A stretch of 64,000 bases of DNA from the NCBI GenBank assembly GCA_002711995.1, contig PASN01000001.1, forward strand, positions 21,018 to 85,017. Reading direction: 5' to 3'. This DNA comes from Halobacteriovoraceae bacterium (GTDB lineage: Bacteria; Bdellovibrionota; Bacteriovoracia; Bacteriovoracales; Bacteriovoracaceae). Positions 1-64,000 of this stretch are shown here, piece after piece. A program made the translations under genes and the position numbers. How positions within the stretch are numbered: the stretch's first letter is position 1; the number at the start of each line of letters is the position of its first letter. The notes below the pieces were generated by a model, which was given only the letters and a program-made list of their open reading frames with translations, ran no database searches and was not told the DNA's origin.

Positions 1-1688
1 ACACATGTGGTGTTGAGGAAAGTCCATACGTCGAAGAGTCCACCTTAAGGGACCAAAAGATTTACTATGTTAAATATGATCCTAAATGGGAAGATGCCAA
101 AGCTCGCGCCATTGCAAAAAGACAGGAGCTCCTTGATTCGGGAGTAAAAGAAACTGTAATGCTTGTGCAGATTGATCGTGACAAGCTTTGCGGTGACGAG
201 GTTTTAAAAACGAAAAGGTCCCATCTAAAAGAATTCGTTGAGCAGTTTGCCTACAATGAGATGTTTGTTGTTAATGACCTCATAAGGCTTGAGGGCAGAC
301 TTAACGCTCCCATTCCCACCGGGCTTGATCGATTAAATATAAACCTTGGGGCCGATGGCGGCTACGGTGTTCTAAAGTCCACAGTGTTTAGAAAAACAGA
401 AGAAGGACTTGAAATCACAATTCAGGCACAAAGAGATAAAACGAAAGGTCTTTCGCAGGGGCTTTCCTACTATGTTGATTTGGTTAAAAACTCAGACAAG
501 TGGACCAAAGGGAAGCTTTATTCCAAAGTGTACAAAGTAAACCTTGAATCATTAAGTGATGATGAACTTGACAGCACACTTTCACTTCTCAGGTCACTAA
601 TCGTTCATAATGATTTCACGAGACTAAAACAGGATTATTCACCGATCGAGTTGGATCACACTGTTCAAGCAAGTTTGGACACCTTTAAGTTTTTCACCTT
701 CAAAAGCGAAGAAGTTGAAATGGAGCATGAGGTTGAAGTCATCGCGCCAAATCCAGAAGGAAAAAACTATACCTTGGATCAAAGAACGAGAAGGCTATAC
801 TCATCTCGAGATCTTCGAAGAGATGGAAGTGACTATCTAACATTTATGGATAGAATTCTTGGGACCACCTCTAACTTCTTGGGAATTGGCACAAGCAACA
901 ACGACCCAGGAAAGACTTTTTATGGCAGCTCTGAAAAGGTATATGTCACCACGGAAGTGGACTTGGACTCTAAGGACTTTGCACCAGTTTTAAAGGTTGA
1001 AAGAATACTTAGTGGCTGGACTGCGACCACAGATGAAATGGAAATGAAACTGGCGAAACTTGAAAGTGACTTTGCCTCCCACCTTGATGCGCCGATGATT
1101 AACAAGAGCATCCTTGCGGGCACCAACAAAATAAAGTCCTACGACGCAAGAACTTCAACAATTATTTACCCAAAAGGAATTGATTCGGTTCTAGATTTTT
1201 TAAGTCAAGACGACGTCCGAACAATGCTCTTCAAATTGAGAGATATGTACGGCGCTCACAAATGGGATCAATACTGCCATAGAGCAAAAAGATTTTTCGG
1301 AGACTCGGGGCCACAGAATTACCGATTAAGAGAGTATCGTATTGATTGCGTGCCTAAGCATGTGAGGACTGTTCTCTCTCTCAATAAGCTTCCAAAGATG
1401 GTGAATAGAGAGACAAGAACAAACCTTATAAACAAAATCTTTGCGGTTCTAATTAACGAGTTTGATGTTAATGAAGTACTAAAAATAATCGGAAAAGAGA
1501 ATTTTTTTGCAAGCGCTAGAGTGACTGGTTTTAGAGAAAACCATCATGACGGCCAGCTAGAATATATCTCCAACTCAATTGGAAACTACAACTTGAAACA
1601 CGGCACAGGAGTGTTTGATGATGTGGCCTCAAAGCTTGGCATCAGCGCTTATGAGCTAAGAGCATTAATGTACACACCAGGAATGTAA
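1..1688 (+). CDS. Large protein of unknown function, 5' end cut off
   Basis: The frame is already open at base 3, far upstream of the first ATG at 159, so the gene begins outside the window and about 562 C-terminal residues are visible. I do not recognise a family. The visible part is soluble and rich in charged residues, with no membrane segment and no obvious catalytic motif; the start and any signal peptide cannot be seen. Its TAA stop overlaps by one base the ATG of the following secreted subtilase (TAATG), so the two are probably on one mRNA and translationally coupled. By inference it could be a partner, substrate or maturation factor of that protease, but nothing in the sequence proves this. 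Confidence 0.8.
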   Translation, partial: TCGVEESPYVEESTLRDQKIYYVKYDPKWEDAKARAIAKRQELLDSGVKETVMLVQIDRDKLCGDEVLKTKRSHLKEFVEQFAYNEMFVVNDLIRLEGRLNAPIPTGLDRLNINLGADGGYGVLKSTVFRKTEEGLEITIQAQRDKTKGLSQGLSYYVDLVKNSDKWTKGKLYSKVYKVNLESLSDDELDSTLSLLRSLIVHNDFTRLKQDYSPIELDHTVQASLDTFKFFTFKSEEVEMEHEVEVIAPNPEGKNYTLDQRTRRLYSSRDLRRDGSDYLTFMDRILGTTSNFLGIGTSNNDPGKTFYGSSEKVYVTTEVDLDSKDFAPVLKVERILSGWTATTDEMEMKLAKLESDFASHLDAPMINKSILAGTNKIKSYDARTSTIIYPKGIDSVLDFLSQDDVRTMLFKLRDMYGAHKWDQYCHRAKRFFGDSGPQNYRLREYRIDCVPKHVRTVLSLNKLPKMVNRETRTNLINKIFAVLINEFDVNEVLKIIGKENFFASARVTGFRENHHDGQLEYISNSIGNYNLKHGTGVFDDVASKLGISAYELRALMYTPGM

Positions 1689-4603
1689 TGAGAACAGTGC
1701 TGACAAACATTCTTTTACTGTTATCTTTCGGAGCACAAGCGGCTCCGGTGCTAATCTATGGCGCGAGTGAAGAGGCAAAGCTTTACTTAAAAGAAACATA
1801 TTCTGCTTCAGATGTATTCCAAAGCAGGGAAAAGGATGGCCTTCCGCAATCCATTGCTGACAGCTTAAAAGCAGACCTTAAAGTCGAAGAGATAGAGGCG
1901 CTCAAAAGCAAGTTCAAGCTTATAATTGAGTCAAATCCAACCCAAAGGTTTCTCTCCAAAGAACCATACGAATCAAAGCAGTGGGCACTGAACAATGACG
2001 GCTCTCCTCTAGTAAAAAGAATCACTGATATAGACACGATCTCAGTTGCAGGAATTGAAGGGGAAGATATTAATATCTCAAAAGTACCAGAAGATCCCTC
2101 CAATAAGATTAAGGTAGCGGTCGTAGACAGTGGAATAGATCCCAGACATCCAGAGTTTAGAGGAAAGCTTAGACAGTCCCCAATGGAGTGCAAGCAACTC
2201 AGAAGGTATGAGCAATGTCTTTCTAAAAACCCTGAAAAGCAATGCGTGAAAGATCTTGCGAGGGACATGGATGGAAACGGCTACCCACTAGATTGCACAG
2301 GATGGAATGTAACAGACAATCTAGGAGTTGAGGGAGTGGAAGGCGGTTCCTCACTGAGTGACTCCAATGGCCACGGCACCCATGTGGCAAGCATTATAGC
2401 GGCCGCTAGAAATGGAGTGGGCATTGCCGGCGTAATTCAAAATGTCGAGTTAATACCGGTAAAAGTTGGCACCGGAAGCTCAATATCAAACGCCATGGCA
2501 GCAACTGATAAAATTGCCAAGGCAGTACGGTATGCCATCAACGCAGGGGCACAGATTATTAACCTAAGCTTGGGCTGGAGGTTTGAACAAGACTCTCTTC
2601 TCATGCGAGAAATGATAGAGCTTGCAGCTTCAAAAGACATATTAGTTGTGGCGGGTGCTGGCAATGATGGACATGAGGCTCCTGTTTACCCATGCTCCTA
2701 CGAGAATGTTATCTGTGTGGCATCTCATACTGTAAATGGAGAGCTTTCATCTTTTAGCAACTATGGGGCCCATGTTGATGTGGTTGCTCCTGGAGAACAA
2801 ATACTAGGCGCATGGCCAACAGGCAAAAGATCTAGGTTCTTCACTGATGATGACAATTATGAATATTTATCAGGAACTTCGCAAGCAGCTCCATACGTAA
2901 GTGGCGTTTTGGCCAGAATGTTAAACTTAGGTCTTTCCCCCTCCGAAGCTAGAATTAAACTTTTTAAGGGTGCCAGGCAAAGCGCTCATAAGACAGTGCG
3001 GCATGGAAACATTGATTTACAATCTTCTCTTAAGAAATCTACCAGCTCTTTTGTAGGATTAAAGAACAAGTCCCCTGCCCTAATTAATTGGGCCAAGGAT
3101 TCTAAAAGCTTTCTGTTAAAGCTTGAAAACCTAGGCAAGTTGAAAGCAAACGCAAGAGTGACTATTTCAAAGGCCGATGAAAGCGATGTTCAGTTAAGGA
3201 CAAAAAGGTTTGAAGTTGAACTAGGCCCCAAGGAAGAGCTGTCCAAAAGAATATATATAGATGCGCAAGAGTTCTCCAATGCAGACTTCTTGTTTAAAAT
3301 TTCAATTGATGGCCAGCATGAAACAAAAGAGTACTTTATTCAAGCAAAGGCCCTAAACATTGTCGATGGCAGTGGGAGTGGAATCGCTCAAAATGTTTCG
3401 GAGCTATACGCTGACAAGATGATACAGGATGCAAGCTTTAACCTTTTCACCGATCACTCAAACAGCGGCTACCAAGACATCCTTGTTGCAAAGAAGGTAA
3501 ATGACAACCAATTCATATCACTTCTAAAAGAGGACAGCTCAGGACATGTGCAAAAGTCTTGGTTTAAACTTGAGGAGAAGTCCCCTATTTTTCTAAATCT
3601 GAGCAAAGTGGACTTAAACCTTGATGGCACAAAAGAATACGTTGTGACTTTGATGGAAGTTATCAGCTCCACTGAAAAGGTTACAAAGTTCAAAGTATTT
3701 GATGATGAATTTAAACCTATTGAGACATTCATTGCTCCTGACAATAAGTACGATAACTCTTTAGTCGCAATGCCAGGAAAGTTTTCTTGGATTAAAAGAA
3801 ACAAAAGAATGGTTCCCGCTTGGATTGGCGTCGGGGAGCGTCCTGAGTCTCAACGACCGAACTATGGAATTTGGGAAAGCCCAAAACCTGAACTAAAAAT
3901 CAACAGAATCTACACAATGACCCCTGAGGGGATAGAAACCATTGCCCTTCCGAATGAAGAACTACCTCTTCACTTCCTTTACAACAAAGATAGCTCAGAC
4001 GATGTTGTTGTCATTTCGGCCGACAGCTTTGGCTTTTATAAAAGATATTCGGCATATCGAGTGCAAGAAAAAGTGGAGTTAATAGAGAAATTCAACCTAA
4101 CACCATACATTGACCTTCTAAACACCAAACCTCTTCCCCTATCCAACGCAAAGGGGGACAACGCTTTTTTCTATGAATCAAGTCTTAACAGTCAAAAGCT
4201 TGTATCGTTGGAACTCGTTGATGGAAAAATAGAAATCAAAAGAAAACTGGTTTCTTCCCATAACAGCGATGCTGTCTTAAGAGTCCTGTCTTTTAATGGC
4301 GAACAGGCAATTTATCAAACAAAGAACCACCTAGGATTTGAAGACTCGCTAATACCTTCCCGCACAGGCGCCAGAAGAATTAAGCACAACATTCTTTCCA
4401 ATTCTCTTGGGTTATTCCTTTCAGATTCTTTTTCTCCAGGAATTGGAGCGGAGCTCATTACTTTAGATGGCGGCAAGCTAGAGCGTCGCGCAAGTGGACA
4501 AACTTTTGCAACCAAAGGCTGCTCATTTGCAGGACTCTCAGTAAGCGACGTTCAATACTTTATTTGTCCTTTTAAGACAAAGGTTGTACAGGTTGCGCGA
4601 TAA
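1688..4603 (+). CDS. Secreted subtilisin-like serine protease (S8) with C-terminal FG-GAP-like region
   Basis: This 971-residue protein starts with a signal peptide ending near AQAAP (residue 20). A region of about 120 residues follows, plausibly a propeptide. The S8 domain spans about 140-430 with the full triad: Asp147 in VAVVDSGID, His229 in NGHGTHVAS, oxyanion Asn326 in AGAGND, and Ser398 in SGTSQAAP. A 35-residue Cys-containing insertion sits between Asp and His. The remaining 540 residues are beta-rich and include DHSNSGYQDILV (about 587) and DLNLDGTKEYVV (about 640), which resemble FG-GAP/VCBS calcium-binding blades. It overlaps the upstream gene by one base. Family knowledge says extracellular endopeptidase; a role in digesting prey or envelope protein is inference. 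Confidence 0.93.
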   Translation: MRTVLTNILLLLSFGAQAAPVLIYGASEEAKLYLKETYSASDVFQSREKDGLPQSIADSLKADLKVEEIEALKSKFKLIIESNPTQRFLSKEPYESKQWALNNDGSPLVKRITDIDTISVAGIEGEDINISKVPEDPSNKIKVAVVDSGIDPRHPEFRGKLRQSPMECKQLRRYEQCLSKNPEKQCVKDLARDMDGNGYPLDCTGWNVTDNLGVEGVEGGSSLSDSNGHGTHVASIIAAARNGVGIAGVIQNVELIPVKVGTGSSISNAMAATDKIAKAVRYAINAGAQIINLSLGWRFEQDSLLMREMIELAASKDILVVAGAGNDGHEAPVYPCSYENVICVASHTVNGELSSFSNYGAHVDVVAPGEQILGAWPTGKRSRFFTDDDNYEYLSGTSQAAPYVSGVLARMLNLGLSPSEARIKLFKGARQSAHKTVRHGNIDLQSSLKKSTSSFVGLKNKSPALINWAKDSKSFLLKLENLGKLKANARVTISKADESDVQLRTKRFEVELGPKEELSKRIYIDAQEFSNADFLFKISIDGQHETKEYFIQAKALNIVDGSGSGIAQNVSELYADKMIQDASFNLFTDHSNSGYQDILVAKKVNDNQFISLLKEDSSGHVQKSWFKLEEKSPIFLNLSKVDLNLDGTKEYVVTLMEVISSTEKVTKFKVFDDEFKPIETFIAPDNKYDNSLVAMPGKFSWIKRNKRMVPAWIGVGERPESQRPNYGIWESPKPELKINRIYTMTPEGIETIALPNEELPLHFLYNKDSSDDVVVISADSFGFYKRYSAYRVQEKVELIEKFNLTPYIDLLNTKPLPLSNAKGDNAFFYESSLNSQKLVSLELVDGKIEIKRKLVSSHNSDAVLRVLSFNGEQAIYQTKNHLGFEDSLIPSRTGARRIKHNILSNSLGLFLSDSFSPGIGAELITLDGGKLERRASGQTFATKGCSFAGLSVSDVQYFICPFKTKVVQVAR

Positions 4604-4907
4604 ACTGAAATTTTTTCATAGGGGTATTCCCTACAGATTATTATTTTCATATGGTGCATTCATTGATTCTCACAACTGGTATCAATCTGATCCCGGCCAT
4701 ATATGAGAATCAAAAGTTTTGTTTCAAATACGTCTGATGACGCAATGTTCGGAGACAAAACGGCGCCAATCTTTTGCCAATTCGGGGGAAAACGGCAAAA
4801 AACGCGCAAGACTTTATTAGTCGAAAATTGATGTCAATTTGCTACGGGGATATTAAAAATAGGTAAACCACAGGGACAAAAGGGTTTAGAAAACAAAGGG
4901 GATAATC
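4604..4907. other. Non-coding gap with two inverted repeats
   Basis: This 304-bp gap holds no convincing gene. It contains a perfect 10-bp inverted repeat, TTGATTCTCA (4663-4672) and TGAGAATCAA (4704-4713), with a 31-base spacer. A second repeat, TTTTGCC (4772-4778) and GGCAAAA (4794-4800), has a 15-base loop. A sigma70-like promoter follows at 4828-4856. The arms could be operators or leader structure. I see no U-tract that would make them clean terminators for the subtilase gene, and no known riboswitch consensus. Confidence 0.55.
4828..4856 (+). promoter_or_regulatory. Sigma70-like promoter of the aromatic-rich lipoprotein gene
   Basis: The -35 element TTGATG (4828-4833) and the -10 element TATTAA (4851-4856) are separated by exactly 17 bases. 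The predicted start near 4863 gives a leader of about 45 nt ending in an AAAGGGGA ribosome-binding site before the ATG at 4908. Confidence 0.6.
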
Positions 4908-5471
4908 ATGAAAAAAACTTTAAGCACACTTTTTGCAGCACTAATGCTACTAGGACTTGTTTCTTGTAATGGAAGCGGAACTGTTTCTTACTACGAGCCA
5001 CAATGGTACTACAACTGCTATCCAGTATACGACTACTGGGGTTACTACATGTACGATGACTGCTACTGGGAGTACTACAACGAAGACGGATCTCTTGCTC
5101 AAGAACTTGACATGAGTGAGAAGCTTGCTGACAGAGAAGCTCACGTTCTAGCAAAAACTGCTGAAGTATACGCTGAGAAGTTCACTCTAAGCAACGACCA
5201 AGCAATGAAAATCGCTAAAAACGTAAAAGACTTTGCAGCTCTTCAAGACAGAAGCTCTGAAGACGTAGCTGACTTCGCTGAAAAACTTTACGGTGTTAAC
5301 CCGAACAAAGTTGCAAGCGCTGTAGCTGGAGCAATGGTTGGAAACAACGCTGAGCTAAACGAGGTAATCTCTCAAGCTGCTCAAAACTTCCAAACTTCTG
5401 AGCAAACTATGAAAGAGATCGTGAACGAACTTCACGGCAAAGCTCTAGAAGAAAACGGAATTGAACTATAA
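4908..5471 (+). CDS. Small lipoprotein with a Tyr/Trp-rich N-terminal segment
   Basis: This 187-residue protein has a lipoprotein signal peptide with lipobox LVSC (Cys20). The next 35-40 residues are extraordinarily aromatic, with 13 Tyr, 3 Trp and two Cys between about residues 27 and 61. The rest is acidic, Ala-rich and helical. The gene is transcribed alone, with a good promoter upstream and a strong intrinsic terminator right after it, and it uses codons such as AAC, GAC and GCT that often mark highly expressed genes. I do not recognise a family. By inference it is an abundant envelope or surface lipoprotein whose aromatic patch may bind carbohydrate, lipid or another surface. Confidence 0.85.
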   Translation: MKKTLSTLFAALMLLGLVSCNGSGTVSYYEPQWYYNCYPVYDYWGYYMYDDCYWEYYNEDGSLAQELDMSEKLADREAHVLAKTAEVYAEKFTLSNDQAMKIAKNVKDFAALQDRSSEDVADFAEKLYGVNPNKVASAVAGAMVGNNAELNEVISQAAQNFQTSEQTMKEIVNELHGKALEENGIEL

Positions 5472-5495
5472 GTTTTCATAATCCGAATCAAATAG

Positions 5496-5524
5496 GGCCA
5501 GACAAACGTCTGGCCTTTTTTTTG
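5496..5524 (+). terminator. Intrinsic terminator after the aromatic-rich lipoprotein gene
   Basis: A perfect 8-bp stem, GGCCAGAC (5496-5503) and GTCTGGCC (5508-5515), with loop AAAC is followed by nine T. Confidence 0.92.
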
Positions 5525-5531
5525 CCTTTTT

Positions 5532-5537
5532 TATAAG
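5532..5537 (+). promoter_or_regulatory. Putative -10 element of a leaderless sfsA transcript
   Basis: TATAAG lies only 8 bases before the sfsA ATG. That ATG is preceded by CTCTCCCC rather than a Shine-Dalgarno sequence, and the upstream terminator ends about 20 bp away. Transcription would start at or next to the ATG. No good -35 is visible because it would fall in the terminator stem. Confidence 0.4.
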
Positions 5538-5545
5538 CTCTCCCC

Positions 5546-6244
5546 ATGAAATTCACTAAAAAAACCAGCCTTGGCACCATCCAGAAGCGTTATAAACGTT
5601 TTCTTTCAGATATTACCCTTGATAGCGGAGAGCAAATAAACGCTCATGTTCCTAATACAGGCTCCATGAAGGAGTGCTGGGGACCTGATTGGAAAGTACT
5701 GGTAACTCATGCAGACGACCCAAAAAGAAAACTTCAATACACTCTAGAAATGACCCACAACGGGAACTCATGGATATGTGTGAACACAGGGCTTACAAAC
5801 AAGCTTGTTCATGAAGCTCTTAACAATGATGTTATTAGCGAGCTTGCAGGCTACGAACTCATTAAACCTGAAAAGAAGTACAAGGAATCAAGAATTGACT
5901 TTTTTCTAAGCTCCCATCAGAACATGGAAGACTGTTATGTTGAAGTAAAGAATGTAACTCTCATCGACGGGGAAAAGGCCTTATTTCCAGACTCCGTGTC
6001 GACTAGAGGTCAAAAGCATTTAAAAGACCTTATGGAGATAAAGGAGCAAGGGCTTAGAGCTTGTATGCTTTATGTTGTAAATAGGACTGACGTCAATAGC
6101 TTCTCCCCAGCCAAGGAAATTGATCCCACTTACGCTCAGCTTCTGGCCGAGGCGCAAGAAAAAGGTGTTGAGATCCTTGCTTACCAGTGCAGTCTAAGTG
6201 AAGAAGAGATCCTTCTTGAGAGCCCAATTGAAGTAGTTTTATGA
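5546..6244 (+). CDS. sfsA: SfsA family protein
   Basis: This 232-residue protein has the usual SfsA length. Conserved features include HVPNTGSMKECWGP near residue 36 (N-terminal OB-fold-like part) and the nuclease-like signature CYVEVKNVTL...ALFPDSVSTRGQKHL at about 130-160, which carries the acidic/Lys residues typical of a PD-(D/E)XK-like fold. SfsA was described in E. coli as a DNA-binding protein affecting sugar fermentation genes; its biochemical activity is not settled. The start lacks a ribosome-binding site and may be leaderless. The last four bases overlap the ATG of the nadD-like gene (ATGA), so the two are probably cotranscribed and coupled. Confidence 0.93.
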   Translation: MKFTKKTSLGTIQKRYKRFLSDITLDSGEQINAHVPNTGSMKECWGPDWKVLVTHADDPKRKLQYTLEMTHNGNSWICVNTGLTNKLVHEALNNDVISELAGYELIKPEKKYKESRIDFFLSSHQNMEDCYVEVKNVTLIDGEKALFPDSVSTRGQKHLKDLMEIKEQGLRACMLYVVNRTDVNSFSPAKEIDPTYAQLLAEAQEKGVEILAYQCSLSEEEILLESPIEVVL

Positions 6245-6807
6245 GTCTTAAAGATTACATTGAATCAAATGAAAAGCTTTCGAACTCGAGCGAGCTTGTT
6301 TTCTTTGGTGGAAGCTTCAACCCCTGGCACTCTGGCCATACAAGTTGCATTCAACTTTTGCCAAAAGATAAAGCTTTGATAGTGGCCCCTGATCATAATC
6401 CGTTCAAAGAGCTTGTGGAAAAGAAACATTGTGATTTATCTGACATAAAAAGCGAACTTGAAAGCAGCAAAAGAGAAGCATTTATATACGAAGGCTTTCT
6501 TGATCAAAACAAGAAGAACCCAACTTCAGTTTGGATTAGCGAACTAAAAAAAGCATTTCCAGATAAGAAGCTATCCCTTCTCATTGGTTTTGACTCTTTC
6601 GCATCTATTGATCGCTGGACAAATGCCCAATCGCTTCTTTCAGAGCTTTTTTCTTTATACGTGGCCAGTAGAATGGATGATCCATCCATCAAGGAAGAGC
6701 AGACCCAAAGGCTCAAAGAGATCGCTCCAAATCTAAACATCCAATTTCTAGGTGGACACCCTCACGAAAAGCTTTCGTCCACCAAGATTAGAGAAGGCCT
6801 AGATTAA
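6241..6807 (+). CDS. nadD: NadD-like nicotinate-nucleotide adenylyltransferase
   Basis: This 188-residue protein is a nucleotidyltransferase of the HxGH class. GGSFNPWHSGH at residues 23-33 supplies the ATP-binding H30-x-G-H33. LIGFDSFASIDRW lies mid-protein, and SSTKIREGL near the C-terminus is the ISSTxIR phosphate-binding motif. NadD transfers AMP to nicotinate mononucleotide to make deamido-NAD in the cytoplasm. The gene overlaps sfsA by four bases. Its stop codon lies inside the 3' end of the convergent arsC-like gene (9-bp overlap). A specialised nucleotidyltransferase cannot be excluded, as the family is broad. Confidence 0.8.
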   Translation: MSLKDYIESNEKLSNSSELVFFGGSFNPWHSGHTSCIQLLPKDKALIVAPDHNPFKELVEKKHCDLSDIKSELESSKREAFIYEGFLDQNKKNPTSVWISELKKAFPDKKLSLLIGFDSFASIDRWTNAQSLLSELFSLYVASRMDDPSIKEEQTQRLKEIAPNLNIQFLGGHPHEKLSSTKIREGLD

Positions 6808-7140
6808 CTCCAAAACATTTTCTGGAGGTCTTCCGATGACTGCACTTTCGCCTTTAATTACAATAGGTCTTTCAATAATTTTTGGGTGAGCAACCATGGC
6901 CTTGATAACCGCGTTGTCGTCTTCCATATCAAGATTCAGCTCTTTAAATTCCTGCTCTTTCGTTCTTACAACTTCCTTAGGTCTTTTTCCTAGAGCTTTC
7001 ATAGTTTCATGCAAAAAGCGCTCGTTCACGCCCTCTTTTAAATATTCAAGAATCTTTGGCTCAACGCCTTTTGATTGCAATAGTTCCAAAGTTTGCCTGC
7101 TCTTTGAACACCTTGGATTGTGGACAATAACGTATTCCAT
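6799..7140 (-). CDS. arsC: ArsC family (glutaredoxin-coupled type) reductase
   Basis: This 113-residue thioredoxin-fold protein has the catalytic NPRCSKSR loop with Cys11. The C-terminal motif HPKIIERPIVIKGESAVIGRPPENV contains the Arg residues that bind the oxyanion in ArsC and distinguishes it from Spx. By family it reduces arsenate to arsenite using glutathione and glutaredoxin, although many chromosomal YfgD-type members have no proven arsenate role. There is no ars operon nearby. Its ATG overlaps the TAA of the upstream cation transporter gene (TAATG), so it is translated from the same mRNA as that exporter. Its 3' end overlaps nadD convergently. Confidence 0.88.
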   Translation of the reverse strand: MEYVIVHNPRCSKSRQTLELLQSKGVEPKILEYLKEGVNERFLHETMKALGKRPKEVVRTKEQEFKELNLDMEDDNAVIKAMVAHPKIIERPIVIKGESAVIGRPPENVLELI

Positions 7141-8294
7141 TAGCTCTCCTTGTCTATTTTGGCGAACATCTCAACCTCTTTAACCCAGTCATATGAAAGA
7201 ATATCTTTTTTAAACGAATTACATTTTTCAGATGTTTGAGTGTTCTTAAAGTATAGATCGAGATGAATCTCTTTATTTATATAGTGTATTTGCATTCTGT
7301 AAAAATCATCACACAGGCCATGCTTTTTAAGGGTCTGTTCCACTTCCCTTTCCACTTCATGGCGAACAGGTGTTTTGGCCTTTAAATCAGGGTCAATAAA
7401 GTACTGTCCCTCTTTATGATCGTGCTCTATATCTGTGTGAACCGTGACATCAACCACGTCTTCAAACTTGTTAACCACTTTTTTAGCGGATCTTGCAGCA
7501 ATTTCATGCCCTTCGCTCACACTGATTTTGGAATCAACCTCAATATTAACATCCACTAAGGCTGCATCGCCCACTCTTCTTGTCTTTAAATTATGAACCC
7601 CCTTCACACCTGGAAAGTTCACAAACTCGTTTTCAATTTCAGAAACTAGCTCGGGCTCAAGAGCAGTGTCCACAAGCTCTTTTACAGAATCATAGACAAA
7701 GTCCGCCCCAACCTTTGCAATAAATACCGCAACAGCTATTGCCGCCACCGAGTCCATCCAAGAAAGCCCCATGCTTGCAAGTCCTACACCTATCAAAACG
7801 ACTATTGAGGACATTGCATCGCTTCTATGATGCCAAGCATTTGCAATAATGATTTTGGCGTTTGCCTTTTTGCCAACGGAAAGAGTGTATCTAAAAAGAA
7901 CTTCTTTGGATAAAATAGCTGCGATAGGAGCCGCCAGCGCCCACCCACTAGGTGCGGCCAGTTCTGCTCCAGACATCAATCTTTCAATATTTTGCCAACC
8001 AAGCAGCACTGCAACAGCAATCAAGGTACTTCCAAGCACAACCACTCCCATGGTCTCAAATCGACCATGGCCATAAGGGTGGTTCTCATCAGGTCCAGCT
8101 CGCCCGACCTTAGTCATAATAAATACAAAGATGTCTGTAAATAAGTCAGATAGAGAGTGAATCGCATCCATAATAAGAGCGTTGGAGTGAAAAAGGATCC
8201 CCATCACTAATTGGAGCGCGCTTAGGAGCACGTTGACCACAGCTCCAAGTGTGGTTGCCTTTTGAATGGCTTCTGCCTTCTCTGTTTGATTCAT
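7140..8294 (-). CDS. Cation diffusion facilitator (CDF) family transporter
   Basis: This 384-residue inner-membrane protein has about six transmembrane helices in its first 210 residues and a cytoplasmic domain after them. The metal-site motifs are DAIHSLSDLFTD in TM2 and HHRSDAMSS in TM5 (HxxxD pair). After the usual metallochaperone-like dimerisation domain there is an extra C-terminal stretch, so it is longer than classic 300-residue CDF proteins such as FieF. The family exports divalent metals such as Zn2+, Fe2+ or Mn2+ in exchange for protons; the metal cannot be assigned. It is coupled to the ArsC-like gene by a one-base overlap. No clear ribosome-binding site precedes its ATG. Confidence 0.92.
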   Translation of the reverse strand: MNQTEKAEAIQKATTLGAVVNVLLSALQLVMGILFHSNALIMDAIHSLSDLFTDIFVFIMTKVGRAGPDENHPYGHGRFETMGVVVLGSTLIAVAVLLGWQNIERLMSGAELAAPSGWALAAPIAAILSKEVLFRYTLSVGKKANAKIIIANAWHHRSDAMSSIVVLIGVGLASMGLSWMDSVAAIAVAVFIAKVGADFVYDSVKELVDTALEPELVSEIENEFVNFPGVKGVHNLKTRRVGDAALVDVNIEVDSKISVSEGHEIAARSAKKVVNKFEDVVDVTVHTDIEHDHKEGQYFIDPDLKAKTPVRHEVEREVEQTLKKHGLCDDFYRMQIHYINKEIHLDLYFKNTQTSEKCNSFKKDILSYDWVKEVEMFAKIDKES

Positions 8295-8385
8295 GCTTAG
8301 AATTTACCAAAAAGAGATGGAAAGTTCTACTAACAATAAAGCCTCTCCAAAAAGTGTGTAGACCAAAGTTGCTACCGCTAAATAA

Positions 8386-8565
8386 AGAAGGTATTCTAAG
8401 AAACTTCGAAGTGAAGGGTTTTATGTCTCTCCCGATGAAGTAAGTTATATTTGGCCGCGGCATGACTATAAAAACATGAAGAAAAGGCTTAAAGTCCCGG
8501 AAAGGTATGTCGCCACGGAGAAGATAGTTTACGACAAAGTTTCATATCAAGTGGCGACTTTCAAA
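8386..8565 (+). pseudogene. Remnant of an IS481/integrase-type transposase
   Basis: This frame is open from just after a TAA at 8383 but has no start codon at its upstream end. It reads RSEGFYVSPDEVSYIW, then RHDYKNMKKRLK, then a segment ending QVATFK. This follows closely the helix-turn-helix linker of IS481-like integrase-core transposases as I know it (RxxGxxVSPxxVxxxW, RHDLxxxKKRLKALE, LTEAQVAALEK). Neither the upstream helix-turn-helix nor the downstream DDE catalytic domain is present, so this is a dead fragment of about 60 codons. It directly abuts the 3' end of the opposite-strand gene at 8566, suggesting an old insertion or recombination point. Identification is by motif memory only. 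Confidence 0.55.
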
Positions 8566-9438
8566 TTAGTTTTTTATAACACTGGAACGTGGAGAACTAT
8601 CAGATCCCTCAATTGAGTCAAGAATCTGAGTAGCAACTGCTTTTGCATTTAGTTCTTCCAGTTTTTCATTTAAAAACTCTTTTAACATGTCATTAGATGT
8701 ATTCTCAGCACAAAATTGAACAATATCTTTAAATTGATTATACCTCTCCTTAATTGTTATGGAGCATTTTTTTGATAGTTGTGGAGTACAACCAACTAAA
8801 GCATGTCTAACATTTCGGTGTTGAAACTTTAAATGATATTCCATCCATGTATTTATTTCGAATTTTAGCTGTTTATGAATAGAACCTTGAATCAGTTCAT
8901 TAACCTGTTTAGACTTAAGAGATGTAGAATTTATAGTTGGAGCACTTTCGCACTTACTTAGGTTAACGATCTCTACATCATAACCTACATATTTACTTCC
9001 GAAAATATCACCGATATTGGTCACAACATTTTCTATTGTTTTATTCTTATAATCTAAGTTCCAATAGGCTCTTGTGATCGAAGTACAGACTTTACGATTT
9101 CCCACCACAGCGGTAGCGTAGCGAGTCTCATCATTTTTAATTCCACTTGTCGGCATATTTACAAAACGAGTCTCACCATCTGCTGTGTAAAACATAACTC
9201 CTCTCCTACCGGAGTTTACCATAGGCAAAGCTATGCTTTCTGTTTCACGCTCATAATGTCCGCGAGAATATGGGCATCCATCATCAGAACATTTTACTTT
9301 AAGCTGATAATTATCGCCTTTTGAATAACTCATAAAGTAATTTTGAAATCGTTTTAGGCATTCATAACTTTGATCTTTACCGGTCCTGGCCAATAGAAGG
9401 GCTGGAAAAGTTAAGTATAGTAAAATTAAAGTTCTCAT
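8566..9438 (-). CDS. Exported protein of unknown function, A+T-rich
   Basis: The likely start is the ATG at 9438: a GGGAG ribosome-binding site lies 6-7 bases upstream and the signal peptide MRTLILLYLTFPALLLA begins there; an in-frame ATG at 9465 is less likely. The product is 290 residues, exported, with about ten Cys in the mature part (for example CSDDGC and CTPQLSKKC), which suggests disulphides. No family is recognised. The 3' half is far more A+T-rich than its neighbours: 15, 16 and 14 G+C per 60 bases at 8641, 8701 and 8821, against 27 per 60 in lines sampled in the CDF and metalloprotease genes. With the adjoining transposase remnant this suggests horizontal acquisition. Confidence 0.75.
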   Translation of the reverse strand: MRTLILLYLTFPALLLARTGKDQSYECLKRFQNYFMSYSKGDNYQLKVKCSDDGCPYSRGHYERETESIALPMVNSGRRGVMFYTADGETRFVNMPTSGIKNDETRYATAVVGNRKVCTSITRAYWNLDYKNKTIENVVTNIGDIFGSKYVGYDVEIVNLSKCESAPTINSTSLKSKQVNELIQGSIHKQLKFEINTWMEYHLKFQHRNVRHALVGCTPQLSKKCSITIKERYNQFKDIVQFCAENTSNDMLKEFLNEKLEELNAKAVATQILDSIEGSDSSPRSSVIKN

Positions 9439-9571
9439 ACAATCTCCCATTATTCCTATCGTCATTTAGCTCCATAATCTTAAATATATTAGGAACACTA
9501 AAAACACTTAAATCTGATTATTGTGACTGGGGTGGAGAACCCTACATTACGATCTGTACTCACAAAGATTA

Positions 9572-9599
9572 AGGCCCCATCACTGTATGGATGGGGCCT
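9572..9599. terminator. Strong hairpin, probable bidirectional terminator
   Basis: A perfect 10-bp stem, AGGCCCCATC (9572-9581) and GATGGGGCCT (9590-9599), has an 8-base loop. The plus-strand flank is GTTTATTTT and the minus-strand flank TTAATCTTTGT. It lies about 57 bp beyond the stop of the metalloprotease gene (minus strand), which it most likely terminates. Confidence 0.6.
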
Positions 9600-9656
9600 G
9601 TTTATTTTAGATCCCTTTATTGGGATACAAATCAAAAAGTTGACGATAAGCTAATG

Positions 9657-12600
9657 CTATTTTGTAAGCGATATAAAGGAAGTAAGAATCCCCTTTATGG
9701 TCAAATTGCCGTTTAGATAATCAACAACCTCTGTCTCATGATTTGATACCAGCTCTTTTACGCTTTCATCCTCTATAGAGTCAATAATCGCCTGAACATC
9801 GTCCGCACTTGAGGCATTGGAGGTTTGAACCATTGTTTCATAAAGTGTTTTCGCTGACTCTTTTGACAATGCTTCGATCTTGTCCACTACGGCTTTTTTC
9901 TTGGCCAACTCTGAGGCGTGAGTATTGTAGTCATAAAGCCCAAATCTGTAGGCCACATCTCCAGCAGTGTTCTTAAACTCAACAATTTGATCATAGTTGT
10001 AGCGAGACACGTCAACTCTCGGTGATAAAGCGAATGCGTTGAAGTCATGGTACAGGTTCACATCCCGAGTTAAATCAACATCTTGAGAAGAGGTGTCAAA
10101 GTTTTGCTTTAAGAAGCCAAGCATCACACTTTTAAGATCGTTTTGAGTTTTCTTTAATCCAAAAACATAGTTTACATAAGGATTGTAGGACTTATTGATC
10201 TTGTGATTGTTCTCAAATGTGTAAGTTAACGGAATCTTGCCCACAACGTTTCCACCAGTTTTTAATTCAACTTCTTTGGTGAACTTGTTGTTTAACAACC
10301 CATTCATAAACTTCATGAATCTTTCTTTGTACTGAGGATAGTCCAAAAAGTTTCCATTTGAGGCGGCACCAATGGTTGTTGGAGCTTGGGAGCGGGATGA
10401 CAACATGATAGAGGCCACAACCTTGTCCATCCAGAACCCGCGGGCGTCAATTTGTGAAGTGTCCCCTTGAAGCTTTTGGTCAAAAGGCACAGTCAAATCT
10501 AGAGAGTTGTTAAAGTACTTGCCAAAGGAAAGGTACATTTTATTTGAGTCTTGCCCCTCATAGTAGCTTAGAAATTCACAGCCATGAACAATGTCAAACG
10601 TGATCCCATACTCTTCAAGCTTTGTTCCTTTGGCCATTTCATTAAAAGGCAACACTCTTCCAATCTTTTTAATCTGGCCATCTTCAACAAAGACTTCCAT
10701 GCAGTGATAAGCAGGTGTCTCCACAATGTTCATTAGAGCGTCAAAGGCCATATCACTTGCCTGCTTTACATCCTTTAAGGAATCACTCACCTCTCCATCG
10801 TAGTCTCCTCTGAACACGCGCTGGTCATACTGGTCAAAGAACTGACGAATTCCGGACAAAGTGTTAAATGTTGAGATCGCATAGCTCCAATCCCCATAGC
10901 GTCCTGAGAAGTCATACTTTCTATTACGGAAGTTTCGACGACTGTAGTTTTTCTTGTAGTTTTTGATGTAGTGGGAAACAACCTCTACGTTTGTGGTGCC
11001 CTCATCGAATCGATTGCACAAAGGATTGTTCCCAACATGCTCATCGGAGCAATACTTAAACTTCTTTGGCGCGGCCTCTGTAAACTGCCCGCTGTTAAGC
11101 ATGGAAGCAAGTGTTCCGTTTACACCAACAACTGAGCCATTTACCGTGTCCACTTCTCTAGCATAAGCAAACTTTAAAGCGGCAACATCATATTTTCCCA
11201 TTACTGAAAGCTGGTTCAAATTAGAGTAGCTGTAGTCCATTATCGAGGAATAAGTCACCTCACGGTTAATTCCAAGTTGCTCTCTCTCCTCTTCGGTGTA
11301 AAAGTTCTCTGAGTCAGTTGAGCCATAAAAGTTGTGGCGAAGTCCTAAGTTGTGGCCAAACTCATGTACTAAAGTTGGCTTCCATACAAGCGGCAACACC
11401 TCAGCAATCACCTCTTCGCGCTCTTCTTCACTTAATTGATCCCATTTCTTGGTGTACTTGTTGCCAGTACCTTCAACCGCGGCCTTAAAGTTTACGTTTG
11501 ATGCGTGAAAAAAGCTCTGCTTTGCAAGCATATCCATCTTTTCCTTGAATGCCTTGAGAGACTGATTCAAAGTGTCGTTGTCCATATCTTGCGGTTTCTT
11601 ATTCATTCTTAAAAGCTCGTCAAAACTAGTTTGCCAAACCCCTTGAACATTGTAGAAATTTGAAAATTCAACATTTCTGGCCTTCTCAACAAAACTAGAA
11701 GGCAAAGAAGCGCTCATCGCTTGCGGAGTTGAGCTAGCAGCTTGAGCGGAGAAGCTAGACGCCCCCTCTTCCACCATTTCATCATAGGCCCGTGAGATGA
11801 ACTTTTTGATTGTTCCATAATACATAACGGTTCTAGCGTTAACGATCTCGCCAGTCTTAGGATTCACAACACTAGGTCCATATCCAATAACACCAGAGGC
11901 CTGTGGGTCATCCACCAACACTAGAAAGTTATAGCGAACATCACCTATATCTTTTCCTCTCCCGTCTTTTAACACCACCTTCATATCGGCATTGGCCTTG
12001 GCCAAAGAGAAGTTAACAGTGTTAATTGCTTCTTTGGTCGACTTTAAGATGTCTGCGAACTTAGGTTTATAAAAGTCTTCATTTAAATAATAAACGATCT
12101 CTTTTTTTGAAGGAGACCAGCGGTTCATATAACTTTCTCTAAGCCCCATGTAGTGATCATGGTTGTCCACAGTTTTTTTCTTCTTAACCGTTTTAAAGAA
12201 TCCAAAATAGCTCTCATCAACTGAAGGATATTCAACTTTTTTATAAGTTGGATCTGCAATGGAAGAAAGCTTAACCAATGAATAGTGATAATCCACAGTA
12301 AAGGACAAGTATCGTAAATCTTCCATTTCCTTAAGCATCACACAGTTTGGGTTTGCTTCATAGGCCACTTTAACTTTAATGTTCACTGCTCCCGCGTCAA
12401 CTTTAACTTTCTGATCTCCGGTAAAGCTTTGATCGACTTTTGAGTAACAGCCTGCCTGAAATAATTCATTAAACTGAATCGGAAGCGAATTTTTTTCAAC
12501 TACAGAGAAATCCTCAAGACGAGCAAATTTCTTTTGATCCCATGTTTTCGATTCGTCTTCGACTTCAACATTGGAGCACTTTCCAAGAGAGTCCTCCTGG

Positions 12601-12965
12601 CACTTATAATCCACGTGTTCAACTTCAAACTCAGCAACAGGAGAGAAGTTGTTGATATTGTCGCTAAATCTTTCATCCTCTTCGATTTGAAGAATCTGCA
12701 ACTTGTCTTCTGTAAATTTAGTCACGACAAGTTTTTCATCCCCCTGCCAGAAAGGTCTGGACGCGGCCACATTATAGGGTGTGTCTGTGACCGAGGGAAC
12801 CCACAAACATGGATCTTCTACCGAGCAGTCAAAGGCGGCCTTTGAGTGTTCCGCTCCCTTAAGCTGATTGATAATTCTTTCTTCGCTCTCCTCATACGCT
12901 TTTTCCTTTGCGCATCCAGCTAAAAAGACTGTTGCTAAAACCATTGGCGTGAAATTCTTAAACAC
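9657..12965 (-). CDS. Lipoprotein zinc metalloprotease, EcxA-like (DUF5117/DUF4953 type)
   Basis: This 1102-residue lipoprotein starts at a GTG preceded by AGGAGG and has lipobox LAGC (Cys18). The extended metzincin zinc motif is HEFGHNLGLRH, with His534, Glu535, His538 and His544. A Met-turn follows at SSIMDYSYSN (Met576). The length, the motif and the YGPSVVNPKTGEI segment upstream (residues 362-374) fit the EcxA-like zinc-dependent protease family. It would be anchored in the envelope facing the periplasm or the surface. The gene follows the barrel-like gene with a 15-bp gap and is surely cotranscribed with it. Substrates are unknown; peptidolysis of host or prey proteins is inference. Confidence 0.88.
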   Translation of the reverse strand: MFKNFTPMVLATVFLAGCAKEKAYEESEERIINQLKGAEHSKAAFDCSVEDPCLWVPSVTDTPYNVAASRPFWQGDEKLVVTKFTEDKLQILQIEEDERFSDNINNFSPVAEFEVEHVDYKCQEDSLGKCSNVEVEDESKTWDQKKFARLEDFSVVEKNSLPIQFNELFQAGCYSKVDQSFTGDQKVKVDAGAVNIKVKVAYEANPNCVMLKEMEDLRYLSFTVDYHYSLVKLSSIADPTYKKVEYPSVDESYFGFFKTVKKKKTVDNHDHYMGLRESYMNRWSPSKKEIVYYLNEDFYKPKFADILKSTKEAINTVNFSLAKANADMKVVLKDGRGKDIGDVRYNFLVLVDDPQASGVIGYGPSVVNPKTGEIVNARTVMYYGTIKKFISRAYDEMVEEGASSFSAQAASSTPQAMSASLPSSFVEKARNVEFSNFYNVQGVWQTSFDELLRMNKKPQDMDNDTLNQSLKAFKEKMDMLAKQSFFHASNVNFKAAVEGTGNKYTKKWDQLSEEEREEVIAEVLPLVWKPTLVHEFGHNLGLRHNFYGSTDSENFYTEEEREQLGINREVTYSSIMDYSYSNLNQLSVMGKYDVAALKFAYAREVDTVNGSVVGVNGTLASMLNSGQFTEAAPKKFKYCSDEHVGNNPLCNRFDEGTTNVEVVSHYIKNYKKNYSRRNFRNRKYDFSGRYGDWSYAISTFNTLSGIRQFFDQYDQRVFRGDYDGEVSDSLKDVKQASDMAFDALMNIVETPAYHCMEVFVEDGQIKKIGRVLPFNEMAKGTKLEEYGITFDIVHGCEFLSYYEGQDSNKMYLSFGKYFNNSLDLTVPFDQKLQGDTSQIDARGFWMDKVVASIMLSSRSQAPTTIGAASNGNFLDYPQYKERFMKFMNGLLNNKFTKEVELKTGGNVVGKIPLTYTFENNHKINKSYNPYVNYVFGLKKTQNDLKSVMLGFLKQNFDTSSQDVDLTRDVNLYHDFNAFALSPRVDVSRYNYDQIVEFKNTAGDVAYRFGLYDYNTHASELAKKKAVVDKIEALSKESAKTLYETMVQTSNASSADDVQAIIDSIEDESVKELVSNHETEVVDYLNGNLTIKGILTSFISLTK

Positions 12966-12980
12966 TTTGCCTCCTTGTCC

Positions 12981-13835
12981 CTAAAAAACGACGCTTGCCT
13001 TGCCGTAAACTTGTGAAAGATTTTTATCAAATATTTGAACGCCCTTGCTTTCGCCACGCTCTGGGTTAACTAATGCTGCCGATGTTTCAATGCCCAACGC
13101 CACATTCACCTTGGGTGTTACTTGCGCTGACAATTCTTGAATGGCCAAATAGCTGTCATATTTTTGGGCCCCGTCGTATCTCCATGAGTTCACGTAGATG
13201 AAAGCGCTTTGAAAAGCGTATTTTTCCATGAAGCTGTAGTTGCCCACAAAGAACTGTAGAAAAGACTGCTCCGTTAACTGCTGCCCAGTTCTATCAACGG
13301 TAAACTTGTTAAAGTTTCGACGGTATCGAGTTACGTATATAAAGCTCAGTCCCGTAGCATATTTATTTAAGTCAAAGGCAAATGTTGGACCAAACTCGAC
13401 TCCAGCTATCATCTCATTTTGAACTTTGCTCAACTCAGAAGTTGGATACACAAAAACACTCTTTAAAGAAACGTTCATGTTTTTGTACTGGTAGAAGTCA
13501 GCTCGGTCGTAGCTTAGTCTTGCATCCCTTAATACTCTTGCCTCATAAGCGCCGCTAAGCTCTTTTTCAAATGGAATAAAGAATGATAATGAGTTCTCCG
13601 CATCCATCTGATAGCCCAATGTAAACTCATATTCAGAGGTGTAGCTCTTATCCTCAGCGCCTGTCTCTTTAAAATCGCTTCTGCCTCCAAAGGCGAAACT
13701 GCCATTAAACTTTGAATTTGAAAATGAACTTTGACTTGTTGATACGGTCGATGTGGCCATGGAACTCTGCGCTCTTGCAGTCGCATTGGCCATTACAAAC
13801 AACAATACTGAAAATAAAAAATGGTTTAATCGCAT
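12981..13835 (-). CDS. Exported beta-rich, probable outer-membrane protein
   Basis: This 284-residue protein has a clear signal peptide (MRLNHFLFSVLLFVMANATARAQ region, cleavage after ARA). The mature chain shows alternating polar/aromatic strands throughout (YEFTLGYQM, SFLQFFVGNYSF, and others) and ends in GKASVVF with a terminal Phe, as outer-membrane beta-barrels commonly do. No specific family is recognised. It is the first gene of a pair with the downstream lipoprotein metalloprotease (15-bp gap), so the two may act together, for example as an envelope anchor or conduit with a surface protease. That functional link is inference. Confidence 0.75.
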   Translation of the reverse strand: MRLNHFLFSVLLFVMANATARAQSSMATSTVSTSQSSFSNSKFNGSFAFGGRSDFKETGAEDKSYTSEYEFTLGYQMDAENSLSFFIPFEKELSGAYEARVLRDARLSYDRADFYQYKNMNVSLKSVFVYPTSELSKVQNEMIAGVEFGPTFAFDLNKYATGLSFIYVTRYRRNFNKFTVDRTGQQLTEQSFLQFFVGNYSFMEKYAFQSAFIYVNSWRYDGAQKYDSYLAIQELSAQVTPKVNVALGIETSAALVNPERGESKGVQIFDKNLSQVYGKASVVF

Positions 13836-13841
13836 AACTTC

Positions 13842-13911
13842 CTCAAGTCGACAGCTGCATCCTTGCGATTGAAACCAAACTTCCTGTTTGGAAACGATGC
13901 AAGTACTTGAG
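13842..13911. repeat. Long imperfect inverted repeat upstream of the barrel/metalloprotease operon
   Basis: The outer arms CTCAAGT (13842-13848) plus GCATC (13857-13861) pair with GATGC (13896-13900) plus ACTTGAG (13905-13911). An inner perfect stem is CCAAAC (13875-13880) with GTTTGG (13886-13891). CAAGTACTTG (13900-13909) is itself a palindrome. It sits immediately 5' of the barrel gene on the minus strand, so it could be an operator or a leader structure. Confidence 0.45.
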
Positions 13912-14023
13912 CAAAGCGCGTGCCAGAAATTAGACGAAGTTTATACGTAAATTGAGGGATTTTTATTTAAAATGGGGCCTGAATGCCCCTCAATAACGCA
14001 GCGCAAGATGCGAAATTGCACTG

Positions 14024-14620
14024 CTATAAGTCGTTTAGAACCACTTTGACCACGCGGGCAATATGTTTTCTGGTGTCTTCTCCTGTCATGTTTTTACATG
14101 AATTGTGATTTACACATTGACTGCTCATAAGGAGCGCCTTGTGAACAACTTGAGTAAAGATCGTTCTTACCGCCCAGATAACGTCATCTTCTTTTGCTTC
14201 TGGTTGCTCTTCCATAATGCAGTCAAAGATCACCTTTCCACCTGGAGGGCCTATAAAGTCATCTTCTTGGTTGGCATCATGTGGAAAGATATGGGCATCG
14301 ATCACAAACATTTTAAATGAGAGCTTTAAGTTCTCAGAGTTTTTAATGAAGTAATCATAGATTTTCAAGGCAAGTTCGCTTGTTGAGCTTTTTCCAAGCT
14401 CTTCTCTTAAAGATCTGACCGTATTGGCCATCTCATTCATGCTGTTTCGAATGGTTTCTTGAAATAGCTTCTCTTTGTTTTCAAAGTGATAGCTGATCGC
14501 GGAGATGTTCACCCCCGCGGCCTTTGATATTTCTCTAACAGAAACGCCGTCATAGCCTTTCTGAGAGAACAGCTCATGAGCTGTCTGAAGAATTTTTCCT
14601 TTAGTGTCTTTATCCGTCAT
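14024..14620 (-). CDS. TetR/AcrR family transcriptional regulator
   Basis: This 198-residue protein has a classic N-terminal TetR helix-turn-helix at about residues 8-52 (ILQTAHELFSQKGYDGVSVR then AGVNISAISYHFENKEKL). The ligand domain is the usual size and carries an unusual C-terminal CVNHNSC cluster. Its ATG overlaps the stop of the RND pump gene by four bases (ATGA), so it is the third gene of the efflux operon and would be autoregulated. The obvious candidate operator is the perfect palindrome at 19296-19313 in front of the first gene. A repressor released by pump substrates is the standard model; the ligand is unknown. Confidence 0.93.
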   Translation of the reverse strand: MTDKDTKGKILQTAHELFSQKGYDGVSVREISKAAGVNISAISYHFENKEKLFQETIRNSMNEMANTVRSLREELGKSSTSELALKIYDYFIKNSENLKLSFKMFVIDAHIFPHDANQEDDFIGPPGGKVIFDCIMEEQPEAKEDDVIWAVRTIFTQVVHKALLMSSQCVNHNSCKNMTGEDTRKHIARVVKVVLNDL

Positions 14621-17600
14621 TGTATTCTCTCCTGAACAACCAATGCCTCTTCACTTACTAGTTCTTCCTCAACCTCTTCTTCTTCTTCTTCACTTCCAGT
14701 TGCAAAGAAGCTTAAAAAAGGAACCTTTTGAAGGAATCTATTCCAGTCCTCAAGAAGAGCGTAAGCGCATGGAACCCAGATTAAAGTTAAAACAGTTCCA
14801 CTCGTAAGGCCCCAGGCCATGGCGAGCGTCATAGGAATTAGCATCGAGTCGGATCCGCCAATTCCGTAAGCTGTAGGCAGAAGTCCCGAGATGGTCGTCA
14901 AGCTAGTTACAAGAACAGCTCGAACTCTCATTCCACTTGCCTTCACCAGGATTTCATCAAGGGTCATTTTCCCCTCTTCTCTAAGCTGCTCAATAAAGGA
15001 TATCAGAACAATGCCTGAGTTTACAATAATTCCCGCAAGGCCAATGATTCCAATAAGCGCCATAAATGACACTGGCCTGTCGTGGAAAAAGAAAGCAATA
15101 GAAAATCCAATAAGTCCAAGTGGAATGGTGCTCATAATAATTAGAGGTCTAATGTAAGAGCCAAATAAGAACACTAGAAGTCCAAAGATTCCCATCAAAG
15201 CAAGAATTCCGGCCTGTCCCAAACTCTGCATAGATTCTTTAGTGGATTCTGCCTGACCGCCAAACACCAAGGAAACACCAGGATAGTCCTTGCTGATTTC
15301 ATCGTAGTAACTCTGAAGAAGACCGTTTGCTTCTTGGCTCGTAATGATTGTTTCATCAACACCGCCGCTTAGAGTTTTAGAGCGCTTAAAATCAAAACGC
15401 TTAATTTCATACTGCCCGGAAGTTAGCTCCGTTTTAGCAACAGTGCTAACAGGAACAAGATTGCCCATGGCATCCATAACTTTAATACTTGAGATGTCGG
15501 CCTCTTTAACTCTATAAGAGTCTTTGTACCTAACATTTAGATCCACTTCTTTATTGTTTAGAATCACTTGGCTTGCCATAGTTCCACTAAGGGCGGTTCT
15601 AATAGCATTGCCAATCGCATCCACGGAAAGTCCAAGTTGATTCGCTTTTGGATAGTCTATCAGCACCTTCACTTCCTGCTCACCAAGAATGTCATTTACT
15701 TTAAGGTCTCTGACGCCCTCAACTTTAGCGAGTCTTTCTTTGATCTCTGTAATCATGGCATCAAGAGACTCAACGTTATTGGATCTAAAGGTGGCATTGA
15801 TTGCATCGCCTACAGGAGGTCCATTCACTTGAGCTTCAAAGCTTAAGCTTGCGGCCCCTTCAAGGCGCACCTTTCTAAGTCTTTTTAAGTATTGCGGGTC
15901 TTCAATGTTGTATTTGGCAAAGTCAGAGGCGTAAACCAACACCAAACCATGAATGTCACCGGTCCCCCCTTTTGGATCGGTAGGTCCAAGACTTGAGACA
16001 CCCGCTCTTGCAGTAACATACTTTGCCCAGTCACCCATTTGTTCTTGAATGTCTTTAGCGAGAGTCGCCATTTTTTGATCTGTAATTTCAAGTGTCGTGC
16101 CTCTAGGCATTTCAACACGTCCAACATAGATTTCAGTTTGTTCAGCTGGGAATAGCACAAACTTGTTTCCAACCGCCATAAGAAACAGTGAGCCAAAGAT
16201 GATGGCGCCAAATCCAAAAAGAACTAAAATTCTTCTTCTAACGAGAACTTCCATCATGTTTTCAAACTTCACAATGAACTTGTGGAACCAGTCTTTTTGA
16301 GGAGTATGCTCTTCTTCAGTCTTTTGAGTCTTGGCACTTCCTCCAGCAAACCTAAGTCTCATAGGAAGGAGAAAGAAACTCTCCACAAGAGACAACATAA
16401 GGGCAATACACACAACAATCGGGATGTATTTAATAAACTGCCCCATAATTCCTTTTGTAACAAGCATTGGAAGGAATGCGGCCACTGTTGTGAATGCTGT
16501 ACAAGTGATTGGAAGCCACAACTGTCTTACGGACTCAAGTGCCGCTTCAAAAGGTTTCATACCTTCATCGTTTTTAAGCCTTGCGAAGTTTTCGGAAATT
16601 ACAACCGAGTTATCAACCATCATACCCAAGGCAATAACCAGCGCTAGAATAGTAATAGCGTCAAGATTCATTCCAAATACTGGCATGAATCCAATTGTGG
16701 CCAAAACCGCCAGAGGCAGGGAGATACTTGCCATAACACCAATCTTTCCTGGAAGGAAAAGGAATAGAAAGAATATTACAAGTCCAAGGCCAGAGAGAGC
16801 GTTTGAAGATAGGATATCAAGCTTCTTTCTTACCTTTAGAGCTTCATTGTTATAAATTGTGATTTCAAATTGGTCTTTGTATTGTTCCTTAAACCTTTCA
16901 ACTATTGCATTCACTTCATCCACTAAGGCAATTGTGTCCGCTCCACCCTTCTTGTTAACGATCAAAAATGTGGCAGGTTTTCCATTGAAGCTTGAAAGGA
17001 TGGTGGCGTCTTCAGCCCCGTCTTCAATCGTTGCAATATCTTTTAAGCGGATGCTCTTTCCTGTAAAGTTTGAACGAACCACAACATTTCCAAGCTCTTC
17101 AACACTTTGAACCTTTCCTTCAACTCGAATAAGCTTTTTGGTCCCATTGCCCTTAAGCTCACCGCCTGGAATGTCCACGTTTCTTTGACGAACTTTTCTC
17201 AAAACCTCTTCAAGGCCTATGTGAAACCTTTCAAGCTTATCTTGATCAAGGCGAATATTGAATTGTCTTTTAGTCCATCCCACAAGACGAACATCTTTAA
17301 CCTTTTTACTGTCCTCAAGCTCTTCTTTGAGGTGGTCAGACATTAAATCCCTTGCTCTATTTTCATTGCTGCCCGTTATGGCCAGCTCTACTGCAGGAAA
17401 CTCTTCTGAATTAATTTCAGTATAAACAGGGTCTTCTCTTAAATCCGGTGGAAGATCACTTACACTGTCTACCGCCTTTTGCAGTTCCTCTAGAACTTCT
17501 TCTTCATCTTCATTGTCCATATCAACTCGAACATAAATAGAAGAGAGTCCTGATTTAGATACGGATCTAACATCCTTAAGCCCTGATACCTCGCGAATCT

Positions 17601-17811
17601 TATCCTCAATAGGTTTCGTAATCTTTGTTCTAATATCCTCTGCGGTTGCCCCTGTATATCGAGTTTCAATGGTAGCTGTTGCAAAGTTTACTGTGGGGTA
17701 AGACTCGGCATTTAGAGTAAAAAGTCCCATAACTCCAAAGATGACGAACATCATTGAGAGAATAATTGTTAGTTTATGGTTCTCTAAGAAAAAACGAATA
17801 AGTCTATTCAT
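14617..17811 (-). CDS. RND superfamily efflux pump, AcrB/SwrC-like permease
   Basis: This 1064-residue inner-membrane protein shows the RND layout: TM1 at about 12-32, a large periplasmic domain, TM2-6 at about 340-490, a second periplasmic domain, and TM8-12 at about 870-1015. The TM4 motif ALGMMVDNSVVISENF keeps the proton-relay Asp in VDN. Such pumps use proton influx to export hydrophobic compounds or metals. The C-terminus ends in an acidic tail with repeated Glu (SEEEEEEVEEE). It starts 2 bp after the outer membrane factor gene and overlaps the TetR gene by four bases. No periplasmic adaptor gene is present in the operon, which is unusual for a tripartite system. Confidence 0.94.
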   Translation of the reverse strand: MNRLIRFFLENHKLTIILSMMFVIFGVMGLFTLNAESYPTVNFATATIETRYTGATAEDIRTKITKPIEDKIREVSGLKDVRSVSKSGLSSIYVRVDMDNEDEEEVLEELQKAVDSVSDLPPDLREDPVYTEINSEEFPAVELAITGSNENRARDLMSDHLKEELEDSKKVKDVRLVGWTKRQFNIRLDQDKLERFHIGLEEVLRKVRQRNVDIPGGELKGNGTKKLIRVEGKVQSVEELGNVVVRSNFTGKSIRLKDIATIEDGAEDATILSSFNGKPATFLIVNKKGGADTIALVDEVNAIVERFKEQYKDQFEITIYNNEALKVRKKLDILSSNALSGLGLVIFFLFLFLPGKIGVMASISLPLAVLATIGFMPVFGMNLDAITILALVIALGMMVDNSVVISENFARLKNDEGMKPFEAALESVRQLWLPITCTAFTTVAAFLPMLVTKGIMGQFIKYIPIVVCIALMLSLVESFFLLPMRLRFAGGSAKTQKTEEEHTPQKDWFHKFIVKFENMMEVLVRRRILVLFGFGAIIFGSLFLMAVGNKFVLFPAEQTEIYVGRVEMPRGTTLEITDQKMATLAKDIQEQMGDWAKYVTARAGVSSLGPTDPKGGTGDIHGLVLVYASDFAKYNIEDPQYLKRLRKVRLEGAASLSFEAQVNGPPVGDAINATFRSNNVESLDAMITEIKERLAKVEGVRDLKVNDILGEQEVKVLIDYPKANQLGLSVDAIGNAIRTALSGTMASQVILNNKEVDLNVRYKDSYRVKEADISSIKVMDAMGNLVPVSTVAKTELTSGQYEIKRFDFKRSKTLSGGVDETIITSQEANGLLQSYYDEISKDYPGVSLVFGGQAESTKESMQSLGQAGILALMGIFGLLVFLFGSYIRPLIIMSTIPLGLIGFSIAFFFHDRPVSFMALIGIIGLAGIIVNSGIVLISFIEQLREEGKMTLDEILVKASGMRVRAVLVTSLTTISGLLPTAYGIGGSDSMLIPMTLAMAWGLTSGTVLTLIWVPCAYALLEDWNRFLQKVPFLSFFATGSEEEEEEVEEELVSEEALVVQERIQ

Positions 17812-17813
17812 AA

Positions 17814-19283
17814 TTATATCCTGTTAAAAGAGCATGGGGTTTCAGTGAAAACGGCAAAGTAGTCAAGCAATGTGCTCAAAACATTAAGCTTAGTGTCCAC
17901 AATGGATAGGTCACTTGAGAATAAGGCATCCTGATCCTGAATAAGATCATTCACCTGAATTCTTGCTTGGTTGTATTTCTTTCTCATGTCTGCAACTCTA
18001 ATTTTAAGTTGCTGACTATTCACTTTTTGAACACCAATGACATCACCCAAAATCTTAATTGATTCAGAAATTTGCTGGTGAGTGGTTGAAATATTGTTTT
18101 GAGTGTTTTCAATTTGAGCGGCCAAGCGCTTCTTGTTGTATGTTTTGATAACATCCTCTGTATTGGAGGCCTTCTTACCAAGCGGGACCGTTACAAGCAG
18201 GGCAGCTTCAAATCCTGATCTGTCGTTGTCGGAGATATCATCAAGAGACTTTTGAAAAGACCCTTCAAACCTGTCACTACCCTCTTGGTCACTACCAAGA
18301 CCAGTTTGTTTGAAAGTGGTAGATAAGCTTATATCAATATCATCGTATGTGCTGTCTATTGCGGTTTGATTCCTCTGAACTTCTTTCAGGAGATTTGCAA
18401 CTTCATCATACTTAGTAAATTCCATTGGAGCCTCTTTCTTTGTTTGAATAAGAGCTGCACATGAAAGAACTTCACCCAAAGTTTCATCAAGATTGTAACC
18501 CCCTAAGGTGATCTTCTTTCCATTCAGTGAAGGAACTAAATCTTTAAGCTGCTTTAAAAGAGCTTCCTTTTCATATCTTAAAAGAAGAAGGCTTCCCTTT
18601 CTTTGAGCAACTTGAGCTTCGTAACGAGCAACCTCACCTGCATCAGAGATATTTGCCTTGAGTCTTTTTTTAGCGTCATTTGTTTGAGCGATTGAAGCTT
18701 TTAGAAGAGCTTCTGAAATCTTTTTCTTTTCATTGTTTGCAACCAAGGCCCAGTAGATTCTTCTGACGGCAACTGAGTATGTCTTTTGCTCCACCTCTTT
18801 TTGAAGTTGCGCGCTTTTATAAGCAACTTTAGCATTTTCAATTTTCTTTCTTGTTACTTTCCCAAAAAGATCCTTCCAAAGATCCATGCTTAAAGTGAGC
18901 CCATAAATTGTGGTGTGAATATCTTCAAAAACTTGTTGCTCACTTGAGCCTGAACGCTGATCAACAGAGACTGCGGCCTCGGCCTTAAGTCCATATTTGG
19001 TTGGCTTCACTATGCCTGCCTTATACTGATTTATGGGCGAATATATCGGAAAAAACGGGTTCACTGCTCTTTCTTGAGTCGATGTGTGGTTATAGCCGGT
19101 ATAGACACTGGTCCCCAAACTATCCATTACTTGTGCATAATCTGCTTGTGCTTTCAGCATCTTAGACTCAATTTCATCAAGACTTGGGGAGTTGTTTTTG
19201 GCCTGAGCAAGCAAGCTTTCCTCTGTAATTTCAAGGGCATAGGTATTAAAGGCCATAAATAATACCATTGAGATAAGTTTCAT
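17814..19283 (-). CDS. TolC-like outer membrane efflux protein
   Basis: The start is taken at the ATG at 19283, preceded by AAGGTGA; an upstream in-frame TTG lies inside the operator. The 489-residue product begins with signal peptide MKLISMVLFMAFNTYA. It then shows the long alternating coiled-coil helices of the outer membrane efflux protein family (for example ESLLAQAKNNSPSLDEIESK and a tract of AQIENTQNNISTTHQQISES type). It would form the trimeric outer-membrane duct for the RND pump encoded 2 bp downstream. It is first in the operon and its leader holds the TetR-type operator. Confidence 0.88.
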   Translation of the reverse strand: MKLISMVLFMAFNTYALEITEESLLAQAKNNSPSLDEIESKMLKAQADYAQVMDSLGTSVYTGYNHTSTQERAVNPFFPIYSPINQYKAGIVKPTKYGLKAEAAVSVDQRSGSSEQQVFEDIHTTIYGLTLSMDLWKDLFGKVTRKKIENAKVAYKSAQLQKEVEQKTYSVAVRRIYWALVANNEKKKISEALLKASIAQTNDAKKRLKANISDAGEVARYEAQVAQRKGSLLLLRYEKEALLKQLKDLVPSLNGKKITLGGYNLDETLGEVLSCAALIQTKKEAPMEFTKYDEVANLLKEVQRNQTAIDSTYDDIDISLSTTFKQTGLGSDQEGSDRFEGSFQKSLDDISDNDRSGFEAALLVTVPLGKKASNTEDVIKTYNKKRLAAQIENTQNNISTTHQQISESIKILGDVIGVQKVNSQQLKIRVADMRKKYNQARIQVNDLIQDQDALFSSDLSIVDTKLNVLSTLLDYFAVFTETPCSFNRI

Positions 19284-19295
19284 AGGTTCACCTTT

Positions 19296-19313
19296 TTCAA
19301 ACAAACGTTTGAA
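19296..19313. promoter_or_regulatory. Palindromic operator, probably for the operon's TetR regulator
   Basis: TTCAAAC (19296-19302) and GTTTGAA (19307-19313) form a perfect 7-bp inverted repeat around AAAC. An outer pair, AGGTTCA (19284-19290) and TGAACCT (19314-19320), flanks it. It lies 12 bases upstream of the outer membrane factor ATG, where binding would block transcription. Assignment to the local TetR protein is inference from position and symmetry. Confidence 0.65.
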
Positions 19314-19415
19314 TGAACCTTAACATAGATTAAGCTTTTTGCAATAGAGTTTTACTCCAAGGCCTCTTTTGCTTGAGAATTTAAGTACTTAAGTATTTTT
19401 AGATATTTTGATCAG

Positions 19416-22094
19416 CTAATTAAGTGTAGCTAAAAATTCGGGATCATCTTTTAAGTTCTCTATGACTTCAGGATACATTTTTTTAAGGGTGACTACTCCC
19501 AATTTTTCCACAAATGCTTTGATAACTTCTTTATCGTTTTGGAGTTCTTTGGATGCATACTCAAAGGCATAAGCCGAGAAGCTCATGGCACTTAACACAA
19601 CCTCTCTATCATTCTTTAATTCATCAGTTACAAACTCTATAGCTGTCCATTTCTTTTTAACCAAGTCCTTTATAAAGTTTTTATCCCCTCTAATTTCTTC
19701 AGAGGCATGCCTTAAAGGATATGTGTAATTCTCAGTGGCCATCAACACAATCTGTTTATCATTCCGAAGGTCTGGAGAAGCGTACTCAAACGCGCTTGGG
19801 TCATCTTCAATTGCTTTCATAACAATTTCTTTATCGTTTTGTAATTCAGGTGAAGCATACTTTAAGGCTAAACCTTGTTCTTTTATGGCCATAAGTACTA
19901 TTTTTCGATCACTTTTATATTTCTCGGCGACGTGCTCAAGTTCTCCACCAAACCGACCTAAAGCTTCGACCACCACTTCATCGTCTGATTTAAGCGCTAG
20001 ACTCACATCCTTTAATGATCCACCGTTCTTAATAGCAGTTAGAGCTATATCTTTCTGTGCTTTAAATTCTTCTGATGCAAACTCTAGCGCTTGCCCGTTA
20101 TTCTTTATCGCCGCAAGCACAACCTCCCTATCACCTTTGAGCCTTTCAGAAGCAAACTGCAGAGAACTAGCTGCGTGCTTGACCGCATCCAATACCATTT
20201 CTTTACTATCTTGAAGTTCTTTTGAGATATGTTTTAAGGAATTGCCATCTTGTCTTACGGCCATCTTTGCAACCTCCTTATCCCCTTTGAGATAGTCGGC
20301 TGCATATTCAATACTTCCACCATTGGACTTCACAGCGGTCAGCACCACTTCTCGATCACTTTTAAGCTCTTCTGAAGCAAATGAGAGCTTACTTCCATCA
20401 TTTTCTAAAACCTTCATCATGAGAGGCTTATTGCTAATGAATCGGTGGTGGGCAAACTTGAGCCCATAGCCACCTTTAGCAAGGTAGTCACCAATAGCTT
20501 TGTCCAACTCCTCAGAGAATTGCTCATTTCCGAGCACCTCAGCAAGCTCACCAGCCCTCAATTTGAAAAGATTAGTTTTAGGAGTAAACCTACTGCGCCT
20601 TGCAAGCTTAGCGTAGTACTTTGCGTTTTCATGGTGGCCAAGTTCTTTATAGACACAAGAAAGACCTGACCACATATCAGGGTTAGAGGACAGGAGCGCG
20701 GCCTTTCTAAAGTTTTCCAATGCCATCTTTTTGTCCCCACAGCTCGCGCTAATTAAGTCTGAAAAATTTCCTGAACAAGCTGGAAAGGCCTGTTCAAAAT
20801 TCTTATGAGCTTCCTCATCCACATCAATTTCATAAAACTCATCATTGGTCAGAAGCTTTCTTCCACAGGCAGTCTTATTAAAAGCTGATTGGCAAAGCTC
20901 TTTGACCTTGAATGCGAGCATGCCTATTTTATAGGTATTTAAGAAACCAGCGCCAAGAAGCTTAGAGTCTGGATCTTTTGGAAACTTTATTGCTGTTTTT
21001 TTAAGCAAGTCTTTACTGATTTTTGTGTCGAGGGAGACACCGCTTATCAATTCAAAACTCGCGAGAGCACCGGTAACTTGAGGAGCGGCACCACTTGTTC
21101 CGCCAAATAGAAGTGGCTTTCCATCATAGTCATAACTTAAGACTTTAAAGCCAGATGGAGCTGAAACGAGCACCTCTTCTGAATAGTTGCTAAAATTGGA
21201 GTAAGTGCCATCAGGACCGTGGCTTCCAACTAATATTGCTTGTCCGGCCTTCGACAACTCTTCTTTCAATGGATCAACCTTACCAGACTTATTGCCAGCG
21301 GAGGCAACATAAACTGTGCCTTGCTCCTTCTGAAGCTTAGAAACGACCTCTTTGATAGCCTCGACACCTCCCCAATCCATGGAGTGATTTATATATTTTG
21401 AACAACTGTCATCCTTGGAGCACTCCTCATAATAGTCTAAATAGTCACTGGGCCTAATCCCTTGTTTGTAGCCAAGATTTTGGTTCATGGGAATTAAGCT
21501 GGAAACCTTATCACCGGCAATTAAATTGCTAACCTGCTCTCCATGTTTGTTTAAATCAGAATCTAGAATGCCAATAAGCTCTTTTGCCCTTGTAGTGTCA
21601 ACTCCCTCTTCAACCATTCGCTTTCTTAGAAGATCAGCCCCAGTGTACTCCTGCGCCCAAAGGGGTGTAAGTCCCGCCACTTTAGGAAGTTCCTCCTTAG
21701 AGTAGACGAGTTCACAGTTTAAGTCTTTATTTAGAATTAGTTCCACACCCTGAGAGAGTGTGCTGTAAGCAGATTCAATCACAGGACGCTTGCATAAAAC
21801 TTCTTGATCAGGCTTTAATTTTTTATCAAGCTCGCAAATTTTAATTTCTTTAAAAGCTGCCTTTAAAGATTCACAGCTCTTAACTGGCGAAGCTTTGCTT
21901 TTTAGAACAAGTTTCTGCGCGTTTAAGCTCTCATAGCTTTTCACAAGTTTAAGCTCAAGCTCAGTTAGCTTTCTATTGTACTCTGGATTATCAAAAAGCT
22001 GCTTTTCCCCAAAAACGAGAATAGTATTTTCGGCCTCTGCCCTGGCATAGGAGCTTGTGATGAGGATAAATGAGATTACGAATAAAAATCGCAT
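19416..22094 (-). CDS. Secreted subtilase-like protein with C-terminal DUF4116-type repeats
   Basis: This 892-residue protein has a signal peptide (cleavage near ARAEA, residue 20). A pro-region of about 130 residues follows. The S8 core has Asp178 (IGILDSD), His184 (NKHGEQVSNLIAG), Asn268 (VASAGNKSG) and Ser334 (GGTSGAAPQVTG). Asp and His are only six residues apart, against roughly 30 or more in ordinary subtilases, yet all catalytic residues are present. Residues 390-555 are Cys-containing and TPR-like. About 325 residues then form 13 units of about 25 residues (D-[RK]-E-V-V-L-x-A-[IV]-K ... [FY]-A-S-x-x-L) matching DUF4116. The gene stands alone between the efflux operon and a carboxypeptidase. 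The repeats probably bind a protein partner or target. Confidence 0.87.
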   Translation of the reverse strand: MRFLFVISFILITSSYARAEAENTILVFGEKQLFDNPEYNRKLTELELKLVKSYESLNAQKLVLKSKASPVKSCESLKAAFKEIKICELDKKLKPDQEVLCKRPVIESAYSTLSQGVELILNKDLNCELVYSKEELPKVAGLTPLWAQEYTGADLLRKRMVEEGVDTTRAKELIGILDSDLNKHGEQVSNLIAGDKVSSLIPMNQNLGYKQGIRPSDYLDYYEECSKDDSCSKYINHSMDWGGVEAIKEVVSKLQKEQGTVYVASAGNKSGKVDPLKEELSKAGQAILVGSHGPDGTYSNFSNYSEEVLVSAPSGFKVLSYDYDGKPLLFGGTSGAAPQVTGALASFELISGVSLDTKISKDLLKKTAIKFPKDPDSKLLGAGFLNTYKIGMLAFKVKELCQSAFNKTACGRKLLTNDEFYEIDVDEEAHKNFEQAFPACSGNFSDLISASCGDKKMALENFRKAALLSSNPDMWSGLSCVYKELGHHENAKYYAKLARRSRFTPKTNLFKLRAGELAEVLGNEQFSEELDKAIGDYLAKGGYGLKFAHHRFISNKPLMMKVLENDGSKLSFASEELKSDREVVLTAVKSNGGSIEYAADYLKGDKEVAKMAVRQDGNSLKHISKELQDSKEMVLDAVKHAASSLQFASERLKGDREVVLAAIKNNGQALEFASEEFKAQKDIALTAIKNGGSLKDVSLALKSDDEVVVEALGRFGGELEHVAEKYKSDRKIVLMAIKEQGLALKYASPELQNDKEIVMKAIEDDPSAFEYASPDLRNDKQIVLMATENYTYPLRHASEEIRGDKNFIKDLVKKKWTAIEFVTDELKNDREVVLSAMSFSAYAFEYASKELQNDKEVIKAFVEKLGVVTLKKMYPEVIENLKDDPEFLATLN
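19455..20434 (-). repeat. Thirteen tandem 25-codon DUF4116-type repeats
   Basis: The repeats are seen at protein level: each unit starts D-[RK]-[ED]-[IV]-[VA]-[LM] and ends with [FY]-A-S/A-x-x-[LY]-[KQR]-[GNSD]. Unit length is 25 residues almost throughout (one is 24, the last is degenerate). Nucleotide copies have diverged, so this is an old internal duplication and not a DNA satellite. Confidence 0.85.
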
Positions 22095-22173
22095 AATCTC
22101 TTATCGGTTGGATAAGGCAATACTTGAGCATTTTAGATACACATAAAAACCAATAAAATCAGGAAATTAGGAA

Positions 22174-22200
22174 CAAAAAAGGCCATCATGAGATGGCCTT
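22174..22200 (-). terminator. Intrinsic terminator of the M14 carboxypeptidase gene
   Basis: The 9-bp stem AAGGCCATC (22179-22187) and GATGGCCTT (22192-22200) has loop ATGA. Read on the minus strand it is followed by a run of T (GAACAAAAAA on the plus strand). Confidence 0.88.
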
Positions 22201-22207
22201 AGAGTCT

Positions 22208-23215
22208 TTAGTAAAGGTTTGAAATTGCGGTGACTACCGCTTCGCCTTGCTCAATTAGAGACTGCTTAGTTCTGCCTCTTCTATTTTTAAGACGAATATT
22301 TCTGATTGTTTCATGGGTTAAAGCATGAAGATTGTAGTGAGTAACAAGAACAAGTCTTGCCATTTTAGGGTGCCCGTTTGATAGATGAAAGTTTCCGTTC
22401 TGCCAAGAATCATAGATTCCTAGCTCATCGATAAACTTTTGTTGAAGATTGTAAAAGTCTTCACCTTTGTAGGATCTTTTCACTCTGTAGATAAAGTCTT
22501 CCTCAAAAGAGCCGTGCATGTCTAAAGCGATCACAACTTTTGAAAGCTTCTTAAGCATTGGCGCTAGGTGTCCATGAATTGAAACGATTTCATCTTCTCC
22601 AAGCTCTTTATCCCAAGATCTGTTAAGGTCTCTGCCATTTGCATTATATCTGCTTTTTTTCATGGCGCCATCAGGGTTCACCATTGGGTAAAGAACAAGT
22701 TGAAATTCATCGCTGAATGACTTGTCATTTATGTATTGATTTAAGAAGCCTTCAATAATCCAGTTTGCTGTCCCCTCGTCCCCGTGGTGTCTGCCAAACA
22801 TAACGATCGTTTTCTTAGTAGGATCCAGAGTCTTTGGCCCAACATAGAAAAGGTTTCTGCCTTTAAGACTTTTGCCCACAGTCTGGATTTGATAGCCAAT
22901 AGCATCTAGGCCTTCACGCTTAGTATCCAAATACTTAACCATTCTAGGATAGGTGTAGTATTCAACGTACTTTCTATTGTAGCGATCAAACGGGCCTGAC
23001 TTTTCAAAAGACTTCTCAGACTTTGGCAAAAGCTGCACATTATACCTTTGAATTGATATAGCTTTCGTTAACTTCTTGAAGCTTCCCTCTTCGGTCTGAG
23101 CATAAACATCGTACTGCTTTTGAAGCTTTGGCAGTTGAGCGCCTAAGATCGTTTTCTCATGCACGCAAACTGCATGTAGAGAAAAACTTAAAAAAAATGC
23201 AATTAATAGTTTCAT
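22208..23215 (-). CDS. Secreted zinc carboxypeptidase, peptidase family M14
   Basis: This 335-residue protein begins with a signal peptide (MKLLIAFFLSFSLHAVC). The M14 zinc site is H144-G-D-E147 in GRHHGDEG with His234 in ALDMHGS as third ligand. The substrate-binding Arg/Asn motif is GRDLNRSW (195-201) and the catalytic Glu is Glu302 in LTHET. The short catalytic domain resembles bacterial MpaA/gamma-D-glutamyl-L-diamino-acid peptidase-type M14 enzymes more than digestive carboxypeptidases, so muropeptides or peptides are both possible substrates. It would act in the periplasm or outside. It has its own intrinsic terminator and lies downstream of the pyrophosphatase terminator, so it is a single-gene unit. 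Confidence 0.9.
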   Translation of the reverse strand: MKLLIAFFLSFSLHAVCVHEKTILGAQLPKLQKQYDVYAQTEEGSFKKLTKAISIQRYNVQLLPKSEKSFEKSGPFDRYNRKYVEYYTYPRMVKYLDTKREGLDAIGYQIQTVGKSLKGRNLFYVGPKTLDPTKKTIVMFGRHHGDEGTANWIIEGFLNQYINDKSFSDEFQLVLYPMVNPDGAMKKSRYNANGRDLNRSWDKELGEDEIVSIHGHLAPMLKKLSKVVIALDMHGSFEEDFIYRVKRSYKGEDFYNLQQKFIDELGIYDSWQNGNFHLSNGHPKMARLVLVTHYNLHALTHETIRNIRLKNRRGRTKQSLIEQGEAVVTAISNLY

Positions 23216-23229
23216 GGCCTTCCTTTAAA

Positions 23230-23257
23230 CAAAAAAAAGGGCCTGTTGCCAGGCCCT
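23230..23257 (-). terminator. Intrinsic terminator of the membrane pyrophosphatase gene
   Basis: The 8-bp stem AGGGCCTG (23238-23245) and CAGGCCCT (23250-23257) has a 4-base loop. Minus-strand reading continues into eight T. It lies directly between the pyrophosphatase stop and the carboxypeptidase start. Confidence 0.92.
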
Positions 23258-23263
23258 GTATAA

Positions 23264-25489
23264 TTATTTTTTAATGATCGCGCTTACAGTCTTCTTTTCA
23301 AGCTTCTCAGCCTTCATTTCAACTTTAGGCTCAACCTTGCTGTGTCCATGTCCATGATGGTCATGCCCACCGTGTCCGGCAGTTTTAACAGCGATGTGTG
23401 GAGCAATAATCAAAGAAACAATAGCAGTCAATTTGATTAGGATGTTCATTGATGGACCTGAAGTATCTTTGAACGGGTCACCAACAGTATCACCAGTAAC
23501 GGAAGCTTTGTGAGCAGCACTACCTTTGTATTCCATCTTGCCGTTGATCATAACACCAGCTTCGAAAGACTTCTTAGCGTTATCCCATGCGCCACCAGCG
23601 TTGTTTTGGAACATACCCATAAGAACACCGGAAACAGTAATACCAGCAAGAGTTCCACCTAGAACCTCTGGACCAAAAGCGAATCCAACGATAACTGGAG
23701 TGATAATAGCAATTGCACCTGGAAGAACCATCTCACGGATAGAAGCTTGAGTGGAGATAGCAACACACTTCTCATACTCTGGCTTAGTAGTTCCTTCCAT
23801 GATTCCTGGAAGCTCTTTAAATTGTCTTCTAACCTCTTTAACCATTTCCATGGCCGCACGACCAACAGCTGCGATTGCCAGAGAAGAGAAGATGAATGGA
23901 ATCATACCGCCAACAAATAGGCCAGCAAGCACGTCCGCTTTATAAATATCGATTGAAGAAATACCACTCATTCCAACAAAAGCTGCAAAAAGAGCAAGTG
24001 CAGTAAGAGCAGCAGAAGCAATTGCAAACCCCTTACCTGTAGCGGCAGTAGTGTTTCCAACAGCGTCTAGAATATCAGTTCTTCCTCTAACCTCTTCAGG
24101 AAGACCACTCATCTCAGCGATACCACCAGCGTTGTCAGCGATCGGACCGAAAGCGTCAATTGCAAGTTGCATAGCTGTAGTTGCCATCATACCAGAAGCT
24201 GCAATCGCAACCCCGTAAAGGCCAGCAAAGTAGTGAGAAAGAAAGATACCAGCGGCAAGTACGATGATAGGAAGAACTGTAGACTCCATACCAACAGAAA
24301 GACCACCGATAATGTTTGTAGCGTGTCCAGTATCAGATTGTTGAACAATTGAAGTTACCGGCTTTCTACCCATCGCTGTGTAGTACTCAGTAATGATACT
24401 CATTAGAGCGCCAACAATTGAACCAACAACGATCGCCCAGAATACACCCATTTGAGTGAACTCGAAGCCTCTAAGGTTCATAGTTTCAGGAAGCATCCAC
24501 TTCACTAGGAAGAAAGAAGCAACAACTGTAAGGATAATTGATACCCAGTTTCCAAGGTTCAAAGCACCTTGAACGTTTCCTTGATCATTTGAAATTCTAA
24601 CTAAAGAGCAACCAATGATTGAGAATACAACACCAAGACCAGCGATAACCATTGGAAGAAGGATTGGAGCTAGACCGCCAAAGTTGTCAGCAGCAGTAAT
24701 CTCTCTACCCAAAACCATAGTCGCTAGAATTGTTGCAACATAAGAGCCGAAAAGGTCAGCACCCATACCAGCAACGTCACCTACGTTGTCACCAACATTG
24801 TCAGCGATAGTAGCAGGGTTTCTTGGATCGTCTTCTGGAATACCAGCTTCAACTTTACCAACAAGGTCAGCGCCTACGTCAGCAGCTTTAGTATAGATAC
24901 CACCACCAACTCTTGCGAAAAGAGCGATAGATTCAGCACCCAAAGAGAAACCAGCAAGAACTTCAATAGCTTTTTCCATTTCAATTCCTGAAACAGATCC
25001 TCCAACGCTTACAACGTACATGTTGTAAAATACGATGAACAATGCGCCCATACCAAGAACTGCAAGACCAGCAACACCAAGACCCATAACAGTCCCGCCA
25101 GTGAAAGAAACTTTCAAAGCGTGAGTAAGGCTTGTTCTAGCAGCTTGAGTTGTTCTAACGTTTGCTTTGGTAGCAATTTTCATCCCAAAATAACCAGCAG
25201 TCGCTGAGAAAACAGCTCCGATTAAGAAAGAGATAGCGATAACCCAGTCACTGGTTTCAACCAATGTACCAGACCATCCAAGTAGAAGCGCAGTGATTAC
25301 TGAGAAGTAACCAAGAACTTTCCACTCTGCTTTCAAGAACGCCATAGCGCCTTCAGCGATGTGTTGAGCTAGCTCAACCATGTTGTCGTCACCGGCCTCT
25401 TGCTTGTTAACCCAAGCAGACTTCATGGCCATAACAATTAGACCAAAAAGCCCTAGGGCCGGAATGAGATAGATTACATAAGATTCCAT
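23264..25489 (-). CDS. hppA: Membrane-bound ion-translocating pyrophosphatase
   Basis: The start is the ATG at 25489 with AGGTGG 5-6 bases upstream; the in-frame ATG at 25579 lies in the promoter. The 741-residue protein has about 16 transmembrane helices. It carries the pyrophosphate-binding signature GGGIYTKAADVGADLVGKVE with DDPRNPATIADNVGDNVGD. It hydrolyses PPi and pumps H+ or Na+ out of the cytoplasm. GNTTAATGKGF has Ala where K+-independent enzymes have Lys, indicating the K+-dependent class; the pumped ion cannot be told. The C-terminus carries an unusual His/Gly-rich stretch (GHGGHDHHGHGHSK) and then a Lys/Glu tail, which may bind metal. It is monocistronic. Confidence 0.96.
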   Translation of the reverse strand: MESYVIYLIPALGLFGLIVMAMKSAWVNKQEAGDDNMVELAQHIAEGAMAFLKAEWKVLGYFSVITALLLGWSGTLVETSDWVIAISFLIGAVFSATAGYFGMKIATKANVRTTQAARTSLTHALKVSFTGGTVMGLGVAGLAVLGMGALFIVFYNMYVVSVGGSVSGIEMEKAIEVLAGFSLGAESIALFARVGGGIYTKAADVGADLVGKVEAGIPEDDPRNPATIADNVGDNVGDVAGMGADLFGSYVATILATMVLGREITAADNFGGLAPILLPMVIAGLGVVFSIIGCSLVRISNDQGNVQGALNLGNWVSIILTVVASFFLVKWMLPETMNLRGFEFTQMGVFWAIVVGSIVGALMSIITEYYTAMGRKPVTSIVQQSDTGHATNIIGGLSVGMESTVLPIIVLAAGIFLSHYFAGLYGVAIAASGMMATTAMQLAIDAFGPIADNAGGIAEMSGLPEEVRGRTDILDAVGNTTAATGKGFAIASAALTALALFAAFVGMSGISSIDIYKADVLAGLFVGGMIPFIFSSLAIAAVGRAAMEMVKEVRRQFKELPGIMEGTTKPEYEKCVAISTQASIREMVLPGAIAIITPVIVGFAFGPEVLGGTLAGITVSGVLMGMFQNNAGGAWDNAKKSFEAGVMINGKMEYKGSAAHKASVTGDTVGDPFKDTSGPSMNILIKLTAIVSLIIAPHIAVKTAGHGGHDHHGHGHSKVEPKVEMKAEKLEKKTVSAIIKK

Positions 25490-25550
25490 TCGTACCACCT
25501 GTAAATAGTAAGGATTATAAGTATTTATAATTATAGTAAAACTGTCGGAA

Positions 25551-25579
25551 ATCTTACTTTTGTCTAAAAACCTTGTCAA
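25551..25579 (-). promoter_or_regulatory. Promoter of the membrane pyrophosphatase gene
   Basis: On the minus strand TTGACA (25574-25579) and TAAGAT (25551-25556) are separated by exactly 17 bases. This gives a leader of about 55 nt to the ATG at 25489. A second TATAAT-like element (25530-25535) lies within the leader. Confidence 0.65.
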
Positions 25580-25710
25580 AGAGTTTTATAACCTAAATTG
25601 CTGTTTTTGGATTAAAGGGCCATGGATATTTTACACAGTGCGCCAATAAAGCTGTATTCACTCTACTCGTTGCGTTAAAAAGGTTCTCATATAACCCCAA
25701 GGAGTACGTT

Positions 25711-25839
25711 ATGAAGAAATCTTTGTACCAATTTAGCGTATCCTCTTTGGTCTACTTCTCATTGATGGCGGCATATGTTGCAGGAAAGGCGATCATGTTC
25801 TCTCCTCCAACTGCTCAGCTAGCTATGGGTAACCAGTAG
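25711..25839 (+). CDS. 42-residue membrane or exported small protein
   Basis: A short frame with AAGGAG 8 bases before its ATG encodes MKKSLYQFSVSSLVYFSLMA and onward to a C-terminal PPTAQLAMGNQ. Lys residues followed by about 22 hydrophobic residues make it a single-pass membrane protein or an exported peptide. A strong intrinsic terminator follows 34 bp after the stop, so it is a complete small transcription unit divergent from the pyrophosphatase gene. No family is recognised. The ribosome-binding site, membrane pattern and terminator together argue that it is real. Confidence 0.65.
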   Translation: MKKSLYQFSVSSLVYFSLMAAYVAGKAIMFSPPTAQLAMGNQ

Positions 25840-25872
25840 GTCAAAAACCAGGAAGGAAACTTCCCGCTAAGA

Positions 25873-25914
25873 ATCAAGGCGTCTACCCTATAGGCGCCTT
25901 GATCTTTGTTTTTT
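25873..25914 (+). terminator. Intrinsic terminator after the 42-residue protein gene
   Basis: The 9-bp stem ATCAAGGCG (25873-25881) and CGCCTTGAT (25895-25903) has a 13-base loop. CTTTG and a run of eight T follow on the plus strand. Confidence 0.85.
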
Positions 25915-25926
25915 TTAATTTGATTC

Positions 25927-27762
25927 TTAGATTGTGTAAGCGAAATTTAGATTCATACCAAGAGAGGTTCTTTCGATCTCGGCCCCATCTCCATCAAACT
26001 CATGAGTGATTCTTTGCAAGAAGGTTCCGGCCTTAAGCTGCATATTGCTCTTTATTGAATAAATACCTTCACCGTATACCCTTAGACCAAAACTCTCGTA
26101 ACTTTCTCTAACTTCTTGTCCCATAGCAGGATCAGATCTAAAGAGTTCATCTTCTCCAAACAAGAAGACATTTACGCCAGCGTAAAGGCCAATTTTTTTC
26201 CAGTCTTTAACAAAGTATTTGGCTCCCAATGAAGTAAAGTCAAGAACTTGTGGGTCTTTTACGGCGAAGTTTCCACCTTCAGGATATAAAAAGTAGAACC
26301 TTCGAGCGACTAGGTCTGCTGAGAAAGTCCATCTAGGAGAATATTTGTAAGCTGCTCCAATTGAAAAGAATTCTTCGTCTTCATCATCTCTATCCTGAAT
26401 CTTATCTTCGTCTTCAACCTCATACTCTACGCCACCAAAGGCAATTTTTGTGGACCACTTATCACTCCAAACCTGCTCATAAGAAAAGATTGTGTCCATA
26501 GCGCTTTCAGTGACAAACTCGCTATCATCTCCTCCGCCATCTCCGCCTTTAAACGTTTGCGTTTCAGAATATGGAACCACTTCAAACGCAAGCTTGTGCT
26601 TCTTAGGCAAATACCAACGCCTAGAAGTTCTTGTTTCAGTTTTCTTGGTTTTAATTTGATTGGAGATCTCTTTATTAAGGGAGTTTACCTTGGCAACAGC
26701 TCTCTTAAGCTGCTCTTTGTCACCAGCGCTTGCAACCTTGGCAAGTTCTTTCTTATCAACAACAAAGCCTTTTTTAGCGTCTAGCTTCACACCTTTAGGT
26801 GGAACATAGTCGCCAGTAACCTGATCAACCTCTCCAAGATCTTCATCCACTTTATATGTTGCAGTCTTCTCATCTAAAACCGCATCTTCGCTTGGTGGCA
26901 CATAAAGACCTGTTTCGAAGTCTACATAACCGCCTGGCCTTGGGGCCTCACCAAGCTTTTTAAGCTCTGTAGCGGCATCTGTTGTTTTCATAACATCAGA
27001 GGCCTTCTTGGTGCTTCCCATTGACTTTGCCAATGCCTCATATTGCTTGGGAGCAATTTTAACTGGAGGCGTGGGAGCTTTCTTTGCCGCTTGAACACCG
27101 GAAAACTTTCCAGCGTCAACTTCAACAACTTCCTTTGCCTCGTTTAGTGACTTATCCAGGGCATCTAGCTCACTTGTGGAGTCCAGAACCTGATTTTTAG
27201 AAGAGTCAATCAACTCTCCCTTGGCCTGTCCCACTCCGTCACTGGATGCGACAGCTTGTTTGACCGCCTCTTCCTTTTTTACCATCGCAACTTTGCCTTC
27301 AACAGTAATAAGACTGGTGTTCTTGTTTGTTGGGTTGTAGGTGGCCTGAAACTTTGTCCCCCTAACGCCCATTACAGCTGAACGAGTCTTAACGATCATT
27401 TTATTTTTGTTTTCTTTATTGGATTTTTTATCCACCTCAGCTTTGATGGCGCCAGTTAGAAGATTGATCATGTTCGGCTTCTTTTTTGGCATCTTGGAAA
27501 CAACCACTTTGGACTTAGGCCCAAGGTTCATTGTTGATTTATTTGAAAACTTCAAACGAACCATACTTTTCTCGCCTGTGAGAATGGATGTGTCTTCAGG
27601 AAGAGACTCTCCAACCTTTACAGGGGTTGCCTTCAAGTCTCCTGGAGAAAGCTTTGTAACTTCTCCCCTTTTAATTAAAACTTTGGCAGTGGGAGCCGCG
27701 TTCAGAAGAAGTGGCTGAGTGACAAGGATAAAGGCCAAAAGCCTTGGCGTAAATTTGTTCAT
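25927..27762 (-). CDS. Exported FecR-domain protein with C-terminal outer-membrane barrel-like region
   Basis: This 611-residue protein has a signal peptide (to about residue 23). A FecR domain at about 25-165 includes SLPEDTSILTGEKSMVRLKF, INLLTGAIKAEV and the hallmark TRSAVMGVRGTKF. A long Lys/Ala/Pro-rich linker follows with two similar units (GLYVPPSEDAVLDEKTATYK and GDYVPPKGVKLDAKKGFVV). From about 375 on the chain is a beta-rich, Tyr/Phe-rich stretch like a small outer-membrane barrel, with strands such as KIAFGGVEYEV and MNLNFAYTI. There is no sigma factor or receptor gene, so it is not classical FecR signalling. It starts 5 bp after exbD and is the third gene of the exbB-exbD operon, so ExbBD may act on it. 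Confidence 0.82.
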   Translation of the reverse strand: MNKFTPRLLAFILVTQPLLLNAAPTAKVLIKRGEVTKLSPGDLKATPVKVGESLPEDTSILTGEKSMVRLKFSNKSTMNLGPKSKVVVSKMPKKKPNMINLLTGAIKAEVDKKSNKENKNKMIVKTRSAVMGVRGTKFQATYNPTNKNTSLITVEGKVAMVKKEEAVKQAVASSDGVGQAKGELIDSSKNQVLDSTSELDALDKSLNEAKEVVEVDAGKFSGVQAAKKAPTPPVKIAPKQYEALAKSMGSTKKASDVMKTTDAATELKKLGEAPRPGGYVDFETGLYVPPSEDAVLDEKTATYKVDEDLGEVDQVTGDYVPPKGVKLDAKKGFVVDKKELAKVASAGDKEQLKRAVAKVNSLNKEISNQIKTKKTETRTSRRWYLPKKHKLAFEVVPYSETQTFKGGDGGGDDSEFVTESAMDTIFSYEQVWSDKWSTKIAFGGVEYEVEDEDKIQDRDDEDEEFFSIGAAYKYSPRWTFSADLVARRFYFLYPEGGNFAVKDPQVLDFTSLGAKYFVKDWKKIGLYAGVNVFLFGEDELFRSDPAMGQEVRESYESFGLRVYGEGIYSIKSNMQLKAGTFLQRITHEFDGDGAEIERTSLGMNLNFAYTI

Positions 27763-27767
27763 AATTC

Positions 27768-28169
27768 CTACTTGGTGTTTTCTCGTTCCGTGATCAAAGA
27801 CAAGTTTTCAAGTTTATATTTTTGAAGAGTGTCGAGAACTTTTACCAATCTTTGGTATTTAACTTCCCCATCCACTCTAAGATTCACTAGCGACTTTTTC
27901 TGAACGTCTTCTAAAAGCTCGTTCAAGTTTTCAAGACTTGTGTCTTTGCCATTGAAAGCAATTTTCTGTCCAGAAAGCTCAATGGTAATCGTATCTTTGG
28001 CAACACTTTCTTTTTTGCCTTCTTCAGTTTTTGGAAGGCTTAATAAAAGAGCAAGCTCCTCTTTCTTAAATACGGAGGAAACCATGAAAAAGATCAAAAG
28101 TAGAAACACCACATCAATCAGAGGTGTGAGCTCGGGAGTTAATGCCTCTCTTTTGGATTTTCTAGACAT
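27768..28169 (-). CDS. exbD: ExbD/TolR family biopolymer transport protein
   Basis: The start is placed at the ATG at 28169; an in-frame TTG lies at 28181. The product of 133 residues has a short basic N-terminus and one transmembrane helix with the proton-carrying Asp19 in LTPLIDVVFLLLIFF. A periplasmic domain typical of ExbD/TolR follows. With ExbB it forms a proton-driven motor in the inner membrane. It overlaps exbB by 8 bp and is followed after 5 bp by the FecR/barrel gene. No TonB or TolA gene is adjacent. Confidence 0.9.
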   Translation of the reverse strand: MSRKSKREALTPELTPLIDVVFLLLIFFMVSSVFKKEELALLLSLPKTEEGKKESVAKDTITIELSGQKIAFNGKDTSLENLNELLEDVQKKSLVNLRVDGEVKYQRLVKVLDTLQKYKLENLSLITERENTK

Positions 28170-28695
28170 CTTTTGCGCCAAAAACTTCTTTTATTGTTGT
28201 TTTCTCAAGTCTGATTTCAAGGTCATCAAGAAGGCCGCTCAAATAGTTGTATCCAACAAAGTGAGGGATTGCCACGATCAGTCCCCCTACAGTCGTAAGA
28301 AGCGCCATGGATATGCCACCTGCAAATACAGATGGATTTGCAAGTCCTTGCTCAGAGATGACTTTAAAAGAACTAAGGATCCCCATAACGGTTCCTAAAA
28401 GCCCTAGAAGCGGAGCCACAGTGGCTATGATCTTAATAGTGGTCAGGCCACCTTCTAGATTGTGAACTCTAGTTTGAATTTCATCTTTTAATATCTGAAC
28501 AGACATGGAGGCGTCTTTTACAGCCCCCAGTTCATTAAACTTTGCCTTGATATCTGCAATGATGGCAGACATGTTCTTCTTGGCGTCCATGACCACAAAG
28601 ACCTTCCACAAGATGATGGCAATCCCAATAATGTTGGCAAGTAACAGCACATACATGATGGGTCCACCCTGATTAATATAGTCAAATAGTCTCAT
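28162..28695 (-). CDS. exbB: ExbB/TolQ/MotA-family proton channel protein
   Basis: This 177-residue protein has three transmembrane segments: about 12-30, then the pair GLTTIKIIATVAPLLGLLGTVMGIL and ISMALLTTVGGLIVAIPHFVGYNYL. These contain the conserved Thr/Pro/Gly residues of the MotA/TolQ/ExbB domain. It is shorter than E. coli ExbB (244) but in the range of many ExbB-like proteins. It is first in the exbB-exbD-FecR/barrel operon and would supply the stator pore of an inner-membrane energy transducer. Confidence 0.9.
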   Translation of the reverse strand: MRLFDYINQGGPIMYVLLLANIIGIAIILWKVFVVMDAKKNMSAIIADIKAKFNELGAVKDASMSVQILKDEIQTRVHNLEGGLTTIKIIATVAPLLGLLGTVMGILSSFKVISEQGLANPSVFAGGISMALLTTVGGLIVAIPHFVGYNYLSGLLDDLEIRLEKTTIKEVFGAKDV

Positions 28696-28759
28696 ACCTA
28701 GTCCTTGGTAATTATGTTTAAATTTATTTTACAAAACTTTGCGCGTATTACAAGACTGG

Positions 28760-29425
28760 TTAATCCCGCGCTCTCTTAGTGGCAAACATTTGGTAAAGTC
28801 TCTTTAGAATCCAAAAAGCCAAAAGCCCTAAGATCAATACTCCCACAGCAATTTTAAATTCTTTTATCTTTCCAAGAATAACTTCACCATAATAAGCGAC
28901 CAGCAAAACCTGTGTTGGAACCGATATCAAAGCGGCAGCTCCGTCAATGAGTATGAACTTCCAAAGAGGAACTCCCATAATCCCGCAGCTCAAGTGCCCT
29001 GGAAACCTAACACCTGGCGTAAACCTAAAAAGCCCACAGGCCCAATGACTATACTTGTTAAAGACATTGTTAATTTTATTGAAACGCTCTTGGCTTATTC
29101 GCTTATTAAAAAAGTTTGATTGCACAATCCTTCTACCAAAGGTCTTCCCTAAAAAGTATATGAGGACATCACTTCCGAGCACCGCAATAAAACAAACAAT
29201 GGATAGAATTATTAAATTAACGCCCTCCGCATCAGGAGTTGGTGGCGGATATTGATCAGGATGCATCGCCATATAGGCAACAATTCCAGCGCTCACAAGT
29301 GTCATCTCTTCCGGAATAGGAAGGCCGAACGAGCTTGCTGTCATAAACAATACTATAAAAGCGTAAACAAAAACGGGCTGATATGCGTAGCTAGCAAAAA
29401 AATCAACTATAGCTATTTCATTCAT
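28760..29425 (-). CDS. DedA family membrane protein
   Basis: This 221-residue inner-membrane protein has about five or six hydrophobic segments. The DedA signatures are SSFGLPIPEEMTLVSAG (F/G-x-P-x-PEE re-entrant loop) near residue 32 and FRFTPGVRFPGHLSCGIMG (G-x-R-x-PG) near 132-150. DedA proteins help recycle or flip undecaprenyl phosphate and phospholipids, and support proton-motive-force homeostasis. The gene has its own ribosome-binding site (AAGGA) and 64 bp separate it from the exbB start, so it may be independently transcribed. Confidence 0.92.
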   Translation of the reverse strand: MNEIAIVDFFASYAYQPVFVYAFIVLFMTASSFGLPIPEEMTLVSAGIVAYMAMHPDQYPPPTPDAEGVNLIILSIVCFIAVLGSDVLIYFLGKTFGRRIVQSNFFNKRISQERFNKINNVFNKYSHWACGLFRFTPGVRFPGHLSCGIMGVPLWKFILIDGAAALISVPTQVLLVAYYGEVILGKIKEFKIAVGVLILGLLAFWILKRLYQMFATKRARD

Positions 29426-29498
29426 AAATTTTCCTTAAAAATCAACATATCATAACAACTTCGCATATATAAAGACAGTTATTGGAAGAATTCACCTC

Positions 29499-32060
29499 TC
29501 AGCTTAGAAGAGACTTAATTTTTAACGAGTAAAAGCTTCTTCCGGATGCGATCGCAATCAAAAATGTTACAGCATACACTCCAACACCTATCTTCAACAT
29601 AAACATCCAATCTGGCCTTCCCACTCCATCAAAAAAGATAATGGAGACTACCTGTCCAAGGACCACGCTAAAGCCCAGACCAATGACGCAGGCCAGGGTT
29701 GCTAGGATAAAATACTCAGCTAAAAGAGTTTTCAAAAGTTGTCCTGGCGAGAAACCAAACACTTTCTGAATTGCCGCCTCAAACCTTTTCTTCTTAAGCT
29801 GATTTTGAGTGATGGCATATAGGGTGAAGAAGCCAATGCTTAGGCAAAGTCCGGCCATTATGGTCAAGGCCTGCGCCATGGCCTTAAAAATATTCATAAT
29901 CTTGGAAACAATTTCTGTAACCGAGACAATCGAAACATTTGAATACTTATCCACAATCTTGTCCTGAACCGCATAGCGCTGCTCTTCAGTAAGACTGTCG
30001 ACGGCCGCGAGGTATGTCTTTGGAGCGTCGTCTATGGCGCCTGGCTGAAAAACAATGAAGAAGTTTGGCAGGAAGCTCGTCCACCTCACTCTTCTAAGAT
30101 TTACAACCACTCCTTGAACTTCAATTCCAAGAATTTCAAAAGTAACCGTGTCCCCTATCTCAAGTCCAAGTCTTCTGGCGTAACGCCTCTCAATTGAAAG
30201 CTCAGCTGGTTTGGACTCGTCTTCATACCTTCCAGAAAATGGTCTTCCTTCTATTATTGTTTCACTTTCATTTGGCCCATCGGCAAAGCTTAGATTAATT
30301 CCCCTGTTTCTAAACCTTCTAGATGTCTCCTCCTCGCGAGTGGAGAAGGCCTCATCCTCTTTTTCACTTCTTTTAAATTTTTCTCCATTAATTTTTAAGA
30401 TTCTTGAGCGAACCATTGGAGATGGAGATCGCAGGCTAAATCCCTCCTCTTGTGCCAAGGCAACAAGTCCATCTTTTTGATACTCTTGAATATCAAATAA
30501 AAATAGATCTGGTTTCCTGCCCACATCCTGTTCAAGCTCCTCTCTAAGTGAAGTTTCAAGCTGGCCTATAAGCGATAAAAGCATAACTCCAATTGCCAAA
30601 GCGCAAATAGTCAAAGTTGAAGAGAGCCTATCTCTAGAAAAATATCTTGCCGCAAGCCCCCATGAGAGACTCAATGGACGGGTAAGATTTTTCTTAGTGA
30701 GCCACCTCTTGTCCATAAATGAAAATAAGACAGGGAAGCCAAGTGAAACAATGATCACCACAATGAAAAGGACCAAAGTAAAAAAGGTTCCTATTTTAAA
30801 TGAATGCGCCTGAGCAACGGCCAATCCCCACATGAAAAGGGCCAGAGGAGCGTATAGAAGAAGGTCTCTCTTCTCGAACTCCCATCTAAAGAATTGGCCG
30901 CCTTGAAAGAGGTTTTGAATTTTTCTTCCGACCATTTTTAAAAGAATAGGAGCGCAAATAAATAAACTGGCCCCAAAAGCTACAAGATAAGACAGATACA
31001 CCGTCTCCCAACCAAGCTTTAACTCGCCACTCATGCCTGTCCAAGTAGAAAGCGCGTCGCCAATAAGTGGCAAGATACTCCACACAAATACATTGGCGCC
31101 CAATACAGAGGCAAGGCTCAATACACCAAGTTGAAGAAAGTAAATCATTGAGATTTGACCAAGACTCATCCCGAGGCTTTTGAGAATTCCAATATCTTCA
31201 AGCTTTTCGAATAAAAAGTTTTGAAACAAATACCCTGAACCAATGCCACTTAGAAACAAAGCAACAAGTCCCACAAGTCCTAAATAGTCTGATAGATAAT
31301 TAAGTATTCTTCCGACCTGCTCGCTGGCGTCTTTTGGAAGTCTTATCCTAAGCCCTGGATCCTTTAAGATTTTTCCAAGCTCAAGCTTTACCTGTTCAGC
31401 TTTTTTCTCCCACTCAGGAAGAAGCTTCACAAGTTTCACATTGGTGGAAACGGACCCAAAAGATATAAGGTTTGTCTCTTTTAGATTGGATAGGCCAACG
31501 TAAACCTTGGGTGCAAGTCCAATTCCTCTTAAAGAGGTGCTCGTATCGTTTTCAATAACACCCATAACTTTAAAAGTTTTATCACCCAGACTTAGAGGGT
31601 CTCCGAGTTCCAACTTCATTTGGGCCATCAATTGAGGCTCAACCCAAATGTGGGATTTTTTTTGAAGGCCTTCCATGTCGCTGGTGTCCTTCTCAAGCTT
31701 TACTTCTCCATAAAAAGGAAAGCTTTTCTCAACGGCCTTTATCTGAACCAGTCGAGAACGCTTGTCTTTAGACTTTGACATGGAGTAAACCTCAATTGAG
31801 TCCATGACCTCCACGGCCTTGTCTTTGAGGTAGTCGTTAATACCTTGCGTTTCCTCTTTTGTGAGTGTTCTTCTTCCTGACACCGCCACATCCGCCGAGA
31901 GCAGCTGCTTACTTCTTTGATCCAACAAAGAGTTCACATTGTCTCTAAACGAGTGGAGTGTAACAAAACCACAAATCCCTAGGAATAGGTTGAATAAGAA
32001 CAAGGCAGTAAAGCCTCTGCTGTTAACGAGGTCTCTAAATGCTATTTTTAGAACGGTCAT
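29499..32060 (-). CDS. ABC transporter permease with two FtsX domains (YbbP-like)
   Basis: This 853-residue inner-membrane protein has TM1 near residues 18-36 and a MacB-like periplasmic domain. The first FtsX bundle is at about 255-370, with further helices at about 395-455. A second N-terminal helix (about 480-500) and periplasmic domain follow, then a final FtsX bundle at about 735-845. This 10-helix plan matches the YbbP family, which acts with a LolD-like ATPase. It overlaps the ATPase gene by four bases. In E. coli YbbAP lies beside tesA, and here tesA heads the same operon. A role in moving lipid-like or hydrophobic molecules across the envelope is inference. Confidence 0.92.
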   Translation of the reverse strand: MTVLKIAFRDLVNSRGFTALFLFNLFLGICGFVTLHSFRDNVNSLLDQRSKQLLSADVAVSGRRTLTKEETQGINDYLKDKAVEVMDSIEVYSMSKSKDKRSRLVQIKAVEKSFPFYGEVKLEKDTSDMEGLQKKSHIWVEPQLMAQMKLELGDPLSLGDKTFKVMGVIENDTSTSLRGIGLAPKVYVGLSNLKETNLISFGSVSTNVKLVKLLPEWEKKAEQVKLELGKILKDPGLRIRLPKDASEQVGRILNYLSDYLGLVGLVALFLSGIGSGYLFQNFLFEKLEDIGILKSLGMSLGQISMIYFLQLGVLSLASVLGANVFVWSILPLIGDALSTWTGMSGELKLGWETVYLSYLVAFGASLFICAPILLKMVGRKIQNLFQGGQFFRWEFEKRDLLLYAPLALFMWGLAVAQAHSFKIGTFFTLVLFIVVIIVSLGFPVLFSFMDKRWLTKKNLTRPLSLSWGLAARYFSRDRLSSTLTICALAIGVMLLSLIGQLETSLREELEQDVGRKPDLFLFDIQEYQKDGLVALAQEEGFSLRSPSPMVRSRILKINGEKFKRSEKEDEAFSTREEETSRRFRNRGINLSFADGPNESETIIEGRPFSGRYEDESKPAELSIERRYARRLGLEIGDTVTFEILGIEVQGVVVNLRRVRWTSFLPNFFIVFQPGAIDDAPKTYLAAVDSLTEEQRYAVQDKIVDKYSNVSIVSVTEIVSKIMNIFKAMAQALTIMAGLCLSIGFFTLYAITQNQLKKKRFEAAIQKVFGFSPGQLLKTLLAEYFILATLACVIGLGFSVVLGQVVSIIFFDGVGRPDWMFMLKIGVGVYAVTFLIAIASGRSFYSLKIKSLLS

Positions 32061-32722
32061 ATGGCCTTTAATTTCTTTGAGCTAAGTTCATAGATTTGAT
32101 CACATGATCTAGCGAGGTCGGTATCATGGGTAACCAAGATAAGAACACTCTCTCTTCTTTGGCAAAGTTCAAAAATCATATTCATCACAGACTCGCCAGT
32201 TTCAGTGTCCAGGTTTCCACTTGGCTCATCGGCAAGAATGATTTTTGGCTCTGGCGCTATTGCTCTGGCAACCGCAACTCTTTGACACTCTCCCCCACTA
32301 AGTTGGTGTGGGAAGTGGTTGGCCCTGTCAGCAAGTCCAACCTGCTCAAGAGCTTTCATTGCCTTCTCTCTTGGATTTTCTTTTTTAAGAATCTCCAATG
32401 GCAGCATAACGTTTTCCAAAGCGGTGAATGTCTTCATCAAGTGAAACTGTTGAAACACAATCCCAATATTTTCAGCTCTGTACTTTGCCAGCTCAGACTC
32501 TTTCATTGCGGTGATGTTTTGACCGTTAACCACAATCTTGCCCTCGTCTGGACGATCAAGGCCTCCAAGAAGACTAAGAAAGGTTGATTTTCCACTTCCG
32601 GACTTCCCAAGGATGGCTATAGACTTAGGCCTTTCTATTTGAAGGTCCAATCCATCAAGCACATCCAACTTTTTACTGGCCTGGGTGTAGCCTTTAACAA
32701 CTTTATCTACTTCAAGAATCAT
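32057..32722 (-). CDS. ybbA: LolD/YbbA-type ABC transporter ATP-binding protein
   Basis: This 221-residue ATPase has Walker A GKSGSGKST (about 39-47), signature LSGGECQRVAVARA, Walker B IILADEPSGNLD and switch His in LVTHD. The sequence IVFQQFHLMKTFTALENVMLP is typical of the MacB/LolD/FtsE subfamily. It powers the FtsX-type permease encoded immediately downstream, with which it overlaps by 4 bp; it also overlaps the upstream esterase gene by 4 bp. Confidence 0.93.
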   Translation of the reverse strand: MILEVDKVVKGYTQASKKLDVLDGLDLQIERPKSIAILGKSGSGKSTFLSLLGGLDRPDEGKIVVNGQNITAMKESELAKYRAENIGIVFQQFHLMKTFTALENVMLPLEILKKENPREKAMKALEQVGLADRANHFPHQLSGGECQRVAVARAIAPEPKIILADEPSGNLDTETGESVMNMIFELCQRRESVLILVTHDTDLARSCDQIYELSSKKLKAI

Positions 32723-33318
32723 AAAAGAGGCTCCAGATATTTTATAACAGTATTCGCAATCACTTCATGCCCCTTTTCATTAGGATGTATCCCATCTTCG
32801 ATGTTCAACTCTTTTCTTCCGCCTACATCTTTGAGCATGAAGGGGATCATTTTTAAATTGTGCTTTTCCTTAAGCTTTTTGTACATGCTTCTGAATTGCT
32901 TAACATAATCTTTGCCATAGTTTGGTGGAAGTCTCATCCCAGCAAGCAGCACCTTGATGTTCTTCTTCTTGGCGATGTTGATAATCTCTTCAAGGTTTTT
33001 CTCGGACTGAGATAGTTTGAGACCTCGAAGGCCGTCATTTGCTCCAAGGGCCAGGACCATAATGTCTGGATTTGATTTTTTAAGAAACCATCCAAGTCTG
33101 GACTTTCCACCCGCTGTGGTTGAGCCTGAAACTCCGCCATTAAGAACCTTTATGTCTTTGCCTTTGGCCTTTAACTTGTTCTCAACGATTTGAGGATACG
33201 CCTTCTCCTTCTCTATGCCGTACCCGGCCGTTAGAGAGTCACCAAGAAATACAATTTCAGTGGTGTTTGCAAGTGCGCTGGTAATACTAAGCAATGCTAT
33301 AAGTAGGTAGTTTTTCAT
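32719..33318 (-). CDS. tesA: TesA-like SGNH-fold arylesterase/lysophospholipase
   Basis: This 199-residue exported protein has signal peptide MKNYLLIALLSITSALA. The GDSL/SGNH blocks are GDSLTAGYG (Ser28), VSGSTTAGG, LALGANDGLRG and DGIHPNEKGH (catalytic Asp-x-x-His). TesA enzymes act in the periplasm on acyl-CoA-type thioesters, aryl esters and lysophospholipids. It is the first gene of a three-gene operon with the LolD-like ATPase and YbbP-like permease, joined by 4-bp overlaps. This keeps the association seen with tesA-ybbAP in other proteobacteria and suggests lipid turnover coupled to transport. Confidence 0.94.
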   Translation of the reverse strand: MKNYLLIALLSITSALANTTEIVFLGDSLTAGYGIEKEKAYPQIVENKLKAKGKDIKVLNGGVSGSTTAGGKSRLGWFLKKSNPDIMVLALGANDGLRGLKLSQSEKNLEEIINIAKKKNIKVLLAGMRLPPNYGKDYVKQFRSMYKKLKEKHNLKMIPFMLKDVGGRKELNIEDGIHPNEKGHEVIANTVIKYLEPLL

Positions 33319-33377
33319 GGCCAGATTTTACATGGCGAATTTGCCAATTTAAAGTAAAATAATCCTGATGCCTATGC

Positions 33378-33383
33378 TATAAT
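33378..33383 (+). promoter_or_regulatory. Extended -10 promoter of the small-protein/nuclease-fold operon
   Basis: A perfect TATAAT is preceded by TGC (extended -10). The predicted start near 33390 gives a short leader of about 14 nt with the TGGAGGA ribosome-binding site directly before the ATG at 33404. Confidence 0.55.
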
Positions 33384-33403
33384 CTCATTGATTGGAGGAA
33401 CCT

Positions 33404-33508
33404 ATGAACATCGCTTTTAAATCAATTGCGGCCGTTATTGTTGGAATAGCTATACTGCTAGGTGTCGTTACTGCACTAGGCATTCCTGTTGGTATTTTTG
33501 TAAAATAG
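33404..33508 (+). CDS. 34-residue single-pass membrane protein
   Basis: The ATG follows TTGGAGGAACCT, a strong ribosome-binding site, and the frame encodes MNIAFKSIAAVIVGIAILLG and then VVTALGIPVGIFVK. It is one hydrophobic helix of about 25 residues with Lys at both ends. Only one base separates its TAG from the ATG of the endonuclease/exonuclease/phosphatase-fold gene, so the two share an mRNA. No family is recognised. It may be a small membrane regulator, an anchor for the downstream enzyme, or mainly a translation-coupling leader peptide. Confidence 0.6.
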   Translation: MNIAFKSIAAVIVGIAILLGVVTALGIPVGIFVK

Positions 33509-33509
33509 A

Positions 33510-34445
33510 ATGGATCTTGATCTTCTGCTGTTTAACGTCCAAGACCTCTATGTCTTTATGGACAAATACAACGGTGAGGATTTAGAAACCATTGACGAGC
33601 CTCGTTGGCAGCAATTTTCCACAAGTTTTTTTCCCAATAAGCCTATTCGCAAACTTTACTCAATTAAAAACACTTTCGAATCTCTCGATCCAGACATCAT
33701 CATGCTTGTTGAGGTGGGTGGGGCCCAGAGCCTTCACAACTTTAACCAACACTTCTTAAACAATAAATATGAAGTGTTTCTAGAAGACTCTTTGTCCGAC
33801 AGAGGCATAGATGTGGGCTATTTGGTCAAAAAAAGCTCCATGCTTGAGTGTGAGCTTTTAAATAAGAGCAATGTGAGGCTTGGAAATGGCAAAAGATTTT
33901 CAAGGGGGCTCTTTGAGCTAAGAGTAAAAAAAGACGACAAGCTCATTTGCAATCTCCTACTCACTCACTTGAAGTCAAAACTTGATCTGAAAAAAGAGGA
34001 CTTCGAAGGAAGAGGCCAAAGATCAGCGGAAGTCGACTACATATCAAAACATTACTCAAAGCTTCAGGAAAAACGTCCTGATCTGCCAATACTTGTATGT
34101 GGAGATATGAATGGAATTATCTATAAAGATGAAACCGAAGAAGAGCTCTCTCAATTCTCAAAGGTTGGCCTTATCGATGTGTATGAAGCTTTGGACCTGC
34201 CTTTGGAAGAGCGCCACACCTACTATTTTTTCAACAAGCAAAGACAGCGAATTCCCATGCAGCTTGACTACATGCTTATCAATTCAAAATTTAAGCAACT
34301 AGTGGATAAGAGCACTAGGGTCATTCCAATTGACATTGACTTGGTGCCCTACCCTCCTATGGATCTAAAACAGAAGAAAAAGCTCTCAAGCGATCACTAT
34401 CCTGTCTTTTGCAGGCTAAATCTTACTTCATCTGACAAACTCTAA
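33510..34445 (+). CDS. Endonuclease/exonuclease/phosphatase (EEP) family enzyme
   Basis: This 311-residue cytoplasmic protein without a signal peptide has all EEP blocks in order: Asn in LLFNVQDL, the metal-binding Glu in IIMLVEVGG (near residue 69), His in LLLTHLKSK, Asp/Asn in VCGDMNG, Asp in QLDYML, and the terminal SSDHYPV Asp-His pair. The family cleaves phosphodiester or phosphomonoester bonds in nucleic acids, phosphoinositides or sphingolipids with Mg2+. The substrate cannot be told. The gene starts 1 bp after the 34-residue protein gene and has no ribosome-binding site of its own beyond that context, so it depends on coupling. Confidence 0.87.
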   Translation: MDLDLLLFNVQDLYVFMDKYNGEDLETIDEPRWQQFSTSFFPNKPIRKLYSIKNTFESLDPDIIMLVEVGGAQSLHNFNQHFLNNKYEVFLEDSLSDRGIDVGYLVKKSSMLECELLNKSNVRLGNGKRFSRGLFELRVKKDDKLICNLLLTHLKSKLDLKKEDFEGRGQRSAEVDYISKHYSKLQEKRPDLPILVCGDMNGIIYKDETEEELSQFSKVGLIDVYEALDLPLEERHTYYFFNKQRQRIPMQLDYMLINSKFKQLVDKSTRVIPIDIDLVPYPPMDLKQKKKLSSDHYPVFCRLNLTSSDKL

Positions 34446-34521
34446 AAATTTTACAAGATCCATCAACAAGACATTCCTTAAAGACTATCTTGAACGAGCT
34501 AGATTTCATCGGGGGAGAGAA

Positions 34522-34899
34522 ATGAAACTATTTATTATTTGCATGGCCATATTAACTTCAACCGCTCAGGCCTTTTTTAGTGAGGAGCCAGTAGAGTGTA
34601 GACAGGCCGTAGTGGACGCCAGGTTTGCCCTAAGAGACCCTATTGAGCCGCACGCTTTCGCAAGTATGGACAGAAAAGAATTCAATATGGCCGCAAGAGA
34701 CTTCAATGCTCTTAGCACAGAGGAGCAAAAGAGCTACTACAACTCTCTTACTCCAATGGACACAATTGTTTACAATACTTTAACTTACGTGGGAGCTGTC
34801 ATTGCCTTTTTTGCTGAAAATGAAGATTACAGCGAGCTAATGGCAGATTACGTTTTAGAACTAAAGGGCCATTATAAGGCCCTTCAGAGTTGTATATAG
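34522..34899 (+). CDS. Small exported protein of unknown function
   Basis: This 125-residue protein has a signal peptide (MKLFIICMAILTSTAQA) and a helical, acidic mature chain. Two Cys (in EECRQ-like VECRQAV and the C-terminal LQSCI) probably form a disulphide. A hydrophobic stretch, TLTYVGAVIAFFA, lies near residues 87-99. The ribosome-binding site is GGGGGAGA upstream. I recognise no family. Its last codons contain a perfect hairpin that may terminate the convergent regulator gene, whose stop lies one base away. Confidence 0.75.
   Translation: MKLFIICMAILTSTAQAFFSEEPVECRQAVVDARFALRDPIEPHAFASMDRKEFNMAARDFNALSTEEQKSYYNSLTPMDTIVYNTLTYVGAVIAFFAENEDYSELMADYVLELKGHYKALQSCI
34864..34884 (-). terminator. 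Hairpin inside the end of the exported-protein gene, possible terminator for the convergent regulator gene
   Basis: AAGGGCC (34864-34870) and GGCCCTT (34878-34884) form a perfect 7-bp stem. On the minus strand it is followed by TAGTTC, a weak T-tract. It would have to serve both a coding and a terminating role. Confidence 0.4.
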
Positions 34900-34900
34900 C

Positions 34901-35728
34901 CTAAGCGACTGAAAGGTTCCAGCCACCTTCTGTTTTTACAGCTTTAAAATTGGCGTCAGAGTGAAGCATTGGCGCCAATAGATTAAAGTGAGCTTCATTG
35001 TACATAGCTCTAAACAATTCAAACTCAGACGAAATGTTCACCTCACTCATATGCTTGTTGTCTCGGGCTTCAATAAAGTTTTGCCCTTCCCCAACAAAGT
35101 TGTAATTGGTGTTGATCTCGTAAGATTCTTTTATTGTTTTAACAAATCTTTTGAAGTTCTGTTCAGCATGGTCATTCACAAGAATATTTGAGATTGGGAA
35201 CTTGTGAACTTCCGGCGCATCGTTGTAATCAAGAAGCCTTGTAACATTGGTTTGATCAATAAGACCAAGTTTAGTTATCTCGGCCACTAAGTCTTGAATG
35301 AACAAAATGCTTATCGGCAAGTTTTGAATTACAAAGTATTCTGGAGGCGCCCCAAGAAACTTCAGCAGTTCATTGGTTTTCTCCATTCCAATTTGATGTC
35401 TCAAAAAATTGATAAGCGGGTACACCGTTCTTACAGTTGAGCCCATGTTTCTGGTGTAGCGCTTTTTCACTTTCATGTTTCCAACAAGTTCGTGTCTAAG
35501 CTTCAAAGGCAGATCTTCCACCATTTCGATTCGGCCCGTGATTATTGCTTCTGGATTAATTTTAAACTTCATACAAATATCAATCCATACCGTTGCGTTG
35601 ATGGAAAGAAGTCCTGATTCGATCTTGGACAATGTTCCTTGTTGGATGTTTAAAAACTTGCAGAAGCTTGCCTGCTGGTACCCGTGATATTTACGCAGGG
35701 CCTTAATTACTAAATTTGTATATTCCAT
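34901..35728 (-). CDS. XRE-type helix-turn-helix regulator with a large C-terminal domain
   Basis: This 275-residue protein begins with a Cro/C1-type DNA-binding domain (about 5-62). HGYQQASFCKFLNIQQGTLS provides the two helices, followed by KIESGLLSINATVWIDICMK. The 200-residue remainder is helical then mixed and carries YPLINFLRHQIG and ILVNDHAEQNF; it shows no known enzymatic motif. The layout YPLINFL...FLGAPPEYFVIQN...FIQDLVAEI can be aligned by eye with the protein encoded immediately upstream (35846-36718), so the two look like paralogues. A ligand-sensing transcription factor is the likely role; target genes are unknown. Confidence 0.83.
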   Translation of the reverse strand: MEYTNLVIKALRKYHGYQQASFCKFLNIQQGTLSKIESGLLSINATVWIDICMKFKINPEAIITGRIEMVEDLPLKLRHELVGNMKVKKRYTRNMGSTVRTVYPLINFLRHQIGMEKTNELLKFLGAPPEYFVIQNLPISILFIQDLVAEITKLGLIDQTNVTRLLDYNDAPEVHKFPISNILVNDHAEQNFKRFVKTIKESYEINTNYNFVGEGQNFIEARDNKHMSEVNISSEFELFRAMYNEAHFNLLAPMLHSDANFKAVKTEGGWNLSVA

Positions 35729-35845
35729 ATAAAAGCCTCATTTACCTTTTGTTAATTATTAAGAAATCTTAAAGACATTCTGTACAAAATATTTTTTTTG
35801 CAAGCAGAAATTACAAAATTAAATGAAATTTGGGTACTTAACCGA

Positions 35846-36718
35846 TTAGAAAGGTTTTTGAACAGCGCTGACGATTTTGTAAGTGTCTGATTTTTCGCCA
35901 TGCGAAATGGAGGAAATTTGGTGGATTGCCAATGTTCTGTGCCCTATCACGCTGGGCAAAGTTTGAAGGTAGCCTTTTCTAAGGACTTCTAAAGAGCGTG
36001 GAACTAGCCCTGCATTTTTAAAAGTTCTTTCAACTTCAGGCCTTGGTGCGCCTCCAATTACGAAGCTGTTTTCATCAACGCTTTGGAGTTTCCAATTAAA
36101 ATTTTGTCCCACAGTTTTTGGATAGACCTCATCAATGAAAAGCTCCATCAAAGTTTTAAGACATTTTATTTTGCCTCTCCACTTGTCCACTTTTTGTCCT
36201 ATAGTTTGCTGAGCTTTTTGCGCTCCAATGCTTGCAACGAGATCTTTTCCGTAGAATGTTTGCAAGTAGTCGCAGATGTCATGAAGAAGGATAAGATTCA
36301 CATTTTCATCGGATTCTTGCGCTTCAATTCCCTTTATCTGGACAGTTTTAACAACTTCATTCGCAGCATCTCTGGATAATGAATTTGAAATGCAGTTGAT
36401 TATATTTACGGGTGTGGACTTAAGGCTGTAGAGAGCGCCTTCGAAGTACCTGGAGGGAATGGCCTGCTCACCTCTGAGCTGTTTCTCCATAACCTCATAG
36501 TCAACATCGCCCTTGGCGACCTTGTATAAGGAAACATTGAAACAGTTTAAAATATTCATAATCGTGGAGGCCGGAAGATTTGAGTGGCCATGAACAGGAG
36601 TTTCTATACCGCATGAATGCAAGGCGTCTTTGTAATGGCCTTCAAAGGAAGTTTGGATCTCCTCAAAAAATTGCTCTATTCGGTCTCTTGCTTGGAGAAG
36701 CTCCATTGTTTCCCTCAT
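35846..36718 (-). CDS. Regulator-like protein related to the adjacent XRE protein, with degenerate DNA-binding part
   Basis: This 290-residue cytoplasmic protein matches no family I know. Residues ASTIMNILNCFNVSLYKVAKGD (about 51-72) resemble the last helices of the neighbour's XRE domain (ATVWIDICMKFKINPEAIITG), but the recognition helices are not recognisable. The middle part (PSRYFEGALYSLKSTPVNII to NLILLHDICDYLQTF) parallels the neighbour's sensory domain in length and hydrophobic pattern. It may be a paralogue that lost or remodelled DNA binding. It lies 117 bp upstream of the XRE gene, and a terminator separates it from the lipoprotein gene behind it. The start could also be Met5. Confidence 0.7.
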   Translation of the reverse strand: MRETMELLQARDRIEQFFEEIQTSFEGHYKDALHSCGIETPVHGHSNLPASTIMNILNCFNVSLYKVAKGDVDYEVMEKQLRGEQAIPSRYFEGALYSLKSTPVNIINCISNSLSRDAANEVVKTVQIKGIEAQESDENVNLILLHDICDYLQTFYGKDLVASIGAQKAQQTIGQKVDKWRGKIKCLKTLMELFIDEVYPKTVGQNFNWKLQSVDENSFVIGGAPRPEVERTFKNAGLVPRSLEVLRKGYLQTLPSVIGHRTLAIHQISSISHGEKSDTYKIVSAVQKPF

Positions 36719-36728
36719 AAAATGTAAA

Positions 36729-36751
36729 AGCGGAGACCCAGGGTCTCCGCT
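36729..36751 (-). terminator. Intrinsic terminator of the 249-residue lipoprotein gene
   Basis: A 10-bp stem, AGCGGAGACC (36729-36738) and GGTCTCCGCT (36742-36751), has a 3-base loop. Minus-strand reading continues TTTTACATTTT. It separates the lipoprotein gene from the regulator-like gene downstream. Confidence 0.8.
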
Positions 36752-36780
36752 AGCATCTAAAGAATATGCCTTGGCAAATG

Positions 36781-37530
36781 CTATCGCAACTTAAGTTGCG
36801 CGCGTCTTCTATTAAGTTTGATCAACTCTCTATTAATTTTTCTTTCCGTTCTTCTAGCTGGAGCGATTGAAGAATAATCTAAGTGTTGCTCAGCTTGGAT
36901 ATCTCCTCTAAGTCCCACAGCTTTGAACATATCGTTGTTCAACACTGATGAAACGTCTGCAAATAGTCCAAAACCGTTCTTGCCTGCGGTTTTTGAAGTG
37001 TAAAGGCCAGCAGCTCCAACTACGTTGTTCATGTTAAACATAGGAAACAAACTTGCCTGTCCAACCTTTTCACCCACTTTGTCCAAGGTTTTAAATGGAA
37101 CTGAAACACCTAATGCTGCATGTCCATCAGAGATAGCTATGTAAACTGTAATCTTGCTACTCACAGGAACCACAATTACGTCATTTTGCCCTATTAGAGG
37201 AAGAGCGTCCCCATTTGGAAGAGCGGAGATCTCAGGTTGCGCCGTTCTTACTGAGTATACGTTTAAATCAACTTCCAATGTGTTCTTAGCATCTATTCCG
37301 CTAACCATTTTCACATGACCGATATTGTCTCCGTCTTTTGTGATTGGAAGAGTTACATTGGGAAGCGTTAAAGCTCCGATTCCAAGGTCTGCAGTCATTG
37401 TGACATGCAGTTCATTGTCTACTAAACGTGGTTTAACTTTTACGTCTTCTACCATTGGCTTTGAACCGCCACATGATACAAAAATGAACAGGGATACTAG
37501 TGCAAGACTGGTTTTAATGGTGTTTTTCAT
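36781..37530 (-). CDS. Lipoprotein of unknown function, beta-rich
   Basis: This 249-residue lipoprotein has lipobox FVSC (Cys20). The mature part is beta-rich and hydrophobic, with alternating segments such as LHVTMTADLGIGALTLPNVT, VIVVPVSSKITVYIAIS and a Gly-rich FPMFNMNNVVGAAGLY. It ends in a strongly basic tail (about ten Arg/Lys in the last 25 residues, RRTERKINRELIKLNRRR). I recognise no family. It might be an envelope protein whose basic tail contacts lipopolysaccharide, peptidoglycan or nucleic acid. It has a dedicated terminator and GGAGG-type ribosome-binding site and appears monocistronic. Confidence 0.8.
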   Translation of the reverse strand: MKNTIKTSLALVSLFIFVSCGGSKPMVEDVKVKPRLVDNELHVTMTADLGIGALTLPNVTLPITKDGDNIGHVKMVSGIDAKNTLEVDLNVYSVRTAQPEISALPNGDALPLIGQNDVIVVPVSSKITVYIAISDGHAALGVSVPFKTLDKVGEKVGQASLFPMFNMNNVVGAAGLYTSKTAGKNGFGLFADVSSVLNNDMFKAVGLRGDIQAEQHLDYSSIAPARRTERKINRELIKLNRRRAQLKLR

Positions 37531-37802
37531 GGATTGCCTCCGAGAGGAATTCTCGAGAGATGCTTAAATTCCAACGTTTCAACAAAATTCAGCTACAGAT
37601 AACGTACGGCCGTTGGCCTAAGCAATTAAGAAAAAAAATGATTTGAAATAAAAAATTAGAGTCGCCAAAACCCGCTAGGGATGCGACATTGGGAACTTCC
37701 TGTAAATCCGTTGCGCAGTGCAATGATAACAGGGTTTTTCATTTTACTCAACAATGACTATGATTAGATTTGTAAAACTCACCTAATTCTGGAGACTTAC
37801 GT

Positions 37803-38435
37803 ATGAAAAAAATTGACTTTTTCTTTGATTTTTTATCTCCATACTCGTATTTCGCTTGGAAAAATCATTGTAATCAGCTTGATAGAGGGCGTTTTCACTA
37901 TCGGCCTATTCTTATGGGAAAACTTTTTGATCACTGGGAAATCAAAGGCCCTGGAGAGATCCCTCCAAAGCGCTACTCCATGCTTAAAAGCTGCTTTAGA
38001 TACGCTCATAAAAACAATATTGAGTTTACTCCCCCATCAGAGCATCCCTTCAACCCACTATATGTTTTAAGGCTGGCCACTAAAGAGTGTTCTCAAGATA
38101 AGCAGTTTGAAGTCATAGACTGCCTATGGCGTCTAATTTGGGCGAGAGGAAAAAAGCCAGATGATCCTCAAACCATTGAAAATGCGCTAAAAAGTGCAGG
38201 ACTGGACGCTGAGCAACTTATGGAAAGTTCATTTTCCAGAGAAGCAAAACTCGCAGTAAAACAAAATACCAAAGATGCTATTTCAAAGGGGCTCTTTGGA
38301 GTTCCTAGTTTTGTGGTGGACAATGAATTCTTTTGGGGAAATGATTCTTTAACCGACCTACACGCCTTTTTGGAAAGTGGGGATAGTTTTAATCAAGAGT
38401 TGTTTGAACAGAGAACAAAAGACATTTCCTGGTAG
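37803..38435 (+). CDS. DsbA-fold 2-hydroxychromene-2-carboxylate isomerase / kappa-GST family protein
   Basis: This 210-residue cytoplasmic protein has the thioredoxin-like DsbA/HCCA fold: FFFDFLSPYSYFA at the N-terminus, with Ser in place of the DsbA Cys-x-x-Cys as in HCCA isomerases. The C-terminal signature is GLFGVPSFVVDNEFFWGND, with the cis-Pro loop and a typical W-G-x-D. The family uses glutathione to isomerise hydroxychromene carboxylates in naphthalene degradation or conjugates other electrophiles; most homologues have no known substrate. No aromatic-degradation genes lie nearby, so a general detoxification role is more likely. A GGAG ribosome-binding site is 8 bp before the ATG. Confidence 0.87.
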   Translation: MKKIDFFFDFLSPYSYFAWKNHCNQLDRGRFHYRPILMGKLFDHWEIKGPGEIPPKRYSMLKSCFRYAHKNNIEFTPPSEHPFNPLYVLRLATKECSQDKQFEVIDCLWRLIWARGKKPDDPQTIENALKSAGLDAEQLMESSFSREAKLAVKQNTKDAISKGLFGVPSFVVDNEFFWGNDSLTDLHAFLESGDSFNQELFEQRTKDISW

Positions 38436-38628
38436 TCAGGAGAGAAAAAAGAAGCCATCCATGGCCTGAAGCTTCATCCATAAAGTCATTGGTTTCAACA
38501 TTATGCTTCCTTTGACAGATCTTGAACAGGACATGTAAGGTTTTGCAAGTTTTTTTATTAAGTGGTAAGCTAGATTATTAAAATCATTATACTTTTGCCT
38601 TTGTAAGGCAAAATCAAGAAGAAGGTTT

Positions 38629-40248
38629 ATGAGTCAAAAATTAATTAAGAAAATTAGCGATCTAATGGTGGAGATCATAAGCGAGACCAACGGAATTGGC
38701 ATCGCTCACACAATAGAGCTTGCGATAAACTCTGAGTACTGTCGTGAAAACGCTCCGGTTAAGAAATCTCTAATGGAGTTTAGAAAACTTCTTGGAGGCT
38801 TTCAGCAAGACGAGGTTGAAATCCAAACCCTTTTGCAACATCCAGTTTCAGAGGCATTGCAGAAATTTTTTAAGAAATTCCCACTTCCCTTCAAGGAAGA
38901 GCATATTCACCTTACAGGCTCTCTTACAGCAGACTTTGTATGGCCAAGGCTTAAGCCGCTTTTAAAAGGCCCTCACAAAGACAAGTACTGGAAGAAGATC
39001 ACCGACACATACGGTGAGGACATTCAACTAGACAGTGAGGAAGACGTTGCAGAACTTTTAAGTCTGAAAGAAGACGAGCGCTTTGATAGATACCTGAAGA
39101 TCCTTCTTTTGCCTAAGCTTGTTCTAACTGACAGAGAGGCGCATAAAGAAGCTGCTTTCCACATGGCAAGCGAGCTTTATCACTCATACAATGTTGGCTC
39201 TATCCGATTGAAGTTTACTTTCTCAAGAGCAACGAATGATGAAAGTGAACAGATCCCAGGACTTGAAAACATCACTGAAGAAGATGTTGTAATGGGTCTC
39301 TATGATGGGTTCATGGAGTTTAAGAAAAAAGTTCCAATGTTCAACTTCATACTCTCTCCTTGTTTTAGAAAAGAAGCGGACTTCTTTGACGGGAGTAGAT
39401 TTGCTTCTAAAAAGGAACATTTCGATCACCAGATAGATCAAATTTTAAGCATTATTGAGAGAAACCCAGAGCTTGGGCCTTACGTAACAGATGTGGACAC
39501 AGTTGGAAATGAGAAAGACCTATATAGAAAAGGTCATTTCCAAGATATGAAGATGGGTTTTAGAAAGCTTCACTACAAAGGCTTCTCCATTAGATCCCAC
39601 CACGGTGAAACGTTTCACACCTTGAAAAAAGGTGTTCAGGCCGTGGACAATGCTATGAACATTTGGCACATCGACGTGCTTGAGCATGGGATTAGTTTGG
39701 GTATCAACCCTAACTACTACTACCACAGCCTCTATCAAAGAGTTTGTGATCTTAACGAGCAAGGGATTCCAATCAAGGAAGGCACTAAAGAATACGCAGA
39801 ACTTGATGAAATGCACTGGAGAGACGGCGGCAATGTAAAAGAGAAGATCTTTAGCGGTGTGCCTCTTTCTCCTGAAGAAAAAACATTTTTTGTAAAAACC
39901 AAGTTTCACACAGCAAGAGAAGTAGAGCATTACCAGCACGACGTTCTTAACAGAATGCTAAACAAGGGTGTCTCCCTTATTGCGCTTCCTTCAAGTAACA
40001 AAAGACTTACAGGCTCTTTTAAGGATTATAAAGACCACCCATTCTCTTGGTGGGAGAAAAAAGGCGTTGCTCTTGGAATTGGAACAGACAACTACATAAC
40101 GTTGAACACCACTTACCTTAAAGAGCTATTGATTATTCTCTACACGGACCCAGAGGATCTTAAAATCACAAAGCTCCTAATGGTCGCCACAGGAGAAAAC
40201 AGAAGGCCTTACCTTTCTCAACTTCTTTGGCAAATGCGTAAAAAGTAA
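38629..40248 (+). CDS. Adenosine/AMP deaminase-like metallohydrolase
   Basis: This 539-residue protein is considerably longer than bacterial adenosine deaminase (about 330-350), with about 85 extra N-terminal residues. All family motifs appear in order: EEHIHLTGSL (two zinc His), RSHHGETFHT (His plus catalytic Glu), LEHGISLG (His of the G-H-G-type loop), LPSSNKRLTGS (CPxSN-type) and GIGTDNY (zinc Asp). It should hydrolyse the amino group of adenosine, AMP or a similar purine in the cytoplasm. The long form resembles adenosine-deaminase-like proteins of Bacteriovorax relatives and perhaps AMP-deaminase; the exact substrate is not certain. It converges with ppc, leaving only 4 bp between stops. 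Confidence 0.87.
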   Translation: MSQKLIKKISDLMVEIISETNGIGIAHTIELAINSEYCRENAPVKKSLMEFRKLLGGFQQDEVEIQTLLQHPVSEALQKFFKKFPLPFKEEHIHLTGSLTADFVWPRLKPLLKGPHKDKYWKKITDTYGEDIQLDSEEDVAELLSLKEDERFDRYLKILLLPKLVLTDREAHKEAAFHMASELYHSYNVGSIRLKFTFSRATNDESEQIPGLENITEEDVVMGLYDGFMEFKKKVPMFNFILSPCFRKEADFFDGSRFASKKEHFDHQIDQILSIIERNPELGPYVTDVDTVGNEKDLYRKGHFQDMKMGFRKLHYKGFSIRSHHGETFHTLKKGVQAVDNAMNIWHIDVLEHGISLGINPNYYYHSLYQRVCDLNEQGIPIKEGTKEYAELDEMHWRDGGNVKEKIFSGVPLSPEEKTFFVKTKFHTAREVEHYQHDVLNRMLNKGVSLIALPSSNKRLTGSFKDYKDHPFSWWEKKGVALGIGTDNYITLNTTYLKELLIILYTDPEDLKITKLLMVATGENRRPYLSQLLWQMRKK

Positions 40249-40252
40249 CCAC

Positions 40253-42547
40253 TTAGCCTGTGGTCATCATGCCACAGGCAATACCTGTCACTGTTTCTCT
40301 TAAAAGATTTTCATCCTTTCTTTTTAGCGCTTCGATTTGAATGAGATTCAATGGGTGAATCATGGAAGATCTATAGTAAATGCTTTGCGACAGCCAAGGC
40401 CTAAACCACAATAGCTCAGTCTCTCCAGTCACCCAATGAAAACACTTTAAGGCCTTGTCATATTCAGTTTTAAAATCTTCAAGAATCGAGCATGCAGTTT
40501 TAGAGTCATGATGAGCGCTGAGATACATCTCAAATATTGGAAGCTCCACCTTTCTTAGTGTGAAGCCAAGAATTTTAAAATAAGAACTTAAAAGTTTGTC
40601 TTTGTGAAATAGCGACTTCAGCTCGTCTTTTTCTTTGGGACTCAACGCCTCGAAAGCGCTGCCAACTCCCCACCAAGTAGGCATTAACACCCTAGTCTGA
40701 GTCCAGCACAGAACCCATGGTATGGCCCTAAGCCTTGCTCCAGGCGTTTGCCTTTTGCTAGGTCTTGAGCCGATTCTTAGAACATCCAAGTATTGATAAG
40801 GGGTTGCGGCCAGAATTTCTTCTCTAAAGTTTTCGGCCTCAACAAGTTTTTGGTAGTTGGACTGAATGCTTTTGCAAAGTTTTTCCAACACTGCGACCGA
40901 GTGTCCATTTCTTTTTTTCTTAAAGTTCAACTGCTCAAGAATCTTGTCCACTTGAGACTGCATAATCATGTCGCTTTGAAAGTTTCTAGCGATCATCTCC
41001 CCTTGCGTTGTTGCTTTAAAGATGTGCACAGCAGACTTTGGCCACCATTCTGTTTGCTCTCTTACGGAGCCACCGCCCCTCTCAACACTTCCGCCAGAGC
41101 CATGGAAAAATACAGGAGTGAGTTCTTCTTTCGTAAAGAACTTGTCCATCTTTTTCAATGCTCTTGAGATTAAGTATCTGCTGGGAAACACCCCAGATTC
41201 TTTGGAGGAGTCTGAATAGCCAAGCATGACCTCAAAGCGTGAGTTCATCTCTTTCTGGTGGGTCTTTTTAACACTTGGATGCTTTTGAAAATACTCAGTT
41301 AAAATTTGAACGGAATTTTCCAAGGCATTGGCCGTCTCAAAAAGCGGCACCACAGGAATTCTAAAGCCTCCCATGGCCATTTTTTGAACTTTGAGGCCCG
41401 CCTCAATATCTTTGGCAGCTTCACTCATGCTTAGAATGAATCCACGCACGTACCATTTTGCTTTATAGCCTTGGCTGATTTCATTTAAAGTGGAAAGCAT
41501 TTTATATATTGGAAGTTTGGCATTCTCCATTGCTTCATGAACAACTTCGGCATCCTCTCTGACTTCCAATGGGAGAACGATTGCAGGATAAATCCAAAGC
41601 AGATTGGATATATCTTCCATGTCTGGAAACTTAACTTTGGTTTTTGCAAGAGACGCTGCCACCTGCTTTTGTTTTTTCTTAAACCTAGCAACCTTCTCCC
41701 CGTCTTTTGCGCCAATCTTTCCAAGTTTTTTCAACTCACCCATAAGGTCTTTTAAGTCCTTTTGATGTTTCTCTGAGGACTCAATAAACTTAAGGTCATG
41801 ACAAATATTCTCTAAGCGTTTCTGTATCCAGCTCATTAGCCTTTTTCGTGAAAGTCCTAGGCTCATGAGCATGGTTTTTTCATTGACGCCAGGGTGCCCA
41901 TCCTTGTCTCCGCCAACCCAGCTTCTGAAGTTTACGTTGGTGCCTTCTTTTGCAAATTTTATCTGCTGAGAGATTATTTCATCACGAAGAATGTAGGAGT
42001 AAAGATACTTTGCCTCATCCTCAACTGTCGGCTTTGCTGATCTTGCCATGGAAGTATTGAGCGCCAGACTTAAATAAAAGCGAAGTCTGTCTTCGACGTG
42101 CTCAAAGCCCTTTCTTAAGGCCTGATTAAGCAGGTGATAAACTTCTTGAAAGATCTGTAGTATCTCTTGAGAGCGAGCTTCAGTTGGGTGAGCTGTAAAC
42201 ACAAATATAACTGCATGGGGCTTTTGTTTAAACTCAGCTCTCTCTTTGCCTTGAAGTCTGATATATCGATAAGAGCTCTCACACCTGTTGATCAACTCAA
42301 GCATTAGTGAAAATGAATGGGCAAGCTCTTTTAACTTTTTATCGCTTGTCTTAGATAGTGAGGTCTGGTTTTTCTGCAAAACTTTTACCGCCTCAGCATG
42401 ATCCACCGCTCTAATGGATTTCATTGAGCGACGAGTTTTCTCGACGAGCTCAAAAGTTTGTTCGCCGTATTGTTCTCGAATGCAATCTCCCAAGACCCCT
42501 GTGGACCAGTAAACTAAAGACTGAAGTTCTTTGGGAATATTCTGCAT
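40253..42547 (-). CDS. ppc: Short, divergent phosphoenolpyruvate carboxylase
   Basis: The start is the ATG at 42547, with CGGAGG 8 bases upstream; an in-frame ATG lies at 42568. The 764-residue protein is shorter than usual (about 880-970). Conserved blocks are VFTAHPTEARSQE (catalytic His), GGDKDGHPGV, LGYSDSSKESG, FHGSGGSVERGGG, GSRPSKR, RAIPWVLCWTQTR and a terminal GIACGMMTTG. PEPC makes oxaloacetate from PEP and bicarbonate. Two conserved positions differ: the canonical FHGRGG Arg (E. coli Arg581) is Ser484 here, and GGDRDGNP reads GGDKDGHP. The second loop Arg (Arg490, E. coli Arg587) is kept. Activity is therefore likely but not certain. The gene is separated from nth by 119 bp. Confidence 0.87.
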   Translation of the reverse strand: MQNIPKELQSLVYWSTGVLGDCIREQYGEQTFELVEKTRRSMKSIRAVDHAEAVKVLQKNQTSLSKTSDKKLKELAHSFSLMLELINRCESSYRYIRLQGKERAEFKQKPHAVIFVFTAHPTEARSQEILQIFQEVYHLLNQALRKGFEHVEDRLRFYLSLALNTSMARSAKPTVEDEAKYLYSYILRDEIISQQIKFAKEGTNVNFRSWVGGDKDGHPGVNEKTMLMSLGLSRKRLMSWIQKRLENICHDLKFIESSEKHQKDLKDLMGELKKLGKIGAKDGEKVARFKKKQKQVAASLAKTKVKFPDMEDISNLLWIYPAIVLPLEVREDAEVVHEAMENAKLPIYKMLSTLNEISQGYKAKWYVRGFILSMSEAAKDIEAGLKVQKMAMGGFRIPVVPLFETANALENSVQILTEYFQKHPSVKKTHQKEMNSRFEVMLGYSDSSKESGVFPSRYLISRALKKMDKFFTKEELTPVFFHGSGGSVERGGGSVREQTEWWPKSAVHIFKATTQGEMIARNFQSDMIMQSQVDKILEQLNFKKKRNGHSVAVLEKLCKSIQSNYQKLVEAENFREEILAATPYQYLDVLRIGSRPSKRQTPGARLRAIPWVLCWTQTRVLMPTWWGVGSAFEALSPKEKDELKSLFHKDKLLSSYFKILGFTLRKVELPIFEMYLSAHHDSKTACSILEDFKTEYDKALKCFHWVTGETELLWFRPWLSQSIYYRSSMIHPLNLIQIEALKRKDENLLRETVTGIACGMMTTG

Positions 42548-42666
42548 GGTTAAACCTCCGAGTTTCATTAAAAATCATAGCCTGCTTATTATATAATTAA
42601 AAACCGAGTGACTTATGAAAAGAAAAGACCGCCTTTTCTCAAAGGCCGTCGAAGATATGTAAAGGT

Positions 42667-43338
42667 TCAACCTTTCTTTACAATTGGTCTTTTTCTATTG
42701 GGATAAAGTGTAGTGCATATTTCACAAACTAATCCCTTGCAGCCTCGAGCGGTGCAGTGTTCTCTTCCATAAAAGATTATTTGAAGATGAAGTTTGTTCC
42801 AGCTCTCCTCCGGAAAGAGTCTTTTAAGATCTTTCTCGGTCTGTTCAACATTTTTACCAGTTGTAAGCTTCCAGTTTTGAGCAAGTCTGTGAATGTGAGT
42901 GTCCACAGGAAAGGCCGGAACGCCAAAGGCCTGCGCCATCACAACCGCAGCGGTTTTATGCCCCACACCAGGAAGCTCTTCAAGGTCGTCAAAATTAGCG
43001 GGAACATTTCCATTGTGTTTTTCAATGAGTATCTGAGATAGGTTCCAGATTGCTTTGGACTTTCTAGGTGAAAGACCGCATGGGCGAATGATCTCTTTAA
43101 TTTCTTCAATCGTAAGCTTTACCATATCATATGGATTGTCTGCCTTTGCAAATAGAGCTGGAGTGACTTGATTAACTCTTTCATCGGTACACTGCGCAGA
43201 AAGCAGCACCGCCACCAAAAGAGTGAATGCGTTAGTGTGATCCAGAGGAACTGGAGTTTCTGGATACAGCTCTTCCAGTCTATTTAGGATATACTCCGCT
43301 CTTTTTTTCTTGGAGGTTGTGTAGTCAATATCGCTCAT
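42667..43338 (-). CDS. nth: Endonuclease III
   Basis: This 223-residue DNA glycosylase/AP lyase has the helix-hairpin-helix LPGVGHKTA with catalytic Lys128 and the Asp146 of FPVDTHIHR. It removes oxidised pyrimidines and nicks abasic sites. The C-terminal cluster motif is C195-x4-C200-x4-C205-x2-C208, unlike the standard C-x6-C-x2-C-x5-C of E. coli, so a 4Fe-4S cluster is possible but with altered spacing. Its ATG overlaps the meaB stop by 4 bp, making it the last gene of the methylmalonyl-CoA mutase operon. Confidence 0.93.
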   Translation of the reverse strand: MSDIDYTTSKKKRAEYILNRLEELYPETPVPLDHTNAFTLLVAVLLSAQCTDERVNQVTPALFAKADNPYDMVKLTIEEIKEIIRPCGLSPRKSKAIWNLSQILIEKHNGNVPANFDDLEELPGVGHKTAAVVMAQAFGVPAFPVDTHIHRLAQNWKLTTGKNVEQTEKDLKRLFPEESWNKLHLQIIFYGREHCTARGCKGLVCEICTTLYPNRKRPIVKKG

Positions 43339-44309
43339 TTCTTTCCCTTAAATTTCAAATACATTTCATCCACGGCCTGGAGGATGTTCTTTTTTTGATT
43401 GAGTACCGATTGGTGATTCTCTTCCATCGCAAGCTTTAATACTTCATCGGAGTTAAAATCGTCTTGAATCTTTTCAAGAATCATATCTTTAATCCAAAGA
43501 CCAAGGTTTTTCGCCCTCTTTTGCTCCAATACATTTGATTGATTTTTATAAAACTCACAAACTTCACCCCAGACATCTTCAAGTCCAGTCTTTTTAAGAG
43601 CTGAACAAAGCATGACCTTTGGCATTGAGTCCACTCGAAGAATGTGAACAGCGTTTTCATAGTTTCTCTTTGCAAGTCTTGCTTGATTTAGCTGCTCTCC
43701 ATCCGCTTTGTTAACACAGATAAGATCGGCAATCTCCATGATGCCTCTTTTAATGCCTTGCAGGTCATCTCCTCCTCCTGGTTGCATTAAAAGTAAAAAG
43801 AAATCCACAAGTCTTGCTACTGTGGTCTCGGACTGGCCTACACCAACAGTTTCGATTAGAACCACATCAAAGCCAAAAGCTTCGCAAAGAAGAAGGCTTT
43901 CCCAAGTCTTTGCCGCAACTCCACCTAGGCTTTTGCCACTAGGACTGGGCCTAATAAAGCAGTTCTCATCCACTGCGAGCTCAGACATTCTTGTCTTGTC
44001 ACCTAAGATTGAACCGCCTGTAATTTGGCTTGAAGGATCAATTGCTAAAACAGCAAGTTTTAATCCTTGAGAGGTCAGGTGTTTTCCAAAGCTTTCAATA
44101 AATGAACTCTTTCCAACACCTGGGGATCCGCTAATTCCAATTCGTTTTGCTTTGCCTGTAAGAGGCATGATTTCTTGTATTAGCTCTCTTGCAAGCTTTT
44201 GATGCTCAGAGTTTTTGCTCTCAACCAATGTGATTGCTCTGGAGGGAATGGCGATATCTCTCCTTTTAATGCCTTCTACGTAGTCTTTTACAGTGAGCTT
44301 TTTTCTCAT
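43335..44309 (-). CDS. meaB: Methylmalonyl-CoA mutase-associated GTPase MeaB
   Basis: This 324-residue G3E-type GTPase has the P-loop [15 protein letters not shown] (about 58-72), the Walker B-like [14 protein letters not shown] and the base-recognition NKADG (NKxD). MeaB guards methylmalonyl-CoA mutase, gating adenosylcobalamin loading and preventing inactivation. It overlaps both mutB and nth by 4 bp, so it is translated with the mutase. The length is normal and all motifs are intact. Confidence 0.95.
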
Positions 44310-46444
44310 TTGTATCCGAGATTCTTGTTTAATCGCTCAATCAAATCACTTGCGGCCTCATCTATTACGGTCCCAGGACCAAAGACTTCCGCCACTCCCA
44401 TGCTGTATAGCTCTTCATAGTCGTCCGGTGGAATTACTCCTCCAACGACAATAAGAATATCCTCACGTCCCAGACGCTTTAACTCTTTTTTGAGAGCTGG
44501 AACAAGTGTTAAGTGTCCGGCCGCAAGAGAGCTTACCCCAATGATGTGAACATCGTTTTCCACCGCCTGCTTGGCACTTTCTTCCGGAGTTTGAAAGAGT
44601 GGTCCAACGTCGACGTCAAAGCCAAGATCGGCAAAAGCGGGGGCTATAACTTTTTGCCCACGGTCGTGTCCGTCTTGTCCCATTTTAGCGACAAGAATTC
44701 TTGGGCGTCTTCCTTCATTAACTTCAAACTCTTTAACCTTGTCTTCTACCTTCTGCACTTTTTCTTTATCCTTTTCATAAGAATCTTTGTACACGCCTTG
44801 GATAGTATTCACAGTTGCCTGGTGTCTTCCATACACTTTCTCGAGTGCTGAGCTGATTTCTCCGACAGTCGCTTTCTCTCTTGCGGCCTTCACCGCAAGA
44901 TCCAGAAGGTTTCCATTGTTGTTTTCAGCAGCACTTGTAAGAGCTGCAAGGGCCGAGTCAACCTTGGACTGGTCTCTGTCTTTTCTAAGTTGCTTAAGCC
45001 TTTCGATTTGTGCCTCTCGCACAGCTCTGTTGTCGACCTTAAGAACTGGTATGTCCTCTTTAAAGTCTGGTCTGTACTTATTAACTCCAATGATTGTTTG
45101 TTCTTTTGAATCAATTCTTGCCTGAGTCTTAGCCGCGGCTTCTTCAATTCTCATTTTAGGAACGCCGGCCTCAATCGCTTTGGCCATACCACCAAGCTCT
45201 TCGATCTCTTTCATATGGGCGCGAGCTTTGTCAGCAAGTGACTTTGTAAGGCTCTCAATATAAAAACTTCCCCCCCACGGATCGACAATCTTGCAGGTGT
45301 CAGTTTCATTTTGAATAAAGAGTTGCGTGTTTCTTGCGATTCTAGCACTGAAATCGGTTGGAAGCGCCAAGGCCTCATCCAAAGAGTTTGTGTGAAGAGA
45401 CTGGGTATGCCCGTGGGCCGCGGCCATTGCTTCCATACAAGTTCTAGTAACGTTGTTGTAAACGTCTGTTGCAGTCAAGCTCCAACCACTTGTTTGACAG
45501 TGTGCTCTCAGGCTAAGGGATTTTGGGTTCTTAGGATTGAACTTTTGCATAAGTTCATGCCAAAGAAGTCTTCCCGCTCTAAGCTTTGCAACTTCCATAA
45601 AGTAGTTCATGCCAATGGCCCAGAAAAATGAAAGCCTTGGAGCAAACTTATCAACGTCAATTCCTGCCTCAATTCCGGTTTTTACATACTCCATTCCATC
45701 AGCAAGGGTGTATGCAAGCTCAAGATCCTGGGTCGCACCTGCCTCTTGCATGTGATAACCACTAATGGATATAGAATTGAATTTTGGCATGTGTTTAGAA
45801 GTGTATTCAAATATATCCGCAATAATCTTCATTGAAGGAAGAGGCGGATAAATATAAGTGTTTCTCACCATGAATTCTTTTAGAATATCGTTTTGAATCG
45901 TGCCGGCCAAGGCCTCAGGTGAAACACCCTGCTCTTCAGCGGCCACAATATACAATGCCATAATGGGAAGAACAGCTCCGTTCATTGTCATTGAAACGCT
46001 CATCTTATCAAGAGGAATCCCTTCAAAGAGAATTCTCATGTCATAAATTGAATCAATGGCAACACCGGCCATACCCACATCCCCCATTACTCTTGGGTGA
46101 TCAGAGTCATAGCCTCGGTGAGTGGCCAAATCAAAAGCGATTGATAAACCCTTTTGACCTTTGGACAAGTTTCTTCTGTAGAAAGCGTTACTTTCCTGAG
46201 CAGTTGAAAAGCCAGCATACTGTCTTACAGTCCACGGTCTTGAGTTGTACATTGTGTGATATGGACCCTTTAAAAAAGGAGGCACACCCGGCGCGGAGTG
46301 AATGTAACTCAGCCCTTTAATGTCAGAGTTTTGGTATTTGTTTTTAATTTCAATTTCTTCTGGTGAGATGTAGCTCTTCTCATCTGTATCTGATGCTTTT
46401 CTTTCAGAAAAAAGTTCACGTTTTCTAAAGTCAGGACTACTCAT
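44306..46444 (-). CDS. mutB: Methylmalonyl-CoA mutase large (catalytic) subunit
   Basis: This 712-residue protein has an N-terminal TIM-barrel ([40 protein letters not shown]) and a C-terminal B12-binding domain at about 575-712. The latter carries the cobalt-ligating D-G-H-D-R-G ([15 protein letters not shown]) and GVSSLAAGH. It interconverts L-methylmalonyl-CoA and succinyl-CoA with adenosylcobalamin, feeding odd-chain or branched-chain carbon into the TCA cycle. It overlaps mutA by 8 bp and meaB by 4 bp. There are no propionyl-CoA carboxylase or epimerase genes in the window. Confidence 0.96.
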
Positions 46445-48083
46445 TTTTATCTCCCAGCAAAAGCGCTAGATCACTATAAATATTCTTACCCATATATAGG
46501 TCGATAAACTGCTCTTTATCTTCCAGCTCAAATTTGTCTTTTTTGCCTGCAATAAACTGGTGCTTAAAGGTTTCTCTATCCCCTGCTTTTACCCACTGGG
46601 AATACTCATCATCCAGTCCACAAAAAGCAAGAGCGCTACAATCCTCTTTTTTAGCAAGCTTAAAGTATTCTTCAAGAGCTAGCTCTTCTTCGCTTTCAAC
46701 AACTTCAAGGCCCATGGTCTCGAAAATGTTTTTTATGAAGTTAATTCTTCCAGAAAGCTTTGCAAGAGGACCTTTTCTTACAAGGCACACTTTGGGTTTT
46801 ACATCCAATTCTTCGAAGGCAAGTCTTAAGTCTTCAAACTCATAAGCTGTCCTTCTTAAAGGGAACAGACCAAAAGGAACTTCCACAGGACGCCAAGGTT
46901 TGTCATACATGCTTTGTATAGTCTCATCAGAGTTGGCGTATTCATTTACTCCTGTAACTACAGTTTTACGGGAGCGGATTCTTTCGTATCTTGCTTTTGC
47001 TATGGCCTCAACTGACGCAGAAAAATCCTTTATATTGTTGAAAAGATCTTTTTCTTCCCAATTTAAAAAGCTCTCCCAAGACTGAGAGGCCATCTCCCTG
47101 CTGAGCTTTTCCAGCGCAAAACTTCCTTTGCCTGGATCCATAACGAAAGCAAGTTTTGACTCTTCCAATGCAATATTTAGAATATTTCTGGCACTTCTTT
47201 TTGCTTGGTCGCTTGCAGGCTCCCTAGTTAAGAGTGAGAAAATACTGTCGTGAGTTCTAATTGCCATTTGATTTGCGCCGCCCATAATTGCGGACATTGC
47301 TCCTGAACAATTTCTCAGCATGTTTACGTATGGGTCATAAAGGGTTTGCTCCCTTAAAGAAGTAACCGCCAAAATAAACACTTCTTTTTTAAGCCCGTAA
47401 GCGTCGAGCACTTCTTCGGCCAGATATCTTAGAGCGCGAAGCTTGGCCATGTTTAAAAAGATTAGCGAATCCACCGCAGTAAAGAACTTAATCGAACTAG
47501 GCTTAACGCCGGATTTTAGAAGAGCGTTGAAAATATTAAGTCCATAAGAAATCTCCTGAACCGCACTTGCTCCAGCGTTGTGAGTTTGGGAGATATTTAT
47601 AGCAAATCCAAGTTCTCTTGATTTGATTCGCTCAATATCCTCAGAGAATTTTTCAAAGTTCAATTCGTTGGTGTCGACATACACTGAACTCTCTTGACCT
47701 TTAAATTGATCCAAAAGTTCATCATTGTTTTTCTGAACAATAATTGTTGGATTGTATTTAGCGCTGAAGTCTGACTTAAACTTCTTGCCTTCAACAAGCA
47801 AGACTGTCCCTTGCATTCCTTCAGAATGATCATTCGAGAGATCGTCCTCAGTACAAATTGCGGAGTCATATATTCTGGAAGATATTATTCCTTCAGGATA
47901 GGTTTCCAAATCTGGCAGACATTCGCCGTCGATGTACAAACCTTTGTATTCAATCCCTTCAACAGTTTTTGTATTTAGGACTTTTTCCAGACTCCTTCCC
48001 TTTAAGGATTGGTGGGCAAGTTCTTCCCATCTCTTCTTGGCCTCGGGATCGGTCAATAAAAGCAATGTGTCTTTCTCAGTCAA
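46437..48083 (-). CDS. mutA: Methylmalonyl-CoA mutase small subunit
   Basis: This 548-residue protein is homologous to the mutase barrel ([52 protein letters not shown]). Its short C-terminal domain lacks the cobalt-ligating Asp-x-His-x-x-Gly, as small subunits do. It begins at a TTG with GAGG six bases upstream; no in-frame ATG or GTG fits better. It is the first gene of mutA-mutB-meaB-nth and is divergent from the HD-domain gene across about 120 bp. Confidence 0.93.
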
Positions 48084-48184
48084 CTCTAACCTCGCATAAA
48101 TTGGATTCTCTGGATCATAGCAATTTGACCCTACATTTTTAAGTTGTAATTGGGAAAATCCTTAGAAAAATCAACTCATCGGGT

Positions 48185-48190
48185 TATAAT
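48185..48190 (+). promoter_or_regulatory. -10 element for the receiver/HD protein gene
   Basis: A perfect TATAAT lies 16 bases before the preferred TTG start at 48207, with AAGG in between. It argues against the upstream TTG start at 48150. The matching -35 is poor. Confidence 0.4.
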
Positions 48191-48206
48191 AATAAAAAGG
48201 ATTATT

Positions 48207-49502
48207 TTGCAAGGTATAACACTATTAGTCGAAGACAATGATGAATTGGCACAGTTTTACCGTTTGAACCTAAAGGTATGGGTTGGTGCCAATGTAAAAA
48301 GAGTTTCAAGTATCAAGGGACTGGAGAAGTTTGTTCAACAAGAAGAAAATATTGATCTCATAATCTCAAAAAGCACATTCTCACCTATTGTGCAGAAAGT
48401 ACTAGAGCTGGATTCTTTAAGCAATATTGCCCACATAGATATTGGAACGAAAAACTTTGAAGGATACTCTGTAGAGAGTGGTCTAGACATTAAACCTCTT
48501 ATTCAATCATGCGCTAAAGCTTTGGGAGTTACGGCCAGTGACATGGCAAAGCTTGAGGTTCCAGAATACTTCCCTATTGATTTGCCGCACTTCGCCGTAC
48601 TTAAAACCGCTATTTGTAGAGTTTTCAAAAAAGGCAAAAGCAGACATGGCCTTGCCTTCGAAGTCGATGAGCCAATCAATAGAGAAAAGCTAGTTCAGTT
48701 GAAAAAAGAGGGTCACGACACACTGTTCGTGCACAAGGTCGATCGCTTGAGAATGGTGACAAACATCAATCAAGAGATTGCCACCAAGATTGATATGGAT
48801 GTATTGAACCCTGCCGAAGCGCTTGCTGCCAATGAAATGGCGCATGAGCTACTTCAATTCAAGCTTCGAAGGATTGGAATCACTCCTGAAACCACCGCTC
48901 TTGCAAACAAAAGCATTAAAAATATGGTGGCGGCATCCAAAAAGTTTCCAAAACTTAAAAAACTCATGGGACGCCTCATAAAGAACAAGGCCGGATACCT
49001 ATTCAAGCATAGTCAGATAATGATGTACGTCTGCTCTCACCTAATGGACCACATGGAATGGGGCAGCGAAGAACAGAAAAAGACCATAAACTTTGTGGCA
49101 TTTTTTCATGACATAGTCCTTGAGAACGATGAACAGGCAATGATCCACTCCGAAGAGGATCTTAAATCTAGCAGACTAGATCAAAGAGAAAAAGACCTTG
49201 TAATGACTCACGCTCAAAAGTCTGCGGAAGTTGTGGTCAAGTTCCCATCAGCTCCAATGGGAGCGGATGTTATTGTTAGACAACACCATGGAGTTCCCCA
49301 CGGGGTTGGCTTTTCTCAAACCTATGGTGGAAACCTCTCCCCTATGACAATCGTGTTTATTTTGGCCGAGGATTTTGTGGATCACCTGATAAAGTCTGGC
49401 ACCGAACTAAATGTTGAAGAAAAAATAACTGAAATGAGGGAGCGCTTCCCTACTCAAAGGTTCAAAAAAATTATCGATGTACTTGAAACAGTAACTTTGT
49501 AG
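48207..49502 (+). CDS. Degenerate receiver domain fused to a degenerate HD/HD-GYP-like domain
   Basis: The start is TTG at 48207 (AAGG six bases upstream, TATAAT before it), giving 431 residues; the frame extends to a TTG at 48150. Residues 3-100 look like a response-regulator receiver (ITLLVEDNDELAQFYR), but the phospho-acceptor Asp is Lys55 (DLIISKS). The C-terminal half has an HD in AFFHDIVLEND and a later QHHGVPHGVGF, echoing HD-GYP (HDIGK, HHExxDGxGYP) but lacking Glu and the Gly-Tyr-Pro. HD-GYP proteins cleave cyclic di-GMP. This one may be a binding or scaffolding protein, or cleave another nucleotide. It is divergent from mutA. Confidence 0.85.
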   Translation: MQGITLLVEDNDELAQFYRLNLKVWVGANVKRVSSIKGLEKFVQQEENIDLIISKSTFSPIVQKVLELDSLSNIAHIDIGTKNFEGYSVESGLDIKPLIQSCAKALGVTASDMAKLEVPEYFPIDLPHFAVLKTAICRVFKKGKSRHGLAFEVDEPINREKLVQLKKEGHDTLFVHKVDRLRMVTNINQEIATKIDMDVLNPAEALAANEMAHELLQFKLRRIGITPETTALANKSIKNMVAASKKFPKLKKLMGRLIKNKAGYLFKHSQIMMYVCSHLMDHMEWGSEEQKKTINFVAFFHDIVLENDEQAMIHSEEDLKSSRLDQREKDLVMTHAQKSAEVVVKFPSAPMGADVIVRQHHGVPHGVGFSQTYGGNLSPMTIVFILAEDFVDHLIKSGTELNVEEKITEMRERFPTQRFKKIIDVLETVTL

Positions 49503-49516
49503 GGACTCTCGTCCCT
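49501..49516. terminator. Small hairpin shared by two convergent genes
   Basis: AGGGAC (49501-49506) and GTCCCT (49511-49516) with loop TCTC span the 12-bp gap between the HD gene stop (49502) and the methyltransferase stop (49515). Both sides have only weak T content. Confidence 0.4.
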
Positions 49517-50315
49517 ACTTTACAGCTGCGATATAGGTTACCCACGCATCGCAGTTTTCAGCTTCTTCAGTTGCGAAGAATTCACCATTTCCATCGCCGT
49601 CTTCATCTTCACCTTCCCAGTAAGCAATGGTGCTCTTAAAGCCTGCTTCTTCAAGCATTTCTCTAAGCTCCATCATTGTCCACATTCTCCAGTTGTACAC
49701 GAAGACATCTTTTCTCTTTTGTTCACCCTTTCTTTTGAAGTGAATCGCGAAGCGACAATCACTAGTCATTGGGTTGAACATTTGGCAGTCCCAGTAATAC
49801 TTAAAACCTGGGTGAGAGATAACATCAGTCATTACAGTCTGACTGTCTGGCCCCCCAAAAAGGTCAATAAAGAATACTCCATCTTTATTCAGTGATTTAT
49901 AGGCAGCTTTAAAGTATTGCAAAAGCTCTTTTCTCTTCTTAAAGATAAAATAAGAAAAGTTGAAGGCGAAGCTTATATCCACTTTTGGAGTGTCTGTATC
50001 AAGAACATTGCCCTCAATGTAAGTCATGCGTTTTTGAGCTTCTTCATCTAAGGCCGCAAGGTGATTCTCTTTTCCATAATCTATTGGCTCAGGGTCCAAA
50101 TCAACACCCCATGCGAAATGGTCCTCACTCTGATCTACCCATTTACATGAAATAGCCGCTGTCCCGCAAAAATCTTCGCGAAGAGTTTTTGCTTTTTTGC
50201 CTCTGATCTCAGAGTACTTCTCATTAAAGAAATCTACTTCATTCTGAGGGTTTTGAACCGCTCTTTCATAATAAACATATTTATTAAAAGGTTCTTTGAC
50301 CTTTGACTTTGCCAT
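49515..50315 (-). CDS. Class I SAM-dependent methyltransferase
   Basis: This 266-residue cytoplasmic protein has a Rossmann-type methyltransferase fold. Motif I is LREDFCGTAAIS, the acidic motif II is WGVDLDPEPIDYG, and the motif IV region VDISFAFNFSYFIFKKR is followed by KDGVFFIDLFGG. An unusually acidic segment follows (EGEDEDGDGNGEFFATEEAEN) near the C-terminus. The substrate is unknown. It is convergent with the HD gene, and a GC-rich hairpin marks its 5' neighbourhood rather than a shared operon. Confidence 0.86.
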   Translation of the reverse strand: MAKSKVKEPFNKYVYYERAVQNPQNEVDFFNEKYSEIRGKKAKTLREDFCGTAAISCKWVDQSEDHFAWGVDLDPEPIDYGKENHLAALDEEAQKRMTYIEGNVLDTDTPKVDISFAFNFSYFIFKKRKELLQYFKAAYKSLNKDGVFFIDLFGGPDSQTVMTDVISHPGFKYYWDCQMFNPMTSDCRFAIHFKRKGEQKRKDVFVYNWRMWTMMELREMLEEAGFKSTIAYWEGEDEDGDGNGEFFATEEAENCDAWVTYIAAVK

Positions 50316-50393
50316 AACATCTCCTAGGAATAAGAAACTTTACCCTGAATTTTTTTGATTGTTAACCGTTTTTATAGGTCTTGTTGAGTACAC

Positions 50394-50424
50394 AAAAAAA
50401 GGGGGGACTTATAGTCCCCCCTTT
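50394..50424. terminator. Bidirectional intrinsic terminator, mainly for prc
   Basis: Stem GGGGGGACT (50401-50409) and AGTCCCCCC (50413-50421) with loop TAT is flanked by A7 (T7 on the minus strand) and TTTT on the plus strand. Confidence 0.93.
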
Positions 50425-50449
50425 TGTCATTTTTATTTTAAATAAGGCC

Positions 50450-52624
50450 TTATCCCTTGATCATATCTCTCATGATGTAAAGCGTCTCCTCTATTACAGG
50501 ATCAGTCTTAAGGTTTTTAGAGAATTCCTTTTGAGTCTCTTTCGCGGCCTCATTCTTAGGCTTTTCAAGAGTCTTAACTACGATTTTTTCGTTTTCTTCA
50601 TCAAGTTCAAACTCATCAGATTTTTTCTTGGCTTCTTTTCTGAAAGCTGTTAATTCCTTCAAACTAAGAGCTCGCTCAGTGTTTTCTTTTCTTTTGGTGT
50701 ACCAGGCAACACTCTCGTTGATCTTTTTAAACTTAGGCGACTTTTTAACCCTTTTCTGGCTATTGGCCTTAAGCTTTTTAAGATTAAACTTTTTGTTCCA
50801 CTTCTCATGCGCCACGGCCTTTGTTTTTTGGTATGGAATCGCATAGTCCAAAGACTGCTCTCCAGACTCTAGATAGGCATATCTATCAGGAAGAACGATG
50901 TCAGGAATCACCCCTTTGAACTGAGTTGATCCACCATTAACTCTATAGAACATTTGAATTGTTATCTTAAGAGCTCCCAGTGGCGAGTATACCTTCCCAA
51001 TTGGGCCTGCGTATCCATCAAGGTCTAGAACCGCCTGAACAGTTCCCTTGCCGTGTGTTTGTTCGCTAGTTCCCACAACCACAGCTCTTCCATAATCTTG
51101 CATTGCCGCGGCAACAATCTCAGAAGCGGAAGCGCTGAATCTGTTAACAAGAACAATCAATGGCTTGTCGAAAAAGATTTTGCCATCAGTGTCTTTTTTA
51201 ACCTCTCTAGTTCCGTCAGAGGACTTAACCTGAACAATAGGACCTTTCTTAATGAATAGTCCTGACATGAGAGTGGCATCCTTCAAGGCGCCGCCTCCGT
51301 TGTTTCTTAGATCAAGAATCGCTCCTGCTAGATTTTCTTGCTTGTTTAGCTCTTTAAGAACATTCTTCACGTCTTCAGAGCTGTTTCTTCCCTTGTCATC
51401 TTCGAAGTCTCTATAAAACTTAGGAACTTTAATGTATCCAATCTTCATTCCAAGATCTTTATGCTCAAGCACAGTGCCCTTTGCATATGACTCTTCTATA
51501 ACAACTTCATCTCTTGTGATGGCGATAACCTGAACCGTCCCGTCCGGTTTCTTAACCTTAAGCTTAACAACGCTGCCCTTTGGCCCTCTAATAAGCTTAA
51601 CCGCCTCGCGGATGGACATATCAACGATGTCCACAGGATCATCATCCCCCTGAGCAACCGCAAGAATTACATCCTCGGCCTCAAGCTCCTTACCCTTCCA
51701 AGAAGCGCTTCCTGGAATAATTCTTTCAACTTTAATGTATGAGCCTTCCTCTCTAAGTAGGGCTCCAATACCTTCAAGCTTCCCAGTCATATCAATATCA
51801 AAATCCTCTTTCTCTTCTGGGATTAGATAATGAGTATGGGGATCAAACACGCGAGTAAGCGAGTTGTAGAACTTGTCTAATTTGTCATTGTTCTTTTCTT
51901 CAGCAAGTCTCTTAAAGATTTTTTCGTATCGCTTCTCAACTTTCTCACGTGCTTTCTTTTCAAGCTCTTTGTCTGAAAGTTTTTTAGCAGTCTTCTTTGC
52001 GACTTTCTTTTTCTTGTCTTTTTTATCTTCATTCTCGCCGTTTTGCTCGTCCACAAGATCAAGATATTGGTTCATAACGTCAAACTTTAACGTCTTTCTC
52101 CATCTCTCTTTTAGCTCGTCCAAGCTTTCGGCATATTCTCTTTTTTCAGGATCCGTCTGAAACTTCTCTGTTTTTTCATAGTTTAAAGGCTTTTTCATAA
52201 GCTCTTTAACGTGCTTGCTCATCTGGTCAATTCTTTTCTTCATCAACTTAGATGATAGTTGAACCACTTCAAGCTTTCCTGACTCTAGCTCGTCGTCAAA
52301 CTTCTCCTCATAGGCCTCAAGTTTTTCAACGTCTTCCTCAAGAAGGAATTGCTTCCCAAAGTCGATTCTTTCCAAAAACAATTTAAAAGCTTTCTCAGAA
52401 AGATCATCGTCAATCTTCTTCTTGGAAAAGTGCCAGTTTTGAAGAGAGCCCTGCAGGATTCCTCCAAGGATAACTTCTTTGCTGTATTTAAGATTTGGTA
52501 TAATAGATCCCAGAACATCAGACTTTTTCTCTTCCTTCTCTTCCGTGGAACTCATGTTTTGAGCAAAGCAGCTGCTCATTGTAAAACTCAGGGTTGTCAT
52601 TAAGACACATAATCTAAACTTCAT
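50450..52624 (-). CDS. prc: Tail-specific (C-terminal processing) protease, family S41
   Basis: This 724-residue exported protease starts with a signal peptide ending near SSCFAQ and may be a lipoprotein (SSC). A long N-terminal helical region with Lys/Glu-rich stretches (about 200-250) precedes a PDZ domain at about 275-365. The catalytic domain carries NRFSASASEIVAAAMQDYGR with Ser501 and HGKGTVQ with Lys526, the Ser/Lys dyad of Prc (Ser452/Lys477 in the E. coli precursor, same spacing). A C-terminal Prc-specific extension follows. Prc cleaves periplasmic proteins with exposed non-polar C-termini, including penicillin-binding proteins and cell-wall hydrolases. It has a strong terminator. 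Confidence 0.94.
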   Translation of the reverse strand: MKFRLCVLMTTLSFTMSSCFAQNMSSTEEKEEKKSDVLGSIIPNLKYSKEVILGGILQGSLQNWHFSKKKIDDDLSEKAFKLFLERIDFGKQFLLEEDVEKLEAYEEKFDDELESGKLEVVQLSSKLMKKRIDQMSKHVKELMKKPLNYEKTEKFQTDPEKREYAESLDELKERWRKTLKFDVMNQYLDLVDEQNGENEDKKDKKKKVAKKTAKKLSDKELEKKAREKVEKRYEKIFKRLAEEKNNDKLDKFYNSLTRVFDPHTHYLIPEEKEDFDIDMTGKLEGIGALLREEGSYIKVERIIPGSASWKGKELEAEDVILAVAQGDDDPVDIVDMSIREAVKLIRGPKGSVVKLKVKKPDGTVQVIAITRDEVVIEESYAKGTVLEHKDLGMKIGYIKVPKFYRDFEDDKGRNSSEDVKNVLKELNKQENLAGAILDLRNNGGGALKDATLMSGLFIKKGPIVQVKSSDGTREVKKDTDGKIFFDKPLIVLVNRFSASASEIVAAAMQDYGRAVVVGTSEQTHGKGTVQAVLDLDGYAGPIGKVYSPLGALKITIQMFYRVNGGSTQFKGVIPDIVLPDRYAYLESGEQSLDYAIPYQKTKAVAHEKWNKKFNLKKLKANSQKRVKKSPKFKKINESVAWYTKRKENTERALSLKELTAFRKEAKKKSDEFELDEENEKIVVKTLEKPKNEAAKETQKEFSKNLKTDPVIEETLYIMRDMIKG

Positions 52625-52651
52625 AAAAATATAATCCTTTGTCCTTTGCTT

Positions 52652-53098
52652 CTATTTCAACTTTTTCAATTGTCTTCTTAAACTTTTAATTATTTTTGCC
52701 ACCTCTTTGACTTTAGCAGGCTCCTGCTCGCAAACTCGCTGTTCCTCGCCACTCATCAACAAAGTGTAGGCATGCTTGCACGTTTTTGTGTAAGGCATTG
52801 TGCCATATTTCAATTCAATAAATTTTTGAATAAATCCACCGTTCACTTTTTCGGCAAATTGACTCGACACTTTTACTCTTTTATTAGACTCGCTTAATTC
52901 AAAAAAGTATTGATCCGGTCCTGTTGAAAAAAGAGAAATTTTCTGTTCTTCCTTATGGGACTTTACCTGGAAAACCTTTTTTTCCATTCGATGATCATTG
53001 TTTTTGATTTTTAGATCATCCACTCTATTGGCCTGGGCGGCAAGTTCAACTAACGGTAACAACAAAAGGGTGCAAACTACTGGGTATTTAATTTTCAT
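52652..53098 (-). CDS. Small exported protein of unknown function
   Basis: This 148-residue protein has a signal peptide (MKIKYPVVCTLLLLPLVELAAQA) and a basic mature chain with two Cys (KTCKHAY and RVCEQEP) that probably form a disulphide. It ends in a strongly basic helix (IIKSLRRQLKKLK). It lies upstream of prc on the same strand (27 bp between its stop and the prc start), so it is probably cotranscribed and could be a substrate, adaptor or co-factor of Prc. No family is recognised. Confidence 0.75.
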   Translation of the reverse strand: MKIKYPVVCTLLLLPLVELAAQANRVDDLKIKNNDHRMEKKVFQVKSHKEEQKISLFSTGPDQYFFELSESNKRVKVSSQFAEKVNGGFIQKFIELKYGTMPYTKTCKHAYTLLMSGEEQRVCEQEPAKVKEVAKIIKSLRRQLKKLK

Positions 53099-53147
53099 AA
53101 TGGAGAATATTTTAACATCGGAATTTAAAATAAACAGTAAATTATAT

Positions 53148-53176
53148 TTGAAACGCCACTACCCTAGTTGTATGAT
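53148..53176 (+). promoter_or_regulatory. Promoter of pyrD, predicting a leaderless mRNA
   Basis: TTGAAA (53148-53153) and TATGAT (53171-53176) have an exact 17-base spacer. The predicted start falls at about 53183-53185, that is at the pyrD ATG (53185). No Shine-Dalgarno sequence precedes it. Confidence 0.65.
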
Positions 53177-53184
53177 CAACCATA

Positions 53185-54222
53185 ATGAAGCCTTACAATA
53201 TTTTTAAATCATGTGCTTTCAAGTTCGATCCAGAATCAGTACACGACTTTTCCATTCAACTATTCAATAAGTTCCCACAGTTTGCTTACCCAATCGCCAC
53301 CAAGACTGACAAAAGACATCAGTTAAATGCGGGAGGCATGACTTGGAAAAATCCGATCGGCCTTGCAGCGGGCTTTGATAAAAATGCCCGTGCCCTAAAC
53401 TTTTTATCCAATCTAGGCTTTGGAGCATTGGAGTTTGGAACAGTGACTCCTCGCCCCCAAAAGGGAAATCCAAGACCTAGAATAAAAAGGTTTCCTGAAG
53501 ACTCAAGCCTATTAAACAGTATGGGCTTTCCTAATCTTGGGTCGAAAGTTATTTTGAAAAATCTTAAAACAACTAGCTCCTACAATGACAGTGCCATTGG
53601 GGCAAACCTAGGTAAAAATAAGGATACTACAGACTCCAACGCTCCAAGCGATTACGCATTTCTATATGAGCAATTCGCTCCCCATGTCGATTATCTTACA
53701 ATCAACATATCAAGTCCCAACACTCCAGGCCTGCGCGCTCTTCAGTCCCGAGAGGGCTTTTTAGAGATTGCTTCAGAAGTTTCGAAAAAGAGAGAGAGTT
53801 GCTTAAGGCCTCTATATTTAAAAATTGCTCCTGAGCTTGAAACAAAAGACCTCGAAGACTTAGTGAATATTGCAACGCAGTTCAAGTTCTCAGGCATAAT
53901 TGCCACCAACACAAGCATTGCCCATGGCAGAGGCAAAGGTGGGCTTTCAGGTGAAGCAATTAAGGAAGAATCCAAACTCGCTAGACTAAAAGTTCTGGAA
54001 GTGGCCAAAGGCCCAAGGGATTTATCTGTTATAGGAGCTGGTGGGATATCTTGTATAGAAGACGTTGTCGACTTCTGGAAGGCAGGAGGAGATTTCGTTC
54101 AGATCTACACCTCTTTCATATACAAAGGTCCGGGAATTCTAAAAGAGTTCTCTCAAGGCATTAATGATTTACTCGCCCAAACCGGAGCGTCCACTCTTCA
54201 GGAGTGGAAAGACTCTCTTTAA
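53185..54222 (+). CDS. pyrD: Dihydroorotate dehydrogenase (quinone), class 2
   Basis: This 345-residue FMN enzyme follows the class 2 plan: a membrane-associating N-terminal helix with FKFDPESVHDF, then NPIGLAAGFDKNA, FGTVTPRPQKGNPRPR, the catalytic-Ser region NISSPNTPGLR, IATNTSIAHGRGKGGLSG and the phosphate-binding GAGGISCIEDV. It oxidises dihydroorotate to orotate with ubiquinone or menaquinone, step four of pyrimidine synthesis, at the inner face of the membrane. The start is supported by homology at the N-terminus. With no ribosome-binding site and a promoter ending 8 bp before it, translation from a leaderless mRNA is likely. Confidence 0.96.
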   Translation: MKPYNIFKSCAFKFDPESVHDFSIQLFNKFPQFAYPIATKTDKRHQLNAGGMTWKNPIGLAAGFDKNARALNFLSNLGFGALEFGTVTPRPQKGNPRPRIKRFPEDSSLLNSMGFPNLGSKVILKNLKTTSSYNDSAIGANLGKNKDTTDSNAPSDYAFLYEQFAPHVDYLTINISSPNTPGLRALQSREGFLEIASEVSKKRESCLRPLYLKIAPELETKDLEDLVNIATQFKFSGIIATNTSIAHGRGKGGLSGEAIKEESKLARLKVLEVAKGPRDLSVIGAGGISCIEDVVDFWKAGGDFVQIYTSFIYKGPGILKEFSQGINDLLAQTGASTLQEWKDSL

Positions 54223-54481
54223 AAAAGCTCGAAGAGCTTCTTCTCAAGAAAATTGATCATTGAAATCACAGACATAATCTCTATTAATTCGGTTTCAACG
54301 TGCCTTTCCTCGATACTCTTACTACTTGCCACAGATTCCCTTTAGTGATTTTGAAGAATTATATGCCGGTGCTTTCAAAATTATAAGCACTTAGCTTTCT
54401 ATAAAAGGAATTTTTGACGAACTTATTAAGAATTTTTGTCCACTGTTCGATAAGCCCCTTAAGAAAATGGAGTTTAAGTCT
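54223..54481. other. Non-coding gap between pyrD and the helical lipoprotein gene
   Basis: This 259-bp gap has no believable gene. Right after the pyrD stop is a 6-bp hairpin (AAGCTC 54225-54230, GAGCTT 54234-54239) with a pyrimidine-rich tail, a weak terminator. Another small repeat, GTGCTT/AAGCAC around a TATAA box, lies near 54369-54390. No clear -35/-10 pair for the next gene was found. Confidence 0.4.
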
Positions 54482-55489
54482 ATGAAAAAATGTGCAGTTC
54501 TACTTTTAACACTTACTCTGGCATCTTGTCAGATGACACCTTCAAAGAGCAGAAGTACCTCAAGGTCTTTAGCAAACACCACTTTGCTTCGATCATTTAT
54601 CAACGAGGTCGCCAACCAATCTGAGAAAATGGCGGCAAAAGAGCTCCAAGAACAGTTAGATAAAAAATTTAAAGAGTTCATAAGAGAAGGCGCAGAAAAC
54701 AAGACAGGAAACTGGGTAAGAATGGGAATAACCAGAGATCAGGCCATGAAAATTGAAAGCCTATCCGACGACCTTCCCTACATGAATAAAGTTCAAAAAT
54801 GGGTTATGGAAAACATGACCACTCTTACGAAAGATGTAAAACCTTCAGTCGCAGCGAAGGCCTATGCGGAGATCACTGGAAAAACTGGAAGTCTTCACAA
54901 TCCTTACGCTGGTATGTCAGATGAAGTTGCTGACTTAACATCTGGGGCCAGAAACTTTACGATGCCAAACAAATTGAAAACTTCTGGAGAAGATTCGGTA
55001 ACAAGCGAACTTAAAAAAAGAAACAACCGTCTAATCGCGGCAGTTGATGAAGTGGAGAGCGCAGACCCTAAAGCAATTGAATACCTTAAAATTAACCTTG
55101 AAAGATCTGCCAAGATGATCAAAAGCAATCCTATGGTGGCAAGCAATATCCACCACAGTCTAGAGGGCGCGTTGCTAATCACTAGAAAAACGGGAAAAAG
55201 AGCTCTTGGGCCAGGGTGTGAAAGCTTTAATGGAAAAGCATCCGAAAGAGTTCTTGAACTTAAGTCCAGAGTGGATATGAGAAGAGCTGAACTTATTGAG
55301 CAAAAAGCTTATGACAAAGCGGGATTTGTATTCAACAAATTGGACGAGGTGCCACCTGCAAACAGACTGACTGAAAAAGAAATTGATGAAATAACTGAAG
55401 AGGCCTTTTCCGACATTCTTGGCTACACAAGACTTGAAGCGAGAGCGGCCATCAAAAGGCTAAAAAACAAACCTTGCAGAGTTTACTAA
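54482..55489 (+). CDS. Helical lipoprotein of unknown function
   Basis: The start is the ATG at 54482, with GGAG nine bases upstream; the ATG at 54467 overlaps that ribosome-binding site. The 335-residue product has lipobox LASC (Cys16 from this start) followed by MTPSKSRSTSR. The rest is charged and almost wholly helical (for example EKMAAKELQEQLDKKFKEF, ATEEAFSDILGYTRLEARAA). No family is recognised. A membrane-anchored coiled or helical-bundle protein of the envelope is the most that can be said. The small membrane-protein gene follows after 6 bp and is probably cotranscribed. Confidence 0.8.
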   Translation: MKKCAVLLLTLTLASCQMTPSKSRSTSRSLANTTLLRSFINEVANQSEKMAAKELQEQLDKKFKEFIREGAENKTGNWVRMGITRDQAMKIESLSDDLPYMNKVQKWVMENMTTLTKDVKPSVAAKAYAEITGKTGSLHNPYAGMSDEVADLTSGARNFTMPNKLKTSGEDSVTSELKKRNNRLIAAVDEVESADPKAIEYLKINLERSAKMIKSNPMVASNIHHSLEGALLITRKTGKRALGPGCESFNGKASERVLELKSRVDMRRAELIEQKAYDKAGFVFNKLDEVPPANRLTEKEIDEITEEAFSDILGYTRLEARAAIKRLKNKPCRVY

Positions 55490-55495
55490 GACTCT

Positions 55496-55843
55496 ATGAA
55501 CTACCACGACCTTAAAGTCGCGCATATATTCTTTGCGTTTGTCACAATAGCTTTATCCTCGGCGCTTTTTTCAGGTGCCGAGGGAAAATCAAAAAAAATA
55601 ATTTATGGACTAAGCACCCTGTTGTTGATTGGAACAGGGTTTGCGATCATGGGCCGATTTGGAATCAAGCACTCTCCACCCTACCCGACATGGATTAATA
55701 TAAAGATTGGCCTGTGGCTTGTCTTAACTATCGCCACACCAATTGTGGTAAAAAGATATCCTCAAAAAGCGACCAGACTATTCTGGCCTTGGGTCGTTTT
55801 GGCCTTATTTGCTACTATGATGGCCGTATATAAACCAATGTAG
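55496..55843 (+). CDS. Four-helix inner-membrane protein
   Basis: This 115-residue protein has about four transmembrane helices, with a His (VAHIFFAF) in the first, a polar HSPPYPTW loop, and a Lys-containing INIKIGLWLVL helix. The pattern resembles small SirB2/YvaD-like or haem-copper-associated membrane proteins, but I cannot assign a family. It starts 6 bp after the upstream lipoprotein gene and ends 4 bp before the stop of the convergent 1458-residue protein gene. It is probably the second gene of a two-gene operon. Confidence 0.7.
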   Translation: MNYHDLKVAHIFFAFVTIALSSALFSGAEGKSKKIIYGLSTLLLIGTGFAIMGRFGIKHSPPYPTWINIKIGLWLVLTIATPIVVKRYPQKATRLFWPWVVLALFATMMAVYKPM

Positions 55844-55847
55844 TCAC

Positions 55848-58800
55848 TTACCTAATGGCCTCTTGAAGCTCTCTTTCAAGTTGTTCTCGAAGTTTGCTCA
55901 ATTCATCCGACTTCACTGCCTGCTGCTTCATGAATGATTCATAAAAACTCATTAGGTCTTCGGAGTCAGATTTAAAAGCATACTGTATATCCACAACCTC
56001 GCCTTTAAAGAATTCTTTTGGATAATCCTGGCCTGCTTCAAAATTTCTACCAGGGTAACCGGTAAGGTATCCCAAAGGCCTCAACCCTTGCAGCACTTTT
56101 TGATAGTCTTTAAAGACAGGCTTGAACTGTCTCATTAACCCGTGAGAACTTCTAGCAACTTCTTCCAGCATCATGATTTCTTGATCCGAAAGAGTTCTTA
56201 GGAACTGCTCCATTTTACTGCCGCCCTCATAGTGTCCTGCCTCAACTGCTTTTTTGAAGTCTCTAAGTTTCTGGGCAACAGAATCAATATTCTTTGCTCT
56301 TTGACCAACAACTAGGCCTTGAGCTTTCTTCATTTGGGCCCAAACTTCACCAAAGTTTGTAAAAAAGCTTGTAAGCTCTCTTACGCTTCCTGATTTGATC
56401 TTTTGCCATAGCGTTCGTGGCATATATGAAATCATAGACTCTTTAAAATGCTTTAACATCTCCGAGGGTTTTAAAGCCCCTTTTAGACGAACAGAACTTT
56501 CAAGCTTATCACTGGCCTTGGCGAAATCCTCATAATTTTGCACTCTTTGTTTTAACCTAGAGCTATGGGAATCAATTTCTTTAAGCAGCTCCCAAGGGCT
56601 ATTGCCCACGTTTAAAGATTCTGCCTTTCTAGTAATACCCATTCTTAAGGCCGTTGTGCGAATCATATTCTCAGGCACGGGCACATACTTTGGCATATAA
56701 GATTTAATTTTAATAAGGGGCTTTTTCATCTGTGCCCAACTAGCGCTCAAGAGTCCCCTATGCTCTCTCATTTGAGAAAAGCTTGGCATGCTTAGAGAGC
56801 TGGCCGGCGCTGCGGACCATCCTTTAAGCTCGGCTCCGGTGAGCCTTTTGTATGCGGCCTTGCCTACAGAACCTGTTTCGACTTTCACATGCCTATAAAG
56901 CATAGCTCCATACAAGAACTCAAGAGGCATCAGGCCTATAGTCCATGCTTTAGAGCTGCTCGATTGCTCTTTATCAGCTTTCAACATATCCCAATCCACA
57001 ACCTTTGCATTAACCTGTGAAGTGGCAAGAGATTGCTGAAACTTTAATTGAGCGGGTGTTTCAATAAAGTGTGTGTTAATCCGTGAGTACAATGAGCCCA
57101 TCATCAGAGGAAAAGACACAAAGAATTCCACGGCCAAAAAGGTGGAAGCTGCTCCAACGGCTCCACCCATAATTCCTGGTGCGGCCACTCCTCCACTTCC
57201 TATTATTAGAACAATACCCAAAGCAACCAAAGCGGCCGTTCCCAAAATGTGAAGAGAAGGTTCAAGATAGTCCTCGTTAACAGCTTCGGACTTTGAGCGA
57301 ATCATTTTTCTAATACTCTCATCAAACTTTTCGATTTTTTTGACGGTCTCTTCAGTTTGTCCATAAGGAGACTTAAGACTAGTTCTCAAATACTTTGAAG
57401 ACTTGTAGACCTTTTTAAAGTTAGGGTCATTCTTAAAGTTTAAGAAGTTGGCGTTGCAATACGTCTGCCCCTTGTTGCTTGCATTCAGTTCGGCCTTGCG
57501 AATGGTATTCTCAATCAAGTCCTTTGTTTTTTGTTCCTGAATTGCATTCTTTTTTGGTGAGTATGCGCTCAGAGCAATATTATCCAATAGTGAGATGGAT
57601 ACAGTTTCTTTATAGTCACATCTATAAGGCGTTCCAGTACCTCTTACAAAGCAGTACTTTTTCTTATTCTTTTTAAAGTCACTCTCGATTCTGAGTATTG
57701 GTGACATTTGATAGGCCTGAGTGGTTAAAGTTGTGGCGAGTATTTGCTGAGCTGTCTCGTTTGCCGCAAATGATCCAATCTCTGATGTGGTGTAGGCGTT
57801 TTCAAGCTCAAGAACTTCCAAAACTCTGAAGAAAAACTTTGTGGGGTTGTTAATTACAAGATCCTTAGGACCAAGATCACGAGCAACCTTTACATCTTCA
57901 TTTGTCTTCTTTTCTTTTTTCATGTTTTGTATAAGGTCAAAACTTTCAAAAAGACGAACTAAACTATCATTTTTATAATGGTCATTGCCTATTTTGGTTC
58001 TAATCACGCCAGGAGAAACAATCTCCAAAGGTTTGCTAATCGTGCCTAAACTCACCTTATCAGGGTTGTTTCTGAATCGATTAAGAATCGGCGTCTCTTC
58101 TTTCTCCTCAACCTCTGTGGCCCCAAAAACCTCTAGAACAGACTTTTCCGAACCTGTGAACATAGGTCCCTGGCCGATTCTGATTCTTTCTATTCTTTTC
58201 TTAAGCTCTTCATCGCTAAGTTTATAACCTTCTTTCTTTTCATCATTTTTTTGAGGCTTCATTATCATTGGCCCTTGACCAATTCTAATCCTGTTAATTC
58301 TTTTTAGAAGTTCTTCGTTGCTAAGGGCCGCTGGGGTGCCATCCTCAAATACAGGGATTGTGCCATTCTCATTACAGAGAAGAAGGTTTCTGGTTTTTGG
58401 ATTTTTAACAATAAAAGGGTACTTCTCTATTAGTTTTTTGGCCTTTTCAACTGCAACTTCTCTAAGCCCTCTCGCCCTTTCCGCCTTTGTGAAAGATTCA
58501 TCTTTTGGAAACTTCTCCTCGAAAGCTTTCTGGATTTCCTCAAAGAACAAAGACAACTCTTTTGAGAGTTCTTCATCATGCTTTAGAGTCTGATTTAAAT
58601 CTGCATAGTCCTTTTCGATAACAGATTGAAAAAGCATCATTAAGTCTTCGACAGACGTCGGTTCAAGGATCGGACTAGATTCAGCGTCAAAGGTTTTCTC
58701 CTTTATCGCATTCATAATATAGGCGGCCTGCGCCGACTCCTTGGCAACCTTTAAGGTTTCCTCAATTTTTTTAGACCTATTCGTCTGCGCAAACTTCTTG

Positions 58801-60224
58801 GTGTCCATGTAGTCATCAAGACTTTCTTCAAGCTTTGCTTTGAGTCGAGCGACATAACTTTCTTTAAGGTGTTTTTCAGCATAAGCTTCGATAACTTTCT
58901 CCGCCTCAGATATGGAGCTATCGCTCACCCATAGATAAGAGCCTAAAAATGTTTCGGCTATGGCCTCAACCTTTCTTCGGTATGCTTCTACAACGATTCG
59001 ATCTATTATATTTTCTTTGTTTAAAACACCATCTCCTCGCAGGACGATGCTAATAAAGAATGTTTCACTAAATCTTTCCCAATAGATTCTCTCTGCCTCA
59101 ATAAGGTTTGGAGAATGAAGTTGCGCCATACTCTCCAGGTCTCTTCCCGTATTCTCAACAAGCGTTCCCATCTCTGGAACTTTATTAAAGACGTACAGTT
59201 CTAGGTTTTTAGCCGAGTCCTCATTCAGAAGTAAAACTTCAGTGGAAGCTTTTGCCAGCTCCTTATGCCTTGGAAAATATTCATTAATAAAAGCATCATC
59301 TTCCAATAGCTCAACATAGGCCTTGGATTGTTGAATTGAGTTATTCTCAGGTCTAATTGAAAGAAAGTTTCCACAACTTCTTACCTCACCGTTGTCAATT
59401 GAGGCCTGACTCATTCTTTGAACACCCCAAAGGTTGGTAACCGTCTCTCTAAGTCCTAAAAAAGTTACTAGCTTTGCATAGTCCCTTGTGGTTGTTGGAG
59501 ACTGCATAGCAATGTATTCATATTGCTGTCTTTCTTGGTGAGATATTATGAACTCTATATCCTTTCCATCATTTACGTTTTTGGAGTAGAAATTTACCAA
59601 CGCAAGAATTTCCAGGCCATGGGCCTTCTTAAGAACTAGGTTTAAATACTCCAAGTTTTCGAAAGTATAGGTCTTTAAAACAAAATGATTTTCATGAGCG
59701 GCAGCACTGTAAACTCTGTATAGTCTTGCGAGCACTTCTAAATAACGCAAACCGAAGGAAGCAAAATTTGCATTTTCAGGATCGGCAGCATTAACTTCAA
59801 GCTGGCTTCTCTTGTATAGCCTGTTCTTAAACATATTCATCTTGGCCATTAGGCTTTTTATGACGTCAGTATAAAACTCTCCTGAGATTTGAAAGTCGGT
59901 GCTCATGACCCCATTTAGACCTTGTCTATCCACCATAGTCATTATTGTTTCTATCTCTTCGATATCAGAGGCCAGGCCTTCAGTTAGTTTCTTCGCAGAA
60001 ACCTCACCTCTCGACTCTGCAGCGGCCTCCATGGAACAAGTTTCATCCACTTCAAACGGGATATATCTGGCACCGTAGTTGTTTCTACAAAAATTTCCGC
60101 CCTCAGCACTGTCCATATAAGTGCATCCAAGACTTACGCCTTGCTCATAGCTCATACATGCCGCTTCGAAAGCATGAGCTGTGATTGAGAGTGTGAATGT
60201 GAGAGTTAGTAGTAGCAACTTCAT
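55848..60224 (-). CDS. Very large exported protein of unknown function with internal membrane segments
   Basis: The start is the ATG at 60224, with AAGGAC 4-5 bases upstream and signal peptide MKLLLLTLTFTLSITAHA; the in-frame ATG at 60314 adds a non-signal extension. The 1458-residue product is rich in long charged helices. A 20-residue unit (LS[ND]EEL[LK]KRI...RIRIGQGPM) occurs twice, at residues 634-653 and 669-688, with 17 of 20 identical. Near 1000-1080 two hydrophobic stretches occur (ILGTAALVALGIVLIIG and the following AAPGIMGGAVGAASTFLAVE), probably a membrane hairpin. No catalytic motif is visible and no family is known to me. It may be a secreted toxin, adhesin or envelope scaffold; this is conjecture. 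Confidence 0.85.
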   Translation of the reverse strand: MKLLLLTLTFTLSITAHAFEAACMSYEQGVSLGCTYMDSAEGGNFCRNNYGARYIPFEVDETCSMEAAAESRGEVSAKKLTEGLASDIEEIETIMTMVDRQGLNGVMSTDFQISGEFYTDVIKSLMAKMNMFKNRLYKRSQLEVNAADPENANFASFGLRYLEVLARLYRVYSAAAHENHFVLKTYTFENLEYLNLVLKKAHGLEILALVNFYSKNVNDGKDIEFIISHQERQQYEYIAMQSPTTTRDYAKLVTFLGLRETVTNLWGVQRMSQASIDNGEVRSCGNFLSIRPENNSIQQSKAYVELLEDDAFINEYFPRHKELAKASTEVLLLNEDSAKNLELYVFNKVPEMGTLVENTGRDLESMAQLHSPNLIEAERIYWERFSETFFISIVLRGDGVLNKENIIDRIVVEAYRRKVEAIAETFLGSYLWVSDSSISEAEKVIEAYAEKHLKESYVARLKAKLEESLDDYMDTKKFAQTNRSKKIEETLKVAKESAQAAYIMNAIKEKTFDAESSPILEPTSVEDLMMLFQSVIEKDYADLNQTLKHDEELSKELSLFFEEIQKAFEEKFPKDESFTKAERARGLREVAVEKAKKLIEKYPFIVKNPKTRNLLLCNENGTIPVFEDGTPAALSNEELLKRINRIRIGQGPMIMKPQKNDEKKEGYKLSDEELKKRIERIRIGQGPMFTGSEKSVLEVFGATEVEEKEETPILNRFRNNPDKVSLGTISKPLEIVSPGVIRTKIGNDHYKNDSLVRLFESFDLIQNMKKEKKTNEDVKVARDLGPKDLVINNPTKFFFRVLEVLELENAYTTSEIGSFAANETAQQILATTLTTQAYQMSPILRIESDFKKNKKKYCFVRGTGTPYRCDYKETVSISLLDNIALSAYSPKKNAIQEQKTKDLIENTIRKAELNASNKGQTYCNANFLNFKNDPNFKKVYKSSKYLRTSLKSPYGQTEETVKKIEKFDESIRKMIRSKSEAVNEDYLEPSLHILGTAALVALGIVLIIGSGGVAAPGIMGGAVGAASTFLAVEFFVSFPLMMGSLYSRINTHFIETPAQLKFQQSLATSQVNAKVVDWDMLKADKEQSSSSKAWTIGLMPLEFLYGAMLYRHVKVETGSVGKAAYKRLTGAELKGWSAAPASSLSMPSFSQMREHRGLLSASWAQMKKPLIKIKSYMPKYVPVPENMIRTTALRMGITRKAESLNVGNSPWELLKEIDSHSSRLKQRVQNYEDFAKASDKLESSVRLKGALKPSEMLKHFKESMISYMPRTLWQKIKSGSVRELTSFFTNFGEVWAQMKKAQGLVVGQRAKNIDSVAQKLRDFKKAVEAGHYEGGSKMEQFLRTLSDQEIMMLEEVARSSHGLMRQFKPVFKDYQKVLQGLRPLGYLTGYPGRNFEAGQDYPKEFFKGEVVDIQYAFKSDSEDLMSFYESFMKQQAVKSDELSKLREQLERELQEAIR
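58161..58325 (-). repeat. Two-copy 60-bp coding repeat (RIGQGPM unit)
   Basis: Copies at 58161-58220 and 58266-58325 encode the duplicated 20-residue motif, spaced by 45 bp, so the period is 35 residues. It is a within-gene duplication under coding constraint. Confidence 0.75.
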
Positions 60225-60350
60225 AATGTCCTTTTTATTTAAGACATTAAAATTGCAATGGTGATGCCAAGATTGACTCATAAAATCAAGGACTTGGAAG
60301 GCTAATATTGTCAATTTTTCTTATGTGTCGAATTTATTGACAGTCCTCTA

Positions 60351-60379
60351 TTCAAATGACCATGGATGCTGTATATAAT
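60351..60379 (+). promoter_or_regulatory. Promoter of the MerC-like gene
   Basis: A perfect TATAAT (60374-60379) lies 17 bases after TTCAAA (60351-60356). The predicted start near 60386 leaves a leader of about 10 nt with GGGAAAGAT before the ATG at 60396. Confidence 0.55.
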
Positions 60380-60395
60380 CGCCAAAGGGAAAGAT

Positions 60396-60770
60396 ATGAG
60401 TAAATTACTAGATAGATTTGGGATATGCGCCTCCAGCATTTGCTTGCTTCATTGCTTGGCGACACCCTTTGTAATTTTCTTCTTTCCTAGCTTTAAAGAG
60501 ATCTTTAACGAACAAACTCACGAGCTTTTTGCGGTTATTGTAATCGCATTTATTGCAATAGCAGTTTTTCCTCACTGCAAACGCCATGGGCATAAAGATA
60601 TCATTGCAATCGCGTTTACCGGAGTTTCTCTAATTCTCGGAGCGATCTTCTTTGAAGACTCAATGCCATTAATGATCCATTACGGACTAACAATGGCGGG
60701 CTCAATCTTTTTGATTATCGCCCACCTTAAAAACATCCGTGTAAGACACGGCAACTGTTCACACAAGTAG
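60396..60770 (+). CDS. MerC-family membrane protein
   Basis: This 124-residue inner-membrane protein has four helices. The first is DRFGICASSICLLHCLATPF with Cys11, Cys16, His19 and Cys20, the MerC signature of metal-binding Cys in the membrane. The start is taken at 60396, with AAAGGGA upstream, because the in-frame ATG at 60366 precedes the -10 box. MerC takes up Hg2+ in mercury operons, but members without mer genes, as here, are often metal-linked of unknown substrate. A His/Cys-containing C-terminus (RVRHGNCSHK) may also bind metal. There is no merA or merR in the window, so Hg resistance is not implied. Confidence 0.85.
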   Translation: MSKLLDRFGICASSICLLHCLATPFVIFFFPSFKEIFNEQTHELFAVIVIAFIAIAVFPHCKRHGHKDIIAIAFTGVSLILGAIFFEDSMPLMIHYGLTMAGSIFLIIAHLKNIRVRHGNCSHK

Positions 60771-60773
60771 CCC

Positions 60774-61388
60774 TTAAGCGGCAATTTTTAAGTCTTCTTC
60801 CTCAACCTGTGAGAGCAAATCTAAAAACTTTTCGTATTGAGAAACAGTATGATGAAAGTTTATATAAATTAGCTGCTTAACCTTCGACCTCTCAATTTGC
60901 GCCAGTACTTTTTCTAGGTGATCTTGATCTTCTTCAACATGAATATCAACAAACTTTGTGCCTCTATCAAAGTTGTCATTCACCTGTTTAGCGGCCTTTT
61001 TCCCAAGAGCTGCAATTCCCTCTAAAGCTAGGATATATCCCAGAAGGATCTCCCCATCTTCAAGAACAAGGTCATATTGCCTGCCATAAAAGTTTTGAGT
61101 CCAATTCCACTCAGGATAGTCATGGATATTTGCTCCAAGCTTTTTTAAATCATGAAGAGCAATTTTCTCATGGCCGCTCTCCTCTTTAATGTGCTCTAAG
61201 GATCGTTTGATAAAATCATCATTTTGACTATGCCTAATCGCAAGTTCAAGCAAGGGAACTGAGTGGCAAACAAAGTAGTACGTTTGGGCCAAGAAGTTTA
61301 CATACTTCTCCCTATCTGAGGTTAGTCCCGCGTTTGAAAGTTTTTCCATCACACTGTTGAGAGATTGTTCTAATTCACTTACGTTCAT
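60774..61388 (-). CDS. Haem-oxygenase-like diiron protein (iron-containing redox enzyme, HDO family)
   Basis: The start is Met at 61388 with GGAGG five bases upstream; the ATG at 61400 overlaps that site. The 204-residue all-helical protein has HIKEESGHEKIALHDLKKLG (His66, Glu69/70, His73, His79), then Glu123 in LALEGIA, then HVEEDQDH with His150-x3-Asp154-x2-His157. These are candidate ligands for a diiron site of the haem-oxygenase-like family (as in CADD, UndA, SznF). Such enzymes activate O2 to oxidise, cleave or hydroxylate amino- or fatty-acid-type substrates. Upstream by 20 bp lies an acyltransferase-like gene, so they probably form one operon and act on the same metabolite. Haem degradation is less likely. 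Confidence 0.75.
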   Translation of the reverse strand: MNVSELEQSLNSVMEKLSNAGLTSDREKYVNFLAQTYYFVCHSVPLLELAIRHSQNDDFIKRSLEHIKEESGHEKIALHDLKKLGANIHDYPEWNWTQNFYGRQYDLVLEDGEILLGYILALEGIAALGKKAAKQVNDNFDRGTKFVDIHVEEDQDHLEKVLAQIERSKVKQLIYINFHHTVSQYEKFLDLLSQVEEEDLKIAA

Positions 61389-61408
61389 AATTTCCTCCAC
61401 ATTGTTTA

Positions 61409-62074
61409 TTAGGCAGCTTTTTTAATTGTTTCTCTATTCGTCTGGTCTTTATCCCATAATTGCTTAATAAGGTTTTGGGTTTCTTGTGGGAAGACACTTC
61501 GGACTTTGGGTAAATAGACTAGGTCGCATGGTGTCTCATAAACAAGTTTCTCTCCCAGCTTCACACCCCCGCAGGCCAAGGTTTTTTTAGCAAGGGGGAT
61601 GTCATTTCTTATCGCAGCAATCATAAGGTCATAATTCAAATGATCGCATGAGTTCATGGCCAACCCTCCCATAAGGTCTATAACGGAATACTTTCTATTA
61701 TTTTTGGAAAAAAGCACATCAATGGTAAGCCAGTTGATTGACATGGCCTTGGGCGTGCCCTGCTGAATGAGGGTCTCCTTGAATTTTTCATCAAAATTGG
61801 AGCTCATATACTTGCTGCCCCTACAGGCCTCAATGTTTAAATTTTGTAGTCCATACAGGTGAAACCCCACAGGACGCTCTTTGTATGAAAGCAGAGCTAG
61901 ATAATCGTGTCTGTAAAACTCATCATCCCAATCAGGAAACTCTAGGTCTTTTTGGACAAAGAAGTCCCTCCACATGGTTTTCCAGAATTTAAAGGCCCTA
62001 TCCACAACCTCAGACTCCCCCAAGTCAGCGTTTCTTAGCGAGATAAGCCTAAAGCTATAATGATCCTCATTCAT
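61409..62074 (-). CDS. GNAT-like acyltransferase-like protein of uncertain function
   Basis: The start is Met at 62074, with GGAGGTGA five bases upstream; the ATG at 62086 overlaps it. The 221-residue soluble protein shows a GNAT-like pattern: ERPVGFHLYGLQN mid-protein, then a conserved-looking INWLTIDVLFSKNNRKYSV and AIRNDIPLAKKTLACGGVKL, which could hold the acyl-donor site as in N-acyl-amino-acid synthases. I am not sure of the family; a general unknown is possible. The diiron-protein gene follows 20 bp after its stop (21 bp between coding regions), so the pair is probably a two-gene pathway unit. Confidence 0.55.
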   Translation of the reverse strand: MNEDHYSFRLISLRNADLGESEVVDRAFKFWKTMWRDFFVQKDLEFPDWDDEFYRHDYLALLSYKERPVGFHLYGLQNLNIEACRGSKYMSSNFDEKFKETLIQQGTPKAMSINWLTIDVLFSKNNRKYSVIDLMGGLAMNSCDHLNYDLMIAAIRNDIPLAKKTLACGGVKLGEKLVYETPCDLVYLPKVRSVFPQETQNLIKQLWDKDQTNRETIKKAA

Positions 62075-62205
62075 ATTCACCTCCAAACAATGTAAAAACT
62101 TCTCCTAAATTCATTTTAAGTTCAGTTTGACTCAAAGGAGGTATATAAAAATTAAATTAAGAATATTTTAGAAACCACACATTAAGAACATAGAGGGCTT
62201 AGTTA

Positions 62206-63618
62206 ATGTTACACGCTGACAAAGTTCAGATTTTAGCACCTTATCTACTGTGCATCACATTGTTTATTGTTGCTATGAACTTGCTGATCTTCTCCCTTTA
62301 TTGGAGAAGTCGCCGGACAGAAACGACAAGGAATTTTGGCATCTATTGGCTTGTCCAATTGTTAGGCCTACTTCTTTCGGGTGTGTTTACCGAGAATCAT
62401 CTTTTAATGGGAATACCCTTCAGCGCCGCAATAGTTAACTTCTGGGTTGTTTATAAATCCTTCATTAAAGATTTATCTCCCAACACCCTGGACTACAAAG
62501 TCTTTCTTTACGGTTATGGAGTGGCCTGGTGCTTTGCTATAGCCGCAGAACTTACATGGAGTAATTTTATGCTTACCAATATGCCTTTGGCGATTGGGAT
62601 GGCCATGCCAGCGCTCTACATAATGAAAGTTATCTGGAAGGACAAATCTGAAGAACTTAAGACTTTCCATCATAAGCTTTTATTCACTTTAATGCCATTT
62701 TCCATTGTGCACATATTCAACTTCCCTTTATTCAGAGGAGATGATGCAAACCTTTTGTGGGGACTTACAATCCACATCCTATTGATCATTGCGGGCTCTG
62801 TTAACTTAACGATGTTTCACACTTACCTATTAGAGCTTGGGGAAAAGAAGAAACTTAAGAGACTAGTCAACTTGAGAACAGAAGAGCTTAACCGCAGGTA
62901 CGAGCAGCTTCAGCTTGTTAATGAAGAGAAGTCTGCGCTGTTTAGAATTGTATTACACGACGTAAGTAACCCAATGAGTGCTATTATGGGCTACTTGGAG
63001 TTTGCCCTTAATCCAAAAGTTAATGAAATGACAAAACATAAGTATCTGCAAGGCGCGCTCAACTCCGCAAAAACGGTAACTGACACCATTCGCCAAATTC
63101 GGGCAATGGAAAGCATGGCCGTGACCAAAGAGAGGTTCTATCTTGAAAAAATTGACCTCCACGAAGCTTTTGCCACAGTGGAAACAATTTTTAGACCTCA
63201 GTTTGAAGCAAAGAATGTGACTTTAAAAGTGGACTACCCCAATGAGGAGGTCTACCTTACAGGGAATAAGGATTTGTTCTGCCAAAGTGTGCTGGGCAAC
63301 CTAATTTCAAACAGTTTAAAGTTTTCTCACCCAGGTTCCACGGTTCACCTGACTTCAAGAAAAGAAAGAGGAAACTTGAAAGTCCTTGTTAGGGATGAAG
63401 GCACAGGCTTTGAAAAAAGCAAGCTTGCAACTATCTTCGACGCTTCAAGCCCAGAGTCAACCCGAGGAACACGTGGTGAGCCAGGAACAGGATTTGGCAT
63501 GCCACTTTTAAAGAGATACATGGACTACGTTAAGGGTGAAGTGGAAATCGACACAGTACCACAGACAGAGTCAGAAACTAACCATGGGACCAAAGTGGAG
63601 CTTTCCTTTCAAGTTTGA
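62206..63618 (+). CDS. Membrane-bound sensor histidine kinase
   Basis: This 470-residue protein has about six transmembrane helices in residues 8-205 (multi-pass sensor, no big periplasmic loop). A coiled-coil linker (about 210-245) leads to a HisKA domain with phospho-His251 in LHDVSNPMSA and a HATPase domain: N-box LISNSLKFSHP, G1 VRDEGTGF, F-box region and G2 GEPGTGFGMPLL. It would autophosphorylate and pass phosphate to a response regulator not encoded nearby, so it is an orphan kinase. The gene is divergent from the acyltransferase/diiron operon, and 131 bp separate their starts, so it could sense the product of that pathway; this is inference. Confidence 0.93.
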   Translation: MLHADKVQILAPYLLCITLFIVAMNLLIFSLYWRSRRTETTRNFGIYWLVQLLGLLLSGVFTENHLLMGIPFSAAIVNFWVVYKSFIKDLSPNTLDYKVFLYGYGVAWCFAIAAELTWSNFMLTNMPLAIGMAMPALYIMKVIWKDKSEELKTFHHKLLFTLMPFSIVHIFNFPLFRGDDANLLWGLTIHILLIIAGSVNLTMFHTYLLELGEKKKLKRLVNLRTEELNRRYEQLQLVNEEKSALFRIVLHDVSNPMSAIMGYLEFALNPKVNEMTKHKYLQGALNSAKTVTDTIRQIRAMESMAVTKERFYLEKIDLHEAFATVETIFRPQFEAKNVTLKVDYPNEEVYLTGNKDLFCQSVLGNLISNSLKFSHPGSTVHLTSRKERGNLKVLVRDEGTGFEKSKLATIFDASSPESTRGTRGEPGTGFGMPLLKRYMDYVKGEVEIDTVPQTESETNHGTKVELSFQV

Positions 63619-63722
63619 TTGGTAAAGATTTGTACGTTTTTATAACATCTAAGTATTAATTTCAAACTGCATACCACTCAATCTACTCTCTGGTTATGAT
63701 GTTCTATAACTAGGGAGTCATG

Positions 63723-64000
63723 ATGAAGTTTATTTTACATCTTTTTGTATCATTTTGTTTGGTTGGCTGTGTTGTCAATAAGGACTACACAATCGAAAAA
63801 GAACCAGAAATCAGCACACAACAAAAAGAATTTTTCCTTACCGAGCAATCGGTAGTCTACAATCAGGCCACAATCGAAATCTACCCTGACAAAAATACGA
63901 TATTTATCGAAGAAGGTTTTAAAAGTGGTGTAGGCCAAACTTTCGATTTAAATGGAGAACTCATTGGACAATTTCAATGTGGCTTTGACCTTAACAATGA
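63723..64000 (+). CDS. Lipoprotein, 3' end cut off by the window edge
   Basis: The ATG at 63723 follows AGGGAG (a second ATG at 63720 is in frame but too close). The signal peptide MKFILHLFVSFCLVGC ends in lipobox LVGC (Cys16). About 92 residues are visible; the mature part is acidic and beta-like (for example FLTEQSVVYNQATIEIYPDK). No family is recognised, and the frame is still open at the end of the window. Confidence 0.75.
   Translation, partial: MKFILHLFVSFCLVGCVVNKDYTIEKEPEISTQQKEFFLTEQSVVYNQATIEIYPDKNTIFIEEGFKSGVGQTFDLNGELIGQFQCGFDLNN

What the first reader, a model, noticed from the sequence alone, without database searches (positions are those of the whole stretch)
19416..22094. Subtilase fused to 13 DUF4116-type repeats
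A secreted S8-like core is followed by a TPR-like region and 13 units of about 25 residues (D-[RK]-E-V-V-L-x-A-[IV]-K ... A-S-x-x-L). DUF4116 repeats are known mostly from protist, viral and intracellular-bacterial proteins of unknown role. Their use as the tail of an exported protease is unusual and suggests a target-recognition arm, perhaps against prey components.
Basis: partly seen in the sequence, partly recalled or inferred. Interest (0 to 1): 0.6.

Follow-up and report, generated by a model that had tools for sequence, protein, structure and literature searches.

The report
Secreted subtilase with DUF4116 solenoid tail
A relative of predatory bacteria encodes an apparently exported protein-cutting enzyme with a long coiled repeat arm, and its relatives across the same phylum carry the same enzyme core with other tails or none, which suggests the arm chooses what the enzyme acts on.

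Summary
One uninterrupted ORF (19416-22094, minus strand, 892 aa) carries a signal-like N-terminus, a subtilase (S8) domain, a helical hairpin linker and 13 units of about 25 residues that match DUF4116 at E = 2.4e-117. The predicted catalytic core superposes on subtilisins (Z 25.7), and D178, H184, N268 and S334 are invariant in the 11-sequence relative alignment. The repeat tail is predicted with high confidence (pLDDT 95.7) as a regular alpha-solenoid.

New here: the core and linker belong to a subtilase family found in 61 of 369 Bdellovibrionota genomes at E <= 1e-20. Its C-terminus varies: no tail, ankyrin, HEAT, another repeat, Cys-rich, or, once, DUF4116. The window protein also lies in a subgroup whose catalytic Asp and His are only 4-8 residues apart, against 18-72 in the rest.

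DUF4116 is rare in this phylum (6 of 369 genomes) and no other case seen is fused to S8.

Most likely this is an exported protease whose solenoid docks on a protein partner. That the partner is prey is plausible, since a Bdellovibrio subtilase lyses E. coli from within, but it is not shown.

The parts
19416..22094 (-). whole gene, 892 aa, S8 subtilase with DUF4116 solenoid tail
22035..22094 (-). signal-peptide-like N-terminus, residues about 1-20 (MRFLFVISFILITSSYARA)
   Evidence: read by eye (charged start, hydrophobic stretch, A-R-A before the likely cut); helix 2-22 in the model; no signal predictor was run
21699..22034 (-). putative propeptide, residues about 21-132
   Evidence: inferred: it precedes the point where the model aligns with residue 1 of mature subtilisins; low pLDDT; no Pfam propeptide match
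20907..21698 (-). S8 subtilase catalytic domain, residues 133-396
   Evidence: Pfam S8; VIA-align Z 25.7, 232 residues, rmsd 2.4 to subtilisin
21630..21659 (-). family motif WAQEYTGADL, residues 146-155
   Evidence: W, E, Y, G, A, D and L invariant; used as the search pattern
21561..21563 (-). catalytic Asp178
   Evidence: invariant; end of strand 174-178
21543..21545 (-). catalytic His184, with only 5 residues between it and Asp178
   Evidence: invariant; in helix 181-192; spacing
21291..21293 (-). oxyanion-hole Asn268
   Evidence: invariant; present in all rows
21093..21095 (-). catalytic Ser334 (GTSGAAP)
   Evidence: invariant; present in all rows
20475..20774 (-). helical TPR-like linker, residues about 441-540
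   Evidence: TPR_8 below cut-off; pLDDT about 84-92 at 451-500; conserved in the family
19491..20462 (-). 13 DUF4116 half-units, residues 545-868
   Evidence: alpha-solenoid with mean pLDDT 95.7
19419..19490 (-). C-terminal helical cap of the solenoid, residues 869-892
22179..22200 (-). terminator-like hairpin between the upstream M14 gene and this gene, suggesting its own transcription unit
   Evidence: 9 pairs, 5 GC, followed by a T run; the region as a whole has no more such sites than shuffles

Best explanation
This is an exported subtilisin-type serine protease of a Bdellovibrionota family. It is probably made as a zymogen (signal peptide plus a propeptide of about 110 residues) and cuts with the Asp178-His184-Ser334 triad and the Asn268 oxyanion hole. 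Its C-terminal arm, a conserved helical linker followed by a 13-unit DUF4116 alpha-solenoid, works as a docking surface that holds the protease on a protein partner and so sets where or on what it acts. In this family the arm is the exchangeable module: relatives have ankyrin, HEAT, other or no tails. Shown by computation: architecture, retained catalytic residues, predicted fold, solenoid, and variation of the tail. Inferred: export, zymogen activation, catalysis, and docking. The least certain step is that the partner belongs to prey or another organism outside the cell.
For: Continuous ORF with both domains over Pfam cut-offs. The core aligns with subtilisins over 232 residues, Z 25.7. D178, H184, N268 and S334 are invariant in 11 aligned sequences. 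The repeat tail is a regular solenoid, pLDDT 95.7. The same core plus linker occurs with ankyrin (L067, Ank_2 1e-27), HEAT (L206, HEAT_2 8e-51; L078, 2e-7), Cys-rich or no tails; at least 7 changes of tail state on the core tree. All 11 Cys lie before the tail, none in it, compatible with export. DUF4116 repeats in other Bdellovibrionota sit in proteins with SH3-like, TPR or RDD membrane domains. Precedent: the B. bacteriovorus subtilase Bd2269 is predicted to be secreted, is up 9.2-fold at prey exit and lyses E. coli from within (PMC12546842).
Against: No activity, export or binding data. No signal or propeptide predictor was run. Many subtilases have C-terminal domains that only anchor or are cleaved off (own knowledge). 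The fusion is known from one genome, and the two other genomes of its genus show no member of the family, so no selection on the fusion itself can be shown. Whether the host is a predator is unknown. The full-length model has pTM 0.50, so the placement of the arm relative to the active site is not predicted.
Confidence: 0.6

Rival explanations
1. The tail is not a recognition arm but a passive spacer, surface anchor or stability/autoinhibition element, and the protease is a general digestive enzyme like other exported Bdellovibrionota proteases.
For: Tail-less members are common, including the family f6 copies read from closed genomes, so the tail is dispensable for the family. The tails share no sequence, which fits a generic structural role. 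Bdellovibrio secretes many general proteases (PMC12546842).
Against: The documented tails include classical protein-binding solenoids, ankyrin and HEAT, rather than known anchors, and no LPXTG, transmembrane or sorting element is visible at the end of the window protein (inspection).
Confidence: 0.25
2. The enzyme acts on the bacterium's own envelope or on incoming phage proteins, not on prey; the arm targets an endogenous periplasmic or surface protein, or a viral one.
For: No predation genes adjoin it: neighbours are an M14 peptidase, an efflux outer-membrane protein and RND/TetR genes. DUF4116 is common in viral contigs, so an interaction with virus-derived solenoids is conceivable.
Against: No operon link; a terminator-like hairpin separates it from the upstream gene. 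Patchy distribution (absent at E <= 1e-20 in the two same-genus genomes, which are 81-82% complete) argues against a conserved housekeeping target.
Confidence: 0.25
3. The protein is a pseudo-protease: the shortened Asp-His loop disables catalysis and the core is a scaffold for binding.
For: Only 5 residues lie between Asp and His instead of about 30, and the S8 Pfam match starts at profile position 54, after the canonical Asp region.
Against: Asp, His, Asn and Ser are retained in all 10 rows with the short loop. The model ends a strand at D178 and has a helix at 181-192 that holds H184, the layout known from subtilisins. In subtilisin the missing segment includes an edge strand (own knowledge), so its loss need not disturb the triad.
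Confidence: 0.12
4. The fusion is an assembly or annotation artefact.
For: Only one genome has it.
Against: The ORF is uninterrupted in the interior of a 271 kb contig, has similar base composition throughout, and the relatives L065/L040/L069 continue past the same linker into other tails.
Confidence: 0.02

Closest known systems
Peptidase family S8 (subtilisin; Pfam PF00082)
   Same: Predicted fold (Z 25.7 to Bacillus lentus subtilisin), Asp-His-Ser order, oxyanion Asn, GTSxAxP motif
   Different: 5 residues instead of about 30 between Asp and His; helical linker and 13-unit solenoid after the core
DUF4116 repeat (Pfam PF13475)
   Same: Sequence (E 2.4e-117) and alpha-solenoid form, as modelled earlier for the family in PMC8078820
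   Different: Here joined to a protease; other DUF4116 proteins seen here are stand-alone repeats or carry SH3-like, TPR or RDD domains, and some viral ones are named kinase or F-box proteins
Bdellovibrio bacteriovorus Bd2269, prey-lytic subtilase (PMC12546842)
   Same: Subtilase with a secretion signal, in the same phylum
   Different: Clade membership not tested (its sequence was not at hand); the passages read do not mention a solenoid tail
Mosaic adhesive trimer (MAT) fibres of B. bacteriovorus (PMC10769870)
   Same: Similar logic: a protein superfamily with diversified recognition tips in a predator
   Different: Fibre-like adhesins, not related to S8 proteases

Membership tests
Peptidase S8 | Profile match over curated cut-off | tested here: met
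   36.8 bits against 21.8
Peptidase S8 | Catalytic triad in the order Asp, His, Ser, plus oxyanion Asn | tested here: met
   D178, H184, N268, S334; invariant in alignments, present in the window row
Peptidase S8 | Subtilisin fold | tested here: met
   predicted model: Z 25.7, rmsd 2.4, 232 residues
Peptidase S8 | Proteolytic activity | not testable with these tools
   needs purified protein
DUF4116 | Profile match over curated cut-off | tested here: met
   382.7 bits against 24.9, 10 stretches
DUF4116 | Tandem helical units forming an alpha-solenoid | tested here: met
   13 units, model pLDDT 95.7 with three helices per unit
Tetratricopeptide repeat | TPR profile match over cut-off in residues 441-540 | tested here: not met
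   TPR_8 15.7 bits against 25.7; call it TPR-like only
Bdellovibrionota WAQExxGADL subtilases (grouped here) | Core plus linker profile match and N-terminal W-x-x-E-x-x-G-A-D-L motif | tested here: met
   own score 2.2e-157 by construction, other relatives down to 1e-20
Exported proteins (Sec) | Cleavable signal peptide | not tested
   looks typical by eye; no predictor on hand
Bd2269-type prey-lytic subtilases | Same clade as Bd2269 | not tested
   Bd2269 sequence not at hand

The most novel reading that the evidence does not exclude
Bdellovibrionota possess a family of exported proteases with interchangeable solenoid arms: one conserved subtilase core with a family-specific linker onto which DUF4116, ankyrin, HEAT and other repeats have been attached repeatedly, giving each lineage a protease aimed at different proteins of prey or competitors. 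A subgroup also uses a compact catalytic core in which the Asp-His loop is deleted.
Probability: 0.4. Interest if true: 0.65.

Novelty: new variant of a known kind. Interest (0 to 1): 0.45.

Why it matters
Predatory bacteria hold large sets of exported proteases whose targets are mostly unknown. A family with a constant cutting core and swapped repeat arms is a handle on how specificity may be set: comparing tail-less, ankyrin, HEAT and DUF4116 members would test directly whether the arm decides the target. It would also give a functional setting for a DUF4116 solenoid, a repeat abundant in giant viruses for which I found no described role.

Tried and rejected
Tandem repeats at DNA level: none found. 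Conserved gene neighbourhood: none found; the M14 neighbour has a strong match in only one of six relatives and the efflux neighbour is elsewhere or at a contig end. Foreign composition: not seen, GC 0.38-0.45 across parts. DUF4116 relatives in viral contigs with the window tail alone: none confirmed; with a small alignment, 76 loci, and no ORF carrying the repeats also showed a GTSxAxP-like motif. Solved structure for DUF4116 by sequence: none convincing, best E 0.029. Fold match of the solenoid in PDB: only weak armadillo/HEAT-like or designed-repeat matches, Z at most 6.2, which on helical repeats may mean no more than a common arrangement. Literature: DUF4116 occurs in 2 papers of the library; the one opened concerns structure modelling; no paper holds Bacteriovorax, subtilisin and protease together.

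Full report
OBSERVATION. The gene is one open frame at 19416-22094 on the minus strand, 892 aa, ATG start. Pfam gives DUF4116 at E 2.4e-117 and Peptidase_S8 at 3.5e-9, both over their cut-offs. I count 13 half-units of 24-25 residues from residue 545 to 868; identity at lags of 25 and 50 residues is 0.29 against a shuffled maximum of 0.137. The units have diverged (31% mean protein identity, 47% DNA) and leave no tandem-repeat signal in the DNA, so the array is not a recent expansion.

STRUCTURE. AlphaFold2 on the protein with ten core relatives gives pLDDT mostly 85-98 for the protease domain, about 84-92 for a helical hairpin after it, and mostly under 60 for the N-terminal 140 residues. The core aligns with subtilisins at Z 25.7 over 232 residues, with residue 133 matching residue 1 of the mature enzymes, so the preceding segment after the signal peptide is probably a propeptide (inference; no Pfam match). 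Its best solved-structure matches are weak armadillo/HEAT and designed repeats; the strong matches are DUF4116 proteins of giant viruses.

CATALYTIC CORE. D178, H184, N268 and S334 are invariant in the 8- and 11-sequence alignments. The Asp-His spacing is unusual: 5 residues between them, where many family members have 29-30 and the rest of the set ranges from 18 to 72. Ten of 46 rows share a spacing of 4-8. Holding twelve rows together (the ten plus two Cys-tailed rows whose Asp/His could not be aligned) is not rejected and gives a slightly higher likelihood (p-AU 0.58), consistent with a single deletion. From general knowledge of subtilisin, the segment between Asp32 and His64 holds an edge strand, so the loss is structurally tolerable; activity is untested.

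FAMILY. A profile of the core plus linker finds 61 of 369 Bdellovibrionota genomes at E <= 1e-20. One pattern was scanned, so this is not exhaustive. One relative is Bacteriovorax sp. BSW11_IV, whose protein reads the same over the stretches compared as that of a genome grouped in the window's family, so the window is from a Bacteriovoracaceae-like organism. Tails by Pfam: ankyrin in L067 (1e-27), HEAT in L206 (8e-51), L078 (2e-7) and, below cut-off, L189 (9e-5); an unnamed repeat in L040/L065; Cys-rich in L192, L199 and L200; none in about twenty members, including those read from closed family-f6 genomes. The core tree needs at least 7 changes of tail state. Many deep forks are weak and several branches are long, so the order of gains and losses is not resolved. 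The two same-genus genomes show no member at this threshold, but both are only 81-82% complete.

DUF4116 DISTRIBUTION. Six of 369 phylum genomes have it. In the other five it is not seen fused to S8; it appears with an RDD membrane domain, with SH3-like and TPR domains, in a protein without another Pfam match, or as a contig-end fragment whose start is missing. Elsewhere it occurs in Mycoplasmopsis, E. coli, Fusobacterium and Alistipes records, a Fusobacterium phage and many viral contigs. The survey for S8-DUF4116 fusions outside Bdellovibrionota is limited to these collections.

FUNCTION. The best-supported reading is an exported protease whose solenoid docks on a protein. The argument is comparative: the core is kept and the arm is exchanged for other protein-binding solenoids. 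Prey as the target is plausible because a subtilase of Bdellovibrio, Bd2269, is abundant at prey exit and lyses E. coli when made inside it (PMC12546842), and because Bdellovibrio diversifies recognition tips on MAT fibres (PMC10769870). Neither shows what this protein does. The gene probably has its own transcription unit, given a terminator-like hairpin at 22179-22200.

VERDICT. Real, rare and informative mainly for the family it reveals. New variant of a known kind; interest 0.45, rising if the arms prove to set targets.

Noticed in passing
L057:2127-5006 and L056:1492-2994 (two relatives of the window's family): RDD-family membrane proteins that also carry DUF4116 repeats: a second, membrane-bound use of the repeat in Bdellovibrionota.
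   Followed up: partly
L059:3029-4408 and L058:886-2859: Proteins with hydrophobic or lipoprotein-like starts and DUF4116 repeats; L058 also has SH3_3 and TPR domains.
   Followed up: partly
L197 and L207: Two family members align Glu at the catalytic Asp position and read GTSGAQP around the serine; possible change of chemistry or misalignment.
   Followed up: no
L205 and L172 (closed genomes of family f6): Two tail-less copies of the subtilase lie in tandem.
   Followed up: no
L192, L199, L200 (family f11): Members with a Cys-rich tail instead of a solenoid; in L192 and L199 the Asp and His could not be aligned, perhaps because the frame is broken upstream.
   Followed up: no
window 55848-60314 (-): ORF of 1488 aa without any Pfam match at E 0.01.
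   Followed up: no
window 22208-23215 (-): M14-type carboxypeptidase directly upstream of the subtilase; a strong relative was found in only one of six genomes searched.
   Followed up: partly
L080 (Mycoplasmopsis cynos): A run of DUF4116 genes, two with lipoprotein-like starts, whose repeats are about 40% identical to the window's.
   Followed up: no
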